The position numbers and the translations under genes are program-made. From positions 5,270,001 through 5,334,000 of the forward strand of contig NZ_CP116256.1 of assembly GCF_027947575.1 (NCBI RefSeq): a DNA stretch of 64,000 nt, in the 5' to 3' direction. Source of the DNA: Streptomyces rubrogriseus. GTDB lineage: Bacteria > Actinomycetota > Actinomycetes > Streptomycetales > Streptomycetaceae. Shown piece after piece: positions 1 through 64,000 of this stretch. Below the pieces are notes generated by a model, which saw only the letters and a program-made list of their open reading frames with translations, had not been told where the DNA came from and ran no database searches. Every line of letters starts with the position of its first letter. Position 1 is the stretch's first letter.

Positions 1-1709
1 CCAACGTGGCGACCATGGGCGAGAACGACTTCCGTTCCACCGAGAAGTCCGCGGTGATCGCCGAGGACGGCACCCTGCGGATCGAGCTGGTCGGCGACGA
101 CGGCACCACCACCGTGCTGCGCGAGTCGGTGCCGGTGAAGAAGGACGAGGTCGTCGACGCCTCCGTGCTGCGCGTCGCCGCGCTGCGCGAGTTCCTCACC
201 GCGCAGGTCGCCCGCGCCAAGGCCGAGGGCATCCTCTACTCGGTGCACCTGAAGGCCACGATGATGAAGGTCTCCGACCCGATCATCTTCGGCCACGTGG
301 TCCGCGCCTTCTTCCCGAAGACCTTCGCCCAGTACGGCGACGTGCTCGCCAAGGCCGGCCTCACCCCGAACGACGGCCTGGGCGGCATCTACAAGGGCCT
401 GGAGTCGCTGCCCGAGGGCGCCGAGATCAAGGCGTCCTTCGACGCCGAGCTGGCCGAGGGCCCGGAGCTGGCCATGGTCGACTCCGACAAGGGCATCACC
501 AACCTGCACGTGCCCTCGGACGTCATCATCGACGCGTCCATGCCGGCCATGATCCGCACCTCCGGTCACATGTGGGGGGCGGACGGCGGCGAGCACGACG
601 CCCTCGCGGTGATCCCGGACTCCTCGTACGCCGGTGTGTACCAGGCCGTCATCGAGGACTGCCGCGCCAACGGCGCCTACGACCCCTCCACCATGGGTTC
701 GGTCCCGAACGTCGGCCTCATGGCGCAGAAGGCCGAGGAGTACGGCAGCCACGACAAGACCTTCGAGATCCCCACCACGGGCACCGTCCGCCTGGTCGAC
801 GCCGCGGGCAACGCGGTGCTGGAGCAGACGGTCTCCGCCGGTGACATCTTCCGCGCCTGCCAGACCAAGGACGCGCCGATCCGCGACTGGGTGAAGCTGG
901 CCGTCACCCGCGCCCGCGCCACCGGCGACCCGGCCGTCTTCTGGCTGGACGAGGGCCGCGCCCACGACGCCAACCTGATCGCCAAGGTGAAGGCGTACCT
1001 GCCGGAGCACGACACCGAGGGCCTGGACATCCGGATCCTCAACCCGGTCGAGGCGACCAAGCTGTCGGTGGAGCGCATCCGCCGCGGCGAGAACACCATC
1101 TCGGTCACCGGCAACGTGCTGCGCGACTACCTGACCGACCTGTTCCCGATCCTGGAGCTGGGCACCAGCGCCAAGATGCTGTCGGTCGTCCCGCTGATGG
1201 CGGGCGGCGGCCTCTTCGAGACCGGTGCCGGCGGCTCGGCCCCCAAGCACGTGCAGCAGCTGGTCAAGGAGGACTACCTGCGCTGGGACTCGCTCGGCGA
1301 GTTCTTCGCCCTGGTGCCGTCCCTGGAGCAGTACGCCGAGGCCACCGGCAACGGCAAGGCCAAGGTCCTCGCCGACACCCTCGACCGCGCCACGGCGACC
1401 TTCCTCAACGAGGACAAGTCCCCGACCCGCCGCGTCGGCGGCATCGACAACCGCGGCAGCCACTTCTACCTGTCCATGTACTGGGCGCAGGAGCTGGCGA
1501 AGCAGACCGACGACGCGGACCTGGCCAAGGCCTTCGCCCCGCTCGCCGAGACGCTCACCGCGAGCGAGCAGAAGATCGTCGAAGAGCTGAACGCCGTACA
1601 GGGCAAGCCCGCCGAGATCGGCGGCTACTACCAGCCCGACCCGGCCAAGGCCGCCGAGGTCATGCGCCCGTCGGCCACCTGGAACGAGGCGCTGGCGTCC
1701 TTCGCCTGA
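1..1709 (+). CDS. icd: NADP-dependent isocitrate dehydrogenase, monomeric type (5' truncated by window)
   Basis: The reading frame is open from the window edge and codes for about 569 residues. Monomeric isocitrate dehydrogenases run to about 740 aa, so roughly 170 N-terminal residues lie upstream. The enzyme oxidises isocitrate to 2-oxoglutarate with NADP in the cytosolic TCA cycle. The long C-terminal region containing [36 protein letters not shown] and [20 protein letters not shown] is diagnostic of the monomeric family and unlike the dimeric Icd. A strong hairpin follows the stop. The ATG at position 15 is internal and not a real start. Very secure as family; the true start cannot be seen. 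Confidence 0.95.
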
Positions 1710-1734
1710 TCCTTTCCGGGCCCGCACGGACCCC

Positions 1735-1770
1735 GGCACCCCGTCTCCGTCCCCTCGGAGGCGGGGTGCC
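1735..1770 (+). terminator. intrinsic-type terminator hairpin after icd
   Basis: Nine-base arms GGCACCCCG (1735-1743) and CGGGGTGCC (1762-1770) pair perfectly, with an inner CTCCG/CGGAG stem and a short loop. There is no long T tract, as is usual in Streptomyces. It lies between icd and the oppositely oriented next gene, so it may serve both directions. Confidence 0.7.
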
Positions 1771-1776
1771 GCCGCT

Positions 1777-2118
1777 TCACCACTCCCGCGGCGCGATCAG
1801 CTCCTCCGGGTCCGCGTCCGCGAAACCGTAGGCATGGGCGACGAACCAGAAGGCCTCGCCGATCTCCTCCCGGGCCGTGGTCTCGATCTCGCTGCCCGCC
1901 TCCTCGAAGGCCGCCTCCAGCTCGTTGAACTCCTCGGTGGCCGCGTGGGTCAGCGCATAGAGCGCCGCCAGGTCGCCCGGCGGGTCCGCCTCCACGCGGG
2001 CGCACAGCCGGAGCAGGATGTCGCGGCCCCGGTCCACCACCCGGTCCGGGAAGTACTCGTCCCCGTACAGTCCCGCCAGAAACCGGTGTGCGGCCACCCG
2101 CTGGTTGGTGATCGGCAT
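1777..2118 (-). CDS. DUF5713-type small acidic protein
   Basis: A 113-aa cytosolic protein beginning [20 protein letters not shown]. It is rich in Glu/Asp in the C-terminal half ([19 protein letters not shown]) and has no signal peptide or membrane segment. It resembles the DUF5713 family, for which I know no biochemical function. The ATG at 2118 is preceded by a G-rich ribosome site; the longer frame upstream is a shadow. The gene is convergent with icd and divergent from the N-formylglutamate amidohydrolase gene. Its promoter (2157-2179) matches the RecA-independent DNA-damage consensus, which suggests it is damage-induced. Family call moderate, role unknown. Confidence 0.72.
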
Positions 2119-2156
2119 GAAGCCCCCTGTCCTCGCTGCCCGGTACCGTCCCCGTG

Positions 2157-2179
2157 ATCCTGCCGCACCCCACTGACAA
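2157..2179 (-). promoter_or_regulatory. RecA-NDp (PafBC-type) DNA-damage promoter
   Basis: Read on the minus strand: TTGTCAGTG (2179-2171), exactly 8 bp, then CAGGAT (2162-2157). This fits the actinobacterial consensus TTGTCRGTG-N8-TAnnnT with one change (T to C) at the first base of the -10. It points at the DUF5713 gene, whose ATG lies 38 bp downstream of the -10. Confidence 0.65.
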
Positions 2180-2197
2180 CGCCCTCGGAGCCGCCCC

Positions 2198-2995
2198 GTG
2201 ACCGACGCCCCGCCCGCCTTCGAACTGCTGCCGGGTGCCCCGCACTCCCCCGTGATCCTGCACGTCCCGCACTCCTCCCGCGCGATCCCGGCCGACGTGC
2301 GGAGCGGCATCGTCCTGTCCGACGCCGAGCTGGAGCGGGAGCTGGACCACATGACCGACTCGCACACCGCGGAGATCGCCGGGCGGGCCGCCGAGCTGGC
2401 CGGCCTCACCCCCTGGCGGTTCGTGAACCGGGCCTCGCGGCTGGTGGTCGACCCGGAGCGGTTCCCGGACGAGCGGGAGGAGATGACGGCCGTCGGGATG
2501 GGCGCCGTGTACACGCGGACCTCGCACCGTGAAGTGCTGCGCCCGGACGGCACCGACCCCGAGCCGCTGATCGAGCGGTACTTCCGGCCGTACGCGCGGG
2601 CCGTGACCGAGGCGGTGGCCGACCGGCTCGCGGCCACCGGACGGGCCGTGATCGTCGACGTGCACTCCTACCCGGCCCGGCCGCTCCCCTACGAACTGCA
2701 CGGCGAGGGCCCGCGCCCGCCCGTCTGCCTGGGCACCGACGCCTTCCACACGCCGCCCGGGCTGCTCGCCGCGGCCCGGGAGGCGTTCGCCCCGTGCGGG
2801 GAGACCGGCCTGGACAGCCCGTTCAGCGGGACGTACGTGCCGCTGGACTTCTACGGCACACGGAGCGAGGTCGGTGCGCTGATGGTGGAGATCCGCCGGG
2901 ACACCTACATGACGGAGCCGGGCGGTCCGGCCGGGCCGGGGCTGTCCCGGCTCGCCGGGTCGCTGGCGGCGCTCGTAGACGCCGTGTCCGGCTGA
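2198..2995 (+). CDS. N-formylglutamate amidohydrolase
   Basis: A 265-aa cytosolic hydrolase of the N-formylglutamate deformylase (HutG-type) family, which releases formate from N-formyl-L-glutamate at the end of one histidine degradation route. The family signature VILHVPHSSRAIP is near the N-terminus, followed by a DHMTDSHTAEIA segment, IVDVHSYPARPLPYE in the middle, and an arginine-containing MVEIRRDTYM near the end. The His and Asp residues in these motifs probably bind metal. The GTG at 2198 is the first in-frame start with family-like sequence. No other hut gene is nearby, so the physiological substrate is inferred. Confidence 0.87.
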   Translation: MTDAPPAFELLPGAPHSPVILHVPHSSRAIPADVRSGIVLSDAELERELDHMTDSHTAEIAGRAAELAGLTPWRFVNRASRLVVDPERFPDEREEMTAVGMGAVYTRTSHREVLRPDGTDPEPLIERYFRPYARAVTEAVADRLAATGRAVIVDVHSYPARPLPYELHGEGPRPPVCLGTDAFHTPPGLLAAAREAFAPCGETGLDSPFSGTYVPLDFYGTRSEVGALMVEIRRDTYMTEPGGPAGPGLSRLAGSLAALVDAVSG

Positions 2996-3065
2996 GGACG
3001 ACCGGTCCCACCGGCTGGAGCACTCCCGCGCGACAGCCGGTCGGGTGCGCGACGAGGGTGGGGGG

Positions 3066-4289
3066 ATGACGCAGGAGACCACCACGCTCACCGGCCAGTC
3101 GCCACCCCCGGTGCGGGACTGGCCCGCCCTCGACCTGGACGGCCCGGAATTCGACCCGGTCCTCGCCGAGCTGATGCGCGAGGGGCCGCTGACCCGCGTC
3201 CGGCTCCCGCACGGCGAGGGCTGGGCCTGGCTGACGACGCGGTACGACGACGTGAAGGCGATCACCAACGATCCGCGGTTCGGCCGGGCCGAGGTGACGA
3301 GACGTCAGGTCACACGCCTCGCCCCGCACTTCAAGCCGCGGCCCGGCTCGCTCGCCTTCGCCGACCAGCCCGACCACAACCGGCTGCGGCGCGCGGTCGC
3401 GGGCGCGTTCACCGTCGGCGCCACGAAGCGGCTGCGGCCCCGGGCGCAGGAGATCCTGGACGGTCTGGTGGACGGGATCCTCGCCGAGGGGCCGCCGGCC
3501 GACCTGGTCGAACGGGTCCTGGAGCCCTTCCCGATCGCCGTCGTCAGCGAGGTGATGGGCGTGCCGGCCGCCGACCGGGAGCGCGTGCACTCCTGGACCC
3601 GGCAGATCATCTCGACCTCCGGCGGTGCCGAGGCCGCCGAGCGGGCGAAGCAGGGCCTGTACGGGTGGATCACCCAGACCGTGCGCGCCCGGGCCGGCGG
3701 CGAGGGCGGCGACGTGTACTCGATGCTCGGCGCCGCCGTCGGCCGCGGCGAGGTCGGCGAGACGGAGGCCGTCGGGCTGGCGGGGCCGCTGCAGATCGGC
3801 GGCGAGGCCGTCACGCACAACGTCGGCCAGATGCTGTACCTGCTGCTCACCCGCCCCGAGCTGATGGCGCGGATGCGCGAGCGGCCCGGGGCGCGCGGCA
3901 CGGCGCTGGACGAGCTGCTGCGCTGGATCTCGCACCGCACGTCGGTGGGCCTGGCCCGCATCGCCCTGGAGGACGTCGAGGTGCACGGGACGCGCATCGC
4001 CGCCGGTGAGCCGGTGTACGTCTCGTACCTGGCCGCCAACCGCGACCCGGACGTCTTCCCCGACCCGGACCGCATCGACCTGGACCGCGACCCCAACCCG
4101 CACCTGGCGTACGGCAACGGGCACCACTTCTGCACCGGCGCCGTGCTCGCCCGGATGCAGACCGAGCTGCTGGTCGACACGCTCCTGGAGCGGCTGCCGG
4201 GGCTGCGGCTCGCGGTCCCGGCCGAGCAGGTGGCCTGGCGCCGCAAGACCATGATCAGGGGCCCGCGCACGCTGCCCTGCACCTGGTAG
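3066..4289 (+). CDS. cytochrome P450
   Basis: A 407-aa soluble bacterial class I P450 mono-oxygenase. Seen: the K-helix ExxR (Glu283/Arg286, ELLR) and the heme-thiolate loop YGNGHHFCTGAVLARMQ with Cys356 as the fifth iron ligand. The I-helix reads GGEAVTHN, where most P450s have A/G-G-x-D/E-T-T; the usual proton-relay Thr is therefore displaced or absent, seen in a minority of P450s. ATG 3066 is preferred over 3045 because a G-rich ribosome site precedes it and the protein then begins MTQETTTL. No ferredoxin or ferredoxin reductase gene is adjacent, so electron partners must be encoded elsewhere. Substrate unknown. Confidence 0.93.
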   Translation: MTQETTTLTGQSPPPVRDWPALDLDGPEFDPVLAELMREGPLTRVRLPHGEGWAWLTTRYDDVKAITNDPRFGRAEVTRRQVTRLAPHFKPRPGSLAFADQPDHNRLRRAVAGAFTVGATKRLRPRAQEILDGLVDGILAEGPPADLVERVLEPFPIAVVSEVMGVPAADRERVHSWTRQIISTSGGAEAAERAKQGLYGWITQTVRARAGGEGGDVYSMLGAAVGRGEVGETEAVGLAGPLQIGGEAVTHNVGQMLYLLLTRPELMARMRERPGARGTALDELLRWISHRTSVGLARIALEDVEVHGTRIAAGEPVYVSYLAANRDPDVFPDPDRIDLDRDPNPHLAYGNGHHFCTGAVLARMQTELLVDTLLERLPGLRLAVPAEQVAWRRKTMIRGPRTLPCTW

Positions 4290-4323
4290 CCCCGCCCACC
4301 CCGCGCCCGGCGGGCGGCACGCG

Positions 4324-4815
4324 TCAGGCCCGCAGCCACTCCGTCACGACCACCTCCCGGCCGGTCCGCAGCCGCAGCGCGAACGGACCGGCGGGCGGGG
4401 CCTCGCCGGCGAACCGGCCCATGTCGTCGGCCGTCAGCCGGGCGTGCTCCCGCGGGCCGCTCAGCACCTCGATCCCGGCCGGGCCCGGCGGCAGCAGCTG
4501 GCCGATCAGGCCCTCGGCGGTCACCTCGACGTCGACGGTCACGCCGTCCGACTGGAAGGTCAGCATCCGCGGGGGGTCCGTCTCCCCCCTGACGGGGATG
4601 CCGTCCACCAGCGAGTCGAAGGTCAGCTCGGCGACGCGGGCGTCCAGGTCGTGCAGGACGAAGGCGTCGACGGCGGTCCGCCGCAGCTCGGCCGGGACCG
4701 GGTCCAGGATCGCGGCGGCCTGCCGCAGCTCCTCCTCCAGCAGACCGTCGTGCAGCTCTGCGTCGCGCTCGTCGTGCTCGTCGTGCTCGTCGTGCTCGTC
4801 GTTGAGATCGCTCAT
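4324..4815 (-). CDS. acidic protein translationally coupled to the sigma factor (possible sigma regulator)
   Basis: 163 aa with no membrane segment or signal peptide. Residues 1-25 are highly acidic with a DEH tripeptide repeat coded by 9-bp tandem units. A helical stretch follows (about residues 25-75, LLEEELRQAAAILDPVPAELRRTAV in outline), then a beta-rich C-terminal half (MLTFQSDGVTVDVEV to VVVTEWLRA). I do not recognise the family. Its ATG overlaps the stop codon of the sigma gene (ATGA), so the two are made in step. That arrangement is typical of a sigma factor and its partner or antagonist. Function as an anti-sigma-like partner is inference from position only. Confidence 0.8.
   Translation of the reverse strand: MSDLNDEHDEHDEHDERDAELHDGLLEEELRQAAAILDPVPAELRRTAVDAFVLHDLDARVAELTFDSLVDGIPVRGETDPPRMLTFQSDGVTVDVEVTAEGLIGQLLPPGPAGIEVLSGPREHARLTADDMGRFAGEAPPAGPFALRLRTGREVVVTEWLRA
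4765..4800. repeat. four 9-bp tandem repeats inside the acidic gene
   Basis: Three perfect units GTGCTCGTC (4774-4800) follow one imperfect unit (4765-4773). On the minus strand they code for the repeated DEH tripeptide at the N-terminus, so length can change in 3-aa steps without breaking the frame. Confidence 0.85.
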
Positions 4816-5387
4816 TTCGTCCCCCGTGCCTCCAGCCGGGCCCGCAGCCGGCGCAGACAGCGCTGGCGCATCGGCCCGATGCTGCCCACCGCGATACCCA
4901 GCGCGGCGGACACCTCCTGATAACTGGGCGGTGGCGAGGAGATCAGCACCCGCAGCAACTGGCGGCACCGCTCGCCCAGTTCCTCGAACTCCTGCCACAG
5001 CAGCCGTACGCGCTCGGTCTGCGCGGCGGCCTCCTCGGAGTCGAGCACCGACTCCTCCGGCGTACGCTCCTCGCTCGGCCGGTCGAGCAGCTGTGGATCG
5101 TCGGTCGGCGTCCACCGCTTGGAGGCCTTGAGCAGCTTCAGGCACTCGTGCCGTGCCGTGCTCGCCAGCCAGGAGCCGGTCTTCTCCGGTTCCCGGATCC
5201 GCCCCAGGTGCTGGGCGAAGCGGAACCAGGCGGTCTGGTACACCTCGTGCGCGTCGGCGTCGGACAGCCCGTGCGACCTGGCCACGGACCAGACCAGCGG
5301 GCCGAGTCCGTCCACCAGTGACTTCCAGGCCGCCGCGTCCCCGTCGGCCGCCGACTGGACGAGCGCCCCGACATCTGCACGGTCCAC
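4812..5387 (-). CDS. ECF-type RNA polymerase sigma factor
   Basis: 191 aa. Region 2 is recognisable in LVWSVARSHGLSDADAHEVYQ followed by AWFRFAQHLGRIREPEKTGSW (promoter melting and -10 recognition). Region 4 is in the last third, with a helix-turn-helix at SYQEVSAALGIAVGSIGPMRQR. The length equals that of ECF sigmas. The GTG at 5387 follows a GAGGGGTGGG ribosome site; the longer open frame upstream is a shadow of the subtilase. It lies 71 bp downstream of the subtilase stop and overlaps the acidic gene by 4 nt. Upstream a GGAACC and a CGTACG on the minus strand (5441-5436 and 5422-5417) resemble ECF -35/-10 elements with slightly short spacing, hinting at autoregulation. Confidence 0.9.
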   Translation of the reverse strand: MDRADVGALVQSAADGDAAAWKSLVDGLGPLVWSVARSHGLSDADAHEVYQTAWFRFAQHLGRIREPEKTGSWLASTARHECLKLLKASKRWTPTDDPQLLDRPSEERTPEESVLDSEEAAAQTERVRLLWQEFEELGERCRQLLRVLISSPPPSYQEVSAALGIAVGSIGPMRQRCLRRLRARLEARGTK

Positions 5388-5458
5388 GGTCCCACCCCTC
5401 GTGTACGACCTGCCATCGTACGCCGTGGAGCGGATGGTTCCGACCGCCAGCAGGCCGT

Positions 5459-6892
5459 TCACGACCCGCCTTCCGACGGGTCGACGGGGACCGGGCGCCA
5501 GGTGGGCGGCAGCAGCGCGGGCACGTGCGCCCCGCGCACCTCCGCGTACTCGGTGTTGGCCGCGAGCAGTTGCCGGCCGGCCGCGCGCGGGTCGGTCTCC
5601 TTGTGCGCCGTCATGCGGGAGGCGACCAGCCCCGCGACCACGGGGGTGGCGAAGGAGGTGCCGCTCCACTGCGCGTGCCCCTCGAACATCACCTGGTCCG
5701 GCTTGGCGGGCGCCTCGCCCGGCTCGCTCAGCACCCCGTTGTGCGGCGGGTACTGACAGGTGCAGGGGTAGGTGAAGCCGAACCGGCAGTCGTCGTAGGT
5801 GGAGTGCTGGTAGACGTACGGCACGGGTGTCCCGAAGCCGGTGAGGGCGCTGGTGAGGCGCTCGCCGGGGGCGTAGGCCCGCACCCAGCCGCCGTGGTTG
5901 CTGAAGCAGGCGCCGAACTCGCCGTCGGAGCGCAGCGCCCCGATCGACAGCACCGAGTCCTCCCAGCCGGGCAGGGTGGCGTAGGCGGCGGGCCAGAAGG
6001 GCGTGGCGCTCGCGTTGTTGCCCGCGGCGGCGACCAGCAGGGTGCGCTGGTCGCGGAGTTCCTCCATGAAGGCGTGGACGCCGAGCAGGCCGTCGGTGCG
6101 GCCGTTGGAGGTGCCGGCGGAGAGGCTGAGGACCTCGGGCCAGCCACCGCGGTCGACGGCCTCGAAGAGCTTCTCGCCCAGCTCCGACTCGAGGATCGCG
6201 CCCGCGTCGTTGAGGGTGTTGCTGACGGTCACGTCGGTGTTGGGCGCGACGGCGGCGACCAGCCCGGCGATGAAGGTGCCGTGCCCGACGTACTGGCACA
6301 GGACTCCGTCGTCGTCGCACTCCCTGATCTGGGCGTCGCCCCCGGTGTGGGCCAGCAGCGGGTAGGACCGGTAGTCGTGCATGAGACCGGTGTCGACGAC
6401 GAGGACGCCGACGGCGGTCTCGGCGTCGTACGGCGTCCCGTCGGCGGCCGGGTTGGGCGGCTCGCTCAGCGGGACGGGCACGGGCTCGTCGCCGGGGCAG
6501 GCGTTGACGGCGATGGAGACGACGTGGTTGCGGCTGATCAGCCGGCGGCCCGCGCGGCCCTCCATCGTCCGCAGGGAGCGCAGCGCGTGGGCGACGGTGG
6601 GGTCGCCGTCGCGGGCACCTTCGCCGGGGTCGGCGACCTGGATGCGGGTGATGCCGGTGCGGTTGGACTCGGGGCTCGCCCGGCGCACGTGGTCCGGGGT
6701 GAGCCCGGCCATCGTGGTGAAGTGGTCGCGCACGGTGTCCTCGACGAGCCGGGCCTCCTCGCCGTCGCGGGCGAGGACGACGCCCTTCTCGTAGAAGAAC
6801 TCGGCCGAGTCGTCCGGGCCCATCGCCAGCGGGACGTCCGGCATCGAGCGCTGGATCTGGTCGAACTGCTCGCGGAATCGCTGTGGTGCCAT
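5459..6892 (-). CDS. S8 family serine peptidase (cytosolic subtilase)
   Basis: 477 aa. The catalytic triad is complete: Asp in VGVLVVDTG (about residue 166), His in YVGHGTFIAGL (about residue 202) and Ser in WSGTSFATPVVAG (about residue 413); the oxyanion Asn is in AAAGNNASATPF. There is no signal peptide, so it should act in the cytosol, unlike degradative secreted subtilisins. The first 130 residues form a helical N-terminal region with no inhibitor_I9 motif that I recognise. ATG 6892 follows GGAGGACAAGA. It heads the subtilase-sigma-acidic protein operon and faces the TPR-CHAT gene. A role in regulated proteolysis of a partner is inferred from this context. Confidence 0.92.
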   Translation of the reverse strand: MAPQRFREQFDQIQRSMPDVPLAMGPDDSAEFFYEKGVVLARDGEEARLVEDTVRDHFTTMAGLTPDHVRRASPESNRTGITRIQVADPGEGARDGDPTVAHALRSLRTMEGRAGRRLISRNHVVSIAVNACPGDEPVPVPLSEPPNPAADGTPYDAETAVGVLVVDTGLMHDYRSYPLLAHTGGDAQIRECDDDGVLCQYVGHGTFIAGLVAAVAPNTDVTVSNTLNDAGAILESELGEKLFEAVDRGGWPEVLSLSAGTSNGRTDGLLGVHAFMEELRDQRTLLVAAAGNNASATPFWPAAYATLPGWEDSVLSIGALRSDGEFGACFSNHGGWVRAYAPGERLTSALTGFGTPVPYVYQHSTYDDCRFGFTYPCTCQYPPHNGVLSEPGEAPAKPDQVMFEGHAQWSGTSFATPVVAGLVASRMTAHKETDPRAAGRQLLAANTEYAEVRGAHVPALLPPTWRPVPVDPSEGGS

Positions 6893-7024
6893 TCTTGTCC
6901 TCCACTGTGGCGGTGGCGGTGACGACGGCCGGGGCCCCGGGCGTGACCGCGGGTGTGCCCCCGGATGTGACCACGGTGGTGGCAGCGGTCGTCAATCAGA
7001 GTCCCGGGGTGGCCGATTGATACA

Positions 7025-7050
7025 GACTCGAACCTGTGTGGCGTGGTTCC
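7025..7050 (-). promoter_or_regulatory. possible ECF-type promoter of the subtilase operon
   Basis: On the minus strand GGAACC (7050-7045) is followed, 15 bp after GGAAC, by CGAGTC (7030-7025). This resembles the GGAAC-N15-17-CG layout of ECF promoters. Together with the GGAACC upstream of the sigma gene it suggests that the sigma factor could drive its own operon. Speculative. Confidence 0.3.
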
Positions 7051-7057
7051 GGAGCAC

Positions 7058-7071
7058 TACCATCCGTGGGG
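7058..7071 (+). promoter_or_regulatory. -10 element for a leaderless TPR-CHAT transcript
   Basis: TACCAT at 7058-7063 sits 7 bp upstream of the GTG at 7071, and no ribosome site precedes that GTG. This is the usual geometry of leaderless Streptomyces messages. Confidence 0.45.
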
Positions 7072-10000
7072 TGACAGCGCGAAACGACTCGGTTCTCGAC
7101 CTGCTGCCGATGGTGTTCGCCGCCCCGGGCGAAGCGCTGACGCGGGCGGAGGAGTTGCTCGGCGCCGATCCCTCGCCGCTGCACGCCTCGGTCGCCCATC
7201 AGGTGATCGGCATCTGGCAGCGGGACTTCGGCGACACCCGGCGCGCCCTGGCCCATCTGCGGCGCGCCCGCGACCTCGCCGCGCGCGCGGACTCGGCCGA
7301 GCGGGAGGCGGACGTCCTGGCCACGCTCGGGGTCGCGCTGGTGCACGCCGGGCGTACGCGGGCGGGGCTGGAGGCGTTCGAGCGGGGCGTGGCGCGCGGG
7401 AGCGGTCACACGCGCGCGCGGGTGCTGTTCCGGCGGGCGTACGTGTGGTGGGTCCTCGGCCGGCACGGGGAGGCGCTGGAGGACGTACGGCGGGCGATTC
7501 CGGTGCTCCGTCAGGCGGAGGACGTGATCTGGACGGCGCGGGCGCTGACGCTGCGGGCGACCGTGCACCTGGCGCTGGGCTCGGTGGAGCGGGCGGACGC
7601 CGACTTCACCGCGGCGGAGGCGCTGTGGGACACCACGGGCCAGGAGCACGACAAGGCCGACGCGGTGGAGAGCCGGGGTCTGGCGGCCTTCCGGTCGGGA
7701 GACGTACCGGCGGCGCTGCGGCTCCTGGACGAGGCGGAGGAGCGGTACGGGAAACTGGGCACGCCGACGTTCATGCTCACCATCCGGCGCTGCGAGGTGC
7801 TGATGGCGGCGGGACTCGCCACCGAGGCGCTGGCGGAGGCGGACGGGGCCGTGGCGGCGCTGGACGGGATCGGCGGGCAGTCCACCCGCAAGGCGGAGTT
7901 GCTGCTGGTGGCCGCGCGGGCGGCCCGGCTGGCGGACGAGCCGCAGACCGCGCTGGCGCGCGCGGCCGTCGCGGTGCGGCTGTTCGCCGGGCAGCGGCGC
8001 ACCTGGTACGAGACGCACGCCCGGCTGGTGCTGATCGAGGCTCGGGTCGCCACGGGCCGCGGATCGGGCCGGCTGGTCGCGGACGCGGCGGCGGTGGCGG
8101 AGCGGCTGGCGGCCTTCGGGGCCCCGGCCGCGCCGGAGGCTTCGTTGCTGGCGGGCCGGATCGCGCTGGACCTCGGCTGGACCGCGGACGCGGAACGGCA
8201 TCTGGCGGTGGCCGCGCGCAGCCGGCACGGCGGGCCGCCGCTGGCCCGGATGACGGGCTGGGCGGCGCAGGCGCTGCGGGCGCGGGCGGCGGGGTCGGCG
8301 CGGGGCGTCCTGGAGGCCTGCCGGCGCGGTCTGGACGTCCTCGACGATCACCGGATGACGCTGGGCGCCTCGGAGCTGCGGGCCCGGGCCACCGCGCAGG
8401 GTGCGGAGCTGGCGGCGCTGGCGCAGCGGGCGTCGCTGGTCTCGGGCGGGCCGCGGCGGCTGCTGGGCTGGAGCGAGCGCTGGCGGGCGACGGTGCTGTC
8501 GGCGCCGCCGACCCGTCCGCCGGCCGATCCGGTGCTGCTGACCGCCATGACGGCGTTCCGGGAACTCGCGGCCCGCGCGGAGGAGGCCCGCACGGACGGC
8601 GGCCGGCCCGCTCCGGCGCTGGAGCGCGAGCAGCGGCGCCTGGAGCGGGAGATCCGCTCCCGCACCCTGCACATGCGGGGCGAGGCGCCCGGCGACGGCG
8701 ACCGGTTCGACGTGGGGCGGCTGCTGCGGCGGCTGGGCGACGAGGTGCGGCTGGTGGAGCTGGCGGTGCTCGACGGGCGCGTGCACGTGCTGCTGTGCGG
8801 GCAGGGCAGGGTACGGCGCTTCGAGGCCGGGTTGCTGGCCGAGGCGGAGGTGGAGGCGGAGCACGTGCAGGCCGGGTTGCGGCGGCTGGCGCATCCGGGT
8901 GGGGAGGCGCGGCTGCCGCTGGTGGAGGCGGCGGGCGCGCGCCTCCAGCGGTTGCTGCTGGGGCCCGCCGCGGCCCACCTCGGCTCGGGTCCGGTCGTCG
9001 TGGTCCCGCCGGGCCGGCTGCACCGGGTGCCGTGGGCGCTGCTGCCGGTGCTGCGGGACCGCGTCCTCAGCGTGTCGCCGTCGGCGAGCAGTTGGCTGCG
9101 CGCGAGGGACACCGCTCCCCGCCCGGTGGTCGCCAGGTCCTGGTCCGCGGCCCCGGCCTGGCGAGCGGCGGCGCCGAGGTGCCGGAACTCGCCGAGCGGT
9201 ACGCGGGGCGGGGCCACCGGGGAGGGACGGGGCGGGGAGCCCGCCGCCCGGGCTCCGGACCGGGGCGCGCCGACTGCCACCGGGGGGCGGACGGGAGCAC
9301 GGTGGTCCCGCGGAGCCTGCCGAAACGCCTTCAGCGCCGCCCCCGGGCGAGCGCCGCCCGGGTGACCACGGCGAACCGGCCGGGCCGCACCAAGTACCGA
9401 CACAGGCCGCACCGGACCGCGGTGAGCACGGCGAACCCGCCGGGCCGCACCGTGTACCGGCATCGGGCGGACCGGGTCGCGGGGAGCACGCACGGGCGGC
9501 CGGTACGCCTTCGCTGCCGTCGCAGGCCGCGCCGGACCGCGGCGAACACGCACCGTCGCCCGGTACGGGCCGAGTGCCGTCGCAGGGCGGGCCCCACCGC
9601 GGCGAACGCGGGCGGCCCGCCGGGGCGCTCGCGGTGCCGCCGCGAGGTGGGTGGGAGCGTGGCGGACAGGGGGAGCCGGTCGCGGCGGACGGCGGTGCGA
9701 GACGGGCTTCACTGGCTGTCGACGGCGTAGGCGTCGGCGTCGGCGGGGAGGGCGTCGGCCGGGAGGTCGTCGGTGGGGAGGCCGACGCCGCCCGGCAGGC
9801 GCGACCCGGCGCCCCCGGGGTCGACGCCGCCGTGCGGGGCCGAACCGTCGTACTGGAGGGCGACGACGCACGGGTGCCCCGCGTGTTGCGGGAACTGGAC
9901 GGGGCCGCGTTGGCGCACATCGCGGCGCACGGGACCTTCCGCGCGGACAGTCCGTTGTTCTCGTCGCTGCGGATGGCCGACGGGCCGCTCATCGTGCACG

Positions 10001-10314
10001 ACTTCGAGCGGCTCGACCGCAGCCCGTACCGGATCATCCTGCCCTGCTGCGACACCGCGCGCTTCGCTTCGGTCGGCGCCGACGAGTTGCTCGGCCTGGT
10101 CACCGCGCTGCTGCCGCTGGGCACGGCCGGGGTGGTGGCGTGCACCGCGCCGGTCAACGACGCCGCGGTGGTGCCCCTGATGCTCGCGCTGCACAAGGGG
10201 CTGGAGGCCGGCCTGTCCCTGGCGGAGGCGCTGCGCGACGCGCGGGCCGCGCTGCCGGGCGACGCGGTGCACCAGGCGACGGGGTGGGCCTTCACGGCGT
10301 TCGGGGCGGCCTGA
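7071..10314 (+). pseudogene. TPR-CHAT (caspase-like) protein, reading frame shifted twice
   Basis: About 1,080 codons in three frames. The first frame (GTG 7071 to about 9117) gives some 680 residues of tetratricopeptide-like helices (repeated ADARLATLG/ALAHLRRARDLA-type units) and the start of a CHAT peptidase domain (PPGRLHRVPWALLP, VSPSASSW). Continuity then needs one added base in the C run at 9117-9120 (to read GGRQVLVRGPGLASGGAEVPE) and another near 9278-9284 to enter the last frame. That frame carries five 20-residue repeats and the catalytic His (AHIAAHGTF) and Cys (LPCCDTARF). The family acts as caspase-like proteases in regulated and conflict systems. Whether the breaks are real or sequencing errors is undecided; if real, the catalytic part is not made in frame. 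Confidence 0.8.
9361..9660. repeat. five 60-bp tandem repeats inside the CHAT domain
   Basis: Five imperfect 60-bp units (9361, 9421, 9481, 9541, 9601) each code for 20 residues of the form GEHGEPAGPHRVPSQAAPDR; degenerate units flank them. They lie between the first CHAT strand and the His loop, i.e. within the peptidase fold rather than between domains. Confidence 0.85.
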
Positions 10315-10340
10315 GCCCGCCCCGGTACCCGGCCGCCGGG

Positions 10341-12171
10341 TCAGGCGGGTTGGGGCTCGGGCAGTTCCATGAGCCACGGCAGGGCGCCGCGGTCGCCCGC
10401 ACCGAGGCGGGTGTAGGCGCCGTAGAGGTGGTTGCCGACGGTGCGGACGGAGAGGGTCAGCCGCTCCGCGATCTGCCGGTTGCTCAGGCCCGCGGCGGCG
10501 AGCGTGACGATCTGCCGCTGCCGGGCGGTGAGTTCGCCGAGCACCAGTCCGGACAGCGCGGGGGTGCGGGCGCCCTGGCAGCGTCGGACGAGGGCGGCGG
10601 CCCGGGTCCGCGCGGTGCGGGCGGCCCGCGGGTCGCGGTGGACGGGGACCGCCTGGGCGCTCGCCTCGGCCGCGAACAACAGGAATCCGCGCCGCTCCAA
10701 CTCGTCGGCGACCCGGTCGAGCGCGGGCCCGTCCTCGCGCGCGAGGGCGTCGGCGTGCGCGGCGAAGACGCCGGTCAGCCGGCCGACCGCGCGCTGGGGC
10801 GCGCCGAGCCGGACGGCGTCGTACGGGTCGACCCGGCCGGCCGTCCGGACCGCCTCGTCGAGGTCGCCGCGCGCGGCGGCGGCCCAGGCGACGGCGGCCT
10901 CCTGGCCGCCCCGCGTCCCGTCGCCCGACTGCGCGGTGGCCAGGGCGAGTTCGGTACGGCAGTCCGGGTCGTCGGGGTGGGTCCGCAGGCCCTCGCGGGC
11001 CCAGGCCGCGGCGTCGCGCAGTCCCCCGCCCAACCGGGCGAACCGGGCCCGCAGCGCGGCGTATCCGGCCAGCAGCGGCACCCTTCGGCGGCCAGCCACT
11101 CCCCACGGGCGCCTCGACCGGCCGTACGTCGGCCTGCTCGATGCGCAGGGCGAGGGCGGCCCGCTCCGCCTCCAGGGCGGGACCGGTCCGGTCCGGGGTG
11201 CGGACGGCCAGGCGCCGGGCCCGCAGCCGGCCCGCGGCGGCGCGCAGCACCGGGCCGTGCAGGGGGTGCGCGAGGCGCCCGGCGCCGTGGTCGTCGACGG
11301 TGACCAGGCCTTCGGCCTCCAGGTTCTCCAGGATCCGTACGTCGAGCGCGTCCGGGTTCGGATCCAGGTCCAGGGGCAGGGGCTCGGCGAAGGCGAGCCG
11401 TTCGAGGGTCTCCCGCTCCTCGGTGCGGGGGCGGTCGAGTACCTGGGCGGTGCGCTCGCGGACCGCCGGGGTGATCGGCACCGGTCCGCGCCACGCCCAC
11501 TGGTCCGTGTCCGGCACCGGCACGAGCGAGCCGTTCTCGCGGACGGCGGTCAGCAGTTGGCGCAGCAGCCGCAGGTCTCCCCGGCACAGGCGGTGCAACC
11601 GGTCGACGGTGAGCGGCTCCAGGACGGTGTCCGCGCCGGCCGCGAGCAGTTCGGCGGTCTCCTCGCGGGGCAGCGGTTCCAGGGCGAGGCGCGGCAGCAG
11701 CTCACCGGACCACAGCCGGGACACGGCGTCCGGTACGGAGGTGCCGTCGGTGGCGACGACCAGGAGGCGGGTACGGCCGTGCACGGCGAGCTGGTGCACG
11801 AGGGCGGCCGAGGCGGCGTCGAGCAGGTGCGCGTCGTCGACCAGCAGCAGCCGTACGCCGGACAGGAGGTGTACCGCGCGGTGCAGGGTGACTCCCTCGG
11901 GCAGCAGGTGGGCGAAGGGCGCGAAGGGGACGTCCCGGGTCTCGGGCGTCCCGGCGGCGCGGGCGCAGTCGGTGCCGCGCACGGCCTCCGTGACCAGCCT
12001 GGTCTTGCCCGCGCCCGCCGGGCCCGTCACCACGAGGCCGCCCCGTCCGGCGGCCACGGACCCGCGCACCAGCTCCAGTTCGTCCGCCCGCCCGGTGAAC
12101 GGCCAGGGGGTCTCCAGCCTCTTCGCGTCCCGCAGAGAAGTCGTCACGGCAACATGAGTCGGCATACTCAT
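10341..12171 (-). pseudogene. LuxR-family regulator with AAA ATPase domain, frame shifted
   Basis: An LAL-like regulator of about 610 residues. The N-terminal half has a Walker A GPAGAGKTRL (about residue 48) and a Walker B-like LLLVDDAHLLDAAS. The C-terminus has a LuxR helix-turn-helix, LTARQRQIVTLAAAGLSNRQ then IAERLTLSVRTVGNHLYG. Between 11082 and 11102 the frame changes twice within about 20 bp (VEAPVG, then EWLAAEG, then VPLLAGYAALR lie in three frames); one added G in each of two G runs restores a continuous protein. ATG 12171 is chosen. The gene is convergent with CHAT (26 bp between stops) and may regulate that locus. Likely an assembly error rather than decay, because both halves are well preserved. 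Confidence 0.75.
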
Positions 12172-12184
12172 CCCTGATACAGGG
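12172..12184. promoter_or_regulatory. CCCTG-ATA-CAGGG palindrome abutting the LuxR start
   Basis: Perfect 5-bp arms with a 3-bp spacer directly upstream of the LuxR ATG and within the 66-bp divergent space before the metzincin gene. A possible operator; no family match. Confidence 0.3.
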
Positions 12185-12237
12185 TGACTTGAGTACCCCC
12201 CGACTCAGGCGCCGGGACCTCCCCGGACGGCACCCTG

Positions 12238-13323
12238 ATGCCCATGACCGCACGCTACTGCTCGCTCGAGCGGCAGCCTGCCCCGGTGCTTCCGCCGGGG
12301 TTGGCCGTCGAGCGCGTCGCCGCGCTCGTCGGCGGGCAGCGGATGTGGGTCAACGCCACCGTGCTGCACTACTGCTTCCTCGGCGGCGACACCGACGCCT
12401 CGGTGGTCCCGATGCCGGGCACCGGACGGCCGCGGCGGGGTTCTTGGGCGGGGACCGAGGAGCAGCGGGACGTGGTGCGCGACTGCTTCCGGGAGTGGCG
12501 CGACCTGGGCATCGGACTCGGCCTCGAAGAGGTCCGCGACCGGTCGGAGGCGGAGCTGCGCATCGGCTTCCAGCCCGGCGACGGGTCCTGGTCGGCGGTG
12601 GGCAAGGACGCGCTCGGGGTCGGTCTGAACGACCGGACGATGAACTTCGGCTGGGACCTGACCGCGCCGGGCGAGCGGGCGACGGCCCTGCACCAGATCG
12701 GGCACGCGCTCGGCATGCTGCACGAGCACCAGAGCCCGTTCGCGGGCATCCTCTGGGACGACGAGGCCGTCTACGCCGAGCTGGCGGGCCCGCCCAACCA
12801 CTGGAGCCGGGAGCGGACCTTCCACAACATCCTGCGCAAGCTCGACGGCGACGAGGCCAACGGCCCGGTCTGGGACCCGCAGTCGATCATGGAGTACCCG
12901 TTCTCCTCGGGCCTGATACTGGAGCCCGAGCACTACCGTTCCGGCCTGCGCCCGCCCGGTACGCTCTCCGCCGCCGACAAGGAGTTCGCCCTGCGCTGGT
13001 ACCCGCCCACCGGCCGGCCCGGTCCGCTGGTGCCGTTCCGCTCGGTGCCGCTGGGTCTCGGGCCCGGCGAGCAGGCCGACTTCCGCGTGGATCCGCCGGA
13101 GACCCGCGAGTACACCGTGGGCACCTTCGGTGACAGCGACGCCGTCGTCGTCGTCTTCGAGGAGCGGGACGGTGTGCCCCGCTACTTCGCCGGACAGGAC
13201 GACGGAGGAACCCCGCACAACGCCACGATCAGGGCCCGTTTCGTCAAGGGCCGCCGCTATGTCGTCCGGGTGCGCCTGTACTCCTCGTGGGGTGCGGGCG
13301 AGACGGCGGTCATGTACTGGTGA
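12238..13323 (+). CDS. metzincin-like (astacin/serralysin-type) metalloprotease homologue with HQxxH
   Basis: 361 aa, no signal peptide. The zinc motif reads HQIGHALGMLHEHQSPF, matching HExxHxxGxxH except that the catalytic Glu is Gln (CAG codon at about 12694). A Met-turn follows (SIMEYPFSSG), and the C-terminal region (from about residue 265) is beta-rich, ending VVRVRLYSSWG. The three zinc-binding His residues are intact, so metal binding is likely, but loss of the general base predicts weak or no peptidase activity. Two ATGs (12238, 12244) are equally usable. It is divergent from the LuxR gene. Substrate and role unknown. Confidence 0.8.
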   Translation: MPMTARYCSLERQPAPVLPPGLAVERVAALVGGQRMWVNATVLHYCFLGGDTDASVVPMPGTGRPRRGSWAGTEEQRDVVRDCFREWRDLGIGLGLEEVRDRSEAELRIGFQPGDGSWSAVGKDALGVGLNDRTMNFGWDLTAPGERATALHQIGHALGMLHEHQSPFAGILWDDEAVYAELAGPPNHWSRERTFHNILRKLDGDEANGPVWDPQSIMEYPFSSGLILEPEHYRSGLRPPGTLSAADKEFALRWYPPTGRPGPLVPFRSVPLGLGPGEQADFRVDPPETREYTVGTFGDSDAVVVVFEERDGVPRYFAGQDDGGTPHNATIRARFVKGRRYVVRVRLYSSWGAGETAVMYW

Positions 13324-13483
13324 CCGCGCGGCTCACAAGCACCCGTGCGCCGTGGCCACAGACCGGCGCCGGGGGCCGGTCGCGGCGCGCGCCGCCTTCG
13401 GGGAGGGCGACGCGCGCCGCGGCACACGCCGTGTCCGCCGCTGGGGGGCGGCGGGCACGGCGATTTCCGGATCGCTCGTCCCG

Positions 13484-14158
13484 TCAGGCGGGACGGCCCG
13501 CGAGGTGGCGGCCGAAGGCCGGGTGGGCGGTCAGGCGCCGGACGTGGGACCACAGGGCGGGGTGATCGTCCTCGTGCGGCGGGCTGTCGCGTCGGACGAG
13601 CGCCGCCCACACCTCGACGTCGGCGGCGGTCAGCCGGTCGCCGACGACGTGGGAGTGCGCGGTCAGGCGCCGCTCCAGGAGGTCCAGCACACCGGGCAGC
13701 GCCGCGGGGTCGGCGGCTCGGGTGCACAGTTCCTCGACGGCGGCGACGGCCGCTTCCGCGCCGGACGGGTACAGCACCGGGCCCGCGGCCGGGGTGAAGG
13801 ACCGGGCGAGGTCGCGCATGATGTCGCGCGCGTGCGTGCTCACGATCCGGCCCGACCAGCCGTCGCTGAGCACCGGCGCGACGGCCGGCCCCCGGTAGTG
13901 GTGCGCGCTCGCCTCGTACAGCGGCCGCAGGGCGGAGTACCCGCCGTCGGGGCAGTCGGGGCGCGGGGCCAGGAGGGTCACCGGACAGATCTCGTCCAGG
14001 CCGAGGAGGCGGTGCACGACGGCGATGCCCAGACAGTCGTCGTGGCCGGGTGAGAGGTGGAGGCGGTAGCGGCGCGGAACGGCGTAGTGGCCGCTGCGCG
14101 GGTCGCGGCCGATCCGGCCGCGGAAGGCGGGGGCAGGGGCGAGCGGTGTGACGGTCAT
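13484..14158 (-). CDS. glutathione S-transferase-like / glutathionyl-hydroquinone reductase family protein
   Basis: 224 aa. The thioredoxin-like N-terminal part (HLSPGHDDCLGIAVVHRLLG, YRGPAVAPVLSDGWSGRIVS) and the helical C-terminal domain (LERRLTAHSHVVGDRLTAAD) follow the Xi-class GST/Ecm4 layout. The family CPWA/CPFA active-site motif is not present; the aligned position reads GHDDC, so chemistry may differ. Streptomyces use mycothiol, not glutathione, so the thiol partner is open. ATG 14158 is preceded by GGGGAGAACC. It is shorter than typical GHRs (about 320 aa). An operator-like palindrome sits upstream. Confidence 0.75.
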   Translation of the reverse strand: MTVTPLAPAPAFRGRIGRDPRSGHYAVPRRYRLHLSPGHDDCLGIAVVHRLLGLDEICPVTLLAPRPDCPDGGYSALRPLYEASAHHYRGPAVAPVLSDGWSGRIVSTHARDIMRDLARSFTPAAGPVLYPSGAEAAVAAVEELCTRAADPAALPGVLDLLERRLTAHSHVVGDRLTAADVEVWAALVRRDSPPHEDDHPALWSHVRRLTAHPAFGRHLAGRPA

Positions 14159-14183
14159 GGTTCTCCCCGGGTATTTCCCTACC

Positions 14184-14198
14184 TAATCACTAGGATTA
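14184..14198. promoter_or_regulatory. TAATC-N5-GATTA palindrome upstream of the GST-like gene
   Basis: Perfect 5-bp arms TAATC and GATTA separated by ACTAG, 26 bp upstream of the ATG, in an AT-rich patch that probably contains the promoter. It looks like a site for a MarR/HxlR-type repressor; inference only. Confidence 0.4.
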
Positions 14199-14278
14199 CT
14201 GGGGAAGTGTCGACCGGCGCCGAAGAGGCGTCAAGTAGGTGTCCACCCACCAAGAAGAGGCCGGGGAGGCCAAGAGAA

Positions 14279-14314
14279 AAGGGTCCCCGCGAGCTTCCGC
14301 CCGCGAAGACCCTT
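14279..14314 (-). terminator. terminator of first tRNA-Pro gene
   Basis: On the minus strand AAGGGTC pairs with GACCCTT around an inner CGCGGGCGG/CCCGCG stem, followed by TTTTCTC. It lies 9 bp past the tRNA 3' end. Confidence 0.8.
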
Positions 14315-14322
14315 CGCAACCG

Positions 14323-14396
<74 letters not shown>

Positions 14397-14514
14397 GTGC
14401 GCGATCCGGGTTCGCCGTGATCGCGCTGGTCAAGCCTACCCCATGCGCGCGGCGGGGCGGAGTCGCCGGCCGGCCCCTCCCCTCCGGGGCGGCCGGCGAC
14501 GTGCAGGGGGCGCG

Positions 14515-14780
14515 CTACACCGTGCCGGGCGGTGTGATCCCGTACTCGGCCACCCGCTCGGTGAGGTCGCGCCACACCTTCGGTGCCACCGGTACCCCGT
14601 CGGCGGCGCGTTCCACGGCGCGGGCGGCGCTGCGTTCGCCGGGGCAGTACACCCCGTCGGGGCCAGCGTGTACCCGGTGGGCTCCGGGGCGCCGTTGCAA
14701 TCGCACAACTGCGACGAGCACGTGAGGGTCCTCGAAGGGGACGCGGAGGTGTGGGGCGGCGGACCGGATGGGATGATCAC
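14515..14780 (-). pseudogene. small conserved-looking hypothetical gene with one apparent frameshift
   Basis: The C-terminal part (VYCPGERSAARAVERAADGV then PVAPKVWRDLTERVAEYG, stop at 14515) looks protein-like and ends cleanly. Its frame has no convincing start except a GTG at 14721. The alternative upstream frame (GTG 14780) supplies SQLCDCNGAPEPTGYTLAPTG, which joins smoothly if one G is added to the run at 14652-14655. The predicted product is about 88 aa with three or four Cys. I do not know a function. Otherwise the space between tRNA-Pro and the BASS gene holds nothing recognisable. Confidence 0.42.
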
Positions 14781-14830
14781 ATCGCGAGACGCCTTTGCGT
14801 CACGCCGCCCACCAGGCGTTACCTCGCACG

Positions 14831-15817
14831 GTGCGAACCGAAAGTACTGCGAACAACGAACGCGACGAACACCTCGGTGACGACGTCACCGGCGACCGCT
14901 CCGCGCGGCGCGCCGTGACCGTCTTCCCGGTCCTGGTCCTCCTGGCCGGCGCCCTCGGCCTGCTGCTCCCCGGCGGTTTCACCGGGTGGAGCGAGGCGGT
15001 GCCGTACCTGCTGGGCGTCGTGATGTTCTGCATGGGCATCACGATGACCCCGGAGGACTTCCGCGGAGTCGTGAAGCGCCCCTGGGCGGTGGCGCTCGGG
15101 CTCGTGGCGCACTACGTCATCATGCCGGGGCTCGGCTGGGCGATCGCCCACCTGCTCGACCTGCCGCCGCAGCTCGCCGCGGGCGTCATCCTGGTGGGCT
15201 GCGCGCCCAGCGGTACGGCCTCCAACGTGGTGACCTACCTGGCCCGCGGCGACGTCGCGCTGTCCGTCTCCGTCGCGACCGTCTCCACCCTGGTCGCCCC
15301 GCTGGTCACCCCGCCGCTGACGCTGCTGCTGGCCGGCGAGTACCTGCCGGTGGACGCCGGGTCCATGGTCACCGACATCCTCAAGACGGTGCTGCTGCCG
15401 GTCCTCGCGGGCGTCGTCGTACGGCTGCTCGCGGGGCGGTACGTGCAGCGGGCGCTGCCCGCGCTGCCCTGGCTGTCCGCACTGACGATCTCCGTGATCG
15501 TGGCGGTCGTCGTGGCGGGCAGCGCGGACGCCATCAAGTCGGCCGCGGGGCTGGTGTTCGTCGCCGTCGTGCTGCACAACGGGCTCGGTCTGGCCCTCGG
15601 TTACGGCGCGGGGCGCCTCGGGCGGCTGGGCGAGCCCGGCAGCCGTGCCATGGCCTTCGAGGTCGGCATGCAGAACTCCGGCCTCGCCGCGTCGCTGGCC
15701 ACCGCGCACTTCAGTCCCCTGGCGGCACTGCCCGCGGCGGTCTTCTCCGTGTGGCACAACGTGTCCGGCGCGGTGGTGGCCGCATGGCTGTCTCGGCGGC
15801 GGCCTGCGGCCGGCTGA
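14831..15817 (+). CDS. bile acid:sodium symporter family (BASS) transporter
   Basis: About 328 aa, with nine to ten hydrophobic segments from VTVFPVLVLLAGALGLLLP through SVWHNVSGAVVAAWLS. The family motifs GCAPSGTASNVVTYLARGDVAL and EVGMQNSGLAASLA, which line the sodium and substrate sites, are conserved. It is a plasma-membrane importer of organic anions driven by sodium. The start is uncertain: GTG 14831 is chosen, but ATG 14795 or a later GTG just before the first helix are possible. It is convergent with the aromatic-acid MFS gene. Substrate (pantoate, keto acid, steroid acid) not predictable. Confidence 0.87.
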   Translation: MRTESTANNERDEHLGDDVTGDRSARRAVTVFPVLVLLAGALGLLLPGGFTGWSEAVPYLLGVVMFCMGITMTPEDFRGVVKRPWAVALGLVAHYVIMPGLGWAIAHLLDLPPQLAAGVILVGCAPSGTASNVVTYLARGDVALSVSVATVSTLVAPLVTPPLTLLLAGEYLPVDAGSMVTDILKTVLLPVLAGVVVRLLAGRYVQRALPALPWLSALTISVIVAVVVAGSADAIKSAAGLVFVAVVLHNGLGLALGYGAGRLGRLGEPGSRAMAFEVGMQNSGLAASLATAHFSPLAALPAAVFSVWHNVSGAVVAAWLSRRRPAAG

Positions 15818-15843
15818 GCGGAGGAGCGCCGTTTCGCCGGGGG

Positions 15844-17187
15844 TTACTGTCCGGCTGCGGGTGCGTGGTGGCTGGTCGCGCGGTTCCCCGCGCCCCTTCG
15901 GGGCGCGGCGGTGGCCGTGCGCAGGGCCGCGATGCCGATGAAGACCATGGAGGAGAAGCCGGCTGTCGCGAAGGCGGTGAAGCCCCAGTCGCCCTGGTCG
16001 GCGGCGAGGAGCTGGCCGCCGAGCCAGGGGCCGAAGACCGCGCCGAAGCGGCCCATGCCCGAGGTCCAGCCGACGGCGGTGGCGCGGTTGGCCGGGGCGG
16101 AGCCGATGGAGACGGTCGCGTAGATCATGGTCTGGGCGCTGTTGAGGAAGACGCCGGTCAGGAAGACGACCGCGAAGGTCAGCGCCAGCGGCATGTGGAC
16201 GCTGAGCAGGAAGACGCCGCAGGCGGTCAGCGCGAACCAGATCGCCGAGATGCGCGGGGCGCCGAACCGGTCCGAGGCGCGGCCCGCGACCAGCATGCCG
16301 ACGATGCCGCCGAGGTTGAACAGCACGACGAAGGTGAGCGCGGAGCCCAGTTCGTAGCCCTCGCCGCGCATCAGGGTGGGCAGCCAGGTGGCGACGCCGT
16401 AGACGAGGAGCAGTCCGCCGAAGGAGGCCAGCCAGTACAGCAGGGTCTGGATCCACTCGCCGCCGCGGAAGAGGTTCGCGAGGTTCTCCCAGCGGACGGT
16501 GGCGGGCCTGTCGGCCGGCGCGGCGGGGAGTTCGGCGTCGTAGCGGCCGGCCAGGGTGCGGGCCTCCTCGGTGCGTCCGTGGGCGACCAGGAAACTGAGC
16601 GACTCGGGCAGGAACTTCAGGAGCACCGGGACGAAGAGCAGCGGGACCACGCAGACCCAGAAGGCGGAGCGCCAGCCGAGCGGTTCGACGATCCACAGGG
16701 CGACGTAGGCGGACAGGATGCCGCCGGCGTGGTGGGCGGTCATCAGCAGGCCGATGGTGATCGCGGCGCGGCCCCGGGGCGCGTAGTCGGAGACCATGCT
16801 GATCGCGGTCGGCAGCAGTCCGCCGAGGCCGACACCGGCCAGGGTCCGGCCGAGCCCGAAGACGCCGACGCTCCCGGCGATCGCGCACAGGCCGGAGGCC
16901 AGGGAGAAGAGCGCGACGCAGGAGACCATCAGCTTCTTGCGGCCGATGCGGTCGGCGACCGTGCCCGCGGCCAGCGCGCCGACCAGCATGCCGAAGGTGG
17001 CGTAGCTGCCGAGGTCGCCGGCCTGGCCCGAGGTGATGCCGAGGGCCTTCTCCTGAAGCATGTGGGGCAGCACGGAGCCGTAGATGAACATGTCCAGGCC
17101 GTCGAAGAGGACGGCCAGCCAGCAGAGGCCGACGACCAGCAGGGCCAGTCTGCTGCCGCGGGCGGACAGCGCGGGTGAGGAGGACAT
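15844..17187 (-). CDS. MFS aromatic acid:H+ symporter (AAHS family)
   Basis: 447 aa with 12 membrane segments. It has the AAHS loop GTVADRIGRKK (loop 2-3), DGLDMFIYGSVLP in helix 1 and a second DRFGAPR in loop 8-9, as in PcaK/GalT-type importers. It is the probable uptake system of the adjacent ring-cleavage operon. It has its own promoter with an operator-like TTGTTAACAA at 17277, so it is likely co-regulated by the GntR protein. The last 20-odd codons run through a widespread-looking Streptomyces palindrome (15871-15907), giving an odd Arg/Ala-rich tail. Confidence 0.9.
   Translation of the reverse strand: MSSSPALSARGSRLALLVVGLCWLAVLFDGLDMFIYGSVLPHMLQEKALGITSGQAGDLGSYATFGMLVGALAAGTVADRIGRKKLMVSCVALFSLASGLCAIAGSVGVFGLGRTLAGVGLGGLLPTAISMVSDYAPRGRAAITIGLLMTAHHAGGILSAYVALWIVEPLGWRSAFWVCVVPLLFVPVLLKFLPESLSFLVAHGRTEEARTLAGRYDAELPAAPADRPATVRWENLANLFRGGEWIQTLLYWLASFGGLLLVYGVATWLPTLMRGEGYELGSALTFVVLFNLGGIVGMLVAGRASDRFGAPRISAIWFALTACGVFLLSVHMPLALTFAVVFLTGVFLNSAQTMIYATVSIGSAPANRATAVGWTSGMGRFGAVFGPWLGGQLLAADQGDWGFTAFATAGFSSMVFIGIAALRTATAAPRRGAGNRATSHHAPAAGQ
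15889..15907. terminator. CGCGCCCC-TTC-GGGGCGCG hairpin at the BASS/MFS convergence
   Basis: An 8-bp perfect stem with a 3-nt loop, preceded by the flank GGTTCCC. I recall this palindrome as recurring between Streptomyces genes. It sits inside the 3' end of the MFS frame and downstream of BASS. Confidence 0.5.
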
Positions 17188-17276
17188 CGTTGTTTCCTCT
17201 CGTCCAGGAGGCGGTGCCTGGAGGGGACGTGTGATGGGGCGACGCTAAGGACCCGGCTCCGGGAGTGTCAACGTTT

Positions 17277-17286
17277 TTGTTAACAA
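17277..17286. promoter_or_regulatory. TTGTTAACAA operator candidate upstream of the MFS gene
   Basis: A perfect 10-bp palindrome 90 bp upstream of the MFS ATG. It is almost the same as the core of the palindrome upstream of the GntR gene (TTGTCAACAA, 21714-21723). Likely the GntR operator. Confidence 0.5.
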
Positions 17287-17301
17287 TCTCAGCAACGATT
17301 T

Positions 17302-17341
17302 GGGGGTGGGCCGCGCACGCGGACGTGCGCGACCCACCCCC
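17302..17341 (-). terminator. terminator of the gal-type operon
   Basis: GGGGGTGGG (17302-17310) pairs with CCCACCCCC (17333-17341) around an inner GCGCAC/GTGCGC stem. It follows the dioxygenase gene and separates it from the MFS promoter. Confidence 0.75.
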
Positions 17342-17346
17342 TGGGA

Positions 17347-17390
17347 GAAGGCTGTGAGAAAGCTGTCGGAAAGGTGTCAGAAAGGCGTCA
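17347..17390. repeat. four 11-bp direct repeats (GAAAGGTGTCA type)
   Basis: Units GAAGGCTGTGA, GAAAGCTGTCG, GAAAGGTGTCA and GAAAGGCGTCA run head to tail at exactly 11-bp steps. The last contains the dioxygenase stop codon. One-helical-turn spacing is typical of PhoB/OmpR- or SARP-type binding sites. Confidence 0.6.
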
Positions 17391-18338
17391 CGCGACCGGC
17401 GGAGTGCCGTGGGTGTGGAACGACTCGATCGTCTTCAGACCCCAGGCCTGGCCCTTCTTCCGCTCCTCCTCGGTCCAGGTGATCAGCGGCCAGTCCGGCG
17501 CCAGCACCAGGCGGGTGAGCGGGTTGCACAGCTCGATGCGGTTGCCGCCTGGCTCGTAGACGTACAGGAAGAACGTCTGCTGGATGGCGTGTTTGTGCGG
17601 GCCGGTCTCGATGAACACGCCGGTGTCGATGGCGAGGTCGGCGGCGCGCAGGATGTCCTCGCGAGTGTCGGCGGCGAAGGCGATGTGGTGCAGCCGCCCG
17701 GAGGAACCGGTCCAGTCCTCGGTGTAGACGACGTCGTACGACTTGTTCGTGAAGGTCAGCCAACGGGCCGCGATCTTCCCGGAGTCGAGCCTGATCTGCT
17801 CGGTGGGCCGGGCGCCCAGGAGGTGTTCCTGGAACTCGGCGCCGGCGAGTACGTCGGCGGCGAGGAAGTTGACGTGGTCCAGGCGGCGTACGCCGACGCC
17901 CCGGTTGGGTTTGGCCTGCGGCTGGTTCTTGAGGGCGGGCCGGAGTTCCTCGGGTGCCCGGTAGTGCTCGCTCTCCCAGTACAGGGCGTGTTCGTGCCCG
18001 TCGGGGTCGGTGGTGACGTACAGCTTGCCGAGGCCGGGCTCGTCCTCGACCCAGGTGCCGGGCCGCCCCGCCGCCTCCAGGGCCGCGACCCTGCGCCGGA
18101 GCGCGTCCTCGCCGGAGGCGCGCAGGGCGAGGCGGCCGAGGCCGGGCTGCTCGCGGGCGGTGAGGACGAGGCTGTGGTGTTCGTAGTCGTCGTAGGTGCG
18201 CAGGTAGACGGTGTCGCCGTGCTGCCCGTTGACGGTCAGGCCCAGGAAGTCGGTGAAGAAGGCGACGCTCGCGTCGAGGTCGGGCGTGAAGAGCTGGGCG
18301 TGGCCGACGTGCGCGATGTCACCGAGCGGCGGAGTCAT
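17388..18338 (-). CDS. type I (VOC) extradiol ring-cleavage dioxygenase
   Basis: 316 aa, two tandem VOC modules as in catechol 2,3-dioxygenases. Iron ligands are visible in the C-terminal module: His in LDHVNFLAAD, His in GRLHHIAFAAD and Glu in EPGGNRIELCNP. A His in TGPHKHAIQQ and Tyr in FFLYVYEP complete the family active-site set. It overlaps the 3' end of galD by 20 bp and is last in the gntR-galB-galC-galD operon. Partnership with oxalomesaconate-processing enzymes suggests that it opens gallate or a related trihydroxylated ring. This is an inference, since characterised gallate dioxygenases are of the unrelated LigB type. Metal-dependent, cytosolic. Confidence 0.88.
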   Translation of the reverse strand: MTPPLGDIAHVGHAQLFTPDLDASVAFFTDFLGLTVNGQHGDTVYLRTYDDYEHHSLVLTAREQPGLGRLALRASGEDALRRRVAALEAAGRPGTWVEDEPGLGKLYVTTDPDGHEHALYWESEHYRAPEELRPALKNQPQAKPNRGVGVRRLDHVNFLAADVLAGAEFQEHLLGARPTEQIRLDSGKIAARWLTFTNKSYDVVYTEDWTGSSGRLHHIAFAADTREDILRAADLAIDTGVFIETGPHKHAIQQTFFLYVYEPGGNRIELCNPLTRLVLAPDWPLITWTEEERKKGQAWGLKTIESFHTHGTPPVA

Positions 18339-19482
18339 GGTGGCCTCCAGGGCGTTGTGCGGGGATCGGTGCCGTCGCGGCGGACCGGGGGAAGACGGTG
18401 CCGTCGAAGATCTTGCGCGCGGTGCGTACGACGGCGGTACGCCGCACCACGAGCGGGCCCGGGTCGAGCCGGACGTCCACCTCCAGGAACCCGGTGGGGT
18501 GTTCCACCCGGACCCGGTCGCCGGACGGGCCCAGGCGGGCGACGCCCTCCCCCACGCCGCCGGGGACGCGCAGCCCGGCCGCGACGCTCGCGGCGCCCAG
18601 GACGCCGATGGAGGTGTGGCAGCGCACGGGGATGAAGGTGCGGGTGGTGACAGCGCCGCCGTCCCGGGGCGGGGCGAGCAGGGTCAGCTTGGGCACGGTG
18701 GCGCCCTCGACGTCACCGAGGCCCATCAGGTGCCCGGCGGCCAGCCGGATCTCGCGGAGGCGTCCGGCGAGTGCCGCGTCCGCCTCCAGCTCCGCCGGTG
18801 TCTCGTACCCGGTGACCCTCAGCGCGGCGGCCGGGATCAGGACGACCGGCATGCCGTTGTCGACGCAGGTCACCTCGGTGCCGGCGACGGTGTCGCGGAC
18901 GTTGCCGGTGGGCAGCAGCGGCCCGGAGCCCTGCGGGAACTCGATGACGACCGCTGCGGCGGTGCCGGGCACGCCGGATATCGCCGTGTCCCCGTCGTAC
19001 GCGACGCGCCCGCCCGGGGTCGGGAAGGTCGCGACGGCCCGTTCGCCGGTGTTGAGCATGCGGATGCGTACGGACGTCTCGGTCTCCCCGGCCGGCACGA
19101 GCCCGCGCTCGACGGCGAACGGGCCCACCCCGGCGAGGATGTTGCCGCAGTTCTGCCGGTCGGTGACCTCGGGGGTGTCGACGGCAACCTGGAGGAACAG
19201 GTAGTCGACGTCGGCGTCGGGGTCGGCCGAGCCGGAGACCACGGCGACCTTGCTGGTCAGCGGGTGCCCGCCGCCCAGGCCGTCGATCTGCCCCGGGTCG
19301 GGGCTGCCCATGGTCCGCAGCAGCAGGTCGTCGCGGGCGGCGGGGTCGGCGGGCAGGTCGGCGGCGAGGAAGTAGGCGCCCTTGGAGGTGCCGCCGCGCA
19401 TCAACGTGCAGCGCACCTCCTCTGGCCCGGTGCCCGAGCCGGTGCCGGTGCCGGTGCCGGTGCCGGCATCGGTGCCGGTCAC
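18319..19482 (-). CDS. galD: 4-oxalomesaconate tautomerase (PrpF family)
   Basis: 387 aa. PrpF/GalD-type signature MRGGTSKGAYFLAADLP near the N-terminus, with family segments VDTPEVTDRQNCGNILAGVG (catalytic Cys) and AAGHLMGLGDVEGATVPKL. It interconverts keto and enol forms of 4-oxalomesaconate in the gallate branch of the 4,5-cleavage pathway. The GTG start overlaps the galC stop by 4 nt. The first 18 codons hold a (GGTGCC)n-type hexanucleotide repeat giving a Thr-Gly-rich tail, unusual for the family. PrpF paralogues also act on methylaconitate; the GalB/GalC neighbours favour GalD. Confidence 0.87.
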   Translation of the reverse strand: MTGTDAGTGTGTGTGSGTGPEEVRCTLMRGGTSKGAYFLAADLPADPAARDDLLLRTMGSPDPGQIDGLGGGHPLTSKVAVVSGSADPDADVDYLFLQVAVDTPEVTDRQNCGNILAGVGPFAVERGLVPAGETETSVRIRMLNTGERAVATFPTPGGRVAYDGDTAISGVPGTAAAVVIEFPQGSGPLLPTGNVRDTVAGTEVTCVDNGMPVVLIPAAALRVTGYETPAELEADAALAGRLREIRLAAGHLMGLGDVEGATVPKLTLLAPPRDGGAVTTRTFIPVRCHTSIGVLGAASVAAGLRVPGGVGEGVARLGPSGDRVRVEHPTGFLEVDVRLDPGPLVVRRTAVVRTARKIFDGTVFPRSAATAPIPAQRPGGHHDSAAR

Positions 19483-20186
19483 GGCCGCTCCCCCGCGGTG
19501 TACGCGTCGTACGACTGGTAGGTGACCCCGAGTTCCTTCAGCTTCTCGCGCAATCCGTAGCGGTCCAGGCCGAGTTGGCCCTCCACGAAGGCGGTGCGGG
19601 TGGCCGCCTCCTTCTGCTCGCGGGCCTCGGACGCCTCGGCGACCTGCCGGGCGCGCTCGCGCGGGACGACCACCACGCCGTCGTCGTCGGCGACGATCAC
19701 GTCGCCGGGGCGGATCACCTGGCCGTCGACGGCGATCGGGACGTTGACCGAACCCCCGGTGGCCTTGACCGTGCCCTGCGCGGACACGGCGCGGGTCCAG
19801 GCGGCGAAGCCCATCTCGCGCAGTTCCTGGGTGTCGCGGATGCCGGTGTTGGTGACGATGCCGCGCACCCCGCGCCGCTGGAGGGCGGTGGCGAAGAGTT
19901 CACCGAACAGCCCGTCGGTGGACGGGGAGGTGGTGGTGACGACGAGGATGTCGCCCTCGCCGCACTGCTCCACGGCGGCGTGGATCATCAGGTTGTCCCC
20001 GGGCCAGCTGAGCACGGTGACCGCGGTGCCCGCGACCCGTACGCCCTGCTGGACGGGGCGGATGCGGGGCCCGAGCAGTCCGGTGCGGCCCATGGCCTCG
20101 CTGACGGTGGCCACGCCGTAGGCGGCGAGCGCCTCGACGTCCTCGGCATCGGCCTTGGGCGGGTTGGTGACGACGACGCCGCTCAT
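19479..20186 (-). CDS. galC: 4-carboxy-4-hydroxy-2-oxoadipate aldolase / oxaloacetate decarboxylase
   Basis: 235 aa, LigK/GalC type of the RraA-like fold. Recognisable segments are GVATVSEAMGRTG, SWPGDNLMIHAAVEQCGEGD, GIVTNTGIRDTQEL (the metal-site Arg-Asp) and DVIVADDDGVVVVP. The enzyme splits 4-carboxy-4-hydroxy-2-oxoadipate into pyruvate and oxaloacetate with a divalent metal and can decarboxylate oxaloacetate. It is coupled by 4-nt overlaps to galB upstream and galD downstream, so stoichiometric production is expected. It is the last step of the pathway, feeding the TCA cycle. Confidence 0.9.
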   Translation of the reverse strand: MSGVVVTNPPKADAEDVEALAAYGVATVSEAMGRTGLLGPRIRPVQQGVRVAGTAVTVLSWPGDNLMIHAAVEQCGEGDILVVTTTSPSTDGLFGELFATALQRRGVRGIVTNTGIRDTQELREMGFAAWTRAVSAQGTVKATGGSVNVPIAVDGQVIRPGDVIVADDDGVVVVPRERARQVAEASEAREQKEAATRTAFVEGQLGLDRYGLREKLKELGVTYQSYDAYTAGERP

Positions 20187-20935
20187 GCCAGCTCCTTCGC
20201 GATCTGGGGGTAGGGGCGCATGAAGGCCTCGGCCATGGTCCGGTGCGCCAGGCCCAGGTTGGGACCGGCGTTGCGCTTGAGCTGGACACCCCGGCGGACG
20301 GCCAGGTCGGTGTAGTAGTCCCACAGGTGCTGCTGGGCGGCGAGGCACTCCATCGCCTTGCGCTTGGTCTCCCACACCTCGGTGATGTCGAGCAGCACCT
20401 CGGGCCGGAAGCCGCTCATCTCGGGCTGGTGCGGCTCGAAGTAGAAGACCGGTGGGGCGCCGATGATCTCGCCCTCGCCCGGGTAGCCGATGGCCTGTGC
20501 GAGGACGCGCGCCTCCAGCGCCATGCGGTTGGCGGCCGGGTGGTCGCCGTTGTACGGGTCCTCGACCGGGTGGGTGAGTACGACGTCGGGCTGGGTGGCC
20601 CGGTAGACCTCGACGAGCCGGTCGGTCAGCTCCGGCGTGACGGTCAGCGGGTAGTCGCCGGCGTCGAAGAAGCGGACCTCGGCGCCGAGGGCGGCGGCGG
20701 CCTTCTCGGCCTCCTCCCGGCGCAGCGCCTTGATCTCCGCCAGCTTCTTCCCCTCCCGCCAGGCCTTGGCGGACTCGCCGCGCTCGCCGAAGGTCAGGCA
20801 CGCGATGGTGACCTTCTCGCCGCGCGAGGCGGCCAGGGCGATGGCGCCGCCCGCCCGCCACACGAAGTCCCCCGCGTGCGCGGTGACGACGAGGGTCGAG
20901 CGGGGGACGGCGGCGGGCGCGTTGCCGTGCGTCAT
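20183..20935 (-). CDS. galB: 4-oxalomesaconate hydratase (PIG-L family)
   Basis: 250 aa of the PIG-L/LmbE zinc fold. The metal motif AHAGDFVWRAGGAIA corresponds to the family AHPDD-type start, and a downstream HPVEDPYNGDHPAANRMA supplies further ligands. In Pseudomonas putida GalB is a PIG-L-type hydratase acting on 4-oxalomesaconate, and the gene here sits directly before galC and galD. This makes hydratase more likely than a sugar deacetylase. ATG 20935 follows an AAGGAGAAG site. The gntR stop lies 75 bp upstream, so the genes are probably co-transcribed. Confidence 0.85.
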   Translation of the reverse strand: MTHGNAPAAVPRSTLVVTAHAGDFVWRAGGAIALAASRGEKVTIACLTFGERGESAKAWREGKKLAEIKALRREEAEKAAAALGAEVRFFDAGDYPLTVTPELTDRLVEVYRATQPDVVLTHPVEDPYNGDHPAANRMALEARVLAQAIGYPGEGEIIGAPPVFYFEPHQPEMSGFRPEVLLDITEVWETKRKAMECLAAQQHLWDYYTDLAVRRGVQLKRNAGPNLGLAHRTMAEAFMRPYPQIAKELA

Positions 20936-21010
20936 GGGTGACTTCTCCTTGGTGGACAGGTGGCGCCCGCCTCGGTGCCGTGTCACAGGCGCGTGTCTGT
21001 GGCGCGTGTG

Positions 21011-21661
21011 TCAGTCGCGCAGCGCCTCGATCACGCTGGTGAGGTGGGCCCGGACGGCCGCCTCGGCGGCCTGCGGGTCCCTGGCCTCGATCGCCTCGAT
21101 CATGGCCAGGTGCTCGTTCAGGGATTGCTGCGGGCGTCCCGGGCGCAGCGCCAACTGGAAGCGGTGCCTGACCAGTTGAGCGTTGAGCCGTTCCAGCAGT
21201 TCCACGGCCGTCAGCTGGCCGGAGAACTCCCGGATCCGGGCGTGCAGTTCGTGGTTGAGGTCCGAGTAGGTCAGCGGTTCGCCGCCGGCCACGGCCTTGC
21301 GCATCGCCGAGCCCAGCTCCTTCAGCCGGGCGACCTGCCCGTCGTCGACGGCGGCGGCGGCCTTGGCCGCGCACAGCCCTTCGAGCACCAGGCGGCACTC
21401 GGTGATGGCCACGGCCTCCTCCACCGTCACCACCCGCACCCGTGAACCGCGGTTGCGGATGCGCTCGACGAGCCCCTGGGACTCCAGGTCGATCAGCGCG
21501 GCCCGGATACTGGCCCGGGTCACGCCGAACTGCTCGGCGAGTTCGTTCTCCACCAGCCGCTGCGCGGGTGCCATGTCGCCGCGCAGGATCGCCTGCCGCA
21601 GCTGACCGAGCGCAAGCTGTTTGGCCTGCTCCCCGGTGCCCGGACGGGCTTGGTTCGGCAT
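21011..21661 (-). CDS. GntR family regulator, FCD (FadR) subfamily
   Basis: 216 aa. Winged helix at residues about 10-75 (ALGQLRQAILRGDMAPAQRL, VTRASIRAALIDLESQGLVE) followed by an all-helical FCD ligand domain with the metal-type residues in YSDLNHELHARIREFSG and LNEHLAMIEAIEARD. The ATG is at 21661; the longer frame upstream is a shadow. It heads the galBCD-dioxygenase operon and probably represses it and the MFS gene until an aromatic acid or cleavage intermediate binds. A palindrome suited to a GntR dimer lies 45-70 bp upstream. Confidence 0.88.
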   Translation of the reverse strand: MPNQARPGTGEQAKQLALGQLRQAILRGDMAPAQRLVENELAEQFGVTRASIRAALIDLESQGLVERIRNRGSRVRVVTVEEAVAITECRLVLEGLCAAKAAAAVDDGQVARLKELGSAMRKAVAGGEPLTYSDLNHELHARIREFSGQLTAVELLERLNAQLVRHRFQLALRPGRPQQSLNEHLAMIEAIEARDPQAAEAAVRAHLTSVIEALRD

Positions 21662-21705
21662 GGTTGCCCTCCCTGAGTGAGTGCCTGTCGAACGTAAATC
21701 TAGCC

Positions 21706-21731
21706 AAACAACATTGTCAACAATTTTGTTT
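21706..21731. promoter_or_regulatory. 26-bp imperfect palindrome (GntR operator candidate)
   Basis: 22 of 26 positions are symmetric: outer arms AAACAA (21706-21711) and TTGTTT (21726-21731), core TTGTCAACAA (21714-21723). It is located upstream of gntR in an AT-rich patch; the core recurs upstream of the MFS gene. Confidence 0.55.
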
Positions 21732-21826
21732 GCGTTCTTCGCCCCTCCTCCGACCGCGACGAAGTGTCCGCCGGCCGGGCCGGATGCCCCACACCCTGTC
21801 TCCCCCGGCGCCCCGCGGGGCCCGGC

Positions 21827-21839
21827 TAACGTCGCGCCA
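21827..21839 (+). promoter_or_regulatory. -10 element for a leaderless cupin transcript
   Basis: TAACGT (21827-21832) lies 6 bp before the ATG at 21839 and there is no ribosome site. Confidence 0.45.
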
Positions 21840-22192
21840 TGACCCACAGCTTCGTTGTGCACGTCCCCGACGCCGAGCTCGAACCCGAGCCGCTCGACCC
21901 CGGCCAGATCGTGTCCGGCACGCCCGAGGTGACCGGCAGGGTGGTCTGGGAGTCGCCGGACGGCCGCCGGGTGCGCGGTGTCTGGCAGATCACGCCCGGC
22001 GTGGTCACCGACACGGAGGCGGACGAGATGTTCGTCGTGCTCAGCGGTTCGGCCACCATCGAGGTGGCGGGCGGCCCGACCCTCACGGTCGGACCGGGCG
22101 ACCTGGCCGTACTGCGCGAGGGCGACCGTACGACGTGGACGGTGCACGAGACGCTGCGCAAGGCGTACGCGATCGACCTCGGTCGTCCGTGA
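21839..22192 (+). CDS. small cupin-domain protein
   Basis: 117 aa, a single cupin barrel of the ureidoglycine-aminohydrolase-like (DUF861) type. Motif 1 is seen in VVTDTEADEMFVVLSGSATIEV and motif 2 in LTVGPGDLAVLREGDRTTWTV. The metal-binding His residues of motif 1 are largely replaced (TEADE), so metal binding is doubtful. Probably cytosolic, expressed from a leaderless transcript. Single gene between the gal-type and inositol clusters; function unknown. Confidence 0.82.
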   Translation: MTHSFVVHVPDAELEPEPLDPGQIVSGTPEVTGRVVWESPDGRRVRGVWQITPGVVTDTEADEMFVVLSGSATIEVAGGPTLTVGPGDLAVLREGDRTTWTVHETLRKAYAIDLGRP

Positions 22193-22208
22193 GCCGGGCT
22201 TCCGGTCT

Positions 22209-22230
22209 TTGTCCTGTCAAAAGGTTGACA
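22209..22230. promoter_or_regulatory. inositol-repressor-like operator and TTGACA element
   Basis: TTGTCCTGTCAA (22209-22220) matches the WTGTMNKKACAW operator with one mismatch. TGTCAA-AAGG-TTGACA (22215-22230) forms a second, overlapping palindrome whose right arm could be a -35. It lies about 90-110 bp upstream of the following dehydrogenase gene. Confidence 0.45.
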
Positions 22231-22321
22231 TGATGCCGACGCCCGCCCAGGGTGGCCTCGGACAGATCACGCAGGACAGATCACACAGACAGATCACGGA
22301 GAGATCCGAAGAGGGGCGCTC

Positions 22322-23485
22322 ATGGTCGAGGCACTCGGTGTCGCCGTCGTCGGTTTCGGCTGGATGGGCCGGGTGCACACCCAGGCGTACGCCCGGGTCC
22401 GCCACCACTATCCGCACCTGGCGCTGCGCCCGGAGCTGGTGGCGGTCGCCGAGGAGGTGCCGGGGCGGGCCGAGGAGGCCGCCGCGCAGTTCGGGTTCGC
22501 CTCGGCGACCCGCGACTGGCGCGAGGTGGCGGCGGACCCGCGGGTGCACGCGGTCAGCATCACGGCCCCCAACTTCCTGCACCGCGAGATCGCCGTCGCG
22601 ATGGCCGGGGCGGGCAAGCACATCTGGGTGGAGAAGCCGGTCGGCCTGTCCGCCGACGACGCGCGGGCGGTGGCCGACGCGGTGGCCGGGGCCGGGGTGC
22701 AGGGCACGGTCGGCTTCAACTACCGCAACGCCCCGGCCGTGGAGACCGCCCGCGACCTGATCGCCACCGGGGAGATCGGCAGCGTCACGCATGCCCGTCT
22801 CCGCTTCTTCAGCGACTACGCGGCCCACCCGGAGGGCGCGCTGACCTGGCGTTACGAGCGGGAGCGCGGCGGCAGCGGGGTCCTCGGGGACCTGGCCTCG
22901 CACGGGGCGGACCTGGCCCGGTTCCTGCTCGGCGACATCGCCTCGCTGACCGCCGACACGGCGGTCTTCCTGCCGGAGCGGGCCCGTCCCGCCGCCGCCA
23001 CCGCCGGTCATGCCCGGGCGACGGGCGGCGAGCCGGGCCCGGTCGAGAACGAGGACTACGTCAGCTGCCTGCTGCGTTTCGCCTCGGGGGCACGCGGCGT
23101 CCTGGAGGCCTGCCGGGTCTCCGTCGGCGAGCAGAACAACTACGGCTTCGAGGTGCACGGCACCAGGGGCGCGGTGTTCTGGGACTTCCGCCGCATGAAC
23201 GAACTCCGCGTCAGCCGCGGCACGGAGTACCAGGACCAGCCCGTGAGCACCGTGTACGTCGGCCCCGGGCACGGCGAGTTCGCCGCGTTCCAGCCGGGGG
23301 CCGCGAACGCCATGGGGTACGACGACCTGAAGGTGGTGGAGGCCCACCGCTTCCTGCGCTCGATCGCGGAGGGCACCCCGTACGGCGCCACCCTGTCGGA
23401 CGCCGTGCACAGCGCGGCCGTACTGGAGGCCATGTCGCGGTCGGCGGAGCACGGCACCTGGGTCAGTCCCGGGCTGCCCGGTTGA
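22322..23485 (+). CDS. Gfo/Idh/MocA family oxidoreductase (inositol or sugar dehydrogenase-like)
   Basis: 387 aa. N-terminal Rossmann fold (GVAVVGFGWMGRVHTQAYAR) and the family sequence KHIWVEKPVGLSADDARAV with the catalytic EKP Lys. The C-terminal alpha/beta domain has the conserved DLASHGADLARFLLGD and its His. NAD(P)-dependent oxidation of a cyclitol or sugar hydroxyl is expected. ATG 22322 follows GAAGAGGGGCGCTC. An inositol-repressor-like operator upstream suggests that this second dehydrogenase belongs to the inositol regulon, perhaps for scyllo-inositol or another isomer. Its 3' end overlaps the antisense TMEM175 gene by 23 bp. Confidence 0.87.
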   Translation: MVEALGVAVVGFGWMGRVHTQAYARVRHHYPHLALRPELVAVAEEVPGRAEEAAAQFGFASATRDWREVAADPRVHAVSITAPNFLHREIAVAMAGAGKHIWVEKPVGLSADDARAVADAVAGAGVQGTVGFNYRNAPAVETARDLIATGEIGSVTHARLRFFSDYAAHPEGALTWRYERERGGSGVLGDLASHGADLARFLLGDIASLTADTAVFLPERARPAAATAGHARATGGEPGPVENEDYVSCLLRFASGARGVLEACRVSVGEQNNYGFEVHGTRGAVFWDFRRMNELRVSRGTEYQDQPVSTVYVGPGHGEFAAFQPGAANAMGYDDLKVVEAHRFLRSIAEGTPYGATLSDAVHSAAVLEAMSRSAEHGTWVSPGLPG

Positions 23486-24104
23486 CGGCGCCGCGGCGGG
23501 CCCGCATCGCCCACCGGCCCAACAGGCCCTGGACCGGGACCAGTACGAGCCAGCTCCACATCGCCGCGGGACCGACGGCCAGGGCGAGCGGGACGCTCAG
23601 TGCGAAGACCACCGTCGTCGCCGCCATGTCCAGGCCGAAGAGCAGGAAGCCTTCCTCGGGGGCCGTCCCGCCGCACAGCCAGGGCCGGGTGGCCAGCACG
23701 GCGAGCAGGGCCACGTGGGAGGCGCCGAGGGCGGCGATCGCCGCCGCGTAGACGGCGACGGAGACCGGCTCGTCCCCGTACTCGGAGATGAGCTTGGTCG
23801 GGAAGGGAACGAGTGCCGCGACGCCCAGGCCGGCCAGGGACAGCGTGATCACCTGGCCGTCGACCCGCTCGACGAGGCCGAAGATGCGGCGGTGGTCGCG
23901 CCAGAAGAGCCCGAGCACCAGCAGACTGAGCACGTACGCACCCAGGTTGGGCGCGAGATCCCGCAGAGCCGCGTGGTAGGCCGAGGAGTCCAGCCCGCTG
24001 GGCACGGAGAAGTCCAGGACGAGCAGCGTGATGGCGATCGCGAAGACGCCGTCGGCCAGCGCCACCACCCGCTCGGGACCGCCGGCCGGAGTCGATTTCC
24101 ACAT
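23463..24104 (-). CDS. TMEM175/DUF1211 family potassium-channel-like membrane protein
   Basis: 213 aa with about six hydrophobic segments. The helix-1 family motif reads ALADGVFAIAITLLVLDF, close to the canonical FSDGVFAIAITLL with Phe-Ser replaced by Leu-Ala. Bacterial homologues form tetrameric leak K+ channels without a TVGYG filter, gated by hydrophobic residues of helix 1. It stands alone on the minus strand, tail to tail with the Gfo/Idh/MocA gene. Channel activity is inferred from family. Confidence 0.87.
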   Translation of the reverse strand: MWKSTPAGGPERVVALADGVFAIAITLLVLDFSVPSGLDSSAYHAALRDLAPNLGAYVLSLLVLGLFWRDHRRIFGLVERVDGQVITLSLAGLGVAALVPFPTKLISEYGDEPVSVAVYAAAIAALGASHVALLAVLATRPWLCGGTAPEEGFLLFGLDMAATTVVFALSVPLALAVGPAAMWSWLVLVPVQGLLGRWAMRARRGAVNRAARD

Positions 24105-24167
24105 GCGCCCGACGGTACGAGCGGCGGCGGGGACGGCCGCGTCACACGCCCGGGGCGGCGGCGCGCG

Positions 24168-25214
24168 TCACACGGTCGCGGTGTCGAAGGGCACGTCGGG
24201 CGGCATGTTGTGCGGGGTGACGACCTGGATCGGCGAGGGCCGCGCCGGACCGGCGGGCGGCAGGGCGCCGTGGGCACGCATCACGTGGCGGCAGGCCTCG
24301 CGCAGGTCCTGGCGCAGGTCGTGGTGGAGGACGACGGACAGGCGCCGCTCGCGCAGCAGCCGGGTGTTGTCCTGGTCGAGGTCGTGGGCGACGAACACGT
24401 CGCATGGGCGGCCGAGGTCCTCGAAGGCGCGCAGGGTGGCGATGTTGCCGCCGCCCATCGAGTAGACCGCCCGGATGTCCGGGTCGCGTTCGAGCGCGGC
24501 CCGCACCAGGTCGTACTGGGTGGCGTCCAGGCCCTGCCCCTCGGCGATCTCGACGAGTGCCCGGCCGGGGTGGCGGGCCCGCATGACGCCGCGGAAGCCC
24601 ATCTCGCGCTCCTCCTCGTTGCGGAAGAAGCCGCTGCTGAGGCTGGTGAGGACGTTGCCGGGGCGGTCGCCGAGCCACTGGCCCATCAGGTAGGCGGCGG
24701 TCGCGCCCGCGGCCCGGTCGTCGATGCCGACGTAGGCCGCCCGGGGGCTTGCGGGCAGGTCCGTCGCCAGGGTGACGACGGGGACGCCCGCGGCGGTCAG
24801 CCGGCCGACGGCGGCGGTCACCTCGGGGACGTCCGGGGCCTTCAGGACCACCCCCTGGGAGCCGCGCCGGGCGATCCGGTCCAGGGTCGCGGTCAGCTCC
24901 CCGGCCGGGCCCGTCTCTCGGAAGTGGAAGCGGCAGCGCACCACGGCCGGGTGCAGCGCGGGCAGTTCGGCCTCCAGCGCGGCCCGCACGGCGGTGGTGA
25001 AGCGCTCCGGCGCCTGCATCACGATGTCGCACATGAACGTGCGGCCGACCAGCCGTACCTGGGTGCGCTGGCGGTCCAGGTCGGCGATGGCCCGTCGGAC
25101 CTCGTACGCGGTGCTCTCGCGCACGCCGCCGCGGCCGTTGAGCACCCGGTCGACGGTGGCCTCGCTCAGGCCCGCCTGCCGGGCGATCTCCCGGATCGGG
25201 AAGGGGTGCCCCAT
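24168..25214 (-). CDS. LacI family transcriptional regulator
   Basis: 348 aa. The N-terminal helix-turn-helix IREIARQAGLSEATVDRVLN plus a hinge is followed by a periplasmic-binding-protein-like sensor domain (VVTLATDLPASPRAAYVGID, MGGGNIATLRAFEDLGRPCD, VFVAHDLDQDN) that resembles sugar-ABC binding proteins. ATG 25214. It is divergent from the PhyH/iolG operon and probably controls it in response to a cyclitol or sugar. The shared promoter region also holds a perfect match to the operator of the GntR repressor, so the two regulators may act together. Confidence 0.9.
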   Translation of the reverse strand: MGHPFPIREIARQAGLSEATVDRVLNGRGGVRESTAYEVRRAIADLDRQRTQVRLVGRTFMCDIVMQAPERFTTAVRAALEAELPALHPAVVRCRFHFRETGPAGELTATLDRIARRGSQGVVLKAPDVPEVTAAVGRLTAAGVPVVTLATDLPASPRAAYVGIDDRAAGATAAYLMGQWLGDRPGNVLTSLSSGFFRNEEEREMGFRGVMRARHPGRALVEIAEGQGLDATQYDLVRAALERDPDIRAVYSMGGGNIATLRAFEDLGRPCDVFVAHDLDQDNTRLLRERRLSVVLHHDLRQDLREACRHVMRAHGALPPAGPARPSPIQVVTPHNMPPDVPFDTATV

Positions 25215-25290
25215 GACCGGCTCCTCGGCTTGGTCGGCGCGGCGCGCTCTGATGGGTTTTTGATGGCTCGCTGATGGTTGTTCGACGCGT

Positions 25291-25302
25291 TTGTCAGGAC
25301 AA
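25291..25302. promoter_or_regulatory. perfect match to the inositol GntR operator
   Basis: TTGTCAGGACAA fits WTGTMNKKACAW, the palindrome I recall for the S. coelicolor inositol repressor SCO6974. It lies between the LacI and PhyH starts, 42 bp upstream of the PhyH ATG. Confidence 0.6.
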
Positions 25303-25344
25303 GAATGACAGCACCGCGTCGCCCCTGTCAGCGAAAGGACGACG

Positions 25345-26508
25345 ATGCCCGCAGCGCCCGTCCCCGCCCACCGCTCCCAGCTGTCCGCAGGCGACTGCGA
25401 CCTCGAAGCCTTCCGCGAGCTGGTCGAGCAGCCGACCGACCCGACCGCCCACCCGCGGGCCGCCGCCGTGGAGCAGCACGTCCCCGTGTACGACGCCGGG
25501 CAGCTGCGCGACGACGAGGGCACGGCGGCCGAACTCGTCCACGCCCTCGCCGACGGCCCCGGCCTCGTCGTCCTCAGGGGCGCCTTTCCGGACCCGGCGG
25601 TGGTCGACCGGGCCACCGCGGTGTTCGACGCGCTGATCGCCGAGCAGCGCGCCTCGGGGGCCTCCGCCGGTGATCACTTCGCCGCGCCGGGGGCCAACGA
25701 CCGGGTGTGGAACGCCCTGGAGAAGGCGGCCCTGCGCGATGCGGAGGCGTTCGCCGACTACTACGCCAATGACGCCCTGGCCCTGGTCGCCCGCGCCTGG
25801 CTCGGCCCCGGCTACCAGGTCACCTCCCAGATCAACGTGGTCAACCCGGGCGGCGCCGCCCAGACCGTGCACCGCGACTACCACCTGGGCTTCCTCTCGG
25901 AGCGGGCCGCCGCCGCGTACCCGGCGCACGTGCACCGCCTGTCCCCGGTGCTCACCCTCCAGGGCGCCGTCGCGCACTGCGACATGCCCGTGGAGTCGGG
26001 GCCCACGATGTACCTGCCGCACTCCCAGAAGTACGAGCCCGGCTATCTGGCCTGGCGGCTGCCGGAGTTCCGGGCCTACTTCGAGGCGCGTCACGTGCAG
26101 TTGCCGCTGGCCAAGGGAGACGCGGTGTTCTTCAGCCCCGCGTTGTTCCACGCGGCGGGCACCAACCGCTCCGCGGGCATCCGCCGTATGGCCAACCTGC
26201 TGCAGATCTCCTCCGCGTTCGGCCGGGCCATGGAGACCGTGGACCGGGAGGCGGTGGTGAACGCCGTCTACCCGGTGCTGCTGCGGCGGAAGGCCGAGGG
26301 CGCGGACGAGCGGTGGCTGGAGCAGGTGGTCGCCGCGAGCGCGGAGGGGTACCCCTTCCCCACCAACCTCGACCGCGACCCGCCGGTCGACGGCCTGGCC
26401 CCGCCCTCCCAGGCGGACGCCGTACGGCGGGCGCTGCGCGAGGAGTGGACACCGCAGGCGCTCCGCGCGCAGCTGCGGGCGGGCCACGCACGACGAGAGA
26501 GCCGGTGA
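25345..26508 (+). CDS. phytanoyl-CoA dioxygenase (PhyH)-like Fe(II)/2-oxoglutarate oxygenase
   Basis: 387 aa with a double-stranded beta-helix core. Iron ligands His-x-Asp are in TVHRDYHLGFL and the distal His in ALFHAAGTNRSAG, whose following Arg could bind 2-oxoglutarate. It hydroxylates or oxidatively modifies a small molecule; the substrate is not evident. It is the first gene of an operon with the inositol dehydrogenase (69 bp between), under a LacI regulator and an inositol-type operator, so a cyclitol or methyl-inositol substrate is plausible. No such enzyme is part of the classical inositol pathway. Confidence 0.87.
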   Translation: MPAAPVPAHRSQLSAGDCDLEAFRELVEQPTDPTAHPRAAAVEQHVPVYDAGQLRDDEGTAAELVHALADGPGLVVLRGAFPDPAVVDRATAVFDALIAEQRASGASAGDHFAAPGANDRVWNALEKAALRDAEAFADYYANDALALVARAWLGPGYQVTSQINVVNPGGAAQTVHRDYHLGFLSERAAAAYPAHVHRLSPVLTLQGAVAHCDMPVESGPTMYLPHSQKYEPGYLAWRLPEFRAYFEARHVQLPLAKGDAVFFSPALFHAAGTNRSAGIRRMANLLQISSAFGRAMETVDREAVVNAVYPVLLRRKAEGADERWLEQVVAASAEGYPFPTNLDRDPPVDGLAPPSQADAVRRALREEWTPQALRAQLRAGHARRESR

Positions 26509-26576
26509 ACGGGGGCGTGCGGGGCGCGGGCCCCGGCACGGACACCCCACACCACGAGCAAGGAGCAGCGAACCAC

Positions 26577-27581
26577 ATGCGTATCGGAATCCTCGGCCTC
26601 GGCCGCATCGGCGCCTTCCACGCCGAGACCCTCGCCGGACTCGACTCCGTCGGCTCGCTCGTCGTCGCCGACCCGTTCGCGGACGCCGCGAAGGCCGCCG
26701 CGGAGCGGTTCGGTGCCGAGGTCGCGGACTCGCCGGAGGCCGTGCTCGCCGCCGGTGTGGACGGTGTGGTGGTCGCGGCGGCGACCGACGCCCACCCGGA
26801 CCTGATCCTGGCCGCCGTCGAGGCCGGTGTGCCCGTCTTCTGCGAGAAGCCCGTCGCCCGCACCATGGCGGAGGGCGTCGAGGTGCTCAAGGCGCTCGCG
26901 GGCCGCGACGTGCCGGTCCAGATCGGTTACCAGCGCCGCTTCGACACCGGGTTCGCCGCAGCGCGGGCCGCCGTGCGCAGCGGTGAGCTGGGACCGCTGC
27001 ACACCGTACGGTCGACCACGCTGGACCCGGCCCCACCGCCCGCCGCGTACGTCGCCGCCTCCGGGGGCATCTTCCGGGACTGCTCGGTGCACGACTTCGA
27101 CTCGATCCGCTGGGTGACGGGCCGGGAGGTGAGCGAGGTCTACGCCGTCGGCGGCAACCGCGGTGCCGACTACATCAGGGAGGCGGGCGACGCGGACACC
27201 ACCGGCGCGGTGCTCACCCTGGACGACGGCACCATCGCGGTGGTCTCCAACAGCCGCCACAACGCCCGCGGGTACGACGTCCGCATGGAGATCCACGGCT
27301 TCGACGACTCGATCGCCGTCGGACTGGAGGACCGGCTGCCGCTGCGCTCGGTCGAGCCGGGCGTGACGTTCCCGGCCGGTACTCCGCACGACTTCTTCAT
27401 GGACCGCTTCACGGCCGCCTACCGCGCGGAGCTGACCGCGTTCACCGAGGTCGTCGCCGGCGCCCGCACCTCGCCCTGCACGGTCGAGGACGCGCTGGAG
27501 GCGGGCTGGATCGCCGAGGCGTGCACGCTGTCGCTGCACGAGCACCGGCCGGTGACGATCGCCGAGGTGCGGCGCGGCTGA
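26577..27581 (+). CDS. iolG: myo-inositol 2-dehydrogenase
   Basis: 334 aa. Rossmann motif GILGLGRIGAFHAE, catalytic CEKPVARTM (Lys) and the IolG-type IGYQRRFDTGF with SGGIFRDCSVHDFDSIRWVTGR (Asp/His relay). NAD-dependent oxidation of myo-inositol to scyllo-inosose, the first step of the pathway. ATG 26577 follows AAGGAGCAG. It is downstream of the PhyH gene in one operon and away from the main iol operon. Very probable assignment; activity on other isomers possible. Confidence 0.9.
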   Translation: MRIGILGLGRIGAFHAETLAGLDSVGSLVVADPFADAAKAAAERFGAEVADSPEAVLAAGVDGVVVAAATDAHPDLILAAVEAGVPVFCEKPVARTMAEGVEVLKALAGRDVPVQIGYQRRFDTGFAAARAAVRSGELGPLHTVRSTTLDPAPPPAAYVAASGGIFRDCSVHDFDSIRWVTGREVSEVYAVGGNRGADYIREAGDADTTGAVLTLDDGTIAVVSNSRHNARGYDVRMEIHGFDDSIAVGLEDRLPLRSVEPGVTFPAGTPHDFFMDRFTAAYRAELTAFTEVVAGARTSPCTVEDALEAGWIAEACTLSLHEHRPVTIAEVRRG

Positions 27582-27619
27582 GGGGGTGCGGCGGGTTCAC
27601 GGTCCGGCGGGCTGCCCGG

Positions 27620-28033
27620 TCAGCCCGCCGGCTCGCTGATGTTCACCATCCAGGTGACGCCGAACCGGTCCGTGCACATGCCGAAGACGTCGCCCCACAT
27701 CTGCTTCTCCAGGGGCACGGCGACGGAACCGCCGGCGGACAGCTTCTCCCAGTAGCCGCGCAGCTCGGCGGCGTCGTCGCCGCTGAGACTCACCGCGAAG
27801 GTGTTCCCCGGCGTGTACTCCATCCCGGGCGGGGTGTCGGCTCCCATCAGGGTGAAGCCGCTCGGTGTCTCCAGCATGCCGTGCATGATCTTGTCGGTGT
27901 AGGCGGGGTCCGGCATGCCGGCCGAGCCGAAGGTGTTCAGCGCCAGGGTGCCGCCGAACACCTGCTCGTAGAACTCCATCGCCGGTCGGGCGTCGCCGTC
28001 GAAGCTGAGGTACGGGTTGAGACGCGAGGACAT
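27620..28033 (-). CDS. VOC family protein (PhnB/YjdN-like)
   Basis: 137 aa, one vicinal-oxygen-chelate module. Sequence LNPYLSFDGDARPAMEFYEQ, VFGGTLAL and the DRFGVTWMVNI ending are typical of PhnB/glyoxalase-like proteins of unknown reaction. The metal-binding His/Glu positions are mostly lost. It is transcribed from a textbook RecA-NDp promoter (28072-28094) rather than with the inositol genes around it, so it is probably a DNA-damage-induced gene lying in the cluster by chance. Confidence 0.85.
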   Translation of the reverse strand: MSSRLNPYLSFDGDARPAMEFYEQVFGGTLALNTFGSAGMPDPAYTDKIMHGMLETPSGFTLMGADTPPGMEYTPGNTFAVSLSGDDAAELRGYWEKLSAGGSVAVPLEKQMWGDVFGMCTDRFGVTWMVNISEPAG

Positions 28034-28071
28034 GGGTGCCTCCCGGAACGGGACGAGGTGTCAGTGCTCGC

Positions 28072-28094
28072 ACGCTAGCGCGCGCCACTGACAA
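28072..28094 (-). promoter_or_regulatory. RecA-NDp (PafBC-type) DNA-damage promoter
   Basis: Minus strand: TTGTCAGTG (28094-28086), 8 bp, TAGCGT (28077-28072). Full match to TTGTCRGTG-N8-TAnnnT, with a leader of about 30 nt to the VOC gene. Confidence 0.75.
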
Positions 28095-28113
28095 CGGCCC
28101 GCCGAGCGGGGCA

Positions 28114-28138
28114 CCGGCGGGATGCTGTCCCCCGCCGG
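28114..28138 (-). terminator. terminator of the iolE-ABC importer operon
   Basis: CCGGCGGG (28114-28121) and CCCGCCGG (28131-28138) form an 8-bp GC stem with a 9-nt loop just past the iolE-like stop. Confidence 0.6.
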
Positions 28139-28148
28139 CCGGCCCGGT

Positions 28149-29051
28149 TCAGGCTCCGCAGGAGCGCAGGAACTTCCGGGTGCGTACCGCGATGGGCAGC
28201 GGCTTGTCCGGCTCGCAGGGGTACATGTCCTGCTCGACGATGGCGAACAGGTCGACGCCGAGTTCCTGGGCGGCCGTGAGCACCGGGCCCAGCTCCGGCA
28301 CGCCGCCGGGCGGCTCGCACATCACGCCGCGCTGCACGGCCGGGCCGAACGGCACCCCGCCCTCGCGCACCCCGGCGAGGATCACCGGGTCGACCTGCTT
28401 GAGGTGGAGGTAGCCGATGCGCTCGCCGTAGGTCTCGATCAGCTTGACGCTGTCGCCGCCGCAGTAGGCGTAGTGACCGGTGTCCAGGCAGAGGTTCACC
28501 AGGTCGGAGTCGGTGGCGTCGAGGAAGCGTTCGACGTGCTCCTCGGTGTCGATGTGGGTGTCGGCGTGCGGGTGGACGACGATGTCCAGACCGTAGGTGT
28601 CCCGCACCTCGCGGCCCAGGCGTTCCATGCCCCGGGTGAGGTGGACCCACTGCTCGCCGGTCAGCTCCGGCGGCTCCAGGATCTCGGCGGTCTTGTCGTC
28701 GCGCCAGAAGGACGGGATGACGACGAGGTGCTTCGCGTCCATGGCCTTGGTGAGGGCGGCGACGCGGCCGACCTGTTCCCAGGTGGCGTCCCACTCGGAG
28801 GGGCCGCGGTGCAGCCCGCAGAAGATGGTGCCCGCGGAGACCTTGAGGCCGCGCCGGGTCACCTCGTCGGTGAGCCGGGCCGGGTCGGTGGGGAGGTAGC
28901 CGTAGGGTCCCAGCTCGATCCAGTCGTAGCCGGCCTCGGTGACCTCGTCCAGGAACCGTTCCCACGGCACCTGCCGGGGGTCGTCGGGGAACCAGACGCC
29001 CCAGGAGTCGGGGGCCGAGCCGACGCGGATGCGGTCGAGGGCAGAGGGCAT
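28149..29051 (-). CDS. iolE: inosose dehydratase / inosose isomerase-like TIM-barrel protein
   Basis: 300 aa of the xylose-isomerase-like AP-endonuclease-2 fold. IolE-like N-terminus VGSAPDSWGVWFPDDPRQVP and metal ligands in GYDWIELGPYG (Glu), DIVVHPHADTHID (His), LCLDTGHYAYCGGD (Asp, His) and LFAIVEQDM (Glu). It would dehydrate 2-keto-myo-inositol to the trione, or isomerise inosose (IolI). As the only gene of this type here it most likely fills the IolE step. The gap to the ABC ATPase stop is 2 bp, so it is the last gene of the importer operon. Confidence 0.83.
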   Translation of the reverse strand: MPSALDRIRVGSAPDSWGVWFPDDPRQVPWERFLDEVTEAGYDWIELGPYGYLPTDPARLTDEVTRRGLKVSAGTIFCGLHRGPSEWDATWEQVGRVAALTKAMDAKHLVVIPSFWRDDKTAEILEPPELTGEQWVHLTRGMERLGREVRDTYGLDIVVHPHADTHIDTEEHVERFLDATDSDLVNLCLDTGHYAYCGGDSVKLIETYGERIGYLHLKQVDPVILAGVREGGVPFGPAVQRGVMCEPPGGVPELGPVLTAAQELGVDLFAIVEQDMYPCEPDKPLPIAVRTRKFLRSCGA

Positions 29052-29053
29052 GC

Positions 29054-30043
29054 TCAGGCCTTCCCTTCGGCGGTGCCGGATGCGGTGCTGTCGGATGCCG
29101 CGACGTCGGGATTCGCGGCCTCGGTCCTGTCGGCAGTATCGGGTGCGGCGGGCTTCTCCGCAGCGCCCGCGTCGTCGGGCAGCGCCTCCACGTCGACTCC
29201 GCCGACCTGCGCCAGCTCGTGCTTGAGGGCGGCGAGTTCGGCGCCGCCCGCCATGTGGTTGGTGAGCGCCTCGAGGGTGATGTCGGCGCGGGCCGCGCTC
29301 AGTTCGAGGGTGCCCAGGCGCAGCACGCTGAAGTGGTCGCCGACCATGTAGGCGTGGTGGGGGTTGTGGGTGATGAAGATGACGCCGAGTCCGCGTTCGC
29401 GGGCGGCGGCGATGTACTTGAGGACCACGCCGGACTGCTTGACGCCGAGCGCGGCGGTGGGCTCGTCGAGGATGAGGACGCGGGCGCCGAAGTAGACGGC
29501 GCGGGCGATGGCCACGCACTGGCGCTGGCCGCCGGAGAGGGTGCCGATGGGCTGTTCGAGGTCGTCCAGGACGATGCCCATGTTGCGCAGTTCCTCGTCG
29601 GCGGTCCGCTTCATGCGGGCGATGTCGAGGCGGCGCACGGGCCAGGGGCCCTTGGTCATCTCGGAGCCGAGGAAGAAGTTCCGCCACACCGGCATCAGCG
29701 GGATCGTGGCCAGGTCCTGGTAGACCGTGGCGATGCCGCGGGCCAGCGCGTCGCGCGGGGTGCCGAAGCGCACGGCCTCGCCGTCGACGAGGAACTCGCC
29801 CTCGGTGTGCTGGTGCAGCCCGGAGATGATCTTGATGAGGGTGGACTTGCCGGCACCGTTGTCACCGAGCACGCAGGTCACCCGGCCGGGGTGTACGGCG
29901 AGGTCGACGCCGTGCAGGGCGCGGATGTTGCCGTAGGACTTGCCGGCCCGGCGCAGTTCGACCAGGGGTCGGTCCTGCTCGGGTGCGGGGTCGGCCAGGA
30001 CGGCGCCGTGGGTGCCGGGGGCTGCGGGGGTCTTGCTGGTCAT
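29054..30043 (-). CDS. sugar/inositol ABC transporter ATP-binding protein
   Basis: 329 aa, one ABC cassette: Walker [12 protein letters not shown]-loop [14 protein letters not shown], signature LSGGQRQ, Walker [13 protein letters not shown]-loop ITHN. CUT2 sugar ATPases usually carry two fused cassettes (about 500 aa); this single-cassette form resembles the FrcA fructose type and would act as a dimer. The last 45 residues are an Ala/Asp/Thr-rich tail that is probably disordered. It sits between permease (6-bp gap) and iolE-like gene. Energises uptake of inositol. Confidence 0.9.
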
Positions 30044-30049
30044 TTCCGA

Positions 30050-31126
30050 TCACCTCCGGGTCGCGGCGCGGCGGACGTACAGGTTGATGAGGACGGCGCC
30101 GAGGAGCATCACGCCGAGGAAGGCCTTGAACCAGTCGGGGTTCCAGCCCGCGAAGACGATGCCCTGGTTCACCATGCCGAACATGAAGGCGCCGAAGACG
30201 GGGCCGATCGCGGAGCCGTAGCCGCCGGTGAGCAGACAGCCGCCGATCACCGCCGCGGCGATGTAGATCAGCTCCTGGCCGACGCCCTCACCCGACTGCA
30301 CGGTGTTGAATGAGAACAGCTGGTGCATGCCGACGAACCAGGCGCCGAAGCCGACCAGCATGAACAGCGTGATCTTGGTGAAGGTGACCGGCACGCCGAC
30401 CGCGCGGGCGGACTCCTGGCTGCCGCCGACGGCGAAGATCCAGTTGCCGTACTTGGTGCGCAGCAGGACCCAGGTGGCCAGGGCCGCGAAGACCAGCCAC
30501 CACACCACCGTGATCTTCACCTCGACGCCGCCGACGTCGAAGGACGAGGCGAACAGGGCCTTGGCCTGGTCGAAGCCGTCCATGTCGCTGATGTCGTCGG
30601 TGGCGACGTTGCCGGTGACGAGCTTGGTGACGGCGAGGTTGACGCCCTGGAGGACCAGGAAGGTGGCCAGCGTGACCAGGAAGCTCGGCAGGCCGGTCTT
30701 CATCAGCACCCAGCCGTTGAAGGCGCCGACGGCGAGCGAGGCCACGAGGGCGACGACCACGCCCATCCAGACGTTCATGGTCAGCTGGTAGCTGAGCATG
30801 CCCGCGGTGAGCGCCGAGGTGACCACGGCGACACCGGCGGACAGGTCGAACTCGCCGCCGATCATCAGCAGGGCGACGGGCAGCGCCATGATGCCGATGG
30901 TGGACGACTGGTACAGCACCGTCGCCATGGAGCCGCCGTCGCGGAGGGTGGGTGCGGCGATCAGGAAGAAGACGAACACGGCGACGGCGCCGAGGAAGAC
31001 CCCGACCTCGGGCCGGGCGAGCACCCGCAGCGCCACGGAGCGCTCACGGGTGCGCCCGTCGGTCTGTTTGGGGCCGGGGGCCGGCGGTGTGGTCACCGCC
31101 GGCTCAGCCTGTTGGGCCATGCTCAT
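30050..31126 (-). CDS. sugar/inositol ABC transporter permease
   Basis: 358 aa, eight to ten membrane helices. BPD_transp_2 family features are GIMALPVALLMIGGEFDLSA and SFLVTLATFLVLQGVN, with the ATPase-contact loop at GGSQESARAVGVPV. The first 35 residues are a charged cytosolic tail. ATG 31126 (MSMAQQ) shares one base with the stop of the binding-protein gene (TGATG), so translation is coupled; a second ATG at 31120 is possible. Forms the channel of the inositol importer. Confidence 0.9.
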   Translation of the reverse strand: MSMAQQAEPAVTTPPAPGPKQTDGRTRERSVALRVLARPEVGVFLGAVAVFVFFLIAAPTLRDGGSMATVLYQSSTIGIMALPVALLMIGGEFDLSAGVAVVTSALTAGMLSYQLTMNVWMGVVVALVASLAVGAFNGWVLMKTGLPSFLVTLATFLVLQGVNLAVTKLVTGNVATDDISDMDGFDQAKALFASSFDVGGVEVKITVVWWLVFAALATWVLLRTKYGNWIFAVGGSQESARAVGVPVTFTKITLFMLVGFGAWFVGMHQLFSFNTVQSGEGVGQELIYIAAAVIGGCLLTGGYGSAIGPVFGAFMFGMVNQGIVFAGWNPDWFKAFLGVMLLGAVLINLYVRRAATRR

Positions 31127-32148
31127 CACCGGGTGCCCTTCGAGGCGAACTCGGCGACGGCCTTGACGTTGGTCTTGTCGACGAAGGCCGGACCGGTCAG
31201 CACCGGCTGCTCCCCGCCGCCGCTGTAGTTGCCGTTGTTCTTGTAGAGCCACAGTCCGTCGACCGCGAGGTAGCCCTGGAGGTAGGGCTGCTGGTCGACG
31301 GCGAACTCGATGTCGCCCTTCTCGATGGCGCCGGTCAGTTCCTTGTTGAGGTCGAAGGTGGCGACCTTGGCCTTGCTGCCGGACTCGTCCACCGACTGCA
31401 CGGCGGTCATGGCGAAGGGGGCGCCGAGCGTGATCAGGTGGTCGATGTCGCCGTCCTGCTTGAGCTTGGCGGTGACGGTCGACTTCACCGAGGGCATGTC
31501 GGTGCCGTTGACGTAGAGGTTCTCGATGGACCCCTCGAAGGTCTTCTTCACGCCGTCGCAGCGCTGGGTCAGGCCGACGTTGCCCTGCTCGTGGATGACG
31601 CAGACGGCCTTCTTGGCCCCGTCCTCGTTGAGCCGCTTGCCGAGCGCCTCACCGGCCACGCTCTCGTCCTGGCCGAAGAACTCCATCAGGCCGAGCTTCT
31701 TCCAGTCCGCCAGACCGGAGTTGAGCCCGACCACGGGTATGCCGGCCTTCTCCGCCTTGTCGAGGACGCTTCGCAGGGCGTCCGGCTTGGCGAGGGTGAC
31801 GGCGATGCCGTCGACCTTCTGGTCGATCGCGTTCTGCACCAGGTTGGCCTGGTTGCCCGCGTTCGGGTCGGCGGAGTAGACGAGCTTGACGTTGTCCTTG
31901 TCGGCGGCCGCCTGGGCGCCCTTGCGGACGATGTCCCAGAAGGTGTCGCCGGGGGCCTGGTGGGTGACCAGGGCGACCGTCATGCGGGGGGTGTTCGCCT
32001 TGCCCGCGGAGGCGCCCGCGTCGCTCTCCTCGTCGGCCTTCTTCCCGCCCGAGCTGCTGGAGCAGCCGGCGAGGGTCAGGGCCGCGGCGGCGGCGAGGGC
32101 CACGGCAGGGGCGAATCTGCGGGAGCGGGCGTGCGAAGAGCGGTCCAT
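31126..32148 (-). CDS. sugar/inositol ABC transporter substrate-binding lipoprotein
   Basis: 340 aa. A type II signal peptide with lipobox LTLAGC places it on the outer face of the membrane; a Ser/Gly/Lys-rich linker follows. The mature part is a Peripla_BP_4 (RbsB-like) fold (VALVTHQAPGDTFWDIVRKG, IDQKVDGIAVTLAKPDAL, VDQQPYLQGYLAV). ATG 32148 is chosen because it places the twin-Arg-containing signal at the N-terminus; the longer frame reads through promoter DNA. It is the first gene of the importer operon, divergent from iolC, with a strong promoter. Ligand inferred to be myo-inositol from context. Confidence 0.91.
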   Translation of the reverse strand: MDRSSHARSRRFAPAVALAAAAALTLAGCSSSSGGKKADEESDAGASAGKANTPRMTVALVTHQAPGDTFWDIVRKGAQAAADKDNVKLVYSADPNAGNQANLVQNAIDQKVDGIAVTLAKPDALRSVLDKAEKAGIPVVGLNSGLADWKKLGLMEFFGQDESVAGEALGKRLNEDGAKKAVCVIHEQGNVGLTQRCDGVKKTFEGSIENLYVNGTDMPSVKSTVTAKLKQDGDIDHLITLGAPFAMTAVQSVDESGSKAKVATFDLNKELTGAIEKGDIEFAVDQQPYLQGYLAVDGLWLYKNNGNYSGGGEQPVLTGPAFVDKTNVKAVAEFASKGTR

Positions 32149-32248
32149 CTTTTCCTGCACCTCACTGTGCGACTGTGCGACGGGAGAGCCGTGTGCCAGA
32201 CCCGAGTGCCAGACCCGAGAAGAATGGCTGTTGCTGCGCTGGGACCGG

Positions 32249-32277
32249 ATACAAGTCCTTGGGACGCCCACTGTCAA
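32249..32277 (-). promoter_or_regulatory. importer operon promoter
   Basis: Minus strand: TTGACA (32277-32272), 17 bp, TTGTAT (32254-32249). The -35 is inside the left arm of the 15-bp inverted repeat. Confidence 0.55.
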
Positions 32278-32281
32278 TACT

Positions 32282-32293
32282 TTGTCAAGACAT
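32282..32293. promoter_or_regulatory. inositol GntR operator candidate (one mismatch)
   Basis: TTGTCAAGACAT fits WTGTMNKKACAW except at position 7. It lies just upstream of the importer -35. Confidence 0.5.
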
Positions 32294-32313
32294 CATTTCA
32301 CTCACAGGTCCGA

Positions 32314-32325
32314 ATGTAAGTACAA
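32314..32325. promoter_or_regulatory. inositol GntR operator candidate (perfect)
   Basis: ATGTAAGTACAA fits WTGTMNKKACAW at every position and ends just before the iolC -35. It is centred 32 bp from the other candidate, about three helical turns, so both can lie on one DNA face. Confidence 0.6.
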
Positions 32326-32329
32326 AGTA

Positions 32330-32358
32330 TTGACAGCGTCGTCCAGGAGTCATACACC
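32330..32358 (+). promoter_or_regulatory. iolC operon promoter
   Basis: TTGACA (32330-32335), 17 bp, TACACC (32353-32358). The -10 is weak, but the -35 is consensus and mirrors that of the importer promoter. Confidence 0.45.
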
Positions 32359-32401
32359 TTGGGAGGCGGCAGGCCCCCGCCCAGCCAAAGGAGCGTCGCA
32401 C

Positions 32402-33364
32402 ATGGCCGAGTCAGTCCCGCGTTTCGATCTGATCACGATGGGCCGCATCGGGGTCGATCTCTATCCTCTGCAGACGGGCGTACCCCTGGCGGAGGTTGAG
32501 ACCTTCGGCAAGTTTCTCGGCGGTTCGGCCTCCAACGTCGCGGTCGCGGCCGCCCGGCTCGGCCGCGCCACGGCCGTCATCACCCGCACGGGCGACGACC
32601 CCTTCGGCGGCTATCTGCACGGCGCGCTGAAGGAGTTCGGCGTCGACGACCGCTGGGTCACCCCGGTCGCCGCGTACCCGACCCCGGTGACGTTCTGCGA
32701 GATCTTCCCGCCGGACGACTTCCCGCTGTACTTCTACCGCCGCCCCAAGGCACCGGACCTGGAGATCCGCCCGGAGGAGCTGGACCTGGACGCGATCCGC
32801 GCGGCCTCGATCTTCTGGATGACCGGCACCGGACTGAGCGAGGAACCGAGCCGCACGGCGACGCTGGCCGCCCTCGCCCACCGCGCCAAGTCCGGCACCA
32901 CGGTCTTCGACCTGGACTGGCGCCCCATGTTCTGGGCCGACCCGGACCAGGCCCGCCCGTACTACGCCGAGGCGCTCGGGCACGCGACCGTCGCGGTCGG
33001 CAACCTGGACGAGTGCGAGATCGCCACGGGCGTGCGTGAACCCCGCGCCTGCGCCGAGGCGTTGCTGGCGGCCGGGGTGGAGCTGGCCGTGGTCAAGCAG
33101 GGCCCGAAGGGGGTCCTCGCCGTGCACCGCGACGGCCGGTCGGCCGAGGTGCCGCCGGTCCCGGTCGAGGTGGTCAACGGCCTCGGCGCGGGCGACGCGT
33201 TCGGCGGCTCCCTGTGCCACGGTCTGCTCTCCGGCTGGGAGCTGGAGCGGATCATGCGGTACGCCAACGCGGCCGGCGCCCTCGTCGCCTCCCGTCTCGC
33301 CTGTTCCTCCGCGATGCCCACCGAGGCCGAGGTCGACGACCTCCTCGCGCGAGCCACTCCCTGA
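32402..33364 (+). CDS. iolC: 5-dehydro-2-deoxygluconokinase
   Basis: 320 aa, PfkB/ribokinase family. Substrate-binding GKFLGGSASNVAVAAARLGR near the N-terminus and the C-terminal signature VEVVNGLGAGDAFGGSLCHGLL with the catalytic Asp (GAGDAF). It phosphorylates 2-deoxy-5-keto-gluconate at C6 with ATP. ATG 32402 follows AAAGGAGCG; the longer frame runs back through the promoter. First gene of the plus-strand iolC-aldolase-iolB-iolD operon, divergent from the importer genes and probably repressed by the GntR protein at 37199. Confidence 0.93.
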   Translation: MAESVPRFDLITMGRIGVDLYPLQTGVPLAEVETFGKFLGGSASNVAVAAARLGRATAVITRTGDDPFGGYLHGALKEFGVDDRWVTPVAAYPTPVTFCEIFPPDDFPLYFYRRPKAPDLEIRPEELDLDAIRAASIFWMTGTGLSEEPSRTATLAALAHRAKSGTTVFDLDWRPMFWADPDQARPYYAEALGHATVAVGNLDECEIATGVREPRACAEALLAAGVELAVVKQGPKGVLAVHRDGRSAEVPPVPVEVVNGLGAGDAFGGSLCHGLLSGWELERIMRYANAAGALVASRLACSSAMPTEAEVDDLLARATP

Positions 33365-33377
33365 ACGGAGCAAAGCC

Positions 33378-34274
33378 TTGTCCCGCAGCATCTCCAGCAT
33401 CCCGGACCTCACCGCGGTCCGCGCCCGGCACCCCGAGGCGATCGCCGAGGCCGCGGCCCGCCGGGTACGCCGCCCGCTGATCGGCGACTCGGGCCGCCTG
33501 ATGATCGTGGCCGCCGACCACCCGGCGCGCGGCGCGCTCGGCGTCGGCGACCGCCGGCTCGCCATGGCCAACCGGGCCGACCTGCTGGAGCGCCTGTGCA
33601 CCGCGCTGTCCCGGCCCGGCGTCGACGGGGTACTGGCCACCGCCGACGTGCTGGAGGACCTGCTGCTGCTCGGCGTGCTGGAGAACAAGGTCGTCATGGG
33701 CTCGATGAACCGGGGCGGCCTCGCGGGCGCCGCCTTCGAGATGGACGACCGCTTCACCGGCCACCGCGCCGAGGACATCGCCCGGCTGCGCTTCGACGCG
33801 GGCAAGCTGCTGCTGCGCATCGACTACGACGACCCCGGCTCGCTGGCCACGATGGAGGCGAGCGCCCGCGCGGTGGACGCCATGGCCGCACGTGAACTGC
33901 CGCTCTTCGTCGAGCCGTTCATCTCCCGCCGGATCGACGGGCGGGTGCGCAACGACCTGTCGGCCGAGGCCGTGACCCGCTCCATCGCCATCGCCTCCGG
34001 CCTTGGCGGCACCTCCGCCTACACCTGGCTGAAACTGCCCGTCACCCGGAACCCGGACGACATGGCCGAGGTCCTGGAGACCTCCACGCTGCCCGCGGTC
34101 CTGCTCGGCGGCGACATAGGGGGCTCCCCGGCGGACCAGACCGCGGCCTACGAACGCTGGCGCAAGGCGCTGCGGCTGCCCACCGTGCAGGGCATGGTCG
34201 TGGGCCGCTCGCTGCTCTACCCGGCCGGGGGCAGCGTGGAGGAGGCGGTGGACACGGCCGTGGGACTGCTGTGA
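33378..34274 (+). CDS. Cgl0159-family (DeoC/LacD-like) aldolase of inositol catabolism
   Basis: 298 aa, (beta/alpha)8 class I aldolase type. RLMIVAADHPARGALGVGDR is a class I start, and the Lys in SAYTWLKLPVTRNP is the likely Schiff-base residue. Homologues sit in actinobacterial inositol clusters (Cgl0159 in Corynebacterium). The protein probably replaces IolJ, splitting 2-deoxy-5-keto-gluconate-6-phosphate into dihydroxyacetone phosphate and malonate semialdehyde; inference from position. The start is TTG at 33378, preceded by AACGGAG; the first ATG (33504) would remove 42 residues of conserved sequence. It is 13 bp after iolC. Confidence 0.83.
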   Translation: MSRSISSIPDLTAVRARHPEAIAEAAARRVRRPLIGDSGRLMIVAADHPARGALGVGDRRLAMANRADLLERLCTALSRPGVDGVLATADVLEDLLLLGVLENKVVMGSMNRGGLAGAAFEMDDRFTGHRAEDIARLRFDAGKLLLRIDYDDPGSLATMEASARAVDAMAARELPLFVEPFISRRIDGRVRNDLSAEAVTRSIAIASGLGGTSAYTWLKLPVTRNPDDMAEVLETSTLPAVLLGGDIGGSPADQTAAYERWRKALRLPTVQGMVVGRSLLYPAGGSVEEAVDTAVGLL

Positions 34275-34332
34275 CCGGGTTTGCTGTGGCCGACTGTCGT
34301 GACCGACTGCTGTGACCGATTGCCGTGACCGA
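34266..34332. repeat. five 13-14-bp imperfect tandem repeats (CTGCTGTGACCGA type)
   Basis: Units start at 34266, 34280, 34294, 34307 and 34320. The first overlaps the aldolase stop, and the last ends 21 bp before the iolB ATG. Confidence 0.55.
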
Positions 34333-34353
34333 GGAGAGGCGGAGGAGCGGACG

Positions 34354-35274
34354 ATGACGTATCACCTTCCCGCGGGCAAGGCGGCGGCCGACGGCCCGTA
34401 CGCCGTGGACGTGACGCCCGAGAGCGCGGGCTGGGGCTACTCCGGCCTGCGCGTGGTGAACCTGGCCCCCGGCGGCAGCCACACCTTCGACAGCGGCGGG
34501 AGCGAGTGGATCGTGCTGCCGCTGAGCGGCGGCTGCACGGTCGCGACCGCCGACGACTTCGGCCGGGAGACCTTCGAACTCGACGGCCGGGACAGCGTGT
34601 TCAGCGGTGTCACGGACTTCGCGTACGTCCCCCGCGACGCCCGCACGACCCTGACCTCCACCGGCGGCGGCCGGTTCGCCCTGACCGGCGCCCGCTGCAC
34701 CCGCCGCCTGCCCGCCCGCTACGGCCCGGCGTCCTCGGTGCCGGTGGAGCTGCGCGGCACCGGGAACTGCTCGCGGCAGGTCAACAACTTCGGCGCGGCG
34801 GCCCCCGCCGGAGGCGGTGACGAACAGGGTTTCGAGTGCGACAAGCTGATCGCGGTCGAGGTCATCACGCCGGGCGGCAACTGGTCGTCCTTCCCGCCGC
34901 ACAAGCACGACGAGCACCGCCCCGGCGAGGAGTCGGTGCTCGAGGAGATCTACTACTTCGAGTTCGCGGCCCACGACGGCACCCCCGGCCTCGGCTACCA
35001 GCGCGTCTCACCGTCCGGGCAGGGGCAGGGGACCGACGTACTCGCCGAGGTGCGCGACGGGGACGTCGTGCTGATCCCCGACGGCTGGCACGGGCCGTCG
35101 ATGGCGGTCCCCGGCCACCACATGTACTACCTGAACGTCATGGCGGGGCCGGAGGCCGAACGCGCCTGGCTGATCTGCGACCACCCCGACCACGCCTGGA
35201 TCCGCGACACCTGGCCCGACCAGCCGGTCGACCCCCGGCTGCCCCTCTACACCGCACCGGAGAGGTCCGCATGA
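34354..35274 (+). CDS. iolB: 5-deoxy-glucuronate isomerase
   Basis: 306 aa, bicupin of the KduI/IolB family. Metal motif WSSFPPHKHDEH plus the Glu in LEEIYYFEF and a later His in PDGWHGPSMAVPGHHMYY. It isomerises 5-deoxy-D-glucuronate to 2-deoxy-5-keto-D-gluconate, between IolD and IolC. ATG 34354 follows GAGGCGGAGGAGCGG. Its TGA overlaps the iolD ATG (ATGA). The substrate-binding GYSGLRVVNLAPGGSHTFDS segment is intact. Strong call. Confidence 0.93.
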   Translation: MTYHLPAGKAAADGPYAVDVTPESAGWGYSGLRVVNLAPGGSHTFDSGGSEWIVLPLSGGCTVATADDFGRETFELDGRDSVFSGVTDFAYVPRDARTTLTSTGGGRFALTGARCTRRLPARYGPASSVPVELRGTGNCSRQVNNFGAAAPAGGGDEQGFECDKLIAVEVITPGGNWSSFPPHKHDEHRPGEESVLEEIYYFEFAAHDGTPGLGYQRVSPSGQGQGTDVLAEVRDGDVVLIPDGWHGPSMAVPGHHMYYLNVMAGPEAERAWLICDHPDHAWIRDTWPDQPVDPRLPLYTAPERSA

Positions 35275-37145
35275 GCGTCGCCGCCACCCGCCGACTGACC
35301 ACCGCCCAGGCCCTGGTGCGCTTCCTGGCCGCGCAGTACACCGAGCGCGACGGCGTACGGCACCGGCTGATCACGGGCACCTGGGGGATCTTCGGCCACG
35401 GCAACGTGGCGGGTCTCGGCCAGGCACTCGTGGAGTACCGCGAGCTGATGCCGTACCACCAGGGCCGTAGCGAACAGGCCATGGTGCACGCGGCCGTCGG
35501 CCACGCCCGGCAGCTCAACCGCCTGTCCGCACAGGCGGTGACGACCTCCATCGGCCCCGGTGCCACCAACCTGGTCACCGGCGCCGCCCTCGCCACGGTC
35601 AACCGCCTGCCGGTCCTGCTCCTCCCCGGCGACTACTTCGCCTCGCACGCCGCCGACCCGCTCCTCCAGCAGCTGGAGCACCCGGTCGAGGCCGACGTGT
35701 CCGTCAACGACGCCCTGCGGCCGGTGTCCCGGTACTTCGATCGGATCACCCGGCCCGAGGCGCTCCTCGCCTCCGCGCTCCAGGCGATGCGCGTGCTCAG
35801 CGACCCGGCGGAGACCGGCGCGGTCACCCTCGCACTGCCCCAGGACGTGCAGGCGCAGGCGTACGACTGGCCGGAGGAGTTCTTCGCCGACCGGGTGTGG
35901 CGGGTACGTCGCCCGGCTCCCGACCCGGCGGAGCTGATCGAGGCGGTCCGGGCGGTCCGGGCCGCCGCCCGCCCGCTGATCGTCGCGGGCGGCGGTGTGC
36001 ACCACAGCGAGGCGGAAGGGGCCCTCGGGGCGCTCGTGGACGCCACCGGCATCCCGGTCGCCTCCACCCAGGCCGGCAAGGGCGTGCTGCGCCACGACCA
36101 CCCGGCGGATCTCGGTGGCATCGGCCACACCGGCACCGCGGTGAGCGACGCCCTCGCCCGCACCGCGGACCTGGTGATCGGCGTCGGCACCCGCTACTCG
36201 GACTTCACCACCGCCTCCGGCACCCTCTTCCAGCACCCGGACGTCCGCTTCCTGAACCTCAACATCACCGCCTTCGACGCCCACAAGCTCGCCGCCGGCA
36301 CCCTGGTGTGCGACGCGCGGTCGGGGCTCACCGCGCTGACGGAGGCGTTGTCCGGACACCGGGTGGACGCGGCGTACGAGACGGAGTACCGCACCGGGAA
36401 GGCCCGTTGGGCCGAGGCGGTCGAGGCGGCGTTCCGCGCCGACGACGACGGCGCGGTGCCGACCCAGACCCAGGTGCTGGGCGCGCTGGACGGCGTCGTC
36501 GGCGACCAGGACGTGGTGATCAACGCGGCCGGCTCGTTCCCCGGCGACCTGCACAAGCTGTGGCGGGCCCGCTCCCCGCGCCAGTACCACCTGGAGTACG
36601 GCTACTCCTGCATGGGCTACGAGATCCCGGCCGCCCTCGGCGTCCAGCAGGCCGCGCCGGGCACCCCCGTGTGGGCCCTGGTGGGCGACGGGACGTACCT
36701 GATGAACCCGACCGAGATCGTCACGGCGGTGCAGGAGAACCTGCCGGTGAAGCTGGTCCTGGTCCAGAACCACGGCTACGCGTCCATCGGCGGCCTGTCC
36801 GAGTCGGTCGGCGCCGAGCGCTTCGGCACCGACTACCGTCACCGCGTCGCCGACGGCTCCTTCACCGGCGCCCCGCTCCCCGTCGACCTCGCCGCCAACG
36901 CGGCCAGCCTCGGCATGGACGTGCTGCGCGCCAAGACGGTGCGGGAGCTGCGCGAGGCACTGGCGACGGCCCGCGCGGCGACCCGCCCGACCTGTGTGTA
37001 CGTCGAGACGGCGCCCCCGTCGGCCGCCCTCCCGGCGGAGGCCTGGTGGGACGTGCCGGTGGCCGAGGTGTCGGCCCGCGAGGCGGCCACAGACGCGCGG
37101 GCGGCCTACGAGCGCGCGGTCGCCGACCGCCGCCGCCACCTCTGA
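35271..37145 (+). CDS. iolD: 3D-(3,5/4)-trihydroxycyclohexane-1,2-dione hydrolase
   Basis: 624 aa, thiamine-diphosphate enzyme. PYR domain with GHGNVAGLGQALVEYRELMP and the catalytic-type Glu in YHQGRSEQAMVHAA; central domain IVAGGGVHHSEAEG; PP domain with the ThDP/Mg motif VGDGTYLMNPTEIVTAVQEN and LVLVQNHGYASIGGL. It opens the six-membered ring to 5-deoxyglucuronate. The gene is coupled to iolB by a 4-nt overlap. Length matches the family (about 620-640 aa). The later steps (malonate semialdehyde dehydrogenase, IolA) are not in this window. Confidence 0.94.
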   Translation: MSVAATRRLTTAQALVRFLAAQYTERDGVRHRLITGTWGIFGHGNVAGLGQALVEYRELMPYHQGRSEQAMVHAAVGHARQLNRLSAQAVTTSIGPGATNLVTGAALATVNRLPVLLLPGDYFASHAADPLLQQLEHPVEADVSVNDALRPVSRYFDRITRPEALLASALQAMRVLSDPAETGAVTLALPQDVQAQAYDWPEEFFADRVWRVRRPAPDPAELIEAVRAVRAAARPLIVAGGGVHHSEAEGALGALVDATGIPVASTQAGKGVLRHDHPADLGGIGHTGTAVSDALARTADLVIGVGTRYSDFTTASGTLFQHPDVRFLNLNITAFDAHKLAAGTLVCDARSGLTALTEALSGHRVDAAYETEYRTGKARWAEAVEAAFRADDDGAVPTQTQVLGALDGVVGDQDVVINAAGSFPGDLHKLWRARSPRQYHLEYGYSCMGYEIPAALGVQQAAPGTPVWALVGDGTYLMNPTEIVTAVQENLPVKLVLVQNHGYASIGGLSESVGAERFGTDYRHRVADGSFTGAPLPVDLAANAASLGMDVLRAKTVRELREALATARAATRPTCVYVETAPPSAALPAEAWWDVPVAEVSAREAATDARAAYERAVADRRRHL

Positions 37146-37198
37146 CCCCGCCGGCACCCCGCCACCCAGTCAGTCCCCTACGCAAGGGAGGTACGTCC

Positions 37199-37984
37199 AT
37201 GGCGAAGACCGGCGACCCCGCACGCGCCGTGACCGCCCCCGCGACCGGCACCCTGGACTTCGCCCTGGACCGGAGCAGTCCGGTGCCGCTCTACTACCAG
37301 CTGGCCCGGCAGTTGGAGGCGGCGATCGAGCACGGCGCCCTCGCACCGGGGAACCTGCTGGGCAACGAGGTCGACCTCTCCGTCCGCCTCGGTCTGTCCC
37401 GGCCGACGGTCCGGCAGGCCATCCAGTCGCTGGTCGACAAGGGGCTGCTGGTACGGCGGCGCGGGGTCGGCACCCAGGTGGTGCACAGCCAGGTCAGGCG
37501 CCCGCTGGAGCTGAGCAGCCTCTACGACGACCTGGAGGCGGCCGGACAGGACCCCGGGACCCGGGTGGTGCGCAACGAGGCCGTCCCGGCCACCGCCGAG
37601 GTCGCGGCGGCCCTCGGCGTCGCGGAGGGCACCGAGGTCGCCGTCCTGGAGCGGCTGCGCCTCACCCACGGGCAGCCGGTGGCGATGCTGTGCAACCACC
37701 TTCCGGCGGGCCTGCTGGAACTCGACGACGCCCGGCTGGAGTCGACGGGTCTGTACCGGATGATGCGCGCCCGCGGCATCACCCTGCACAGCGCCCGCCA
37801 GACCGTCGGCGCCCGCATCGCCTCCCGCGCGGAGGCCGAGCGGCTCGGCGAGCGGGAGGGCGCCGCGCTGCTCACCATGCGGCGCATCGCGTACGACGAC
37901 ACCGGGCGGCCGGTCGAGTACGGGACGCACGTCTACCGCGCGTCCCGGTACGCGTTCGACTTCCAGCTGCTGGTCAGGAACTGA
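37199..37984 (+). CDS. GntR family (HutC/UTRA) repressor of inositol catabolism
   Basis: 261 aa. N-terminal winged helix (PLYYQLARQLEAAIEHGALA, LSRPTVRQAIQSLVDKGLLV, RRRGVGTQV) and a C-terminal UTRA ligand domain (AVLERLRLTHGQPVAMLCNH, RIAYDDTGRPVEYGTHVYRA). ATG 37199 follows CAAGGGAGGTACGTCC. By position it corresponds to S. coelicolor SCO6974, reported (as I recall) to repress the inositol genes through the palindrome WTGTMNKKACAW. Matching sites are seen at 25291, 32282, 32314 and 22209 but not in front of this gene, so it is probably not autoregulated there. Confidence 0.9.
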   Translation: MAKTGDPARAVTAPATGTLDFALDRSSPVPLYYQLARQLEAAIEHGALAPGNLLGNEVDLSVRLGLSRPTVRQAIQSLVDKGLLVRRRGVGTQVVHSQVRRPLELSSLYDDLEAAGQDPGTRVVRNEAVPATAEVAAALGVAEGTEVAVLERLRLTHGQPVAMLCNHLPAGLLELDDARLESTGLYRMMRARGITLHSARQTVGARIASRAEAERLGEREGAALLTMRRIAYDDTGRPVEYGTHVYRASRYAFDFQLLVRN

Positions 37985-38063
37985 CCGGGCTGAGGGACCG
38001 TGTCCGGGCGGGCACGCGGGAGGGAGTCTCGAATCCGAAGTGCGCTTCACGTCGGGCACTCAG

Positions 38064-38078
38064 TAGTCTCGGCTCGCG
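38064..38078 (+). promoter_or_regulatory. -10 element of the ankyrin gene
   Basis: TAGTCT (38064-38069) is 8 bp upstream of the GTG at 38078 and no ribosome site intervenes; probably leaderless. Confidence 0.35.
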
Positions 38079-38500
38079 TGAACAGGCGAAAGCACAAGAA
38101 ACTGTCCCGGCGCCTCGTCGACGCCGCGCTCGTCGGCGAGCCGGCGCGGGTGCGGGCCGCGCTGCGGGCCGGAGCACCCGCCGAGACGGCGGACCCGGCC
38201 GGGAGCACCCCGCTGTACCTCGCGTCCGTGAACGGGGACACCGACATCGTCCGCGTACTGCTCGCGGCCGGTGCCCGGCCGGACACGGAGAGCGGAATCG
38301 GCTCGGAGGGCACACCGCTGTGCGGGGCGGCCTGCTGGGGACACACCGAGACCGTCCGCGCGCTCCTCGAGTACGGAGCCGACCCGAACCTGCGCGAGGA
38401 CCACGGCACCGGCCGGGCGCCGCTGGACTGGGCCTCCAACGGACCGCACCAGGAGACGGCGGACCTGCTCGTCGCCGCGGGCGCGCGACCGCGGGACTGA
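38078..38500 (+). CDS. ankyrin-repeat protein
   Basis: 140 aa. A basic start (VNRRKHKKLSRRL) is followed by three to four ankyrin repeats, e.g. GSTPLYLASVNGDTDIVRVL, GTPLCGAACWGHTETVRALL and RAPLDWASNGPHQETADLLV. There is no signal or membrane segment; a small cytosolic protein-binding module. GTG 38078 is chosen over 38000 because a -10 element lies directly upstream. It stands alone between the inositol repressor and tRNA-Pro. Binding partner unknown. Confidence 0.83.
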   Translation: MNRRKHKKLSRRLVDAALVGEPARVRAALRAGAPAETADPAGSTPLYLASVNGDTDIVRVLLAAGARPDTESGIGSEGTPLCGAACWGHTETVRALLEYGADPNLREDHGTGRAPLDWASNGPHQETADLLVAAGARPRD

Positions 38501-38523
38501 CCTCGGGAGGGGACGGCACGAAG

Positions 38524-38559
38524 AAGGGCCTTCCCGGACTCGCGTCCGTGAAGGCCCTT
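38524..38559 (-). terminator. terminator of second tRNA-Pro gene
   Basis: AAGGGCCTT (38524-38532) pairs with AAGGCCCTT (38551-38559) around an inner CGGAC/GTCCG; minus-strand tail TTCTTC. Confidence 0.8.
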
Positions 38560-38566
38560 CACACCG

Positions 38567-38640
<74 letters not shown>

Positions 38641-38727
38641 GTGTCGTCTCGTGCGGTGAACCGCGCGATCACGCGGACAGCACTTTACCCCACGGACGGG
38701 GCCGCGCCTAAGCGGGCGCGGGAGAGG

Positions 38728-38741
38728 GACAATCGGTCGTA
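38728..38741 (+). promoter_or_regulatory. -10 element for a leaderless DUF309 transcript
   Basis: GACAAT (38728-38733) lies 7 bp before the ATG with no ribosome site. Confidence 0.35.
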
Positions 38742-39280
38742 TGAACAGCCCTGCCGACAACCCCGTGGACAGCACAGCCGCCGACCGCCCGGTGGAGGGG
38801 CGGGACCGCGACGACGAGGGCCGGGCGCGCAACGCCCGGCCGCGGGACGGGCTCGGACGCCCGCTGCCGTACGGCGCGGACGGCGTGCCGCGCCAGCCCG
38901 AGGGCGTCGTACGGGCTCCGGAGGCGACCGTCGCCGAGGCGCAGCGGCTGCTGGACGACGGGAAGCCGTTCCACGCGCACGAGGTCTTCGAGGACGCCTG
39001 GAAGTCGGGGCCCGAGGAGGAGCGGGAGCTGTGGCGGGGCATGGCCCAGCTCGCCGTCGGGCTCACCCACTCGGCGCGCGGCAACTCCACCGGTGGGGCG
39101 AGGCTGCTGCGGCGCGGGGCGGGTGCCGTCACGGCGTGGGCGGCGTCGGGGGCCGGGCGGGAGCGGCCGTACGGGATGGACCTGGGCGCGGTCGCCGGGT
39201 GGGCCCGGGAGCTGGCCGGCGAGGTGGAGGGCGGCGGTTCCGTGGACGCGGCGGCGCGGGCGCCCCGGCTCCGGGGCTGA
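38741..39280 (+). CDS. DUF309 domain protein
   Basis: 179 aa. The central helical domain carries the DUF309 signature KPFHAHEVFEDAWKSG and ELWRGMAQLAVGLTHSARGN. The first 50 residues are charged and probably disordered (ADRPVEGRDRDDEGRARNA). DUF309 proteins have no established biochemical role. Divergent from the tRNA-Pro gene and upstream of cobF on the same strand, with 57 bp between. Confidence 0.85.
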   Translation: MNSPADNPVDSTAADRPVEGRDRDDEGRARNARPRDGLGRPLPYGADGVPRQPEGVVRAPEATVAEAQRLLDDGKPFHAHEVFEDAWKSGPEEERELWRGMAQLAVGLTHSARGNSTGGARLLRRGAGAVTAWAASGAGRERPYGMDLGAVAGWARELAGEVEGGGSVDAAARAPRLRG

Positions 39281-39325
39281 GTTCCGTCGGGGCGGCCCGG
39301 CCGGGGCGTGGTCGGTGGCGTACGG

Positions 39326-39338
39326 CAGACTCGTGCCG
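39326..39338 (+). promoter_or_regulatory. -10 element for a leaderless cobF transcript
   Basis: CAGACT (39326-39331) is 6 bp before the GTG at 39338; no ribosome site. Confidence 0.35.
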
Positions 39339-40111
39339 TGCGGACAATTCATGTGATCGGTATCGGCGCGGGCGACCCCGAGCAGCTGACGCTCCAGGCC
39401 GTCAGGGCGCTGCGCGGCACGGACGTGTTCTTCGTCCTCGACAAGGGCGAGGCCAAGTCCGACCTGGTGCGGCTGCGCAGGGACATGCTGGAGGCGCACG
39501 TACCGGAGGGGACGTACCGGGTCGTCGAGGCGCGCGATCCCGAGCGGGACCGCGGCGCGGGCGGCGCGGCGTACTCCCCCGCCGTCGGGGACTGGCGCAG
39601 TGCCCGGGCCGGGATCTACGAGCGGCTGATCGCCGAGGAGCTGGGCGAGGACGAGACCGGCGCGTTCCTGGTCTGGGGCGACCCCGCGCTGTACGACAGC
39701 ACGCTGGGCATCCTGGAGGAGATCCTGGAGCGCGGCTCGGTCGCGTTCGAGTACGACGTCGTGCCCGGCATCAGCAGTGTCTCCTCGCTGGTCGCCCGGC
39801 ACCGGACGGGGCTGAACCGGGTGGCGCGCCCGGTGCAGATCACCACGGGGCGGCGGCTGGCCGAGGGGTTTCCCAAGGACGCGGACGACGTCGTCGTGAT
39901 GCTGGACGCCCACCAGGCCTTCCGGCGGTACGCGGACCAGGACATCGACATCTACTGGGGCGCCTACCTGGGCACCCCGGACGAGATACTCGACTCCGGC
40001 CCGATCGCCGAGGCCGCACCCCGCATCGAGCGGCTGCGCGCGGAGGCCCGGGAGCGCAAGGGCTGGATCATGGACACCTACCTGCTGCGGCGCAATCCCG
40101 GCGAGCGCTGA
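39338..40111 (+). CDS. cobF: precorrin-6A synthase (deacetylating)
   Basis: 257 aa, tetrapyrrole methylase fold. Start IHVIGIGAGDPEQLTLQAVR and central LVWGDPALYDSTLGILEEIL with YDVVPGISSVSSLVARHRTG are the family motifs. CobF methylates C1 of precorrin-5 and removes the acetyl side chain in aerobic cobalamin synthesis. No other cob gene is in the window; a stand-alone cobF is known in Streptomyces. GTG 39338 fits both the family start and the leaderless promoter. Confidence 0.9.
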   Translation: MRTIHVIGIGAGDPEQLTLQAVRALRGTDVFFVLDKGEAKSDLVRLRRDMLEAHVPEGTYRVVEARDPERDRGAGGAAYSPAVGDWRSARAGIYERLIAEELGEDETGAFLVWGDPALYDSTLGILEEILERGSVAFEYDVVPGISSVSSLVARHRTGLNRVARPVQITTGRRLAEGFPKDADDVVVMLDAHQAFRRYADQDIDIYWGAYLGTPDEILDSGPIAEAAPRIERLRAEARERKGWIMDTYLLRRNPGER

Positions 40112-40207
40112 CCCGGCCGGGCCGCCGCCCTCCGACCGTGCCCCCGGGCGCACCCGGGCGGACCGTCCCCGCATGCGTGGCCCGTGCACCGGTGTGATCG
40201 TGACCGT

Positions 40208-42328
40208 GTGACAGTCGCCGAGGAATCGCCACGGACCGTCGCCACCCAGCCGCCCGTGCTGGACCGGCGGCGCCGCAACGTCGTCTTCGTCACGATCATG
40301 CTCGGCATGCTGCTCGCGGCCCTGGACCAGACGATCGTGGGCACCGCGCTGCCCACGATCGTGTCGGACCTGGGCGGTGCCGAGCACATGTCGTGGGTGG
40401 TGACCTCGTACCTGCTCGCGGAGACCGTGGCGACGGTGCTGGTCGGCAAGTTCGGCGACCTGTTCGGCCGCAAGGTCGTCTTCCAGGTGTCCGCGGTCGT
40501 GTTCATCACCGGCTCGTTCCTGTGCGGGCTGGCGACCAACATGCCGCTGCTGATCGTCTGGCGGGCGGTGCAGGGCGTCGGCGCGGGCGGCCTGATGGTG
40601 ACGGCGATGGCGCTGATCGCGGACGTCATCCCGCTGCGGGAGCGGGGCAAGTACCAGGGCGCGATCGGCGCGGTGTTCGGGGTCGCGACGGTCATCGGCC
40701 CGCTGCTCGGCGGGCTGTTCACCGACCACCTGTCCTGGCGCTGGGCCTTCTACGTCAACGTGCCCATCGCGGTCGTCGTGGTGATCGCCGCCGCCCGCAC
40801 CATCCCGGTGGTGAAGTCGGCGGCCCGTCCCGTCATCGACTACCTGGGCATCGCGCTGGTCGCGGTCGGGGCGAGCGCTCTGATCCTGGCGACGAGTTGG
40901 GGCGGCAACGAGTACGCGTGGGGCTCGGCCGTGATCATCGGCCTGTTCGCGGGCGGGCTGGTCGCGCTCGGCCTGTTCTGCTGGGTGGAGACCCGGGCGG
41001 CCGAACCGATGCTGCCGATGCGGCTGTTCTCCAACCCGGTGTTCACCGTCTGCTCGATCCTCAGCTTCATCGTGGGCTTCGCCATGCTGGGGGCGCTGAC
41101 GTATCTGCCCACGTACCTGCAGTACGTCGACGGGGACTCGGCCACCGTCTCCGGGGTGCGGACGCTGCCGATGGTGGCGGGGCTGCTGATCGCCTCGGTG
41201 TTCAGCGGCAACGTGGTCAGCAAGACGGGGCGCTACCGGCTGTTCCCCATCGCGGGCACGCTGGTGATGGGCGTCGGCCTGTACCTGATGTCGCTGATGG
41301 GCGCGTCCACGGGCGCGGGACTCGAGTCGCTGTACATGTTCGTCCTCGGTTCGGGGATCGGCCTGTCCATGCAGGTGCTGACCATCGCCGTGCAGAACAC
41401 GGTCGAGTACTCCGACCTGGGCACGGCGACCTCCGGCGTCACCTTCTTCCGCACGCTGGGCAGTTCCTTCGGCACCGCGGTGTTCGGCACGATCTACGCC
41501 AACGCGCTCGGCCCCAACCTGCGCGACGGCGTCGCGGCTGCGGCCCGCACCGGGGCCGCCGACCCCTCGGTGATCGCCAGGGCCTCGACCAGTCCGGAGG
41601 GGGTGCACCGGCTGCCGTCCCCGGCGTCGGCGCCGATCGTCGGCGCGTACGCGGACACCATCCAGACCGTGTTCCTGTGGACCGTGCCGGTCGCGGCCCT
41701 GGGCTTCCTGGTCGCGCTGTTCCTCAAGCAGGTCCAGCTGCGCGACAGCGCCCGCGCGGGCTCCACCGACATGGGCGAGGGCTTCGCCTCACCGCACGAC
41801 GCCAGCAGCAGGCGGACGCTGGAGGCCTCCGTCGGAAAGATCATCGGCGGTACGGAGCTGGACACCGCGCGTCGGATCGTCGCGGACAGCGACACCCGGC
41901 TGGATGTCGCCGGTGCCTGGGCGGTGATGCAGGTGGACCTGTTCACGCGGCTGGTCGGACACGCCAGCCTCGGCCTGATCGCCGCCCGCCGCCGGCTGCC
42001 GCCGGAGGTGCTGCTGCCGGTCTTCGACCGGATGGTGGAGGAGGGGTTCCTGACCCGGCACGGCTCCCTGCTCTCGCACACCGACGCGGGCGCCCGTGAG
42101 GCCCTGGTGATCGGCCGGGCGTGGGCGGCCTGGCTGGAGGACCGGGTGGAGCGGGACATCGGCCGCCCCACGGACACGGAGCTGCGCGCGGCCGTCGACG
42201 CCATCGCCAAACGCCTGCTGGTGGAGGACCTCAGCAACGGGCTCCCCCAGCGGATCAGGCAAGGAGCAACTGCAGACCGCCCACAACCGTCGCCGCGATC
42301 ACCAGACGTTCGAACAGGCGTTGGTTGA
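40208..42328 (+). CDS. DHA2-family MFS drug exporter with extra C-terminal domain
   Basis: 706 aa. Residues 1 to about 520 form a 14-helix EmrB/QacA-type exporter: [20 protein letters not shown] (motif D1), [13 protein letters not shown] (motif A), [13 protein letters not shown] (motif B) and [14 protein letters not shown] (motif C). Residues about 520-690 are a soluble helical domain ([20 protein letters not shown] through [20 protein letters not shown]) that looks like a winged helix; its role is unknown. GTG 40208 is used. The last 25 codons overlap the convergent TauE gene by 74 bp, so the C-terminus may be extended by read-through of an ancestral stop. Confidence 0.9.
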
Positions 42329-43028
42329 TCCGGTCCACGGCCCACTTGCCGAGGAACGCGCCGGGCACCACGAACACGACCAGCGCGGCGTCGAGCAGCA
42401 GCGAGTGCCCGTCGATCAGGCCGAGGCCCGCGCTGAAGGGCAGCTTGGAGACGTTGACGATCAGGAAGAAGAACGCCGACGTACCCAGGAAGCCGAGTTT
42501 GCGGAAGCCCGCGGAGAGCAGGTACATCGACATCACCGGGCCGCCCGCGTTGGCGACCATCGTGGTGAACCCGCCCAGGACGCCGTACGAACGGGCCTTC
42601 ACGCGGCCGGTGCGCGAGGTGACCTCGTCCGGCTGCTCGGCCGCGTCGGCCCGCCGTCGGCGCCACATCGTCACGCCGGCCATGAACAGCAGGATCACGC
42701 CGATCGACGTGCGCACGACCGCGTCGTCGGCCCACACCAGGAACAGGGTGCCGACGACCACGCCCACGCCGACCGCCGGGAACAGCCGCCACAGGGTGGG
42801 CCAGTGCGCGTGGCGCCGGTAGGTGAGGACGGCCAGGACGTCCCCGGCGATCAGCACCGGCAGCAGGATGCCGGTGGAGGCGCGGGCGGGCAGGACGGCC
42901 GCGAAGATCGCGAGACTGACCGTGTTGGCGCCGCTCACCGCGGTCTTGGAGAAGCCGACGAGCAGCGCCGCGAAGGCGAGGGCGGCGAATTCCCAGCCGG
43001 TGAGGTGCCAGAGCGTCATGGTGTCCAT
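42255..43028 (-). CDS. TauE/SafE family sulfite/organosulfonate exporter-like protein
   Basis: 257 aa, about eight hydrophobic helices in two repeats, each opening with the family motif ([39 protein letters not shown]). Family members move sulfite, sulfoacetate or other small anions across the membrane. ATG 43028. Its 3' end overlaps the MFS gene on the other strand by 74 bp. No sulfur genes are adjacent, so substrate is undetermined. Confidence 0.9.
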
Positions 43029-43090
43029 TGCGGGCTCCGATGCTATGCGCACCCCACCGGCACCGTAAGCACCGTCTCGCCCATTGATCC

Positions 43091-44626
43091 TTAGCGTGGT
43101 CCCCGGTGGTCGGTGTACGCCGCCCTCAGCTCGCGCTTCAGCACCTTCATGCTCGGCCCGAGCGGCAGCTCGTCCGCGAACTCCACCCGGCGCGGGTACT
43201 TGTGCCGCCCGAGGTGCTGCTTGGACCACTCGGTGACCCCGGCGGCGTCCGGCACCGCGTCGGGCGTGGTGCCGGGGGCGCGCACGACCACGGCGCAGAC
43301 CTCCTCGCCGTGGAGTTCGTCCGGGAGCCCGATGACGGCGACCTGGGCGATGCCGGGGTGGCGCATCAGCACCTCCTCGACCTCCCGCGGATAGACGTTG
43401 TAGCCGCCCCGGATGATGACGTCCTTCTTCCGGTCGACGATCCTCAGGAACCCGTCCTCGTCCTTGGTGCCCAGGTCGCCGGTGCGGAACCAGCCGTCGA
43501 CGAGCGCCTCAGCGGTGGCCTCGGGGCGGCCGAGGTAGCCGGAGAAGACGTTGTGGCCGCGGACGACGACCTCGCCCAGTTCCCCGGGCGGCAGCAGTTC
43601 CACGGCGTCCTCGACCTCGGCGCGGGCGATCTCCACGTCGACGCCCCACAGCGGGTGGCCGATGGTGCCGGGCCTGGCGCCGAACACCGGCTGGTTCACG
43701 GCCGCCGCCGGAGAGGTCTCCGACAGCCCGTACCCCTCGTAGATCCTCGCCCCGAAGGCCTCCTCGAACCGTTCGAGGACGGCCACCGGCAGCGAGGCGC
43801 CGCCGGAGATGCACACCCGCAGCTCCGGCAGGGCCGCGGCTCCGGCCGCCGCGGCGGCGAGGGCGACGAACATGGTCGGCACTCCGTGGAAGGTGTTGAC
43901 GCCCTCCTTCACCATCAGCTCGATCGCGCGCGCCGCGTCGAAGCGCGGCAGCAGGACGAGGGTCGCGCCCGCCCGCCAGGTGGAGTTGAGGGAGACGGTC
44001 TGGCCGAAGGCGTGGAAGAGGGGCAGCGCGCCGAGTGCCACGTCGTCGGGCCGGATGTCGTTGGCGTCGAAGGCGTTGACGGTCGCGTTCATCACCAGGT
44101 TGAAGTGGCTGAGCACGGCGCCCTTGGGCACTCCGGTCGTGCCGCTGGTGTAGAAGACGACGGCCGGGTCGTCGGCGTCCCGGGTGACGTACGAGGGCAG
44201 GGGCTCGGCGTCGGCGGCGAGCCGGTCGAACTCCTCGCCGAGCGTGATCGTCCGTACGCCCGCCTCCCGCGCCGCGGCCGCTCCGGTCTCCGCCTGGGCC
44301 GGATGGCACAGCAGCAGGGCGGCACCGCTGTCGCGCAGGACGTGTTCGACCTCGGCCGGGGACAGCAGCAGGTGCACCGGCACCACCACGGCGCCGGTCG
44401 CGGCCACGGCGTAGTACGCGACGGGGAAGTCGGCGGTGTTCGGTGCCATCAGCGCCACCCGGTCCCCCGGCCGGACGTCCAGGCCGACGAGGGCACCGGC
44501 CCGGGCGCGGGCCCGCCGCCACACCTCGGCGAAGGTCAGCCGCAGGTCGCCCTCGACCAGCGCCTCCTTGTCGGGACGGCGCCGGGCGTTCTCGGCGAGG
44601 ATTGCGGCGACGGAGAGGGTTGCCAT
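43091..44626 (-). CDS. AMP-forming acyl-CoA synthetase (fatty-acid/aromatic-acid CoA ligase)
   Basis: 511 aa ANL-superfamily enzyme: P-loop YTSGTTGVPKGAVLSHFN, YEGYGLSETSP, GWFRTGDLGTKDEDGFL (Asp) and the hinge-adjacent RKKDVIIRGGYNVYPREVEE. The catalytic Lys lies in PSMKVLKRELR. It activates a carboxylic acid to its CoA thioester via the adenylate. It is 64 bp downstream of the thiolase on the same strand, forming a small beta-oxidation-like operon. Chain length or aromatic preference cannot be told. Confidence 0.92.
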   Translation of the reverse strand: MATLSVAAILAENARRRPDKEALVEGDLRLTFAEVWRRARARAGALVGLDVRPGDRVALMAPNTADFPVAYYAVAATGAVVVPVHLLLSPAEVEHVLRDSGAALLLCHPAQAETGAAAAREAGVRTITLGEEFDRLAADAEPLPSYVTRDADDPAVVFYTSGTTGVPKGAVLSHFNLVMNATVNAFDANDIRPDDVALGALPLFHAFGQTVSLNSTWRAGATLVLLPRFDAARAIELMVKEGVNTFHGVPTMFVALAAAAAGAAALPELRVCISGGASLPVAVLERFEEAFGARIYEGYGLSETSPAAAVNQPVFGARPGTIGHPLWGVDVEIARAEVEDAVELLPPGELGEVVVRGHNVFSGYLGRPEATAEALVDGWFRTGDLGTKDEDGFLRIVDRKKDVIIRGGYNVYPREVEEVLMRHPGIAQVAVIGLPDELHGEEVCAVVVRAPGTTPDAVPDAAGVTEWSKQHLGRHKYPRRVEFADELPLGPSMKVLKRELRAAYTDHRGPR

Positions 44627-44690
44627 GGGGTGTTGCTCCGTTTCCTTGCTGCGGCTCTGCAGGGGGTGGCGGCTCTGTGGCCGGGTGGGC

Positions 44691-45878
44691 CTAGTGGCGT
44701 TCGACGAGGACCGCGCTGCCCTGCCCCACGCCCACGCACATCGTGGCCAGCCCGCGGCCGGCGCCCGTGCGACGCATGCGGTGGAGCAGTGTGGTGAGGA
44801 TGCGGGCGCCGGAGCAGCCGAGCGGGTGGCCCAGCGCGATGGCGCCACCGGTGGGGTTGACCAGGTCGGGGTCGATGCCGAGCTGGTCGACGCAGGCGAG
44901 GGCCTGGGCGGCGAACGCCTCGTTGAACTCGGCCTCGGCGAGGTCGCCGATGCTCCAGCCCGCCCGGGCCAGCACCTTGCGGGTGGCGGGGACCGGGCCG
45001 ATGCCCATGACGTCGGGGTGGACGCCGGCCGAGCCGCCCGCGACGTAGCGGCCCAGCGACTCCAGGCCGAGGTCGTTCAGCGCCTCCTCGCTGACCAGGA
45101 GGAGGCCCGCGGCGCCGTCGTTCATCGGGGAGGCGTTGCCCGCGGTGACCGTGCCGCCGGCGCGGAAGACGGGCTTGAGGCGGCCCAGCTTCTCCAGGGA
45201 GGTGTCCTCGCGGACGCACTCGTCGGTGTCGACGACCACGCCGTCGGGGCGCTCGACGGGGAGGATCTCGTCGTCGAAGTGGCCGTTCTTCCGGGCCTCG
45301 GCGGCCAGGCGGTGGCTGCGCAGGGCGAACGCGTCCTGACGCTCGCGCGGGACGCCGTACCGCTCGGCGACCTCCTCGGCCGTCTCCCCCATGGCGAGCA
45401 GACCGTGCAGGTCCTTCATCGCCGGGTTGACCAGGCGCCAGCCGAGCCGGGTGTCGGCGGTCTCGATGCGGTGCGGCAGCGCCTCGTCGGGGCGGGGCAG
45501 CACGAAGGGGGCGCGGCTCATGGACTCGGAACCGCCCGCGAGGACGATGTCGGCCTCGCCCGCGGCGATGGTGCGGGCGGCGGTGGTGACGGCTTCGAGG
45601 CCGGAGGCGCACAGCCGGTTGACGGTGGCGCCCGGCACGGTCTCGGGCAGGCCCGCGAGCAGCGCGGCCATGCGGGCGACGTTGCGGTTGTCCTCGCCCG
45701 CCTGGTTGGCGGCGCCCCAGTACACGTCGTCGACCCGGGCCGGGTCCAGCGCGGGCACGTCGGCGACCAGGCCGCGGAGCACGGCGGCGGCGAGGTCGTC
45801 CGGCCGTACGGTGGACAGCGCGCCGCGCAGCTTGCCGATCGGGGTGCGGCGGGCGGCCGCGAAGTGGACGGGACGCAC
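44691..45878 (-). CDS. acetyl-CoA acyltransferase (thiolase)
   Basis: 395 aa. Catalytic Cys in VNRLCASGLEAV, His in GGAIALGHPLGCSGARI and the second Cys in ATMCVGVGQGSAV. NEAFAAQAL is the usual thiolase loop. Sequence such as WGAANQAGEDNRNVARMAAL also occurs in 3-oxoadipyl-CoA thiolases (PcaF), so it could act in aromatic or fatty acid breakdown. It is transcribed first, with the CoA ligase behind it. An AT-rich promoter with a TAGCA/TGCTA palindrome precedes it. Confidence 0.9.
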   Translation of the reverse strand: MRPVHFAAARRTPIGKLRGALSTVRPDDLAAAVLRGLVADVPALDPARVDDVYWGAANQAGEDNRNVARMAALLAGLPETVPGATVNRLCASGLEAVTTAARTIAAGEADIVLAGGSESMSRAPFVLPRPDEALPHRIETADTRLGWRLVNPAMKDLHGLLAMGETAEEVAERYGVPRERQDAFALRSHRLAAEARKNGHFDDEILPVERPDGVVVDTDECVREDTSLEKLGRLKPVFRAGGTVTAGNASPMNDGAAGLLLVSEEALNDLGLESLGRYVAGGSAGVHPDVMGIGPVPATRKVLARAGWSIGDLAEAEFNEAFAAQALACVDQLGIDPDLVNPTGGAIALGHPLGCSGARILTTLLHRMRRTGAGRGLATMCVGVGQGSAVLVERH

Positions 45879-45968
45879 GAGGGACTCCTGACCGTCGTCG
45901 CGCGGTCACCGGACGGCGCGCCGCCGCCGCGTCGACCACCGCGAACCTTGATGAGCACTACCCTTAAT

Positions 45969-45979
45969 TAGCACTGCTA
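45969..45979. promoter_or_regulatory. TAGCA-C-TGCTA operator candidate
   Basis: A perfect 11-bp palindrome in the AT-rich gap between the thiolase and lipase genes, extendable as TTAGCACTGCTAG. Likely a TetR/MarR-type site controlling the thiolase operon. Confidence 0.4.
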
Positions 45980-46056
45980 GTTTTGGACTATAGACCGCCG
46001 GACGGCGTCCTGGGAAGATCCTCCGGACGAACGTCACCGACGCAGCCGGAGGATCC

Positions 46057-46866
46057 ATGGCCGAGGCCCGCGAGCACACGCTGACCGGAACGCGGGGACG
46101 GATCGCCGTCCGCGAGTGGCCCGCCGTGCGTCCCCGCTACGTGGCGCTGCTGGTCCACGGATACGGCGAGCACACCGGGCGCTACGAGGAGGTGGCCGGC
46201 GTGCTGACCGGCCACGGCGCGGCCGTCTACGCGCCGGACCACGCCGGGCACGGACGCTCGGACGGCGAGCGGGTGGTCGTCGAGGACTTCGAGGACGTGG
46301 TCACCGACGTGCACGCCGTGGCGGACCTCACCCGCGCCGCCCACCCCGGCCTGCCGGTCGTCATGGTCGGCCACTCCATGGGCGGCCTGATCGCCTCCCG
46401 CTACGCCCAGCGTCACCCGGGCGAGCTGACGGCGCTGGTGCTGTCGGGACCCGTCATCGGCGACTGGGAGCTGCCGCGCCGGCTGCTCGCCCTGGAGGAG
46501 ATCCCCGACACCCCGATCAGCCCGGCCTCGCTCTCCCGCGACCCGGCGGTGGGAGCGGCGTACGCGGCCGACCCGCTGGTCTGGCACGGGCCGATGAAGC
46601 GGCCGACGCTTCGGGCGTTCGTGCGGACGCTGGAGACCGTGGCCGCGGGCGGCGACGTCGGCCGGCTGCCGCTGCTGTGGGTGCACGGGGACGACGACCG
46701 GCTGGTGCCGCTGCCCGGCAGCCGCGTCGGCGTGGAACCGCTGAGCGGCGGCGACCTGACCGTGCGGATCTACCCGGGCGCCCGGCACGAGGTCTTCAAC
46801 GAGACGAACCGGGCGGAGGTCTTCGCGGACGTCACGCGCTTCCTGGACGGCGTGCTCGCCCGCTGA
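46057..46866 (+). CDS. alpha/beta hydrolase (monoacylglycerol lipase-like)
   Basis: 269 aa. Hydrolase_4 family: VALLVHGYGEHTGRYEEVAG (oxyanion loop), YAPDHAGHGRSDGERV, nucleophile elbow MVGHSMGGLIASRYAQ (Ser), Asp in WVHGDDDRLVP and His in GARHEVFNE. No signal peptide, so cytosolic. It probably releases fatty acids from monoglycerides or related esters, which would fit the divergent CoA ligase/thiolase operon that could consume them. ATG 46057 follows GCCGGAGGATCC. Confidence 0.9.
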   Translation: MAEAREHTLTGTRGRIAVREWPAVRPRYVALLVHGYGEHTGRYEEVAGVLTGHGAAVYAPDHAGHGRSDGERVVVEDFEDVVTDVHAVADLTRAAHPGLPVVMVGHSMGGLIASRYAQRHPGELTALVLSGPVIGDWELPRRLLALEEIPDTPISPASLSRDPAVGAAYAADPLVWHGPMKRPTLRAFVRTLETVAAGGDVGRLPLLWVHGDDDRLVPLPGSRVGVEPLSGGDLTVRIYPGARHEVFNETNRAEVFADVTRFLDGVLAR

Positions 46867-46936
46867 GCGGCCGCGCCCCCGGTGCCGGGGTCCGCCGGGC
46901 GTTTGTCCCCCGGGCCCCTTGGGCACCCGCGCCCGC

Positions 46937-47200
46937 ATGGAGTGGTTGCGCCGCGCCGCCTGCGTGGATGAGGACCCCGATCTGTTCTTCCCGGTGGGCA
47001 CCGCCGGACCCGCCCTGCGGGACACGGCGGCCGCCAAACGCGTCTGCGCCAGATGCCCGGTGACCCCCGAGTGCCTGGCCTTCGCCCTGGAATCGGGGCA
47101 GACGTCGGGCGTGTGGGGCGGCACCGACGAGGCGGAGCGCGTCGCGCTGCTCCGGCTGACCACGCAGTACGCACGTACGCACGTACGCACGACGAAATGA
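46937..47200 (+). CDS. WhiB-family iron-sulfur regulator
   Basis: 87 aa. The four cluster-binding Cys are at 9, 37, 40 and 46 (RAAC, CARC, PEC), followed by the GVWGG turn at 58-62. Wbl proteins hold a [4Fe-4S] cluster and bind the principal sigma factor and DNA to control development, redox response or antibiotic genes. A short variant with an early Cys9; the paralogue cannot be named safely. ATG 46937 puts the first Cys in the usual position. The 3' end is built of ACGTACGC-type repeats that give a Thr/Arg/His tail. DUF3140 follows after 10 bp. Confidence 0.9.
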   Translation: MEWLRRAACVDEDPDLFFPVGTAGPALRDTAAAKRVCARCPVTPECLAFALESGQTSGVWGGTDEAERVALLRLTTQYARTHVRTTK

Positions 47201-47210
47201 GGGACACCTC

Positions 47211-47543
47211 ATGGCCGACGCCCTCGAACTCGACGCGCTGTGGGAGGACTTCCACCGCGTGGTGAACATGACCTCCGCGGAACTCGCGGACTGGCTCCGG
47301 GTGCGCGACTCCGGCGAGCTGACCGAGCCGCTGCCGGACGACGCCGGGCCACCGCTGGGACAGCACGTCCTCGCGATCCTGCAGAAGCGGCGCACCGACC
47401 TGACCGGGGACGACCTGCGCGCCATGCGCAAGGTCGTGGACACCGTGACCTCGCAGACCGACCTGGAGAACGAGCCCGCGGCCGAGGACACCCGCCTTCG
47501 GCACCGGCTCATGACGGTCGGTCACGACCCGCTGAAGCCGTAG
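47211..47543 (+). CDS. DUF3140 protein
   Basis: 110 aa cytosolic, helical protein. LWEDFHRVVNMTSAELADWL and HVLAILQKRRTDLTGDDLRA with MRKVVDTVTSQ are typical of DUF3140, a family without known function. ATG 47211 follows GAGGGACACCTC. It sits between whiB and a HhH-GPD-like gene that starts 3 bp past its stop, so the three are probably one transcript. Confidence 0.85.
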   Translation: MADALELDALWEDFHRVVNMTSAELADWLRVRDSGELTEPLPDDAGPPLGQHVLAILQKRRTDLTGDDLRAMRKVVDTVTSQTDLENEPAAEDTRLRHRLMTVGHDPLKP

Positions 47544-47545
47544 CC

Positions 47546-48196
47546 GTGGGCCGCGACCAACGGCGGACCGTGCGCGAACTCGTCGACGCGCACGGGCAGA
47601 CGTACGCCGAAGAGGCGGGCATCCGGCTGAAGGACACCCCTCAGCCGCTGTACCGGCTGCTGGTCCTCGCGCACCTGCTCAGCGCCCGGATCAGCGCCTC
47701 CGTCGCGGTCGCCGCCGCGCGCGCCCTGAGCGAGGCGGGATTGCGCGACCCGCGCAGCATGGCCGGGGCCACCTGGCAGCAGCGGGTGGACGCGCTCGGG
47801 CGGGGCGGCTACCGGCGCTACGACGAGCGCACCGCCACCCAGCTCGGCGAGGCCGCCGAACTGCTGACCGAGCGGTGGGGCGGCGACCTTCGCCGGCTCC
47901 GCGACGAGGCGGACGGCGACGTCTCCGAGCTGCGGCGGCTGCTCCAGGAGTTCCCCGGAATGGGTCCGACCGGCGCGGACATCTTCCTGCGCGAGGCTCA
48001 GCTGGTCTGGCCGGAGGCGGGTCCCCGGCTTGACCGCAAGGCCCTCCGGGGCGCGGAGCGGCTCGATCTGCCCGGGGACCAGGACCGGCTCCTCGCCCTG
48101 GCCGGGAAGACGGAACCGGCCGTCCTGGCGGCCGCCCTGGTGCGGGCGGCGGTGGACAAGGAGGTGGCCGAGGACACCCTCGACCGCGTCGGCTGA
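47546..48196 (+). CDS. HhH-GPD superfamily (endonuclease III-like) protein
   Basis: 216 aa. Helical N-terminal part (LYRLLVLAHLLSARISASVA) and a helix-hairpin-helix LLQEFPGMGPTGADIFLREA followed by VWPEAGPRLD with the conserved Asp position of DNA glycosylases. No C-terminal iron-sulfur Cys cluster is present, unlike Nth. The EndoIII-type catalytic Lys is not obvious. Possibly a base-excision repair protein or an inactive DNA-binding relative. GTG 47546 is used; a later frame start would lose conserved helices. Confidence 0.83.
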   Translation: MGRDQRRTVRELVDAHGQTYAEEAGIRLKDTPQPLYRLLVLAHLLSARISASVAVAAARALSEAGLRDPRSMAGATWQQRVDALGRGGYRRYDERTATQLGEAAELLTERWGGDLRRLRDEADGDVSELRRLLQEFPGMGPTGADIFLREAQLVWPEAGPRLDRKALRGAERLDLPGDQDRLLALAGKTEPAVLAAALVRAAVDKEVAEDTLDRVG

Positions 48197-48333
48197 GTGC
48201 GCCGGACCCGGCGGTCCGGCCCGCTCCCGGCGCCCGGCGGCGCCGGTCACCCGAACAGGCCCGTGCGCTGGTGCGCCCCCGGCCCCGGTGATGCGCTGAG
48301 GACACCGTTTCCCGTCCCAGGAGGCATCCCGCG

Positions 48334-49179
48334 ATGAGCCGTCGTCCGTCCCACCCCGCCCGTCTCCTGGCCTCCGCCCTGGCGGCGGGCGCGCTGCTCA
48401 CCACGGCGGCCTGTTCGGACGGCGGCGGGTCGCAGAGCGCCTCGGACACCGCCGCCGAACAGGCCGGGGTAGCCCGGCCCGACGCCGCGAAGCAGACCCC
48501 GACCGGCTCCCCCAGCGCCTCCCCCGCCTCCCTCACCGAGGCCGGCGCCAAGGCCGCCCTGCTCACCGAGGCCGACCTGGAGGGCGGCTGGAACCAGGTC
48601 CAGGACGCGGACAAGTGGCGGGACCGGCTGCTCGTCGGCGAGGTGGACGTGGCGGACTTCCTCACCGCGAAGTCCAGCGCGACGGACTGCCAGGCACTGC
48701 TGGACGCCCTCTACGGCGACGGCCTGCTGGGCGACCCGTCGGGACCGTCGGCCCTCACCGGCTTCGAGCAGGGCGACTCCCGCCTGCTGGAGCAGGTCGC
48801 CGGGTACGACCGCGCGGGTCTGGACGCCCGGATGAAGTGGCTCCGGACCCTGCCGGACACCTGTGACGAGTTCACCGCCACCGGCGCCGGGGGCGCCAGG
48901 CGCACGGTTCAGGTGACCGAGGCGTCGGTGCCCGACGTGGGCGACGCCCGTGCGGGGCTGCGGGTGAGCGTCCAGGGGGACGCCGACGGCGGCCCCGCCA
49001 CGCTCACCCTGGACGTCGCCGCGGTGCGCGTCGACACCTCCGCCGTCACCGTCATGGGCGGCGGCCTCGCGGGCGGGCAGACCGACTCGGTCGAACAGGC
49101 GGTGCGCCAGGGCACCGAGCGCCTCAAGACCGTCCTGGACGGCGGGACCCCCTCTCCGCAGCCCACCACCATGGACTGA
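48334..49179 (+). CDS. secreted lipoprotein of unknown function
   Basis: 281 aa. Type II signal peptide RLLASALAAGALLTTAAC with lipidated Cys at about residue 28, then a Ser/Thr/Gly-rich linker to about residue 65. The mature region starts EAGAKAALLTEADLEGGWNQ, resembling actinobacterial sensor-like or PknH-like extracellular domains, but I cannot assign the family. Two mature Cys (DCQALL, DTCDEF) may form a disulfide. ATG 48334 follows CCCAGGAGGCATCCC. Stands alone. Confidence 0.85.
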   Translation: MSRRPSHPARLLASALAAGALLTTAACSDGGGSQSASDTAAEQAGVARPDAAKQTPTGSPSASPASLTEAGAKAALLTEADLEGGWNQVQDADKWRDRLLVGEVDVADFLTAKSSATDCQALLDALYGDGLLGDPSGPSALTGFEQGDSRLLEQVAGYDRAGLDARMKWLRTLPDTCDEFTATGAGGARRTVQVTEASVPDVGDARAGLRVSVQGDADGGPATLTLDVAAVRVDTSAVTVMGGGLAGGQTDSVEQAVRQGTERLKTVLDGGTPSPQPTTMD

Positions 49180-49287
49180 CCGCGGCCTTCACCGCGTCGT
49201 GCGCACATCCGGCGAAACCCGGACAGGGTGATCACCGGACGGCACAATGGTGTGCGACGGACGGCGCAGGCGCGAAGGAGCCGACAC

Positions 49288-50604
49288 GTGAGCGAGAGCG
49301 ACCCCGTGCCCGGCGGGCGCCCCGGCGAGGTCGAACGGGCCACCGCGCTGACCGGCGAGCTGACCGGGCAGGGCGTGCACGGCGTGGTGCTGGCGTACGT
49401 CGACACCGCCGGGATCGCCCGGGTGAAGACCGTGCCCACCGCGAAGCTCGCCGCGGCCGCGGCCTGGGGCGTCGGCATGTCCCCGGTGTTCGACACCTTC
49501 CTGGCCGACGACTCGATCGTCGCCACGGACGTCCTCGGCTCCCCCGACGGCGACCTGCGCCTCTACCCCGACCTCGACCGGCTGACCGTGCTCGCGGCGC
49601 AGCCCGGCTGGGCGTGGGCGCCGGTGGACCGGATCACGCAGGAGGGTGCCCCGCACCCGGCGTGCGGGCGCACCGTGCTGCGCCGGATCGTGGCCGGGGC
49701 GGCCGAGCGGCACGGCATCACCTTCAGGGCCGCCGTCGAGGTGGAGTGGGCCGTGGGCCGGGGCGACGCGGACGGCGACGCGTTCGTGCCCGCGGTGTCC
49801 GGACCGGCGTACGGCGCGGCCCGGCAGGTCGAGCTGAGCGACTGCGCCGCCGACCTGCTGGCGGCGCTGGCGGCGCAGGGCGTGGACGTGGAGCAGTTCC
49901 ATCCCGAGTACGCGGCGGGGCAGTTCGAGGTCTCGGTGGGGGCGCTCGGCCCGGTGGCGGCGGCCGACCACAGCGTGCTGGTGCGGCAGACGATCCGGGC
50001 GGTCTCGCGGCGCCACGGGCTGCGCGTCTCCTTCGCCCCTGCCGTCCTCGGACAGGGCGTCGGCAACGGCGGGCATCTCCACCTCTCCGCCTGGCGCGAC
50101 GGGACGAACCTGCACGCGGGCGGGACCGCCCGGTACGGGATGACCGCCGAGGCGGAGTCCTTCGTGGCCGGGGTGCTCGGCCACCTCCCGGCGCTCACGG
50201 CGCTCACCGCGCCGAGCCCGGCGAGCCGGCTGCGGCTGCGGCCCTCGCAGTGGGCCGGGGTGTTCACCGCCTGGGGGCGGGAGACCCGCGAGGCCGCGCT
50301 GCGGATCGTCACCGGCACCGCCGGGATCCGCGACCGCGCGGCGAACCTGGAGGTGAAGCCGGTCGACCTCGCCGCCAACCCGTACCTCGCCCTCGCCTCG
50401 GTGATCGCCGCCGGACTGGACGGGCTGGCCTCGTCCGCCCCGCTGCCCGAGGAGATCACCGGCGACCCGGCCCGGCTCGATCCCGCCGCGGCCGCCGCCC
50501 GGGGCGTGCGGCGGCTGCCGGTCACGCTCACGGAGTCGGTGGCCGCCTTCCGGACCGACGGCGTACTGCGCGAGGCGCTGGGTCCGGTGCTGGCCGAGGG
50601 GTGA
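49288..50604 (+). CDS. glnA3: GlnA3-like glutamine-synthetase-family enzyme (gamma-glutamylpolyamine synthetase), C-terminus truncated by an apparent frameshift
   Basis: 438 aa as read. GS fold with AAVEVEWAVG, VEQFHPEYAAGQFEVS, GNGGHLHLSAW (catalytic His), RLRPSQWAGVF and NLEVKPVDLAANPYLALA. The SCO6962 (GlnA3) orthologue is expected at this position near the inositol cluster; that enzyme glutamylates polyamines such as putrescine. GTG 49288 follows GAAGGAG. The frame stops at TGA 50602, but the next frame continues for 27 codons to AYRWKY at 50687, the typical GS C-terminus. One extra G in the run 50598-50601 restores it. The adjacent amidohydrolase starts 2 bp after that point. Confidence 0.85.
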   Translation: MSESDPVPGGRPGEVERATALTGELTGQGVHGVVLAYVDTAGIARVKTVPTAKLAAAAAWGVGMSPVFDTFLADDSIVATDVLGSPDGDLRLYPDLDRLTVLAAQPGWAWAPVDRITQEGAPHPACGRTVLRRIVAGAAERHGITFRAAVEVEWAVGRGDADGDAFVPAVSGPAYGAARQVELSDCAADLLAALAAQGVDVEQFHPEYAAGQFEVSVGALGPVAAADHSVLVRQTIRAVSRRHGLRVSFAPAVLGQGVGNGGHLHLSAWRDGTNLHAGGTARYGMTAEAESFVAGVLGHLPALTALTAPSPASRLRLRPSQWAGVFTAWGRETREAALRIVTGTAGIRDRAANLEVKPVDLAANPYLALASVIAAGLDGLASSAPLPEEITGDPARLDPAAAAARGVRRLPVTLTESVAAFRTDGVLREALGPVLAEG

Positions 50605-50688
50605 TCGCCGTGCGGCTGGGCGAGGCCGGGTCGGTCGAGGGGCTGGACGACGACGGTGTGGCGGCGGCGTACCGCTGGAAGTACTGAG

Positions 50689-51837
50689 ATGGCCGCCGGA
50701 CCGGTGGCCGAGCGGCTTGCCGCGCTGGAGCTGGTGGACCACCACTGCCACGGTGCCGTCACCGACGACCTGGACCGTGCTGGTTTCGAGGCCCTGCTCA
50801 CGGAGGGCGAGGCGTGGCCCGGCGTCTCCCCCTTCGACAGCCCCGTCGGCCTCGCCGTGCGCCGCCACTGTGCGCCCCTGCTGGGTCTGCCGCGCCACTG
50901 TCCCGCCGGGGTGTACCTGGCCCGGCGGTCCGAGCTGGGCGCCGCCGAGGTCAACCGGCGGTTCCTGCGGGCCGCGCGCACCGGCGCGTTCTGCGTGGAC
51001 ACGGGGTACGCCCCGCACCGCGTGACCGCACCGGCCGAGCTGGCCGAGGCCGCCGGCGCGAAGGCGTACGACGTGGTCCGGCTGGAGGGCGTCGCGGAGG
51101 CCGTGGTGGCCGACGGTGTCGAACCGGACGCGTACGCACGCGCGTTCCGCACGGCCGCGTGGGAGGCGGTACGGCGGCCGGGTGTGGTGGCCGTCAAGTC
51201 GGTGGCGGCCTACCGCACCGGGTTCGATCTGGACCCGGCCCGCCCCTCGCCCGCCGAGGTGACCGAGGCCGCCCGGCGCTGGCTGGCGCGCGGCGGCGGC
51301 CGGCTCGACGACCCGGTGCTCGTGCGGCACCTGCTGTGGACCGCCGTGGACCTCGGCCGGCCGCTGCAACTGCACACCGGGTTCGGCGACGGCGACATCC
51401 GCCTGCACCGGGCGGACCCCACCCTGCTGACCGACTGGCTGCACCTGACCGCCGGCACCATCCCGGTCCTGCTGCTGCACTGCTGGCCGTACCAGCGCCA
51501 GGCCGCCTATCTCTGTGCGGTCTTCGAGCGGGTGTACCTCGACGTGGGGCTCACCCTGCACCACGTCGGCCCCGCGCGGGCGGGCGCGGTCCTCGCGGAG
51601 GCACTGGAGATCACCCCGTTCCGCAAGCTGCTCCACAGCTCCGACGCCTACGGACTGGCCGAGTTCCACCACCTGGGGGCGCTGGCCTTCCGGCAGGGAC
51701 TGGCCGGTCTGCTTCAGGAGCGGCTGGACGCCGACGAGCTGTCCCTCCCGGACGCGCTGCGCCTGGCCCGCTGGGTCGGACGGGACAATGCCCGGCGGGT
51801 CTACCGGCTGCCCGGTGGCCCGGCGGACGACGGCTGA
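50689..51837 (+). CDS. amidohydrolase family protein
   Basis: 382 aa TIM-barrel metal hydrolase. The first-strand metal motif is VDHHCHGAV; later candidate ligands are in PLQLHTGFGDGD, PVLLLHCWPYQRQAAYL and LLHSSDAYGLAEF. It is the amidohydrolase_2/uronate-isomerase-like type. ATG 50689 is 2 bp after the restored glnA3 stop, so translation is probably coupled. It may remove the gamma-glutamyl group or process a product of the GlnA3-like enzyme; that link is contextual only. Confidence 0.85.
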   Translation: MAAGPVAERLAALELVDHHCHGAVTDDLDRAGFEALLTEGEAWPGVSPFDSPVGLAVRRHCAPLLGLPRHCPAGVYLARRSELGAAEVNRRFLRAARTGAFCVDTGYAPHRVTAPAELAEAAGAKAYDVVRLEGVAEAVVADGVEPDAYARAFRTAAWEAVRRPGVVAVKSVAAYRTGFDLDPARPSPAEVTEAARRWLARGGGRLDDPVLVRHLLWTAVDLGRPLQLHTGFGDGDIRLHRADPTLLTDWLHLTAGTIPVLLLHCWPYQRQAAYLCAVFERVYLDVGLTLHHVGPARAGAVLAEALEITPFRKLLHSSDAYGLAEFHHLGALAFRQGLAGLLQERLDADELSLPDALRLARWVGRDNARRVYRLPGGPADDG

Positions 51838-51896
51838 GCGGCGTGGGACGGGTCACAGTCCCGGAGCGCCGCCCGGGAAGCACGAACGGCTGAAAG

Positions 51897-51909
51897 TATG
51901 ATCAAGCGA
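51897..51909 (+). promoter_or_regulatory. -10 element for a leaderless DUF4916 transcript
   Basis: TATGAT (51897-51902) followed 6 bp later by ATG 51909, with no ribosome site. Confidence 0.5.
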
Positions 51910-52445
51910 TGTCTGACATGACCGAAACCACGCCGGGCTGGCTGACGAGCGACGAACTCGAAATGGCGCGCGCCCGCATGCCGATCCTGTACGTCGAGGC
52001 CGTGCCCGTACGGGTGGACGACAGCGGCGAAGTCACCAGCGTCGGCCTGCTCCTGCGCATCGGGCCCGACGGGACGGTCAGCCGGACCCTGGTCTCCGGG
52101 CGGGTGCTGCACCACGAGCGGGTCCGGGACGCCCTGCTGCGCCATCTGGAGAAGGACCTCGGCCCGGTGGCACTGCCCCGGGTGCCGCCCTCGCTCCAGC
52201 CGTTCACGGTGGCCGAGTACTTCCCGACGCACGGTGTCACGCCGTACCACGACCCCCGGCAGCACGCGGTCTCGCTCGCCTACGTCGTGCCGGTGACGGG
52301 TGACTGCCGGCCGCGCCAGGACGCGCTGGACCTGGTCTGGTTCGATCCGCGCGAGGCTCTGTCCGAGGCGGTGCGCAGCGAGATGCCGGGCGGGCACGGG
52401 GTGCTGCTGAAGCAGGCGCTGGCGCACGTGGGCTGCGTGGGCTGA
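51909..52445 (+). CDS. DUF4916 / NUDIX-hydrolase-like protein
   Basis: 178 aa cytosolic protein. The NUDIX-box region reads SGRVLHHERVRDALLRHLEK, which keeps the helix but not the canonical GX5EX7REUXEEXGU Glu set, so pyrophosphatase activity is doubtful. Flanking strands (ILYVEAVPVRVDDSGEVTSV, SLAYVVPVTGD, DLVWFDPREAL) fit the fold. Leaderless start. Convergent with the Mrp operon (13 bp between stops). Confidence 0.83.
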   Translation: MSDMTETTPGWLTSDELEMARARMPILYVEAVPVRVDDSGEVTSVGLLLRIGPDGTVSRTLVSGRVLHHERVRDALLRHLEKDLGPVALPRVPPSLQPFTVAEYFPTHGVTPYHDPRQHAVSLAYVVPVTGDCRPRQDALDLVWFDPREALSEAVRSEMPGGHGVLLKQALAHVGCVG

Positions 52446-52458
52446 GCGCTCCCCGATG

Positions 52459-52824
52459 CTACTCCTCGCGCCGGTCGCCGTCGCTCAGCTGCGGGTCCAG
52501 GTCGTCCCTGAGCAGGCCCCGCGACCCCGTCTGCCCGGTGCGGTAGGCGGAGCGGGCCACCAGGTGGGAGGCGACCGGGCTGGTGAGGAACTGGAAGAAG
52601 GCGATGAGCGCGAGGGTGCCCACGTCGGTGCCGTGGCGCAGTCGCAGCGCCACCCCGGTGAGGACGAGGAGCATCCCGAGGGTCTGCGGTTTGGTGGCGG
52701 CGTGGCTGCGGGAGAGCACGTCGGGGAAGCGGACCATCCCGATCACACCGAGGAGGCACTGCAGGCAGCCGAGGAGCAGCAGGACGGTCCCGGCCAGGTC
52801 GGCGGCCTCGGCCCAGGCGTTCAC
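52459..52824 (-). CDS. mrpG: Na+/H+ antiporter subunit G
   Basis: 121 aa with three membrane helices. VLLLLGCLQCLLGVIGMVRF and PDVLSRSHAATKPQTLGMLL are the subunit G signature. Last gene of the Mrp operon; GTG 52824 overlaps the mrpF stop by 4 nt. Small structural subunit required for assembly of the cation/proton antiporter complex; charged C-terminal tail in the cytosol. Confidence 0.92.
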   Translation of the reverse strand: MNAWAEAADLAGTVLLLLGCLQCLLGVIGMVRFPDVLSRSHAATKPQTLGMLLVLTGVALRLRHGTDVGTLALIAFFQFLTSPVASHLVARSAYRTGQTGSRGLLRDDLDPQLSDGDRREE

Positions 52825-53138
52825 CGGTGGTCCTGCCTGCCGTCCGGGCGCACGGTGGGCCGGTCGCGCACGGCGATGAAGCGGGCGATCCCCACCGAGC
52901 CGGTGAAGCCGAGGAAGGCGAGCACCAGCATCACGGGGAAGTAGAAGGAGTCGCGGTCGTGGGCGGCCTTGACGCCGATGCCGGCGATGATGAGCGCCGC
53001 GGCCACGTCCAGGGCGACGGCGCGGTCCAGCATCGAGGGGCCGTACCAGATCCGGTACAACAGCAGTGCGCCGGCGACGAGAATCATCGCGAGCGCGGCG
53101 ACGAGCAGGGCGTCTTCGACGCTGTGCAGGGTGGTCAC
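52821..53138 (-). CDS. mrpF: Na+/H+ antiporter subunit F
   Basis: 105 aa, three helices. GPSMLDRAVALDVAAALIIAG is the MrpF motif with the conserved Asp, which has been proposed to take part in the ion path. Four-nt overlaps with both neighbours. Confidence 0.92.
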   Translation of the reverse strand: MTTLHSVEDALLVAALAMILVAGALLLYRIWYGPSMLDRAVALDVAAALIIAGIGVKAAHDRDSFYFPVMLVLAFLGFTGSVGIARFIAVRDRPTVRPDGRQDHR

Positions 53139-53734
53139 GTCGGGAGGTCACCTTCCGGTACGGGGCGGGCGGCGTCGGCGATGTCCTCGGCGGTGCCGAA
53201 GGCGCGGGCGACGAGTTCCTCCATGCGCCACACCTGCCGCTGGGCGCCCTCGATCTCGCCGGGGTTGCCCGCGTCGAGGACGTGCAGGAACAGGGTTGCC
53301 GTCGACCGGCGCACCTCGATGACGGAGCCGCCGGGGACGTTGGAGACGGCGACGGCGGTGGCCGTGAGCATGAGGTCGCTGCGCACTCGCAGCGGGACGG
53401 CGACGACCGCGGCGTGGTAGGGGCCCTTGGCGAAGATCTGCCGGGTGACCTCGACGCTGGAGGAGAACATGTCGAACAGCAGGTAGGCCGCGAGGCGCAG
53501 CACGCCCAGGGGGTGCAGCCGGAGGCCGATGTCCACGGCGGGCAGCGGGAAGGCCAGGCACAGGCAGACCGCGACGAGGACGCCGTTGACGAGGTTGGCC
53601 CAGGACGGGGTGCCCCACAGCAGGATCCAGATGACGGTGAGCCAGCCCACGAGCGGCAGGTCGAGCACGCGCCGGCCGCGGCCGACCCGGAAGGACCAGC
53701 TGTAGGGGGAACGGTCGCGGAAGAGGTTGCTCAC
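53135..53734 (-). CDS. mrpE: Na+/H+ antiporter subunit E
   Basis: 199 aa. N-terminal helices (VGWLTVIWILLWGTPSWANL, GVLVAVCLCLAFPLP) and a cytosolic domain with DLMLTATAVAVSNVPGGSVI then FLHVLDAGN, typical of MrpE. Coupled by 4 nt to mrpD and mrpF. Accessory subunit on the cytosolic side of the complex. Confidence 0.92.
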   Translation of the reverse strand: MSNLFRDRSPYSWSFRVGRGRRVLDLPLVGWLTVIWILLWGTPSWANLVNGVLVAVCLCLAFPLPAVDIGLRLHPLGVLRLAAYLLFDMFSSSVEVTRQIFAKGPYHAAVVAVPLRVRSDLMLTATAVAVSNVPGGSVIEVRRSTATLFLHVLDAGNPGEIEGAQRQVWRMEELVARAFGTAEDIADAARPVPEGDLPT

Positions 53735-55458
53735 CGGCCCAGCACCGCCTCGATGTAGGGGGTACGGGCGAGGAGTTCGGTGGCGGCGGCCTGGGTGAAG
53801 GTGGTGAGGGGGCCGCCGAGGACGGTGTAGGACAGGCCGAGGGCGACGGCGGCGCCGGTGGCCACCAGCATGGGCCAGGGCAGGTGCTTGGTGGTGGTGA
53901 TGGACTGCCCGAGGAAGCCCGCGGAGACGACGGCGCCCGCGGGCACCGGCAGCCCGCTCCCGGACTCGGCCGGCCTGCCGGAGCCGGACGCCTCTCCGGA
54001 GCCGGGCGTCTTTCCGGAGCCGGACGCTTCTCCGGAGTCGGGCGTCTCTCCGGAGCCGGGTGCCCTGCCCTCCTCGTCGTCACCCGTGTCGTCGTCCTCG
54101 GCCGACTCCAGCACGACGCCCTCTTCCTCGGCCCCGGGCGGCGCGTCGCGCCAGAACGCCAGGTTCCAGACCTTCGCCATGACGTAGAGGGTAAGCAGGC
54201 TGGTCGCGGCGGATCCGGCGACGAGGGCCCAGGCCCAGCCGCCGCCGTCGGCGACGCCCGCGCGCATCAGGCCGAGCTTGCCGATGAATCCGGACAGCGG
54301 CGGGATGCCCGCGAGGTTCATGGCGGGCACGAAGAACAGCACGGCGAGCAGTGGCGCCGTCCTGGCCAGGCCGCCGAGGCGGGTGAGTTCCGTCGTGCCG
54401 TCGCGCCGCTCGATGAGTCCGGCGACGAGGAACAGGGTGGTCTGCACGGTGATGTGGTGTGCCACGTACACGATCGCGCCGCTGATCCCGCCCCCTCCCG
54501 CGAGGGCGATGCCGAAGACCATGTAGCCGATGTGGCTGATGAGCGTGAAGGACAGCACCCGCTTCAGGTCGGTCTGGGCGACGGCGCCGAGGATGCCGAC
54601 GACCATGGAGGCGAGCGCGGCGAGCATCAGCAGGTCGCCCAGGCGGTGGCCGGGGAAGAGCAGGGTCTGGGTGCGCAGCATCGAGTACACGCCGACCTTG
54701 GTCAGCAGCCCGGCGAAGACCGCGGTGACCGGCGCGGGTGCGGTGGGATAGGAGTCGGGCAGCCAGGCCGCGAGCGGGAACACCGCCGCCTTGATCGCGA
54801 ACACGGTCAGCAGCATCGCCTCCAGCAGCGTGCGTACGCCGGGCGGCACCTCCTGGAGCCGCCCGGCGAGCTGGGCGAGGTTCACGGTGCCCGCGACCGC
54901 GTAGGTCATGGCGATGGCGATCAGGAAGAGCACGGAGGAGAACAGCGAGATGATCACGTACGTCGATCCGGCCCGGATGCGGGTAGCGGTGCCGCCGATG
55001 GTGAGCAGGACGAAGCTGGCGACGAGCATGATCTCGAAGCCGACGTAGAGGTTGACGAGGTCTCCGGCGAGGAAGGTGCAGGAGACGCCCGCCACGAGGA
55101 TGAGGTAGGCGGGGTGGAAGACGCCGACCGGCGCCTGGTCGTCGCGGTCGGCCATGCCCTGTCCCAGCGAGTACACGAGGACGAGCAGGGTGACGGCGCT
55201 GGAGACGGTGAGCATCAGGCCCGCGAGGCGGTCGGCGACCAGGGTGATGCCGACCGGCGGTGCGAAGTCGCCGAGGTGCACGCTGAGCGGGCCGTGGCGG
55301 TCGGCGGACACCATGAGCACCACGGAGAGCACCAGGACCGCGCCGAGCACGGCGATGCTGATGAAGCGCTGGAACCGGTGCAGCCGGGGCCCGATGGCCA
55401 GCTTCAGGCCGGTGACGCACAGGGGCAGCACGACGGGGAGCGGAACGAGCGCGTTCAT
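53731..55458 (-). CDS. mrpD: Na+/H+ antiporter subunit D with repeat insertion
   Basis: 575 aa, 14-helix complex I NuoN/M-like proton channel subunit. Functional helices include YVGFEIMLVASFVLLTIGG (Glu), MLLTVFAIKAAVFPLAAWLP (Lys) and FTLISHIGYMVFGIA. Residues about 450-515 are an unusual acidic then Gly/Ser/Glu repeat region coded by five 18-bp units (53980-54069), placed between late helices; usual MrpD is about 490-500 aa. The repeat is probably a cytosolic loop and does not break the frame. Four-nt overlaps on both sides. Confidence 0.92.
   Translation of the reverse strand: MNALVPLPVVLPLCVTGLKLAIGPRLHRFQRFISIAVLGAVLVLSVVLMVSADRHGPLSVHLGDFAPPVGITLVADRLAGLMLTVSSAVTLLVLVYSLGQGMADRDDQAPVGVFHPAYLILVAGVSCTFLAGDLVNLYVGFEIMLVASFVLLTIGGTATRIRAGSTYVIISLFSSVLFLIAIAMTYAVAGTVNLAQLAGRLQEVPPGVRTLLEAMLLTVFAIKAAVFPLAAWLPDSYPTAPAPVTAVFAGLLTKVGVYSMLRTQTLLFPGHRLGDLLMLAALASMVVGILGAVAQTDLKRVLSFTLISHIGYMVFGIALAGGGGISGAIVYVAHHITVQTTLFLVAGLIERRDGTTELTRLGGLARTAPLLAVLFFVPAMNLAGIPPLSGFIGKLGLMRAGVADGGGWAWALVAGSAATSLLTLYVMAKVWNLAFWRDAPPGAEEEGVVLESAEDDDTGDDEEGRAPGSGETPDSGEASGSGKTPGSGEASGSGRPAESGSGLPVPAGAVVSAGFLGQSITTTKHLPWPMLVATGAAVALGLSYTVLGGPLTTFTQAAATELLARTPYIEAVLGR
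53980..54069. repeat. five 18-bp tandem repeats inside mrpD
   Basis: Units start at 53980, 53998, 54016, 54034 and 54052, each close to GGAGCCGGACGCCTCTCC. On the coding strand they give a 6-residue Gly-Ser-Gly-Glu-type period. Confidence 0.85.
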
Positions 55459-56228
55459 CTGGTTCCTTCCGTGCCGGCGCCACCCGGGTCGTCGGGCTGG
55501 TCGGGCTGGTCGGGCCGCGGGTGGCAGGAGTCCTCGCCGGGGAGCGAGTCGGGCTCGCGGCCGGTCTCCTCGGGGTCGTTGGAGGGCCCGGCGACCCGTG
55601 CGGGGGCCGGCCCGGGGCGGCCCGCGGCATCGGTGGAGCCCAGCTCGCGGCCCTCCCGGTAGTCCTCGGGGTCGGCGCCGAGGATGTCGTTCCAGAGGTT
55701 CCCGGAGACGTCGTTGGCGCGGGCCTGGTAGGCGCGTTCCTCGCGGACCCGCCGGCGCAGCCGTCTACGGGCGGCGCGGTAGCGGGCCCGCTGCTCGGCG
55801 TCGGCGCCGCCGTCCCCGGCGCGGGCCTCGCGGTAGCGGTCGCGGAGTTCGCCGCGCCGGTCGAGGAACTCGGCGCGCAGGGCGACCAGCCGGTCCTCGG
55901 TGTCGTCGCTGATCTCGTCGGAGCCGGTGACCTGGTGGCTGCGGTAGGCCATGGCGAGCAGGAAGGCGGTGGTGGCGAGGGTGATGACGATCGCGGTCAG
56001 GGCGATGGCCTGGGGCAGCGGGTCGGTGACGCGGTTGCGGATGATGTGCGGGTAGAGCAGGGGCGCCTCGCCCGCGCTGCCGGTGGCGGCCAGGACCAGC
56101 AGGTTGACGCCGTTGCCGAGGACTACGGCGCCGAGCAGGATCCGGGTCAGGGAGCGGGTCAGCAGCAGGGTGGCGCCGACGGCGTTGAGGACGGCGGCGG
56201 CCACCAGCAGGGACAGGCTCACGGTCAT
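55455..56228 (-). CDS. mrpC: Na+/H+ antiporter subunit C with long C-terminal extension
   Basis: 257 aa. Residues 1-110 are the three-helix NuoK-like subunit (LTRILLGAVVLGNGVNLLVL, DPLPQAIALTAIVITLATTA). About 145 extra residues follow: a charged, coiled-coil-like stretch (DRYREARAGDG, YRAARRRLRRRVREERAY) and a Pro/Asp-rich end. MrpC is normally 110-130 aa, so this tail is atypical and must face the cytosol. Coupled by ATGA overlaps to mrpA and mrpD. Confidence 0.9.
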   Translation of the reverse strand: MTVSLSLLVAAAVLNAVGATLLLTRSLTRILLGAVVLGNGVNLLVLAATGSAGEAPLLYPHIIRNRVTDPLPQAIALTAIVITLATTAFLLAMAYRSHQVTGSDEISDDTEDRLVALRAEFLDRRGELRDRYREARAGDGGADAEQRARYRAARRRLRRRVREERAYQARANDVSGNLWNDILGADPEDYREGRELGSTDAAGRPGPAPARVAGPSNDPEETGREPDSLPGEDSCHPRPDQPDQPDDPGGAGTEGTR

Positions 56229-59128
56229 GCGCGGCCCGCCTCCGGGCGCGGGGCGGCCCGCTCGATCTGGCGGTCGATGCGGGCGCCGAGGGCCCGCACG
56301 ATGTCCAGGACCACACCGAGCACCAGCAGGTAGACCCCGCAGTCGAAGAGGACGGCGGTGGACAGGTGGGCGTCGCCCCACACGGACAGGTGGCCGTGCC
56401 AGGTCCAGCCGTGCAGCACGGTGCCATCGCCGAGGCCGCCGAGCGCGACCCCGGTGGACAGGAACAGGCCGAGGCCGGTGAACACGCCCGGTTTGAAGGG
56501 CACGGCGTCGGCGAGTTCGTGGCGGCCGCCGGCGAGGTAGCGGGCGATGAAGGCGACGCCCGCGGTCAGGCCCGCGACGAAGCCGCCGCCCGGCAGGTTC
56601 TCCGCGCACAGCAGCAGGTAGACGGAGAGGACGAGGACGGGGTGGAAGATGAGGCGGGCGACCACCTCCAGGACGAGGGAGCGGCGCTCGGGGGCGAGGG
56701 TGGCGCTGGCGGCGAGCCAGGTCCGCTCGGGTCCGCCCTCGTCGCCGCTGGGCAGGCCCGCCGACTCGTAGCGGCTCGCCCGCCAGGCGGTGCGCAGTCC
56801 GGCGTGCGGGTGGTCCCCGGGCAGCGGCAGTACGGGCTGTTCGGCGCCGTCGGCGCGGCGGTGCAGGTAGATGAGGCTGGTGACGCCGATCGCGGCGGCG
56901 GCGAGCACCGCGGACTCCCCCATGGTGTCCCAGGCCCGCAGGTCGACGAGGATCGTCGCGACGACGTCCTTCAGCCCGTGGTGCGCGGTCTCCTCGACCA
57001 TCGCCGCTCCCGCGCTGTCGGCCCGGCGGTGCCCCGCCATGATCCAGACGACGACGGCGACGGCGGCGCCGCCCGCGAGGGCCACCGGCATCCGCAGCAG
57101 GCGCCGCCACCGGCTGAAGTTCTCCTCGAAGCGCACCGGCATCCGGCGCAGCACCAGCACGAAGACGATCATCGAGACGGTCTCCACGCAGAACTGGGTG
57201 AGCGCGAGGTCGGGCGCGCCCTGGGCGACGAAGAGCAGCGCGGTGCCGTATCCGGTGAGACCGGCGAAGACGACGGCCTTCATCCGGCGCCGCACGCCCA
57301 GGCACAGCAGGGCCGCCGCGCAGGTCAGCAGGGCGACGGCGGCCTGGGCGGGGTGGTCCCACAGACGCGGGGCGGGCACGCCGGTCCAGGGTTCGTCCGC
57401 GACGAGCACGGCGATCTGGCCGGCCAGGACGACGCTCATGGTCGTGACGAGGTACACCGACAGCGAACCGCGCTGCACGAATCCGGTGCACTGGAGGGCG
57501 GTGCGCTCCAGGGCGAGCAGCATCCGTCCGAAGACGAGGTCGGCGGAGCGCCAGGCGAGCCGCTGGCCGGCCCGTGCGACGGGGCTCGCGGCGAGGAAGA
57601 GCAGGACGCCGCCCGCCCAGGCCGCGCCGGACAGGCCGAGGGCGAGGCCCGCCCCGTGCCACAGCGCCAGGTGGTACGGGTGGGCGGGCGCGGGGAACTG
57701 CCCGGCGTAGGTGCCCAGCAGGCCCTGGAGCCAGGTCACCCCGGGGCCGAGGACGAGGCAGGCGAGGGCGAGCACGGCGGGCGGCGCGAGGAAGGCCACC
57801 GGCACGCGCTGCGCGTCGGTGTCGGGCAGGCCGGGCTTGCGGGCGAAGGCGCCCCACAGGTAGCGCAGGGTGTAGGCGGTGGTCAGGGCGGAGCCCACGA
57901 CGGCCGCGGCGAGCGCCCAGCGGTCGCCGGTGCTCCCGTCCAGGAGCGCCTGGAAGGCGGCCTCCTTGGCACCGAAGCCGAGCAGCGGCGGCACGGCGGC
58001 CATGGACGCCCCGGCGAGCACGGCGACGGCGCACACGGCGGGCAGCCGGCGTCCGAGCCCGGAGAGCTTGCGCAGGTCGCGGGTGCCGGTGGCGTGGTCG
58101 ACGATGCCGGTGACCAGGAAGAGCGGCGCCTTGAACAGGGCGTGCCCGAGGATCATGGCGGTGGCGGCGAGGCCGGTGTCGTGGCGGCCCGCGCCGGTGA
58201 GGACGGTGAGGAAGCCGAGCTGGCTGACGGTGCCGTAGGCGAGGACGAGTTTCAGGTCGTGCAGCCGCAGCGCCCGCCAGCCGCCGAGCAGCATCGTGAC
58301 CGAGCCGAGGACGAGCAGGAGCGGGCGCCAGGGGGTGATGTCGGCGAGGGCGGGGGCGAGCCGGGCGACGAGGTAGACGCCGGCCTTGACCATGGCGGCG
58401 GCGTGCAGGTAGGCGCTGACGGGGGTGGGGGCGGCCATGGCGTTGGGCAGCCAGAGGCTGAACGGCCAGATCGCGGACTTGGACAGGGCGCCGACGAGGA
58501 TCAGCACGACCGCCGTGGACAGCGCGGCCGACGGGGCCGGCGGGTCGGCCAGGATCGCCGAGATCCGGTAGGTGCCCGCCTCGTGCCCCAGGAGCAGGAA
58601 GCCGACCAGCATGGTCAGTCCGCCGAGCGCGGTGACCGTCAGGGCTTGCAGGGCGCTGCGCCGGTTCCGCTTGTGGTCGCTGGTCTGGCCGATCAGCAGG
58701 TAGGAGAAGACGGTCGTCAGTTCCCAGAAGATGTAGAGCAGGACGAGGTCGTCGGCGAGGACCAGCCCGAGCATCGCCCCGGCGAAGGCGAGGAGGTTTC
58801 CGGCGAACCTGCCGAGCTGTCGGGAGCGGTCGTCGAAGTAGGAGGCGCAGTAGACCAGGACGAGGGTGCCCACGCCCGCGGCGAGCAGCACCATGAGTTC
58901 GGCGAGGGCGTCCAGCCGCAGCGCCCAGTCCACGTGGTAGGTGGGCAGCCAGCGCCACACGGCGGTGTCGGCGCCGCCGGCGGCCGTCGTGCTCCACCGG
59001 GTGGCGGCCCAGACGGTCGCCGCGGCGGGCGGCACGGCCAGTACGAGGAAGGCACCCGTTCCGCACCGTCTGACCAGCGGCGCGGCGAACAGCGCGAGCG
59101 CGAAGTGGCAGAAGATGAGCGCGGACAC
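56225..59128 (-). CDS. mrpA: Na+/H+ antiporter subunit A/B fusion
   Basis: 967 aa. A NuoL-like half (LRLDALAELMVLLAAGVGTL, LYIFWELTTVFSYLLIG with the key Glu, ILVGALSKSAIWPFSLWLPN with Lys, LILGHALFKAPLFLVTGI with His/Lys) is joined to the MrpA C-terminal domain and an MrpB module (FHPVLVLSVYLLLCAENLPG, GGFVAGLTAGVAFIARYLAGG). This AB fusion is the form expected in actinobacteria and Gram-negatives. The complex exports Na+ (and other cations) for protons, giving salt and alkali tolerance. GTG 59128 lies about 10 bp after an AT-rich TATAT patch; first gene of the operon. Confidence 0.92.
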   Translation of the reverse strand: MSALIFCHFALALFAAPLVRRCGTGAFLVLAVPPAAATVWAATRWSTTAAGGADTAVWRWLPTYHVDWALRLDALAELMVLLAAGVGTLVLVYCASYFDDRSRQLGRFAGNLLAFAGAMLGLVLADDLVLLYIFWELTTVFSYLLIGQTSDHKRNRRSALQALTVTALGGLTMLVGFLLLGHEAGTYRISAILADPPAPSAALSTAVVLILVGALSKSAIWPFSLWLPNAMAAPTPVSAYLHAAAMVKAGVYLVARLAPALADITPWRPLLLVLGSVTMLLGGWRALRLHDLKLVLAYGTVSQLGFLTVLTGAGRHDTGLAATAMILGHALFKAPLFLVTGIVDHATGTRDLRKLSGLGRRLPAVCAVAVLAGASMAAVPPLLGFGAKEAAFQALLDGSTGDRWALAAAVVGSALTTAYTLRYLWGAFARKPGLPDTDAQRVPVAFLAPPAVLALACLVLGPGVTWLQGLLGTYAGQFPAPAHPYHLALWHGAGLALGLSGAAWAGGVLLFLAASPVARAGQRLAWRSADLVFGRMLLALERTALQCTGFVQRGSLSVYLVTTMSVVLAGQIAVLVADEPWTGVPAPRLWDHPAQAAVALLTCAAALLCLGVRRRMKAVVFAGLTGYGTALLFVAQGAPDLALTQFCVETVSMIVFVLVLRRMPVRFEENFSRWRRLLRMPVALAGGAAVAVVVWIMAGHRRADSAGAAMVEETAHHGLKDVVATILVDLRAWDTMGESAVLAAAAIGVTSLIYLHRRADGAEQPVLPLPGDHPHAGLRTAWRASRYESAGLPSGDEGGPERTWLAASATLAPERRSLVLEVVARLIFHPVLVLSVYLLLCAENLPGGGFVAGLTAGVAFIARYLAGGRHELADAVPFKPGVFTGLGLFLSTGVALGGLGDGTVLHGWTWHGHLSVWGDAHLSTAVLFDCGVYLLVLGVVLDIVRALGARIDRQIERAAPRPEAGRA

Positions 59129-59188
59129 CCGACAGTGATATATCGGGCATCTCGCCTGAGCGTCCAGGCACGCCGCAGGGAGAACAAT

Positions 59189-59226
59189 CGAGGGGCGGTT
59201 CCGGATTGCTCCGGAACCGCCCCTCG
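59189..59226 (-). terminator. terminator of third tRNA-Pro gene
   Basis: A perfect 16-bp stem, CGAGGGGCGGTTCCGG (59189-59204) against its complement at 59211-59226, with a 6-nt loop. Confidence 0.88.
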
Positions 59227-59244
59227 ATCAACGACTGTCTCCAG

Positions 59245-59318
<74 letters not shown>

Positions 59319-59439
59319 TTGCCCGCCTGACCTGGGGTTTCCCCCGGCCGAACGTGCAGGAAAACCATACCGCACTCGGGCCGGTGGTCGCGCACGGCTT
59401 TTCCGGGGGCGCGGTCCGCCGGCGCCCGCTCCGGTGGCG

Positions 59440-60744
59440 TCAGCACTTCTGCGGGCGGGACGGCTCGGCCGCGGCGGCCGCGGTCCCGCTGGAGCCCGCC
59501 GCGGCCGCGTCCACCCGCACCAGTCCGCGCACCGCCGGTATCAGGAGCAGGGCGGCGCACACGGCGAAGCTGGTGACACCCGCGACGAGCAGTACCCGGT
59601 CGGCGCCGAGGGCGGCGGCGGCCGGACCCGCGAGCGCCTGGCCGACCGGCATCATCGCCAGCGAGCCCGCCACGTCGTAGGCGTGGATGCGGTTGAGGAC
59701 GTCCGGCGGGACCTGGGTCTGCACGCTGGTCGCCCACATCACGCCCCAGAAGGACATGCCGGCCCCGGCGACGGCGGCCCCGGCCGCCATGGCGGGGACA
59801 CCGAGCCCGGCGCCGACGCTCGCGGGGAAGGCGGCGAAGCCGACCAGGGCGATCGCGCCGGCCCGGAGCATGCGCACCGGCCGCAGCCGCAGGGCGAGGA
59901 GGCCGCCCACGACGGTTCCCGCGCCCAGGGCGGAGTTGACCAGCCCGTAGGCGCGGGGGCCGTGCTCCCCCACCACCTCGGTGGCGACCAGCGGCACGGT
60001 CGGGCCCCAGACGGCGATCATGTAGACGCACCAGACGGCTATGACGCTCCACAGCCACCGGCGCGCGAGGAACTCCCGCCACCCCTGGACCAGGTCGGCG
60101 CGGAAGGCCTTGCTCCCGCGGCCGGACACCGCCCGGCTGCCCGGCGCGAGCGGGGGCAGCCGGAGCAGCAGCAGGCACAGGGCGCTGACCGCGTAGGTGG
60201 TGGCGTGCGCGGCGAAGACCCCGCCCGGCGAGGCGAAGCCGACCAGGAGGCCGGCCACGGCGGGGCCGGCGAGCTGGGCGGCGGACTCGGCGACGCGTAT
60301 CGCGCCGTTGGCTCCCTGGACGTCGGAGGCGAGCCGGGGCACGGTGCTGGCGACGCCAGGCTGGAAGACGGCGCCCGCGACGCCGTTGGCGAAGCCGATG
60401 GCGCAGATCTGCCAGAGCACGACGTGCCCGGAGAAGAAGAGCGCGGCGGCCAGGGCCTGGGTGCCGAGCCGTACCAGGTCGGCGCCGATCATGAGCTTGC
60501 GGGTGCTGAAGCGGTCGGCGAGGACTCCGCCGAAGACGACCAGACCGGCGAAGGCGGCGGCCGTCGCGGCCATGGCGAGGCCGACCGCGCCCGCCCCGTA
60601 CCCGTGCTGGAGCAGTCCGGCGGCGAGCGCGACGGGCAGCATGGTGTCGCCGAGGCGGGCCACGGCCCGGGCGGCGAAGAACAGCGCGAAGTCCCGCGAC
60701 CAGACGGCTCGCGCCGCCGTCGGCCGCAATGACGTACCGGCCAT
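59440..60744 (-). CDS. MFS transporter (EntS-like exporter)
   Basis: 434 aa, 10-12 helices. FGGVLADRFSTRKLMIGADL (loop 2-3 motif), WQICAIGFANGVAGAVFQPG and VMWATSVQTQVPPDVLNRIH, the last typical of EntS/MFS_3 exporters. ATG 60744 follows GGGGAGGGGAGCGCGGG; the GTG at 60843 would add 33 residues of unlikely sequence. The upstream promoter at 60856-60878 matches the DNA-damage class, so it may export a toxic compound under genotoxic stress. Substrate unknown. Confidence 0.88.
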   Translation of the reverse strand: MAGTSLRPTAARAVWSRDFALFFAARAVARLGDTMLPVALAAGLLQHGYGAGAVGLAMAATAAAFAGLVVFGGVLADRFSTRKLMIGADLVRLGTQALAAALFFSGHVVLWQICAIGFANGVAGAVFQPGVASTVPRLASDVQGANGAIRVAESAAQLAGPAVAGLLVGFASPGGVFAAHATTYAVSALCLLLLRLPPLAPGSRAVSGRGSKAFRADLVQGWREFLARRWLWSVIAVWCVYMIAVWGPTVPLVATEVVGEHGPRAYGLVNSALGAGTVVGGLLALRLRPVRMLRAGAIALVGFAAFPASVGAGLGVPAMAAGAAVAGAGMSFWGVMWATSVQTQVPPDVLNRIHAYDVAGSLAMMPVGQALAGPAAAALGADRVLLVAGVTSFAVCAALLLIPAVRGLVRVDAAAAGSSGTAAAAAEPSRPQKC

Positions 60745-60855
60745 CCCGCGCTCCCCTCCCCTTGCGCTCCCCCTGCGCCCACCTGCCCTCCCGTGGCACC
60801 GTGCGTCCGGCAGCCGGGACCCCCCTCCGGTCCCGGCTGTCACGCACGTCTTCGG

Positions 60856-60878
60856 ATCATGCCACGGGGCACTGACAA
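60856..60878 (-). promoter_or_regulatory. RecA-NDp (PafBC-type) DNA-damage promoter
   Basis: Minus strand: TTGTCAGTG (60878-60870), 8 bp, CATGAT (60861-60856). One departure from TAnnnT (first T to C). It precedes the EntS-like MFS gene, with a leader of about 100 nt. Confidence 0.6.
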
Positions 60879-60892
60879 CGCCTGAGGGGTTT

Positions 60893-61252
60893 TCAGCCCC
60901 CGGCGGGCAGCCCCAGCCGGGGGTGGGCCTCCAGCAGCCTGGTCGGTGCCGCCTGGCGCCAGGAGTCGGCGAGGATGTCGCGCAGCTCGTCCTCGCCCTC
61001 CAGGGCGGCGAGCCGGGCCCGCACCCAGGCGAACTGGGCCTCGTGCGCGGCGATCCAGAACTTGTCCGGCTCGGCCAGCACCAGTTCGTCGCGCTCCTCC
61101 TTCGGGCAGCGCACCGCGAGCGAGGTCTCGTCCTCGGGCAGCGTCGCGAACATCTTCCCCGCGACCCGGAAGGTGGGCATGTTCCAGGCGGTCTTCTCCG
61201 TCGTGTCCGGCAAGGACAGGGCGATACGGCGTACGTCTTCTGCGTCCGGCAT
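60893..61252 (-). CDS. MmcQ/YjbR family protein
   Basis: 119 aa. ALSLPDTTEKTAWNMPTFRV and the FATLPEDETSLAVRCPKEER, WVRARLAALE segments define the YjbR/MmcQ family, predicted to bind DNA through a CyaY-like fold. ATG 61252 is chosen because a -10 (TACCGT) ends 7 bp upstream, giving a leaderless message; the longer frame to 61282 would read into the promoter. DNA-damage promoter fits a role in genome maintenance. Exact function unknown. Confidence 0.85.
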   Translation of the reverse strand: MPDAEDVRRIALSLPDTTEKTAWNMPTFRVAGKMFATLPEDETSLAVRCPKEERDELVLAEPDKFWIAAHEAQFAWVRARLAALEGEDELRDILADSWRQAAPTRLLEAHPRLGLPAGG

Positions 61253-61259
61253 GACAGGC

Positions 61260-61282
61260 ACGGTAGCCGCCGCCACCGACAA
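61260..61282 (-). promoter_or_regulatory. RecA-NDp (PafBC-type) DNA-damage promoter
   Basis: Minus strand: TTGTCGGTG (61282-61274), 8 bp, TACCGT (61265-61260), then 7 bp to the ATG of MmcQ/YjbR. Full consensus match, leaderless geometry. Confidence 0.75.
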
Positions 61283-61828
61283 TCACCCGGTGGCGGCGTG
61301 GGCGGCCGCCCGGTCCCCGACCTGCTTGAAGTAGAGCGTCGTCGGCCGCAGTTCCCCGCCCGGGTCCGCCGCGTAGTCCGGGATCGTGCCGGCTCGGGTC
61401 CACCCGGCGGACCGGTACAGGTGCTCGGCCGGGCTGCCGGTCTCGGTGTCCAGGTGGAGGAGGGTGATCCCGGCCGCCGCGGCCGCCTCCTCGGCGGTGG
61501 CCAGCAGCCGGCGGCCCAGACCCCGGCCGCGTGCCTCGCGGGACACCATCAGCTTGGCCAGCTCCGCGCGGTGGCGGCTGTTGGGCTTGTCCGGCAGGGC
61601 GAGGCTCACCGTTCCGGTCACCCGCTCCCCCTCCCGCGCCACCCAGACGGCGAGCTGCCCGGCGGCCACGGCGGCGGCCCGTCCCCGCCACCAGTGCGCG
61701 GCCTCCGCGTGGCCGAGCGGGGCGAGGAAGCCGACGGAGGCGCCGCCCGCGACGGTGTCGGCGAGCAGCGCGGCCAGGCCGTCCAGCAGCGCCGCCACCC
61801 CGTGCTCGTCGACCCGGTCCACGTTCAC
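61283..61828 (-). CDS. GNAT family N-acetyltransferase
   Basis: 181 aa. Acetyl-CoA loop in MVSREARGRGLGRRLLATAE (R-x-x-G-x-G/A) with LAVWVAREGERVTGTVSLAL before it and the C-terminal HLDTETGSPAEHLYRSAGWT. Acetylates a small molecule or peptide amine. GTG 61828 overlaps the stop of the XRE-cupin gene by 4 nt, so the two are translated together; such XRE-cupin/GNAT pairs are common in actinobacteria. Substrate not predictable. Confidence 0.88.
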   Translation of the reverse strand: MNVDRVDEHGVAALLDGLAALLADTVAGGASVGFLAPLGHAEAAHWWRGRAAAVAAGQLAVWVAREGERVTGTVSLALPDKPNSRHRAELAKLMVSREARGRGLGRRLLATAEEAAAAAGITLLHLDTETGSPAEHLYRSAGWTRAGTIPDYAADPGGELRPTTLYFKQVGDRAAAHAATG

Positions 61829-62403
61829 GGCAGCACCACCGCCAGCGCGTAGCGGGCTCCGTCTGGCCCGGGGCAGCGGAACCGCGTCGGCCCCCACACG
61901 CGCATCCGCAGGCAGTCCCCGGCGGCGAGGTGGTGTTCCACGTCCTGCGCCGTGATCTCCAGGGCCCCTTCCAGGAGCCAGACGTGCTGCTCCAGGCCGG
62001 GCACCGGCGGCCGGTCGTAGGCGATGTCGGCGCCCGCCGCGAGCCGTCCCTCGACGAGTTCGCCGCGCAGTCCCGCGTGCGGCGGGGACACCGAGCGGCG
62101 TACGAACCCGCCCGGGCGGTCCTCCCACACGGGTTGCTCGGCGGCCCGCACCAGCAGCGCGGGTTCCGCCTCGACCTCGCTGAGCAGCCGGGACATGGTC
62201 CGTCCGTAGACCGCGCACAGGCGGTTCAGTACGGCGGCGGTGGGGCTGGTCTCGCCCCGCTCGGCCCGGGACAGCGTGGACCGGCTCACCCCGCTGCGCT
62301 CCGCCAGCTCCCCCAGCGACCAGCCGCGTCCGGCCCGCAGTTCGGCCAGCCGGGCGGCGAGCCGGGTGTCCACCGGGTCCGCGACGACGTCGTCTTCTCT
62401 CAT
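61825..62403 (-). CDS. XRE family regulator with C-terminal cupin
   Basis: 192 aa. Helix-turn-helix at residues about 15-65 (LAERSGVSRSTLSRAERGET) and a cupin barrel in the C-terminal half (LEQHVWLLEGALEITAQDVE, HHLAAGDCLRMRVWGPTRF). The cupin presumably senses a small ligand. ATG 62403. It is coupled to the GNAT gene it probably regulates. Confidence 0.9.
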   Translation of the reverse strand: MREDDVVADPVDTRLAARLAELRAGRGWSLGELAERSGVSRSTLSRAERGETSPTAAVLNRLCAVYGRTMSRLLSEVEAEPALLVRAAEQPVWEDRPGGFVRRSVSPPHAGLRGELVEGRLAAGADIAYDRPPVPGLEQHVWLLEGALEITAQDVEHHLAAGDCLRMRVWGPTRFRCPGPDGARYALAVVLP

Positions 62404-62449
62404 ATCCGGGACGCTATCCCGCTCATGAGACGGCCGTGTTACGGAAGGC

Positions 62450-63352
62450 TCACGCCCGGGCCGCGTCGCCGAGTGCGTCGAGGACCGGCCGGATCAGCGG
62501 GTGTTCCTCCGCTCCCCGCCGTACGGCCGCGAAGACGCGGCGGGTGGGCGCCACCCCGTCGACCGGGCGGACGACCACGCCGGTCAGGTCGGTGCCGAGC
62601 AGCGCCGAGCGCGGGACGAGCGCCACCCCGGCGTCGGCCGCGGCGAGGGACACCACCGCGCGGAAGTCGTCCGAGGAGTGTTCGAGGCGGGGCTGGAACC
62701 CGGCGCTCTCACAGGCCAGCACGACCACGTCGTGGCACGGGTTGCCCGGGTAGGGGCCGATCCAGGTGTCCTTGGCCAGCTCCGCGAGCGGCACCTCGTC
62801 GGCGTCGGCGAGACGGTGGGCGACCGGGACGACCGCGTCGAAGGGTTCGGCGTACAGCGAGACGTGGGTCAGGCGCGGGTCGTCGGCGGGCGGCGCCCCG
62901 CGGTACTCGACGGCGACCGCGACGTCGACCTGCCGGTCGAGGACCATCGGCAGGCTGGCGTCGCCCTCGGCGTCCTGGACGCGGACCCGGATGCCGGGAG
63001 CCGACTCGGCGAGGCGGGCCAGGGCGGGCGCGACGACGAGGGCGATGCCGGTCGCGAAGGAGGCGACCGTGACCGTACCGGCCTCGCCCGAGCCGTAGGC
63101 GGCCAGCTCGGCCTCGGCCCGCTCCAGCTGGGCGAGGACGGCGTTGGTGTGGCTGAGCAGGATCTCGCCGGCCGGGGTCAGCCGTACGCCCTTGGCGCCC
63201 CGCTCGACCAGGCGGTGGCCGGTCTCCTGCTCCAGTGCGGCGAGCTGCTGGGAGACCGCGGACGGGGTGAGGTACAGCGCGGCGGCGGCCGCCGTCACGG
63301 TGCGGTGGTCCGCCACCGCTCGCAGGATGTGCAGCCGCCGCGCCTCGATCAT
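62450..63352 (-). CDS. LysR family transcriptional regulator
   Basis: 300 aa. Winged helix at the N-terminus (RLHILRAVADHRTVTAAAAA, LYLTPSAVSQQLAALEQETG) and a LysR substrate domain (TVTVASFATGIALVVAPALA, GVALVPRSALLGTDLTGVVV). ATG 63352. It lies 30 bp downstream of kbl on the same strand and is a candidate regulator of threonine-glycine metabolism or an unrelated neighbour. Confidence 0.9.
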   Translation of the reverse strand: MIEARRLHILRAVADHRTVTAAAAALYLTPSAVSQQLAALEQETGHRLVERGAKGVRLTPAGEILLSHTNAVLAQLERAEAELAAYGSGEAGTVTVASFATGIALVVAPALARLAESAPGIRVRVQDAEGDASLPMVLDRQVDVAVAVEYRGAPPADDPRLTHVSLYAEPFDAVVPVAHRLADADEVPLAELAKDTWIGPYPGNPCHDVVVLACESAGFQPRLEHSSDDFRAVVSLAAADAGVALVPRSALLGTDLTGVVVRPVDGVAPTRRVFAAVRRGAEEHPLIRPVLDALGDAARA

Positions 63353-63382
63353 GGGATCGATTCTCTCAGGTCACCGGGGCTT

Positions 63383-64000
63383 TCAGGCCGCGAGCTGCTC
63401 CCGGGCCGCGACGAAGGCGTCCACCGCGCGGTTGACGTCGTCCGTGGAGTGGGCGGCGGACAGCTGGACGCGGATGCGGGCCTTGTCCTGCGGGACTACC
63501 GGGTAGGAGAAGCCGATCACGTACACGCCGCGCTCCAGGAGCAGCTCCGCCATGCGGCCCGCCTGCGTCGCGTCGCCGATCATGACGGGCGCGATGGGGT
63601 GGTCGCCGGGGAGGATGTCGAAGCCCTCCTCGGTCATCCGGCGGCGGAACAGCGCGGTGTTCTCGGCGAGCCGGACGCGCAGGTCGTCGGCCGACTCCAG
63701 CAGGTCGAGCACCTTGAGGGAGGCGGCGGCGATCACCGGGGCGAGGGTGTTGGAGAAGAGGTACGGGCGGGAGCGCTGGCGCAGCAGGGCGACGATCTCG
63801 GCGCGGGCCGCGACGTAGCCGCCGGAGGCGCCGCCGAGGGCCTTGCCGAGGGTGCCGGTGATGATGTCGACGCGGTCCATGACGCCGTGCAGCTCGGGGG
63901 TGCCGCGCCCGCCGGGGCCGACGAAGCCGACGGCGTGCGAGTCGTCGACCATGACCATGGCGTCGTAGCGGTCGGCGAGGTCGCAGATCTCGTCGAGCGG
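63383..64000 (-). CDS. kbl: glycine C-acetyltransferase (2-amino-3-ketobutyrate CoA ligase), 5' truncated by window
   Basis: C-terminal 205 residues or so. PLP-binding region [20 protein letters not shown] (Asp contacts the pyridine ring) and [20 protein letters not shown] with the Schiff-base Lys. The C-terminus [20 protein letters not shown] with [14 protein letters not shown] is typical of Kbl. With threonine dehydrogenase it splits 2-amino-3-ketobutyrate into glycine and acetyl-CoA. The gene continues past the window end, so start and tdh cannot be seen. Confidence 0.93.

Follow-up and report, generated by a model that had tools for sequence, protein, structure and literature searches.

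ECF54 sigma factors are encoded beside carboxypeptidase, subtilase and CHAT domains, and the part of the review consulted proposes proteolytic control without an anti-sigma factor (PMC8999054, citing Casas-Pastor 2021, Huang 2015). For the neighbourhoods of EACC2 caspases, the portion consulted proposes a path from sensing through proteolysis to transcription (PMC8195603). Craspase/CASP systems (Cas7-11, Csx29, Csx30, CASP-sigma) resemble the locus described here in combining a TPR-CHAT protease, a partner protein and an ECF sigma factor. In this study, we examined a block of sigma, p163, S8, TPR-CHAT and AbsR2-type genes in a 64,000-nt stretch of Streptomyces rubrogriseus DNA (the window), and found the block to be real (Table 1). 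An earlier note on this DNA had described an ECF-type sigma factor followed by an ATGA-coupled acidic 163-aa protein, and both are borne out: the start of p163 overlaps the sigma stop, its computed pI is 4.35, and sigma region 4 carries GSIGP.R.RCL, typical of relatives. The TPR-CHAT gene is divergent from the other three.

Table 1. Features of the block and its surroundings, in window coordinates
Feature	Coordinates	Strand	Description
p163	4324..4815	-	163-aa acidic protein; PF13620 relative
ECF-type sigma factor	4812..5387	-	191 aa, GTG start, ATGA overlap with p163
Element upstream of sigma	5403..5441	-	GGAACC, then inverted repeat (5403-5421); promoter/operator-like
S8 protease	5459..6892	-	477 aa, PF00082 match
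TPR-CHAT gene	7071..10314	+	Frame broken in S. rubrogriseus genome
AbsR2-type LuxR-AAA regulator	10341..12171	-	Frame broken near 11090; Streptomyces neighbour, non-core
AbsR1 (SCO6992-type)	12238..13323	+	Weak metalloprotease match; non-core

Sigma, p163, S8 and TPR-CHAT were taken as the four core families. Among 197 genomes of the class, 63 held all four, 122 none and 12 only some, the co-occurrence statistics being uncorrected for phylogeny. At the cut-offs used, CHAT occurred without S8 in five genomes, all of which had sigma (a weak match in G189) and p163 (G110, G121, G171, G180, G189), and S8 without CHAT in none; S8 is the more dispensable of the two proteases. Sigma and p163 without either protease were found in one genome (G086), and sigma alone in two (G092, G182). 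One of five loci counted as 'CHAT only' (L046) probably carries a different TPR protein, because the CHAT ortholog of its genome sits on another contig. In one family (f19), sigma-p163 lies megabases from S8-CHAT or on different contigs; p163 and CHAT nevertheless occur together in 17 of its 22 genomes, with neither in 4 and p163 only in 1. Across many actinobacteria the set is for the most part retained or lost together, which points to a CRISPR-free, protease-controlled switch. The co-conservation predicted for a five-gene block holds for the four core genes, far outside close relatives; the LuxR gene does not belong to the module.

The reading we tentatively prefer, at a little under an even chance, is that p163 restrains sigma and that CHAT, usually with S8, relieves this restraint. 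The N-terminal helices of p163 would bind sigma and keep it off RNA polymerase, while its Ig-like C-terminal sandwich would serve as a regulatory handle. The TPR part of TPR-CHAT would read a signal, upon which the caspase-like protease would cut or remodel p163 and free sigma; the intracellular subtilase would usually assist, as a second cutter or by clearance. The sequences themselves show the four families, how they are linked, that they are present and absent together, and that the catalytic residues are intact in relatives; we infer the binding, the direction of control, the cleavage and the signal.

Loci were gathered from 63 p163 matches other than the window's own, 60 of which were taken as regions and 59 kept (L089 had no p163 HMM match); from one match set of 47, 20 were taken up as regions. 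Named relatives and loci are the best 80 of 226. The most constant pair is sigma-p163: 57 of the 59 class loci have p163 directly 3' of sigma, and 78 of the best 80 relatives keep a strict four-base overlap (ATGA 30, GTGA 48), a count that supersedes a looser one of ATGA anywhere in the junction (61/80). This constancy bears on a reading that extends the ECF54 proposal, in which the proteases destroy sigma and p163 presents it as an adaptor or chaperone and is not an anti-sigma factor. Proteolysis has been proposed for ECF54 in the part of the review consulted (PMC8999054) and the gene content is the same here, but one might look for an adaptor beside its protease, whereas in f19 p163 keeps with sigma and not with S8-CHAT; we hold this reading to be unlikely. 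The exceptions bear on a further one. In two loci (L044, L074) S8 and p163 are neighbours without an adjoining sigma gene, which lies elsewhere in both genomes, as might be seen if p163 were mainly an inhibitor or substrate of S8 and its link to sigma secondary. However, the five genomes with sigma, p163 and CHAT lack S8 at the cut-off, and the f19 family has p163 next to sigma at a great distance from S8; we consider this reading very improbable. A p163-sigma fusion in L044 was rejected as the shadow of an out-of-frame stretch. Among 20 more distant loci, three (L122, L129, L134) showed no sigma gene next to p163.

The fold of p163 comprises two helices (16-37 and 42-53) followed by an Ig-like beta sandwich (~60-160) that is related to CarboxypepD_reg (PF13620), matched by 27 of 71 homologues at E<=0.01. 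Foldseek with p163 gave no match below E 0.001, and the VIA list barely tests its N-terminal helices. Against solved structures, the p163 profile gave six weak PDB matches up to E 1 (best NOMO2, 0.0046), with no chain named Csx30 among them. No anti-sigma Pfam family was matched by any of the 71 homologues, which may leave room for a new kind of anti-sigma factor in p163. Likewise, Pfam revealed no recognisable anti-sigma factor next to sigma; RskA_C matches in three neighbours (L058, L066, L138) adjoin a different sigma gene. The structure prediction called for earlier, a composite of sigma and p163 as one chain tethered over the read-through stop, with another genome's sequence and without a control, is compatible with binding, in that sigma adopts a shape like that of anti-sigma-bound factors. 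The composite sigma also fits 7qh5 (143 residues, 4.5 A), which is SigG1 solved with its own C-terminal domain, and the anti-sigma-bound sigmas 1or7 and 6in7 fit over sigma2 only; in models, free ECF sigmas may also take a closed shape. A bolder proposal, possible if rather doubtful, is that p163 is the founding member of a new soluble anti-sigma class, with two sigma-binding helices and an Ig-like domain, cut by TPR-CHAT; the switch would then be widespread and CRISPR-free, and the sigma arm of Craspase a specialised relative or parallel.

Standing against the switch reading are the exceptional loci (L044, L074, L122, L129, L134) and genomes (G086, G092, G182), the want of an anti-sigma Pfam match among the 71 homologues, and the ECF54 proposal, which in the part seen does without an anti-sigma factor (PMC8999054).

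The S8 protein had been called signal-less with an intact triad. In an alignment of 21 sequences that includes the window protein, an Asp, a His, a Ser and an Asn, which we take to be the catalytic triad and the oxyanion residue, do not vary, and inspection by eye shows no evident signal sequence. It shares with intracellular subtilisins the Asp/His/Ser triad and similarity to solved members, although other subtilisins match about equally. For TPR-CHAT, both the TPR part and the His/Cys pair ascribed to it are present, but not in a single open frame: the TPR part occupies one frame from 7071 to ~9125 and the His/Cys part a different one, in an ORF ending at 10314, the linker holding four degenerate 60-nt repeats (9395-9634). 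In comparison with six relatives, out of seven entered, a single base is missing within or next to a run of Cs at the first CHAT break and likewise at the AbsR2 break; a further CHAT frameshift near 9215 falls within a variable stretch. Among named relatives (best 80 of 226), CHAT is covered over nearly the whole model by one ORF in 69 of 75, at least four of the other six being cut by a contig end, and AbsR2 lies in one ORF in 58 of 59. The breaks may be sequencing errors or recent lesions; as the CHAT gene reads broken in this genome, either the switch is impaired there or the sequence is wrong.

GGAACC elements upstream of sigma and S8 had been taken to fit autoregulation. The word occurs 38 times in the window (both strands) and five times in the 7.85-kb block against ~4.7 expected, a frequency at chance, and was rejected as a shared autoregulation signal. 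Its placement before sigma is conserved: there it adjoins an inverted repeat (GTACGA-N7-TCGTAC), and GGAAC sits at a single fixed offset in 36 of the 73 loci, among the best 80 of 226, that have the adjoining repeat with <=2 mismatches. Positional conservation is weaker before S8, where 20 of 57 sequences with CTGTATCA, out of 68 examined including the window, have GGAAC at a fixed offset, and the -10 part is not common to both sites. Across the whole genome, 2 sites carry the inverted repeat (control 1) and 5 carry GGAAC-N13-15-GCGTACGA (control 0). The case for autoregulation from GGAACC is modest.

The S8 element, together with the lone S8-CHAT pair found apart from sigma-p163, could also indicate that the proteases are outputs, a p163-gated sigma responding to another signal and inducing S8 and CHAT, which would act as effectors with many protein targets, as predicted for bacterial conflict or cell-death systems. 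The differing -10 parts speak against this, as does the setting: at E<=1e-10 the 132 neighbour proteins of 23 loci matched only five PADLOC families, each through 1-2 members. We consider this reading decidedly unlikely. An anti-phage island was rejected on the same counts; the Pfam families of the neighbours (25 listed of 132) are mostly housekeeping, and PADLOC matches of the block proteins themselves are weak and were judged generic.

The adjoining LuxR-AAA regulator matches NCBIfam AbsR2, with its frame split here. Of the 80 named loci (best 80 of 226), 59 had it nearby, whereas it was not found at the other 21, some of which are cut by a contig end; it was rejected as a core member and is a Streptomyces neighbour. 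AbsR1 is named from its position beside AbsR2 and from the published absR locus (SCO6992-SCO6996, S. coelicolor), to which the AbsR2 family match links the block. Gene order fits SCO6995, a 'putative intracellular serine protease', and SCO6996, a sigma factor; from order and names alone, SCO6994-SCO6997 would be CHAT, S8, sigma and p163. In the part of the report consulted, the protease gene SCO6995 depends on AdpA, and inhibition of antibiotic production upon forcing its expression is reported as data not shown (PMC2936110). If the switch reading is true, this antibiotic locus gains a concrete regulatory circuit.

Among known systems, Craspase shares the TPR-CHAT protease. Within the PDB matches listed, CHAT domains appear solely in chains labelled 'CHAT domain protein', presumably Craspase entries; their CHAT domains are related to that of the block by sequence, and the His/Cys pair is found here across the broken frame. 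The block differs in its added subtilase and in the size of p163 (163 aa vs 565 aa for Csx30). As anticipated, it appears to lack CRISPR parts: no Cas7-11/gRAMP was found in the block, ten further window genes or the PADLOC families of the 132 neighbours, and the close direct repeats at window positions 1-25000 included nothing resembling a CRISPR array. Anti-sigma factors of the CnrH-CnrY and SigW-RsiW type are membrane-tied. The modelled sigma appears to take the same compact shape as in these pairs, whereas p163 has an Ig-like domain instead of the membrane tie. EACC2 neighbourhoods likewise bring together a caspase-type protease, an ECF sigma factor and a TPR protein, but with EACC2 and DUF1822 proteins in place of a fused TPR-CHAT, and the part consulted mentions neither p163 nor a subtilase (PMC8195603). 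The parts consulted of PMC7159879, PMC8103513 and PMC6295645 hold nothing on a sigma/p163/S8/CHAT module. ECF54 is likened by gene context: CHAT and subtilase are present, the carboxypeptidase type appears only as the CarboxypepD_reg-like domain (27/71), and an anti-sigma factor is likewise not recognisable beside sigma. The ECF54 'carboxypeptidase' would most simply be p163, a CarboxypepD_reg-like beta sandwich in which a search for an enzyme domain found none; the review, as far as seen, gives no restraint, whereas we read p163 as one. The gene context and the proteolysis proposal for ECF54 are already in print; within the literature searched, which did not include the founding ECF papers, what is new is the identity of p163, the evidence from joint loss and the connection to absR. 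If the switch reading is true, transcription control in which a caspase-like protease cuts a partner of sigma would be common in actinobacteria and no CRISPR curiosity, and the ECF54 proposal would gain named partners and become open to simple experiments.

The ECF sigma factor, p163 (the acidic protein encoded behind it), the intracellular-subtilisin-like protease S8 and the caspase-like TPR-CHAT protease (CHAT) make up, judged by sequence, a genuine sigma module that is widespread and co-inherited. Its transcriptional half is sigma with p163, and its proteolytic half CHAT, usually with S8.

Module genes and neighbouring regulators in the window
Feature	Position	Strand	Remarks
p163, acidic, 163 aa	4324-4815	same as sigma	last of operon-like run
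ECF sigma	4812-5387	same as S8 and p163	middle of operon-like run
S8 protease	5459-6892	opposite to TPR-CHAT	first of operon-like run
TPR-CHAT gene	7071-10314	opposite to S8-sigma-p163 run	TPR and CHAT parts in different frames
AbsR2-type LuxR-AAA regulator	10341-12171	opposite to AbsR1-type gene	halves in different frames
AbsR1-type gene	12238-13323	opposite to AbsR2 gene	

All genes described in the earlier note exist in this genome (one contig, 8.41 Mb), but the CHAT and AbsR2 frames are not open throughout. In an alignment with six close relatives, the break in AbsR2 and the first one in CHAT fall at single-base losses in or beside C-runs, and a further CHAT frame shift falls in a variable stretch. 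CHAT forms one ORF across nearly the whole model in 69/75 named relatives and AbsR2 one ORF in 58/59; the breaks are possibly sequencing errors or recent lesions. Within the TPR-CHAT linker, positions 9395-9634 consist of four degenerate 60-nt units in tandem; the linker is perhaps the source of the differing ORF lengths among relatives. Elsewhere in the 64-kb window, three tRNA-Pro(GGG) genes (14322-14396, 38566-38640 and 59244-59318), identical at 75/75 bases, are possibly traces of duplication or integration.

A single p163 query found matches in 59 of 197 class genomes and a profile in 72 (36/90 genera); in a sample of the phylum that shares genomes with the class sample, 39/296 genomes (27/198 genera) matched, the weakest match covering the sandwich only. 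Sigma lies directly upstream of p163 at 57 of the 59 class loci. Both proteases are within reach at 34 (33 with adjacent sigma, L044 without), CHAT without S8 at five (L046 doubtful), S8 without CHAT at two and neither at 18, three of these on contigs <5 kb. Twenty further loci, mostly from outside the class, gave sigma at 17, all four families at 11, CHAT without S8 at one, sigma and p163 only at five and p163 alone at three. Of 226 relatives the best 80 were kept as named loci (79 from Streptomyces and one under a Kitasatospora title); sigma occurs in 80, S8 in 78, CHAT in 75 and AbsR2 in 59, and the four-base sigma/p163 overlap, ATGA in the window, in 78. Contig ends cut four of the five loci lacking CHAT; the fifth, L213, looks like a genuine deletion. 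At L044 and L074 p163 adjoins S8 but no sigma, and at L122, L129 and L134 no sigma, S8 or CHAT was found alongside. RskA-type anti-sigma genes (L058:14715-15422, L066:6057-6764, L138:5397-6044) occur a few kb away from the module, each immediately following a second sigma gene.

At the chosen cut-offs, the 197 class genomes contain p163 in 72, CHAT in 69, S8 in 64 and sigma in 71; 63 hold all four families, 122 none and 12 a partial set. Some partial sets are threshold or contig effects: weak sigma matches adjoin p163 in G037, G071, G099 and G189, and the incomplete sigma match in G084 is, we guess, cut by a contig end. Five genomes have CHAT without S8 and none the reverse, and CHAT therefore looks the more central protease. 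Close sigma relatives occur without p163, S8 and CHAT at these cut-offs in G182 and G092; the window genome has a second, more distant one (G000:C1:2528218-2528688, E 2.4e-26), as, with like scores, do most sampled same-genus genomes.

Pairwise Fisher tests of co-occurrence are extreme but ignore phylogeny, and in Streptomyces one deletion could remove the whole set, since the genes are linked there. The family f19 is a better test of co-inheritance. In its 15 class-sample genomes p163 and CHAT lie 1.8-4.7 Mb apart (four) or on different contigs (11), with CHAT and S8 neighbours in 13. Across 22 f19 genomes, counted for p163 and CHAT (S8 and sigma were searched in the 15 only), 17 have both, four neither and one, 75% complete, p163 only; in g65, a genus of this family, two genomes carry the pair and three lack it entirely. 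Because unlinked loci are kept or lost together, this pattern argues for a common function.

The earlier note had taken GGAACC elements as fitting autoregulation. The word itself occurs at chance frequency; GGAAC stands at a single fixed offset before sigma in 36 of the 73 named loci holding, with ≤2 mismatches, the inverted repeat GTACGA-N7-TCGTAC, and at a fixed place before S8 in 20/57; the downstream element differs between the two. The repeat (5403-5421 in the window) precedes sigma perfectly in 25 and with ≤1 mismatch in 64 of 78 loci (the best 80 of 226 minus two cut short), against 0/313 control stretches at ≤1 mismatch. A regulated sigma promoter of ECF-like type is plausible, and autoregulation at most possible. 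Elsewhere in the genome the perfect repeat occurs just once.

The best-fitting mechanism, we infer, is that p163 would restrain sigma and CHAT would relieve the restraint. In a model of L072 sigma and p163 as one composite chain, with one stop read through (pLDDT 88.5, pTM 0.70; p163 helices 91-95), the two sigma domains superpose jointly on anti-sigma-bound sigmas (CnrH, SigW, RpoE-NepR) and not on RNAP-bound sigmaH. Such a shape is what an anti-sigma role would predict, although the model is uncontrolled and without PAE, and the tether itself imposes closeness of sigma and p163. Moreover, certain anti-sigma-bound sigmas match across sigma2 only, and SigG1, bearing its own C-terminal domain, fits too.

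The S. coelicolor SCO locus, compared by published gene order, has its genes in the same order as the window; SCO6996 is listed as a sigma factor (PMC9739823), and SCO6993 and SCO6992 are treated in PMC9628970 and PMC9705864. Caspase neighbourhoods containing ECF sigma and TPR genes have been described (PMC8195603), and Craspase, the CRISPR TPR-CHAT protease system, offers a precedent (PMC10028731). For the sigma group ECF54, proteolytic control was already proposed on the grounds that its gene context conserves domains of carboxypeptidase, subtilase and CHAT type, with no anti-sigma factor in the proposal as worded in the ECF54 passage (PMC8999054); we infer that the 'carboxypeptidase' of that passage is p163.
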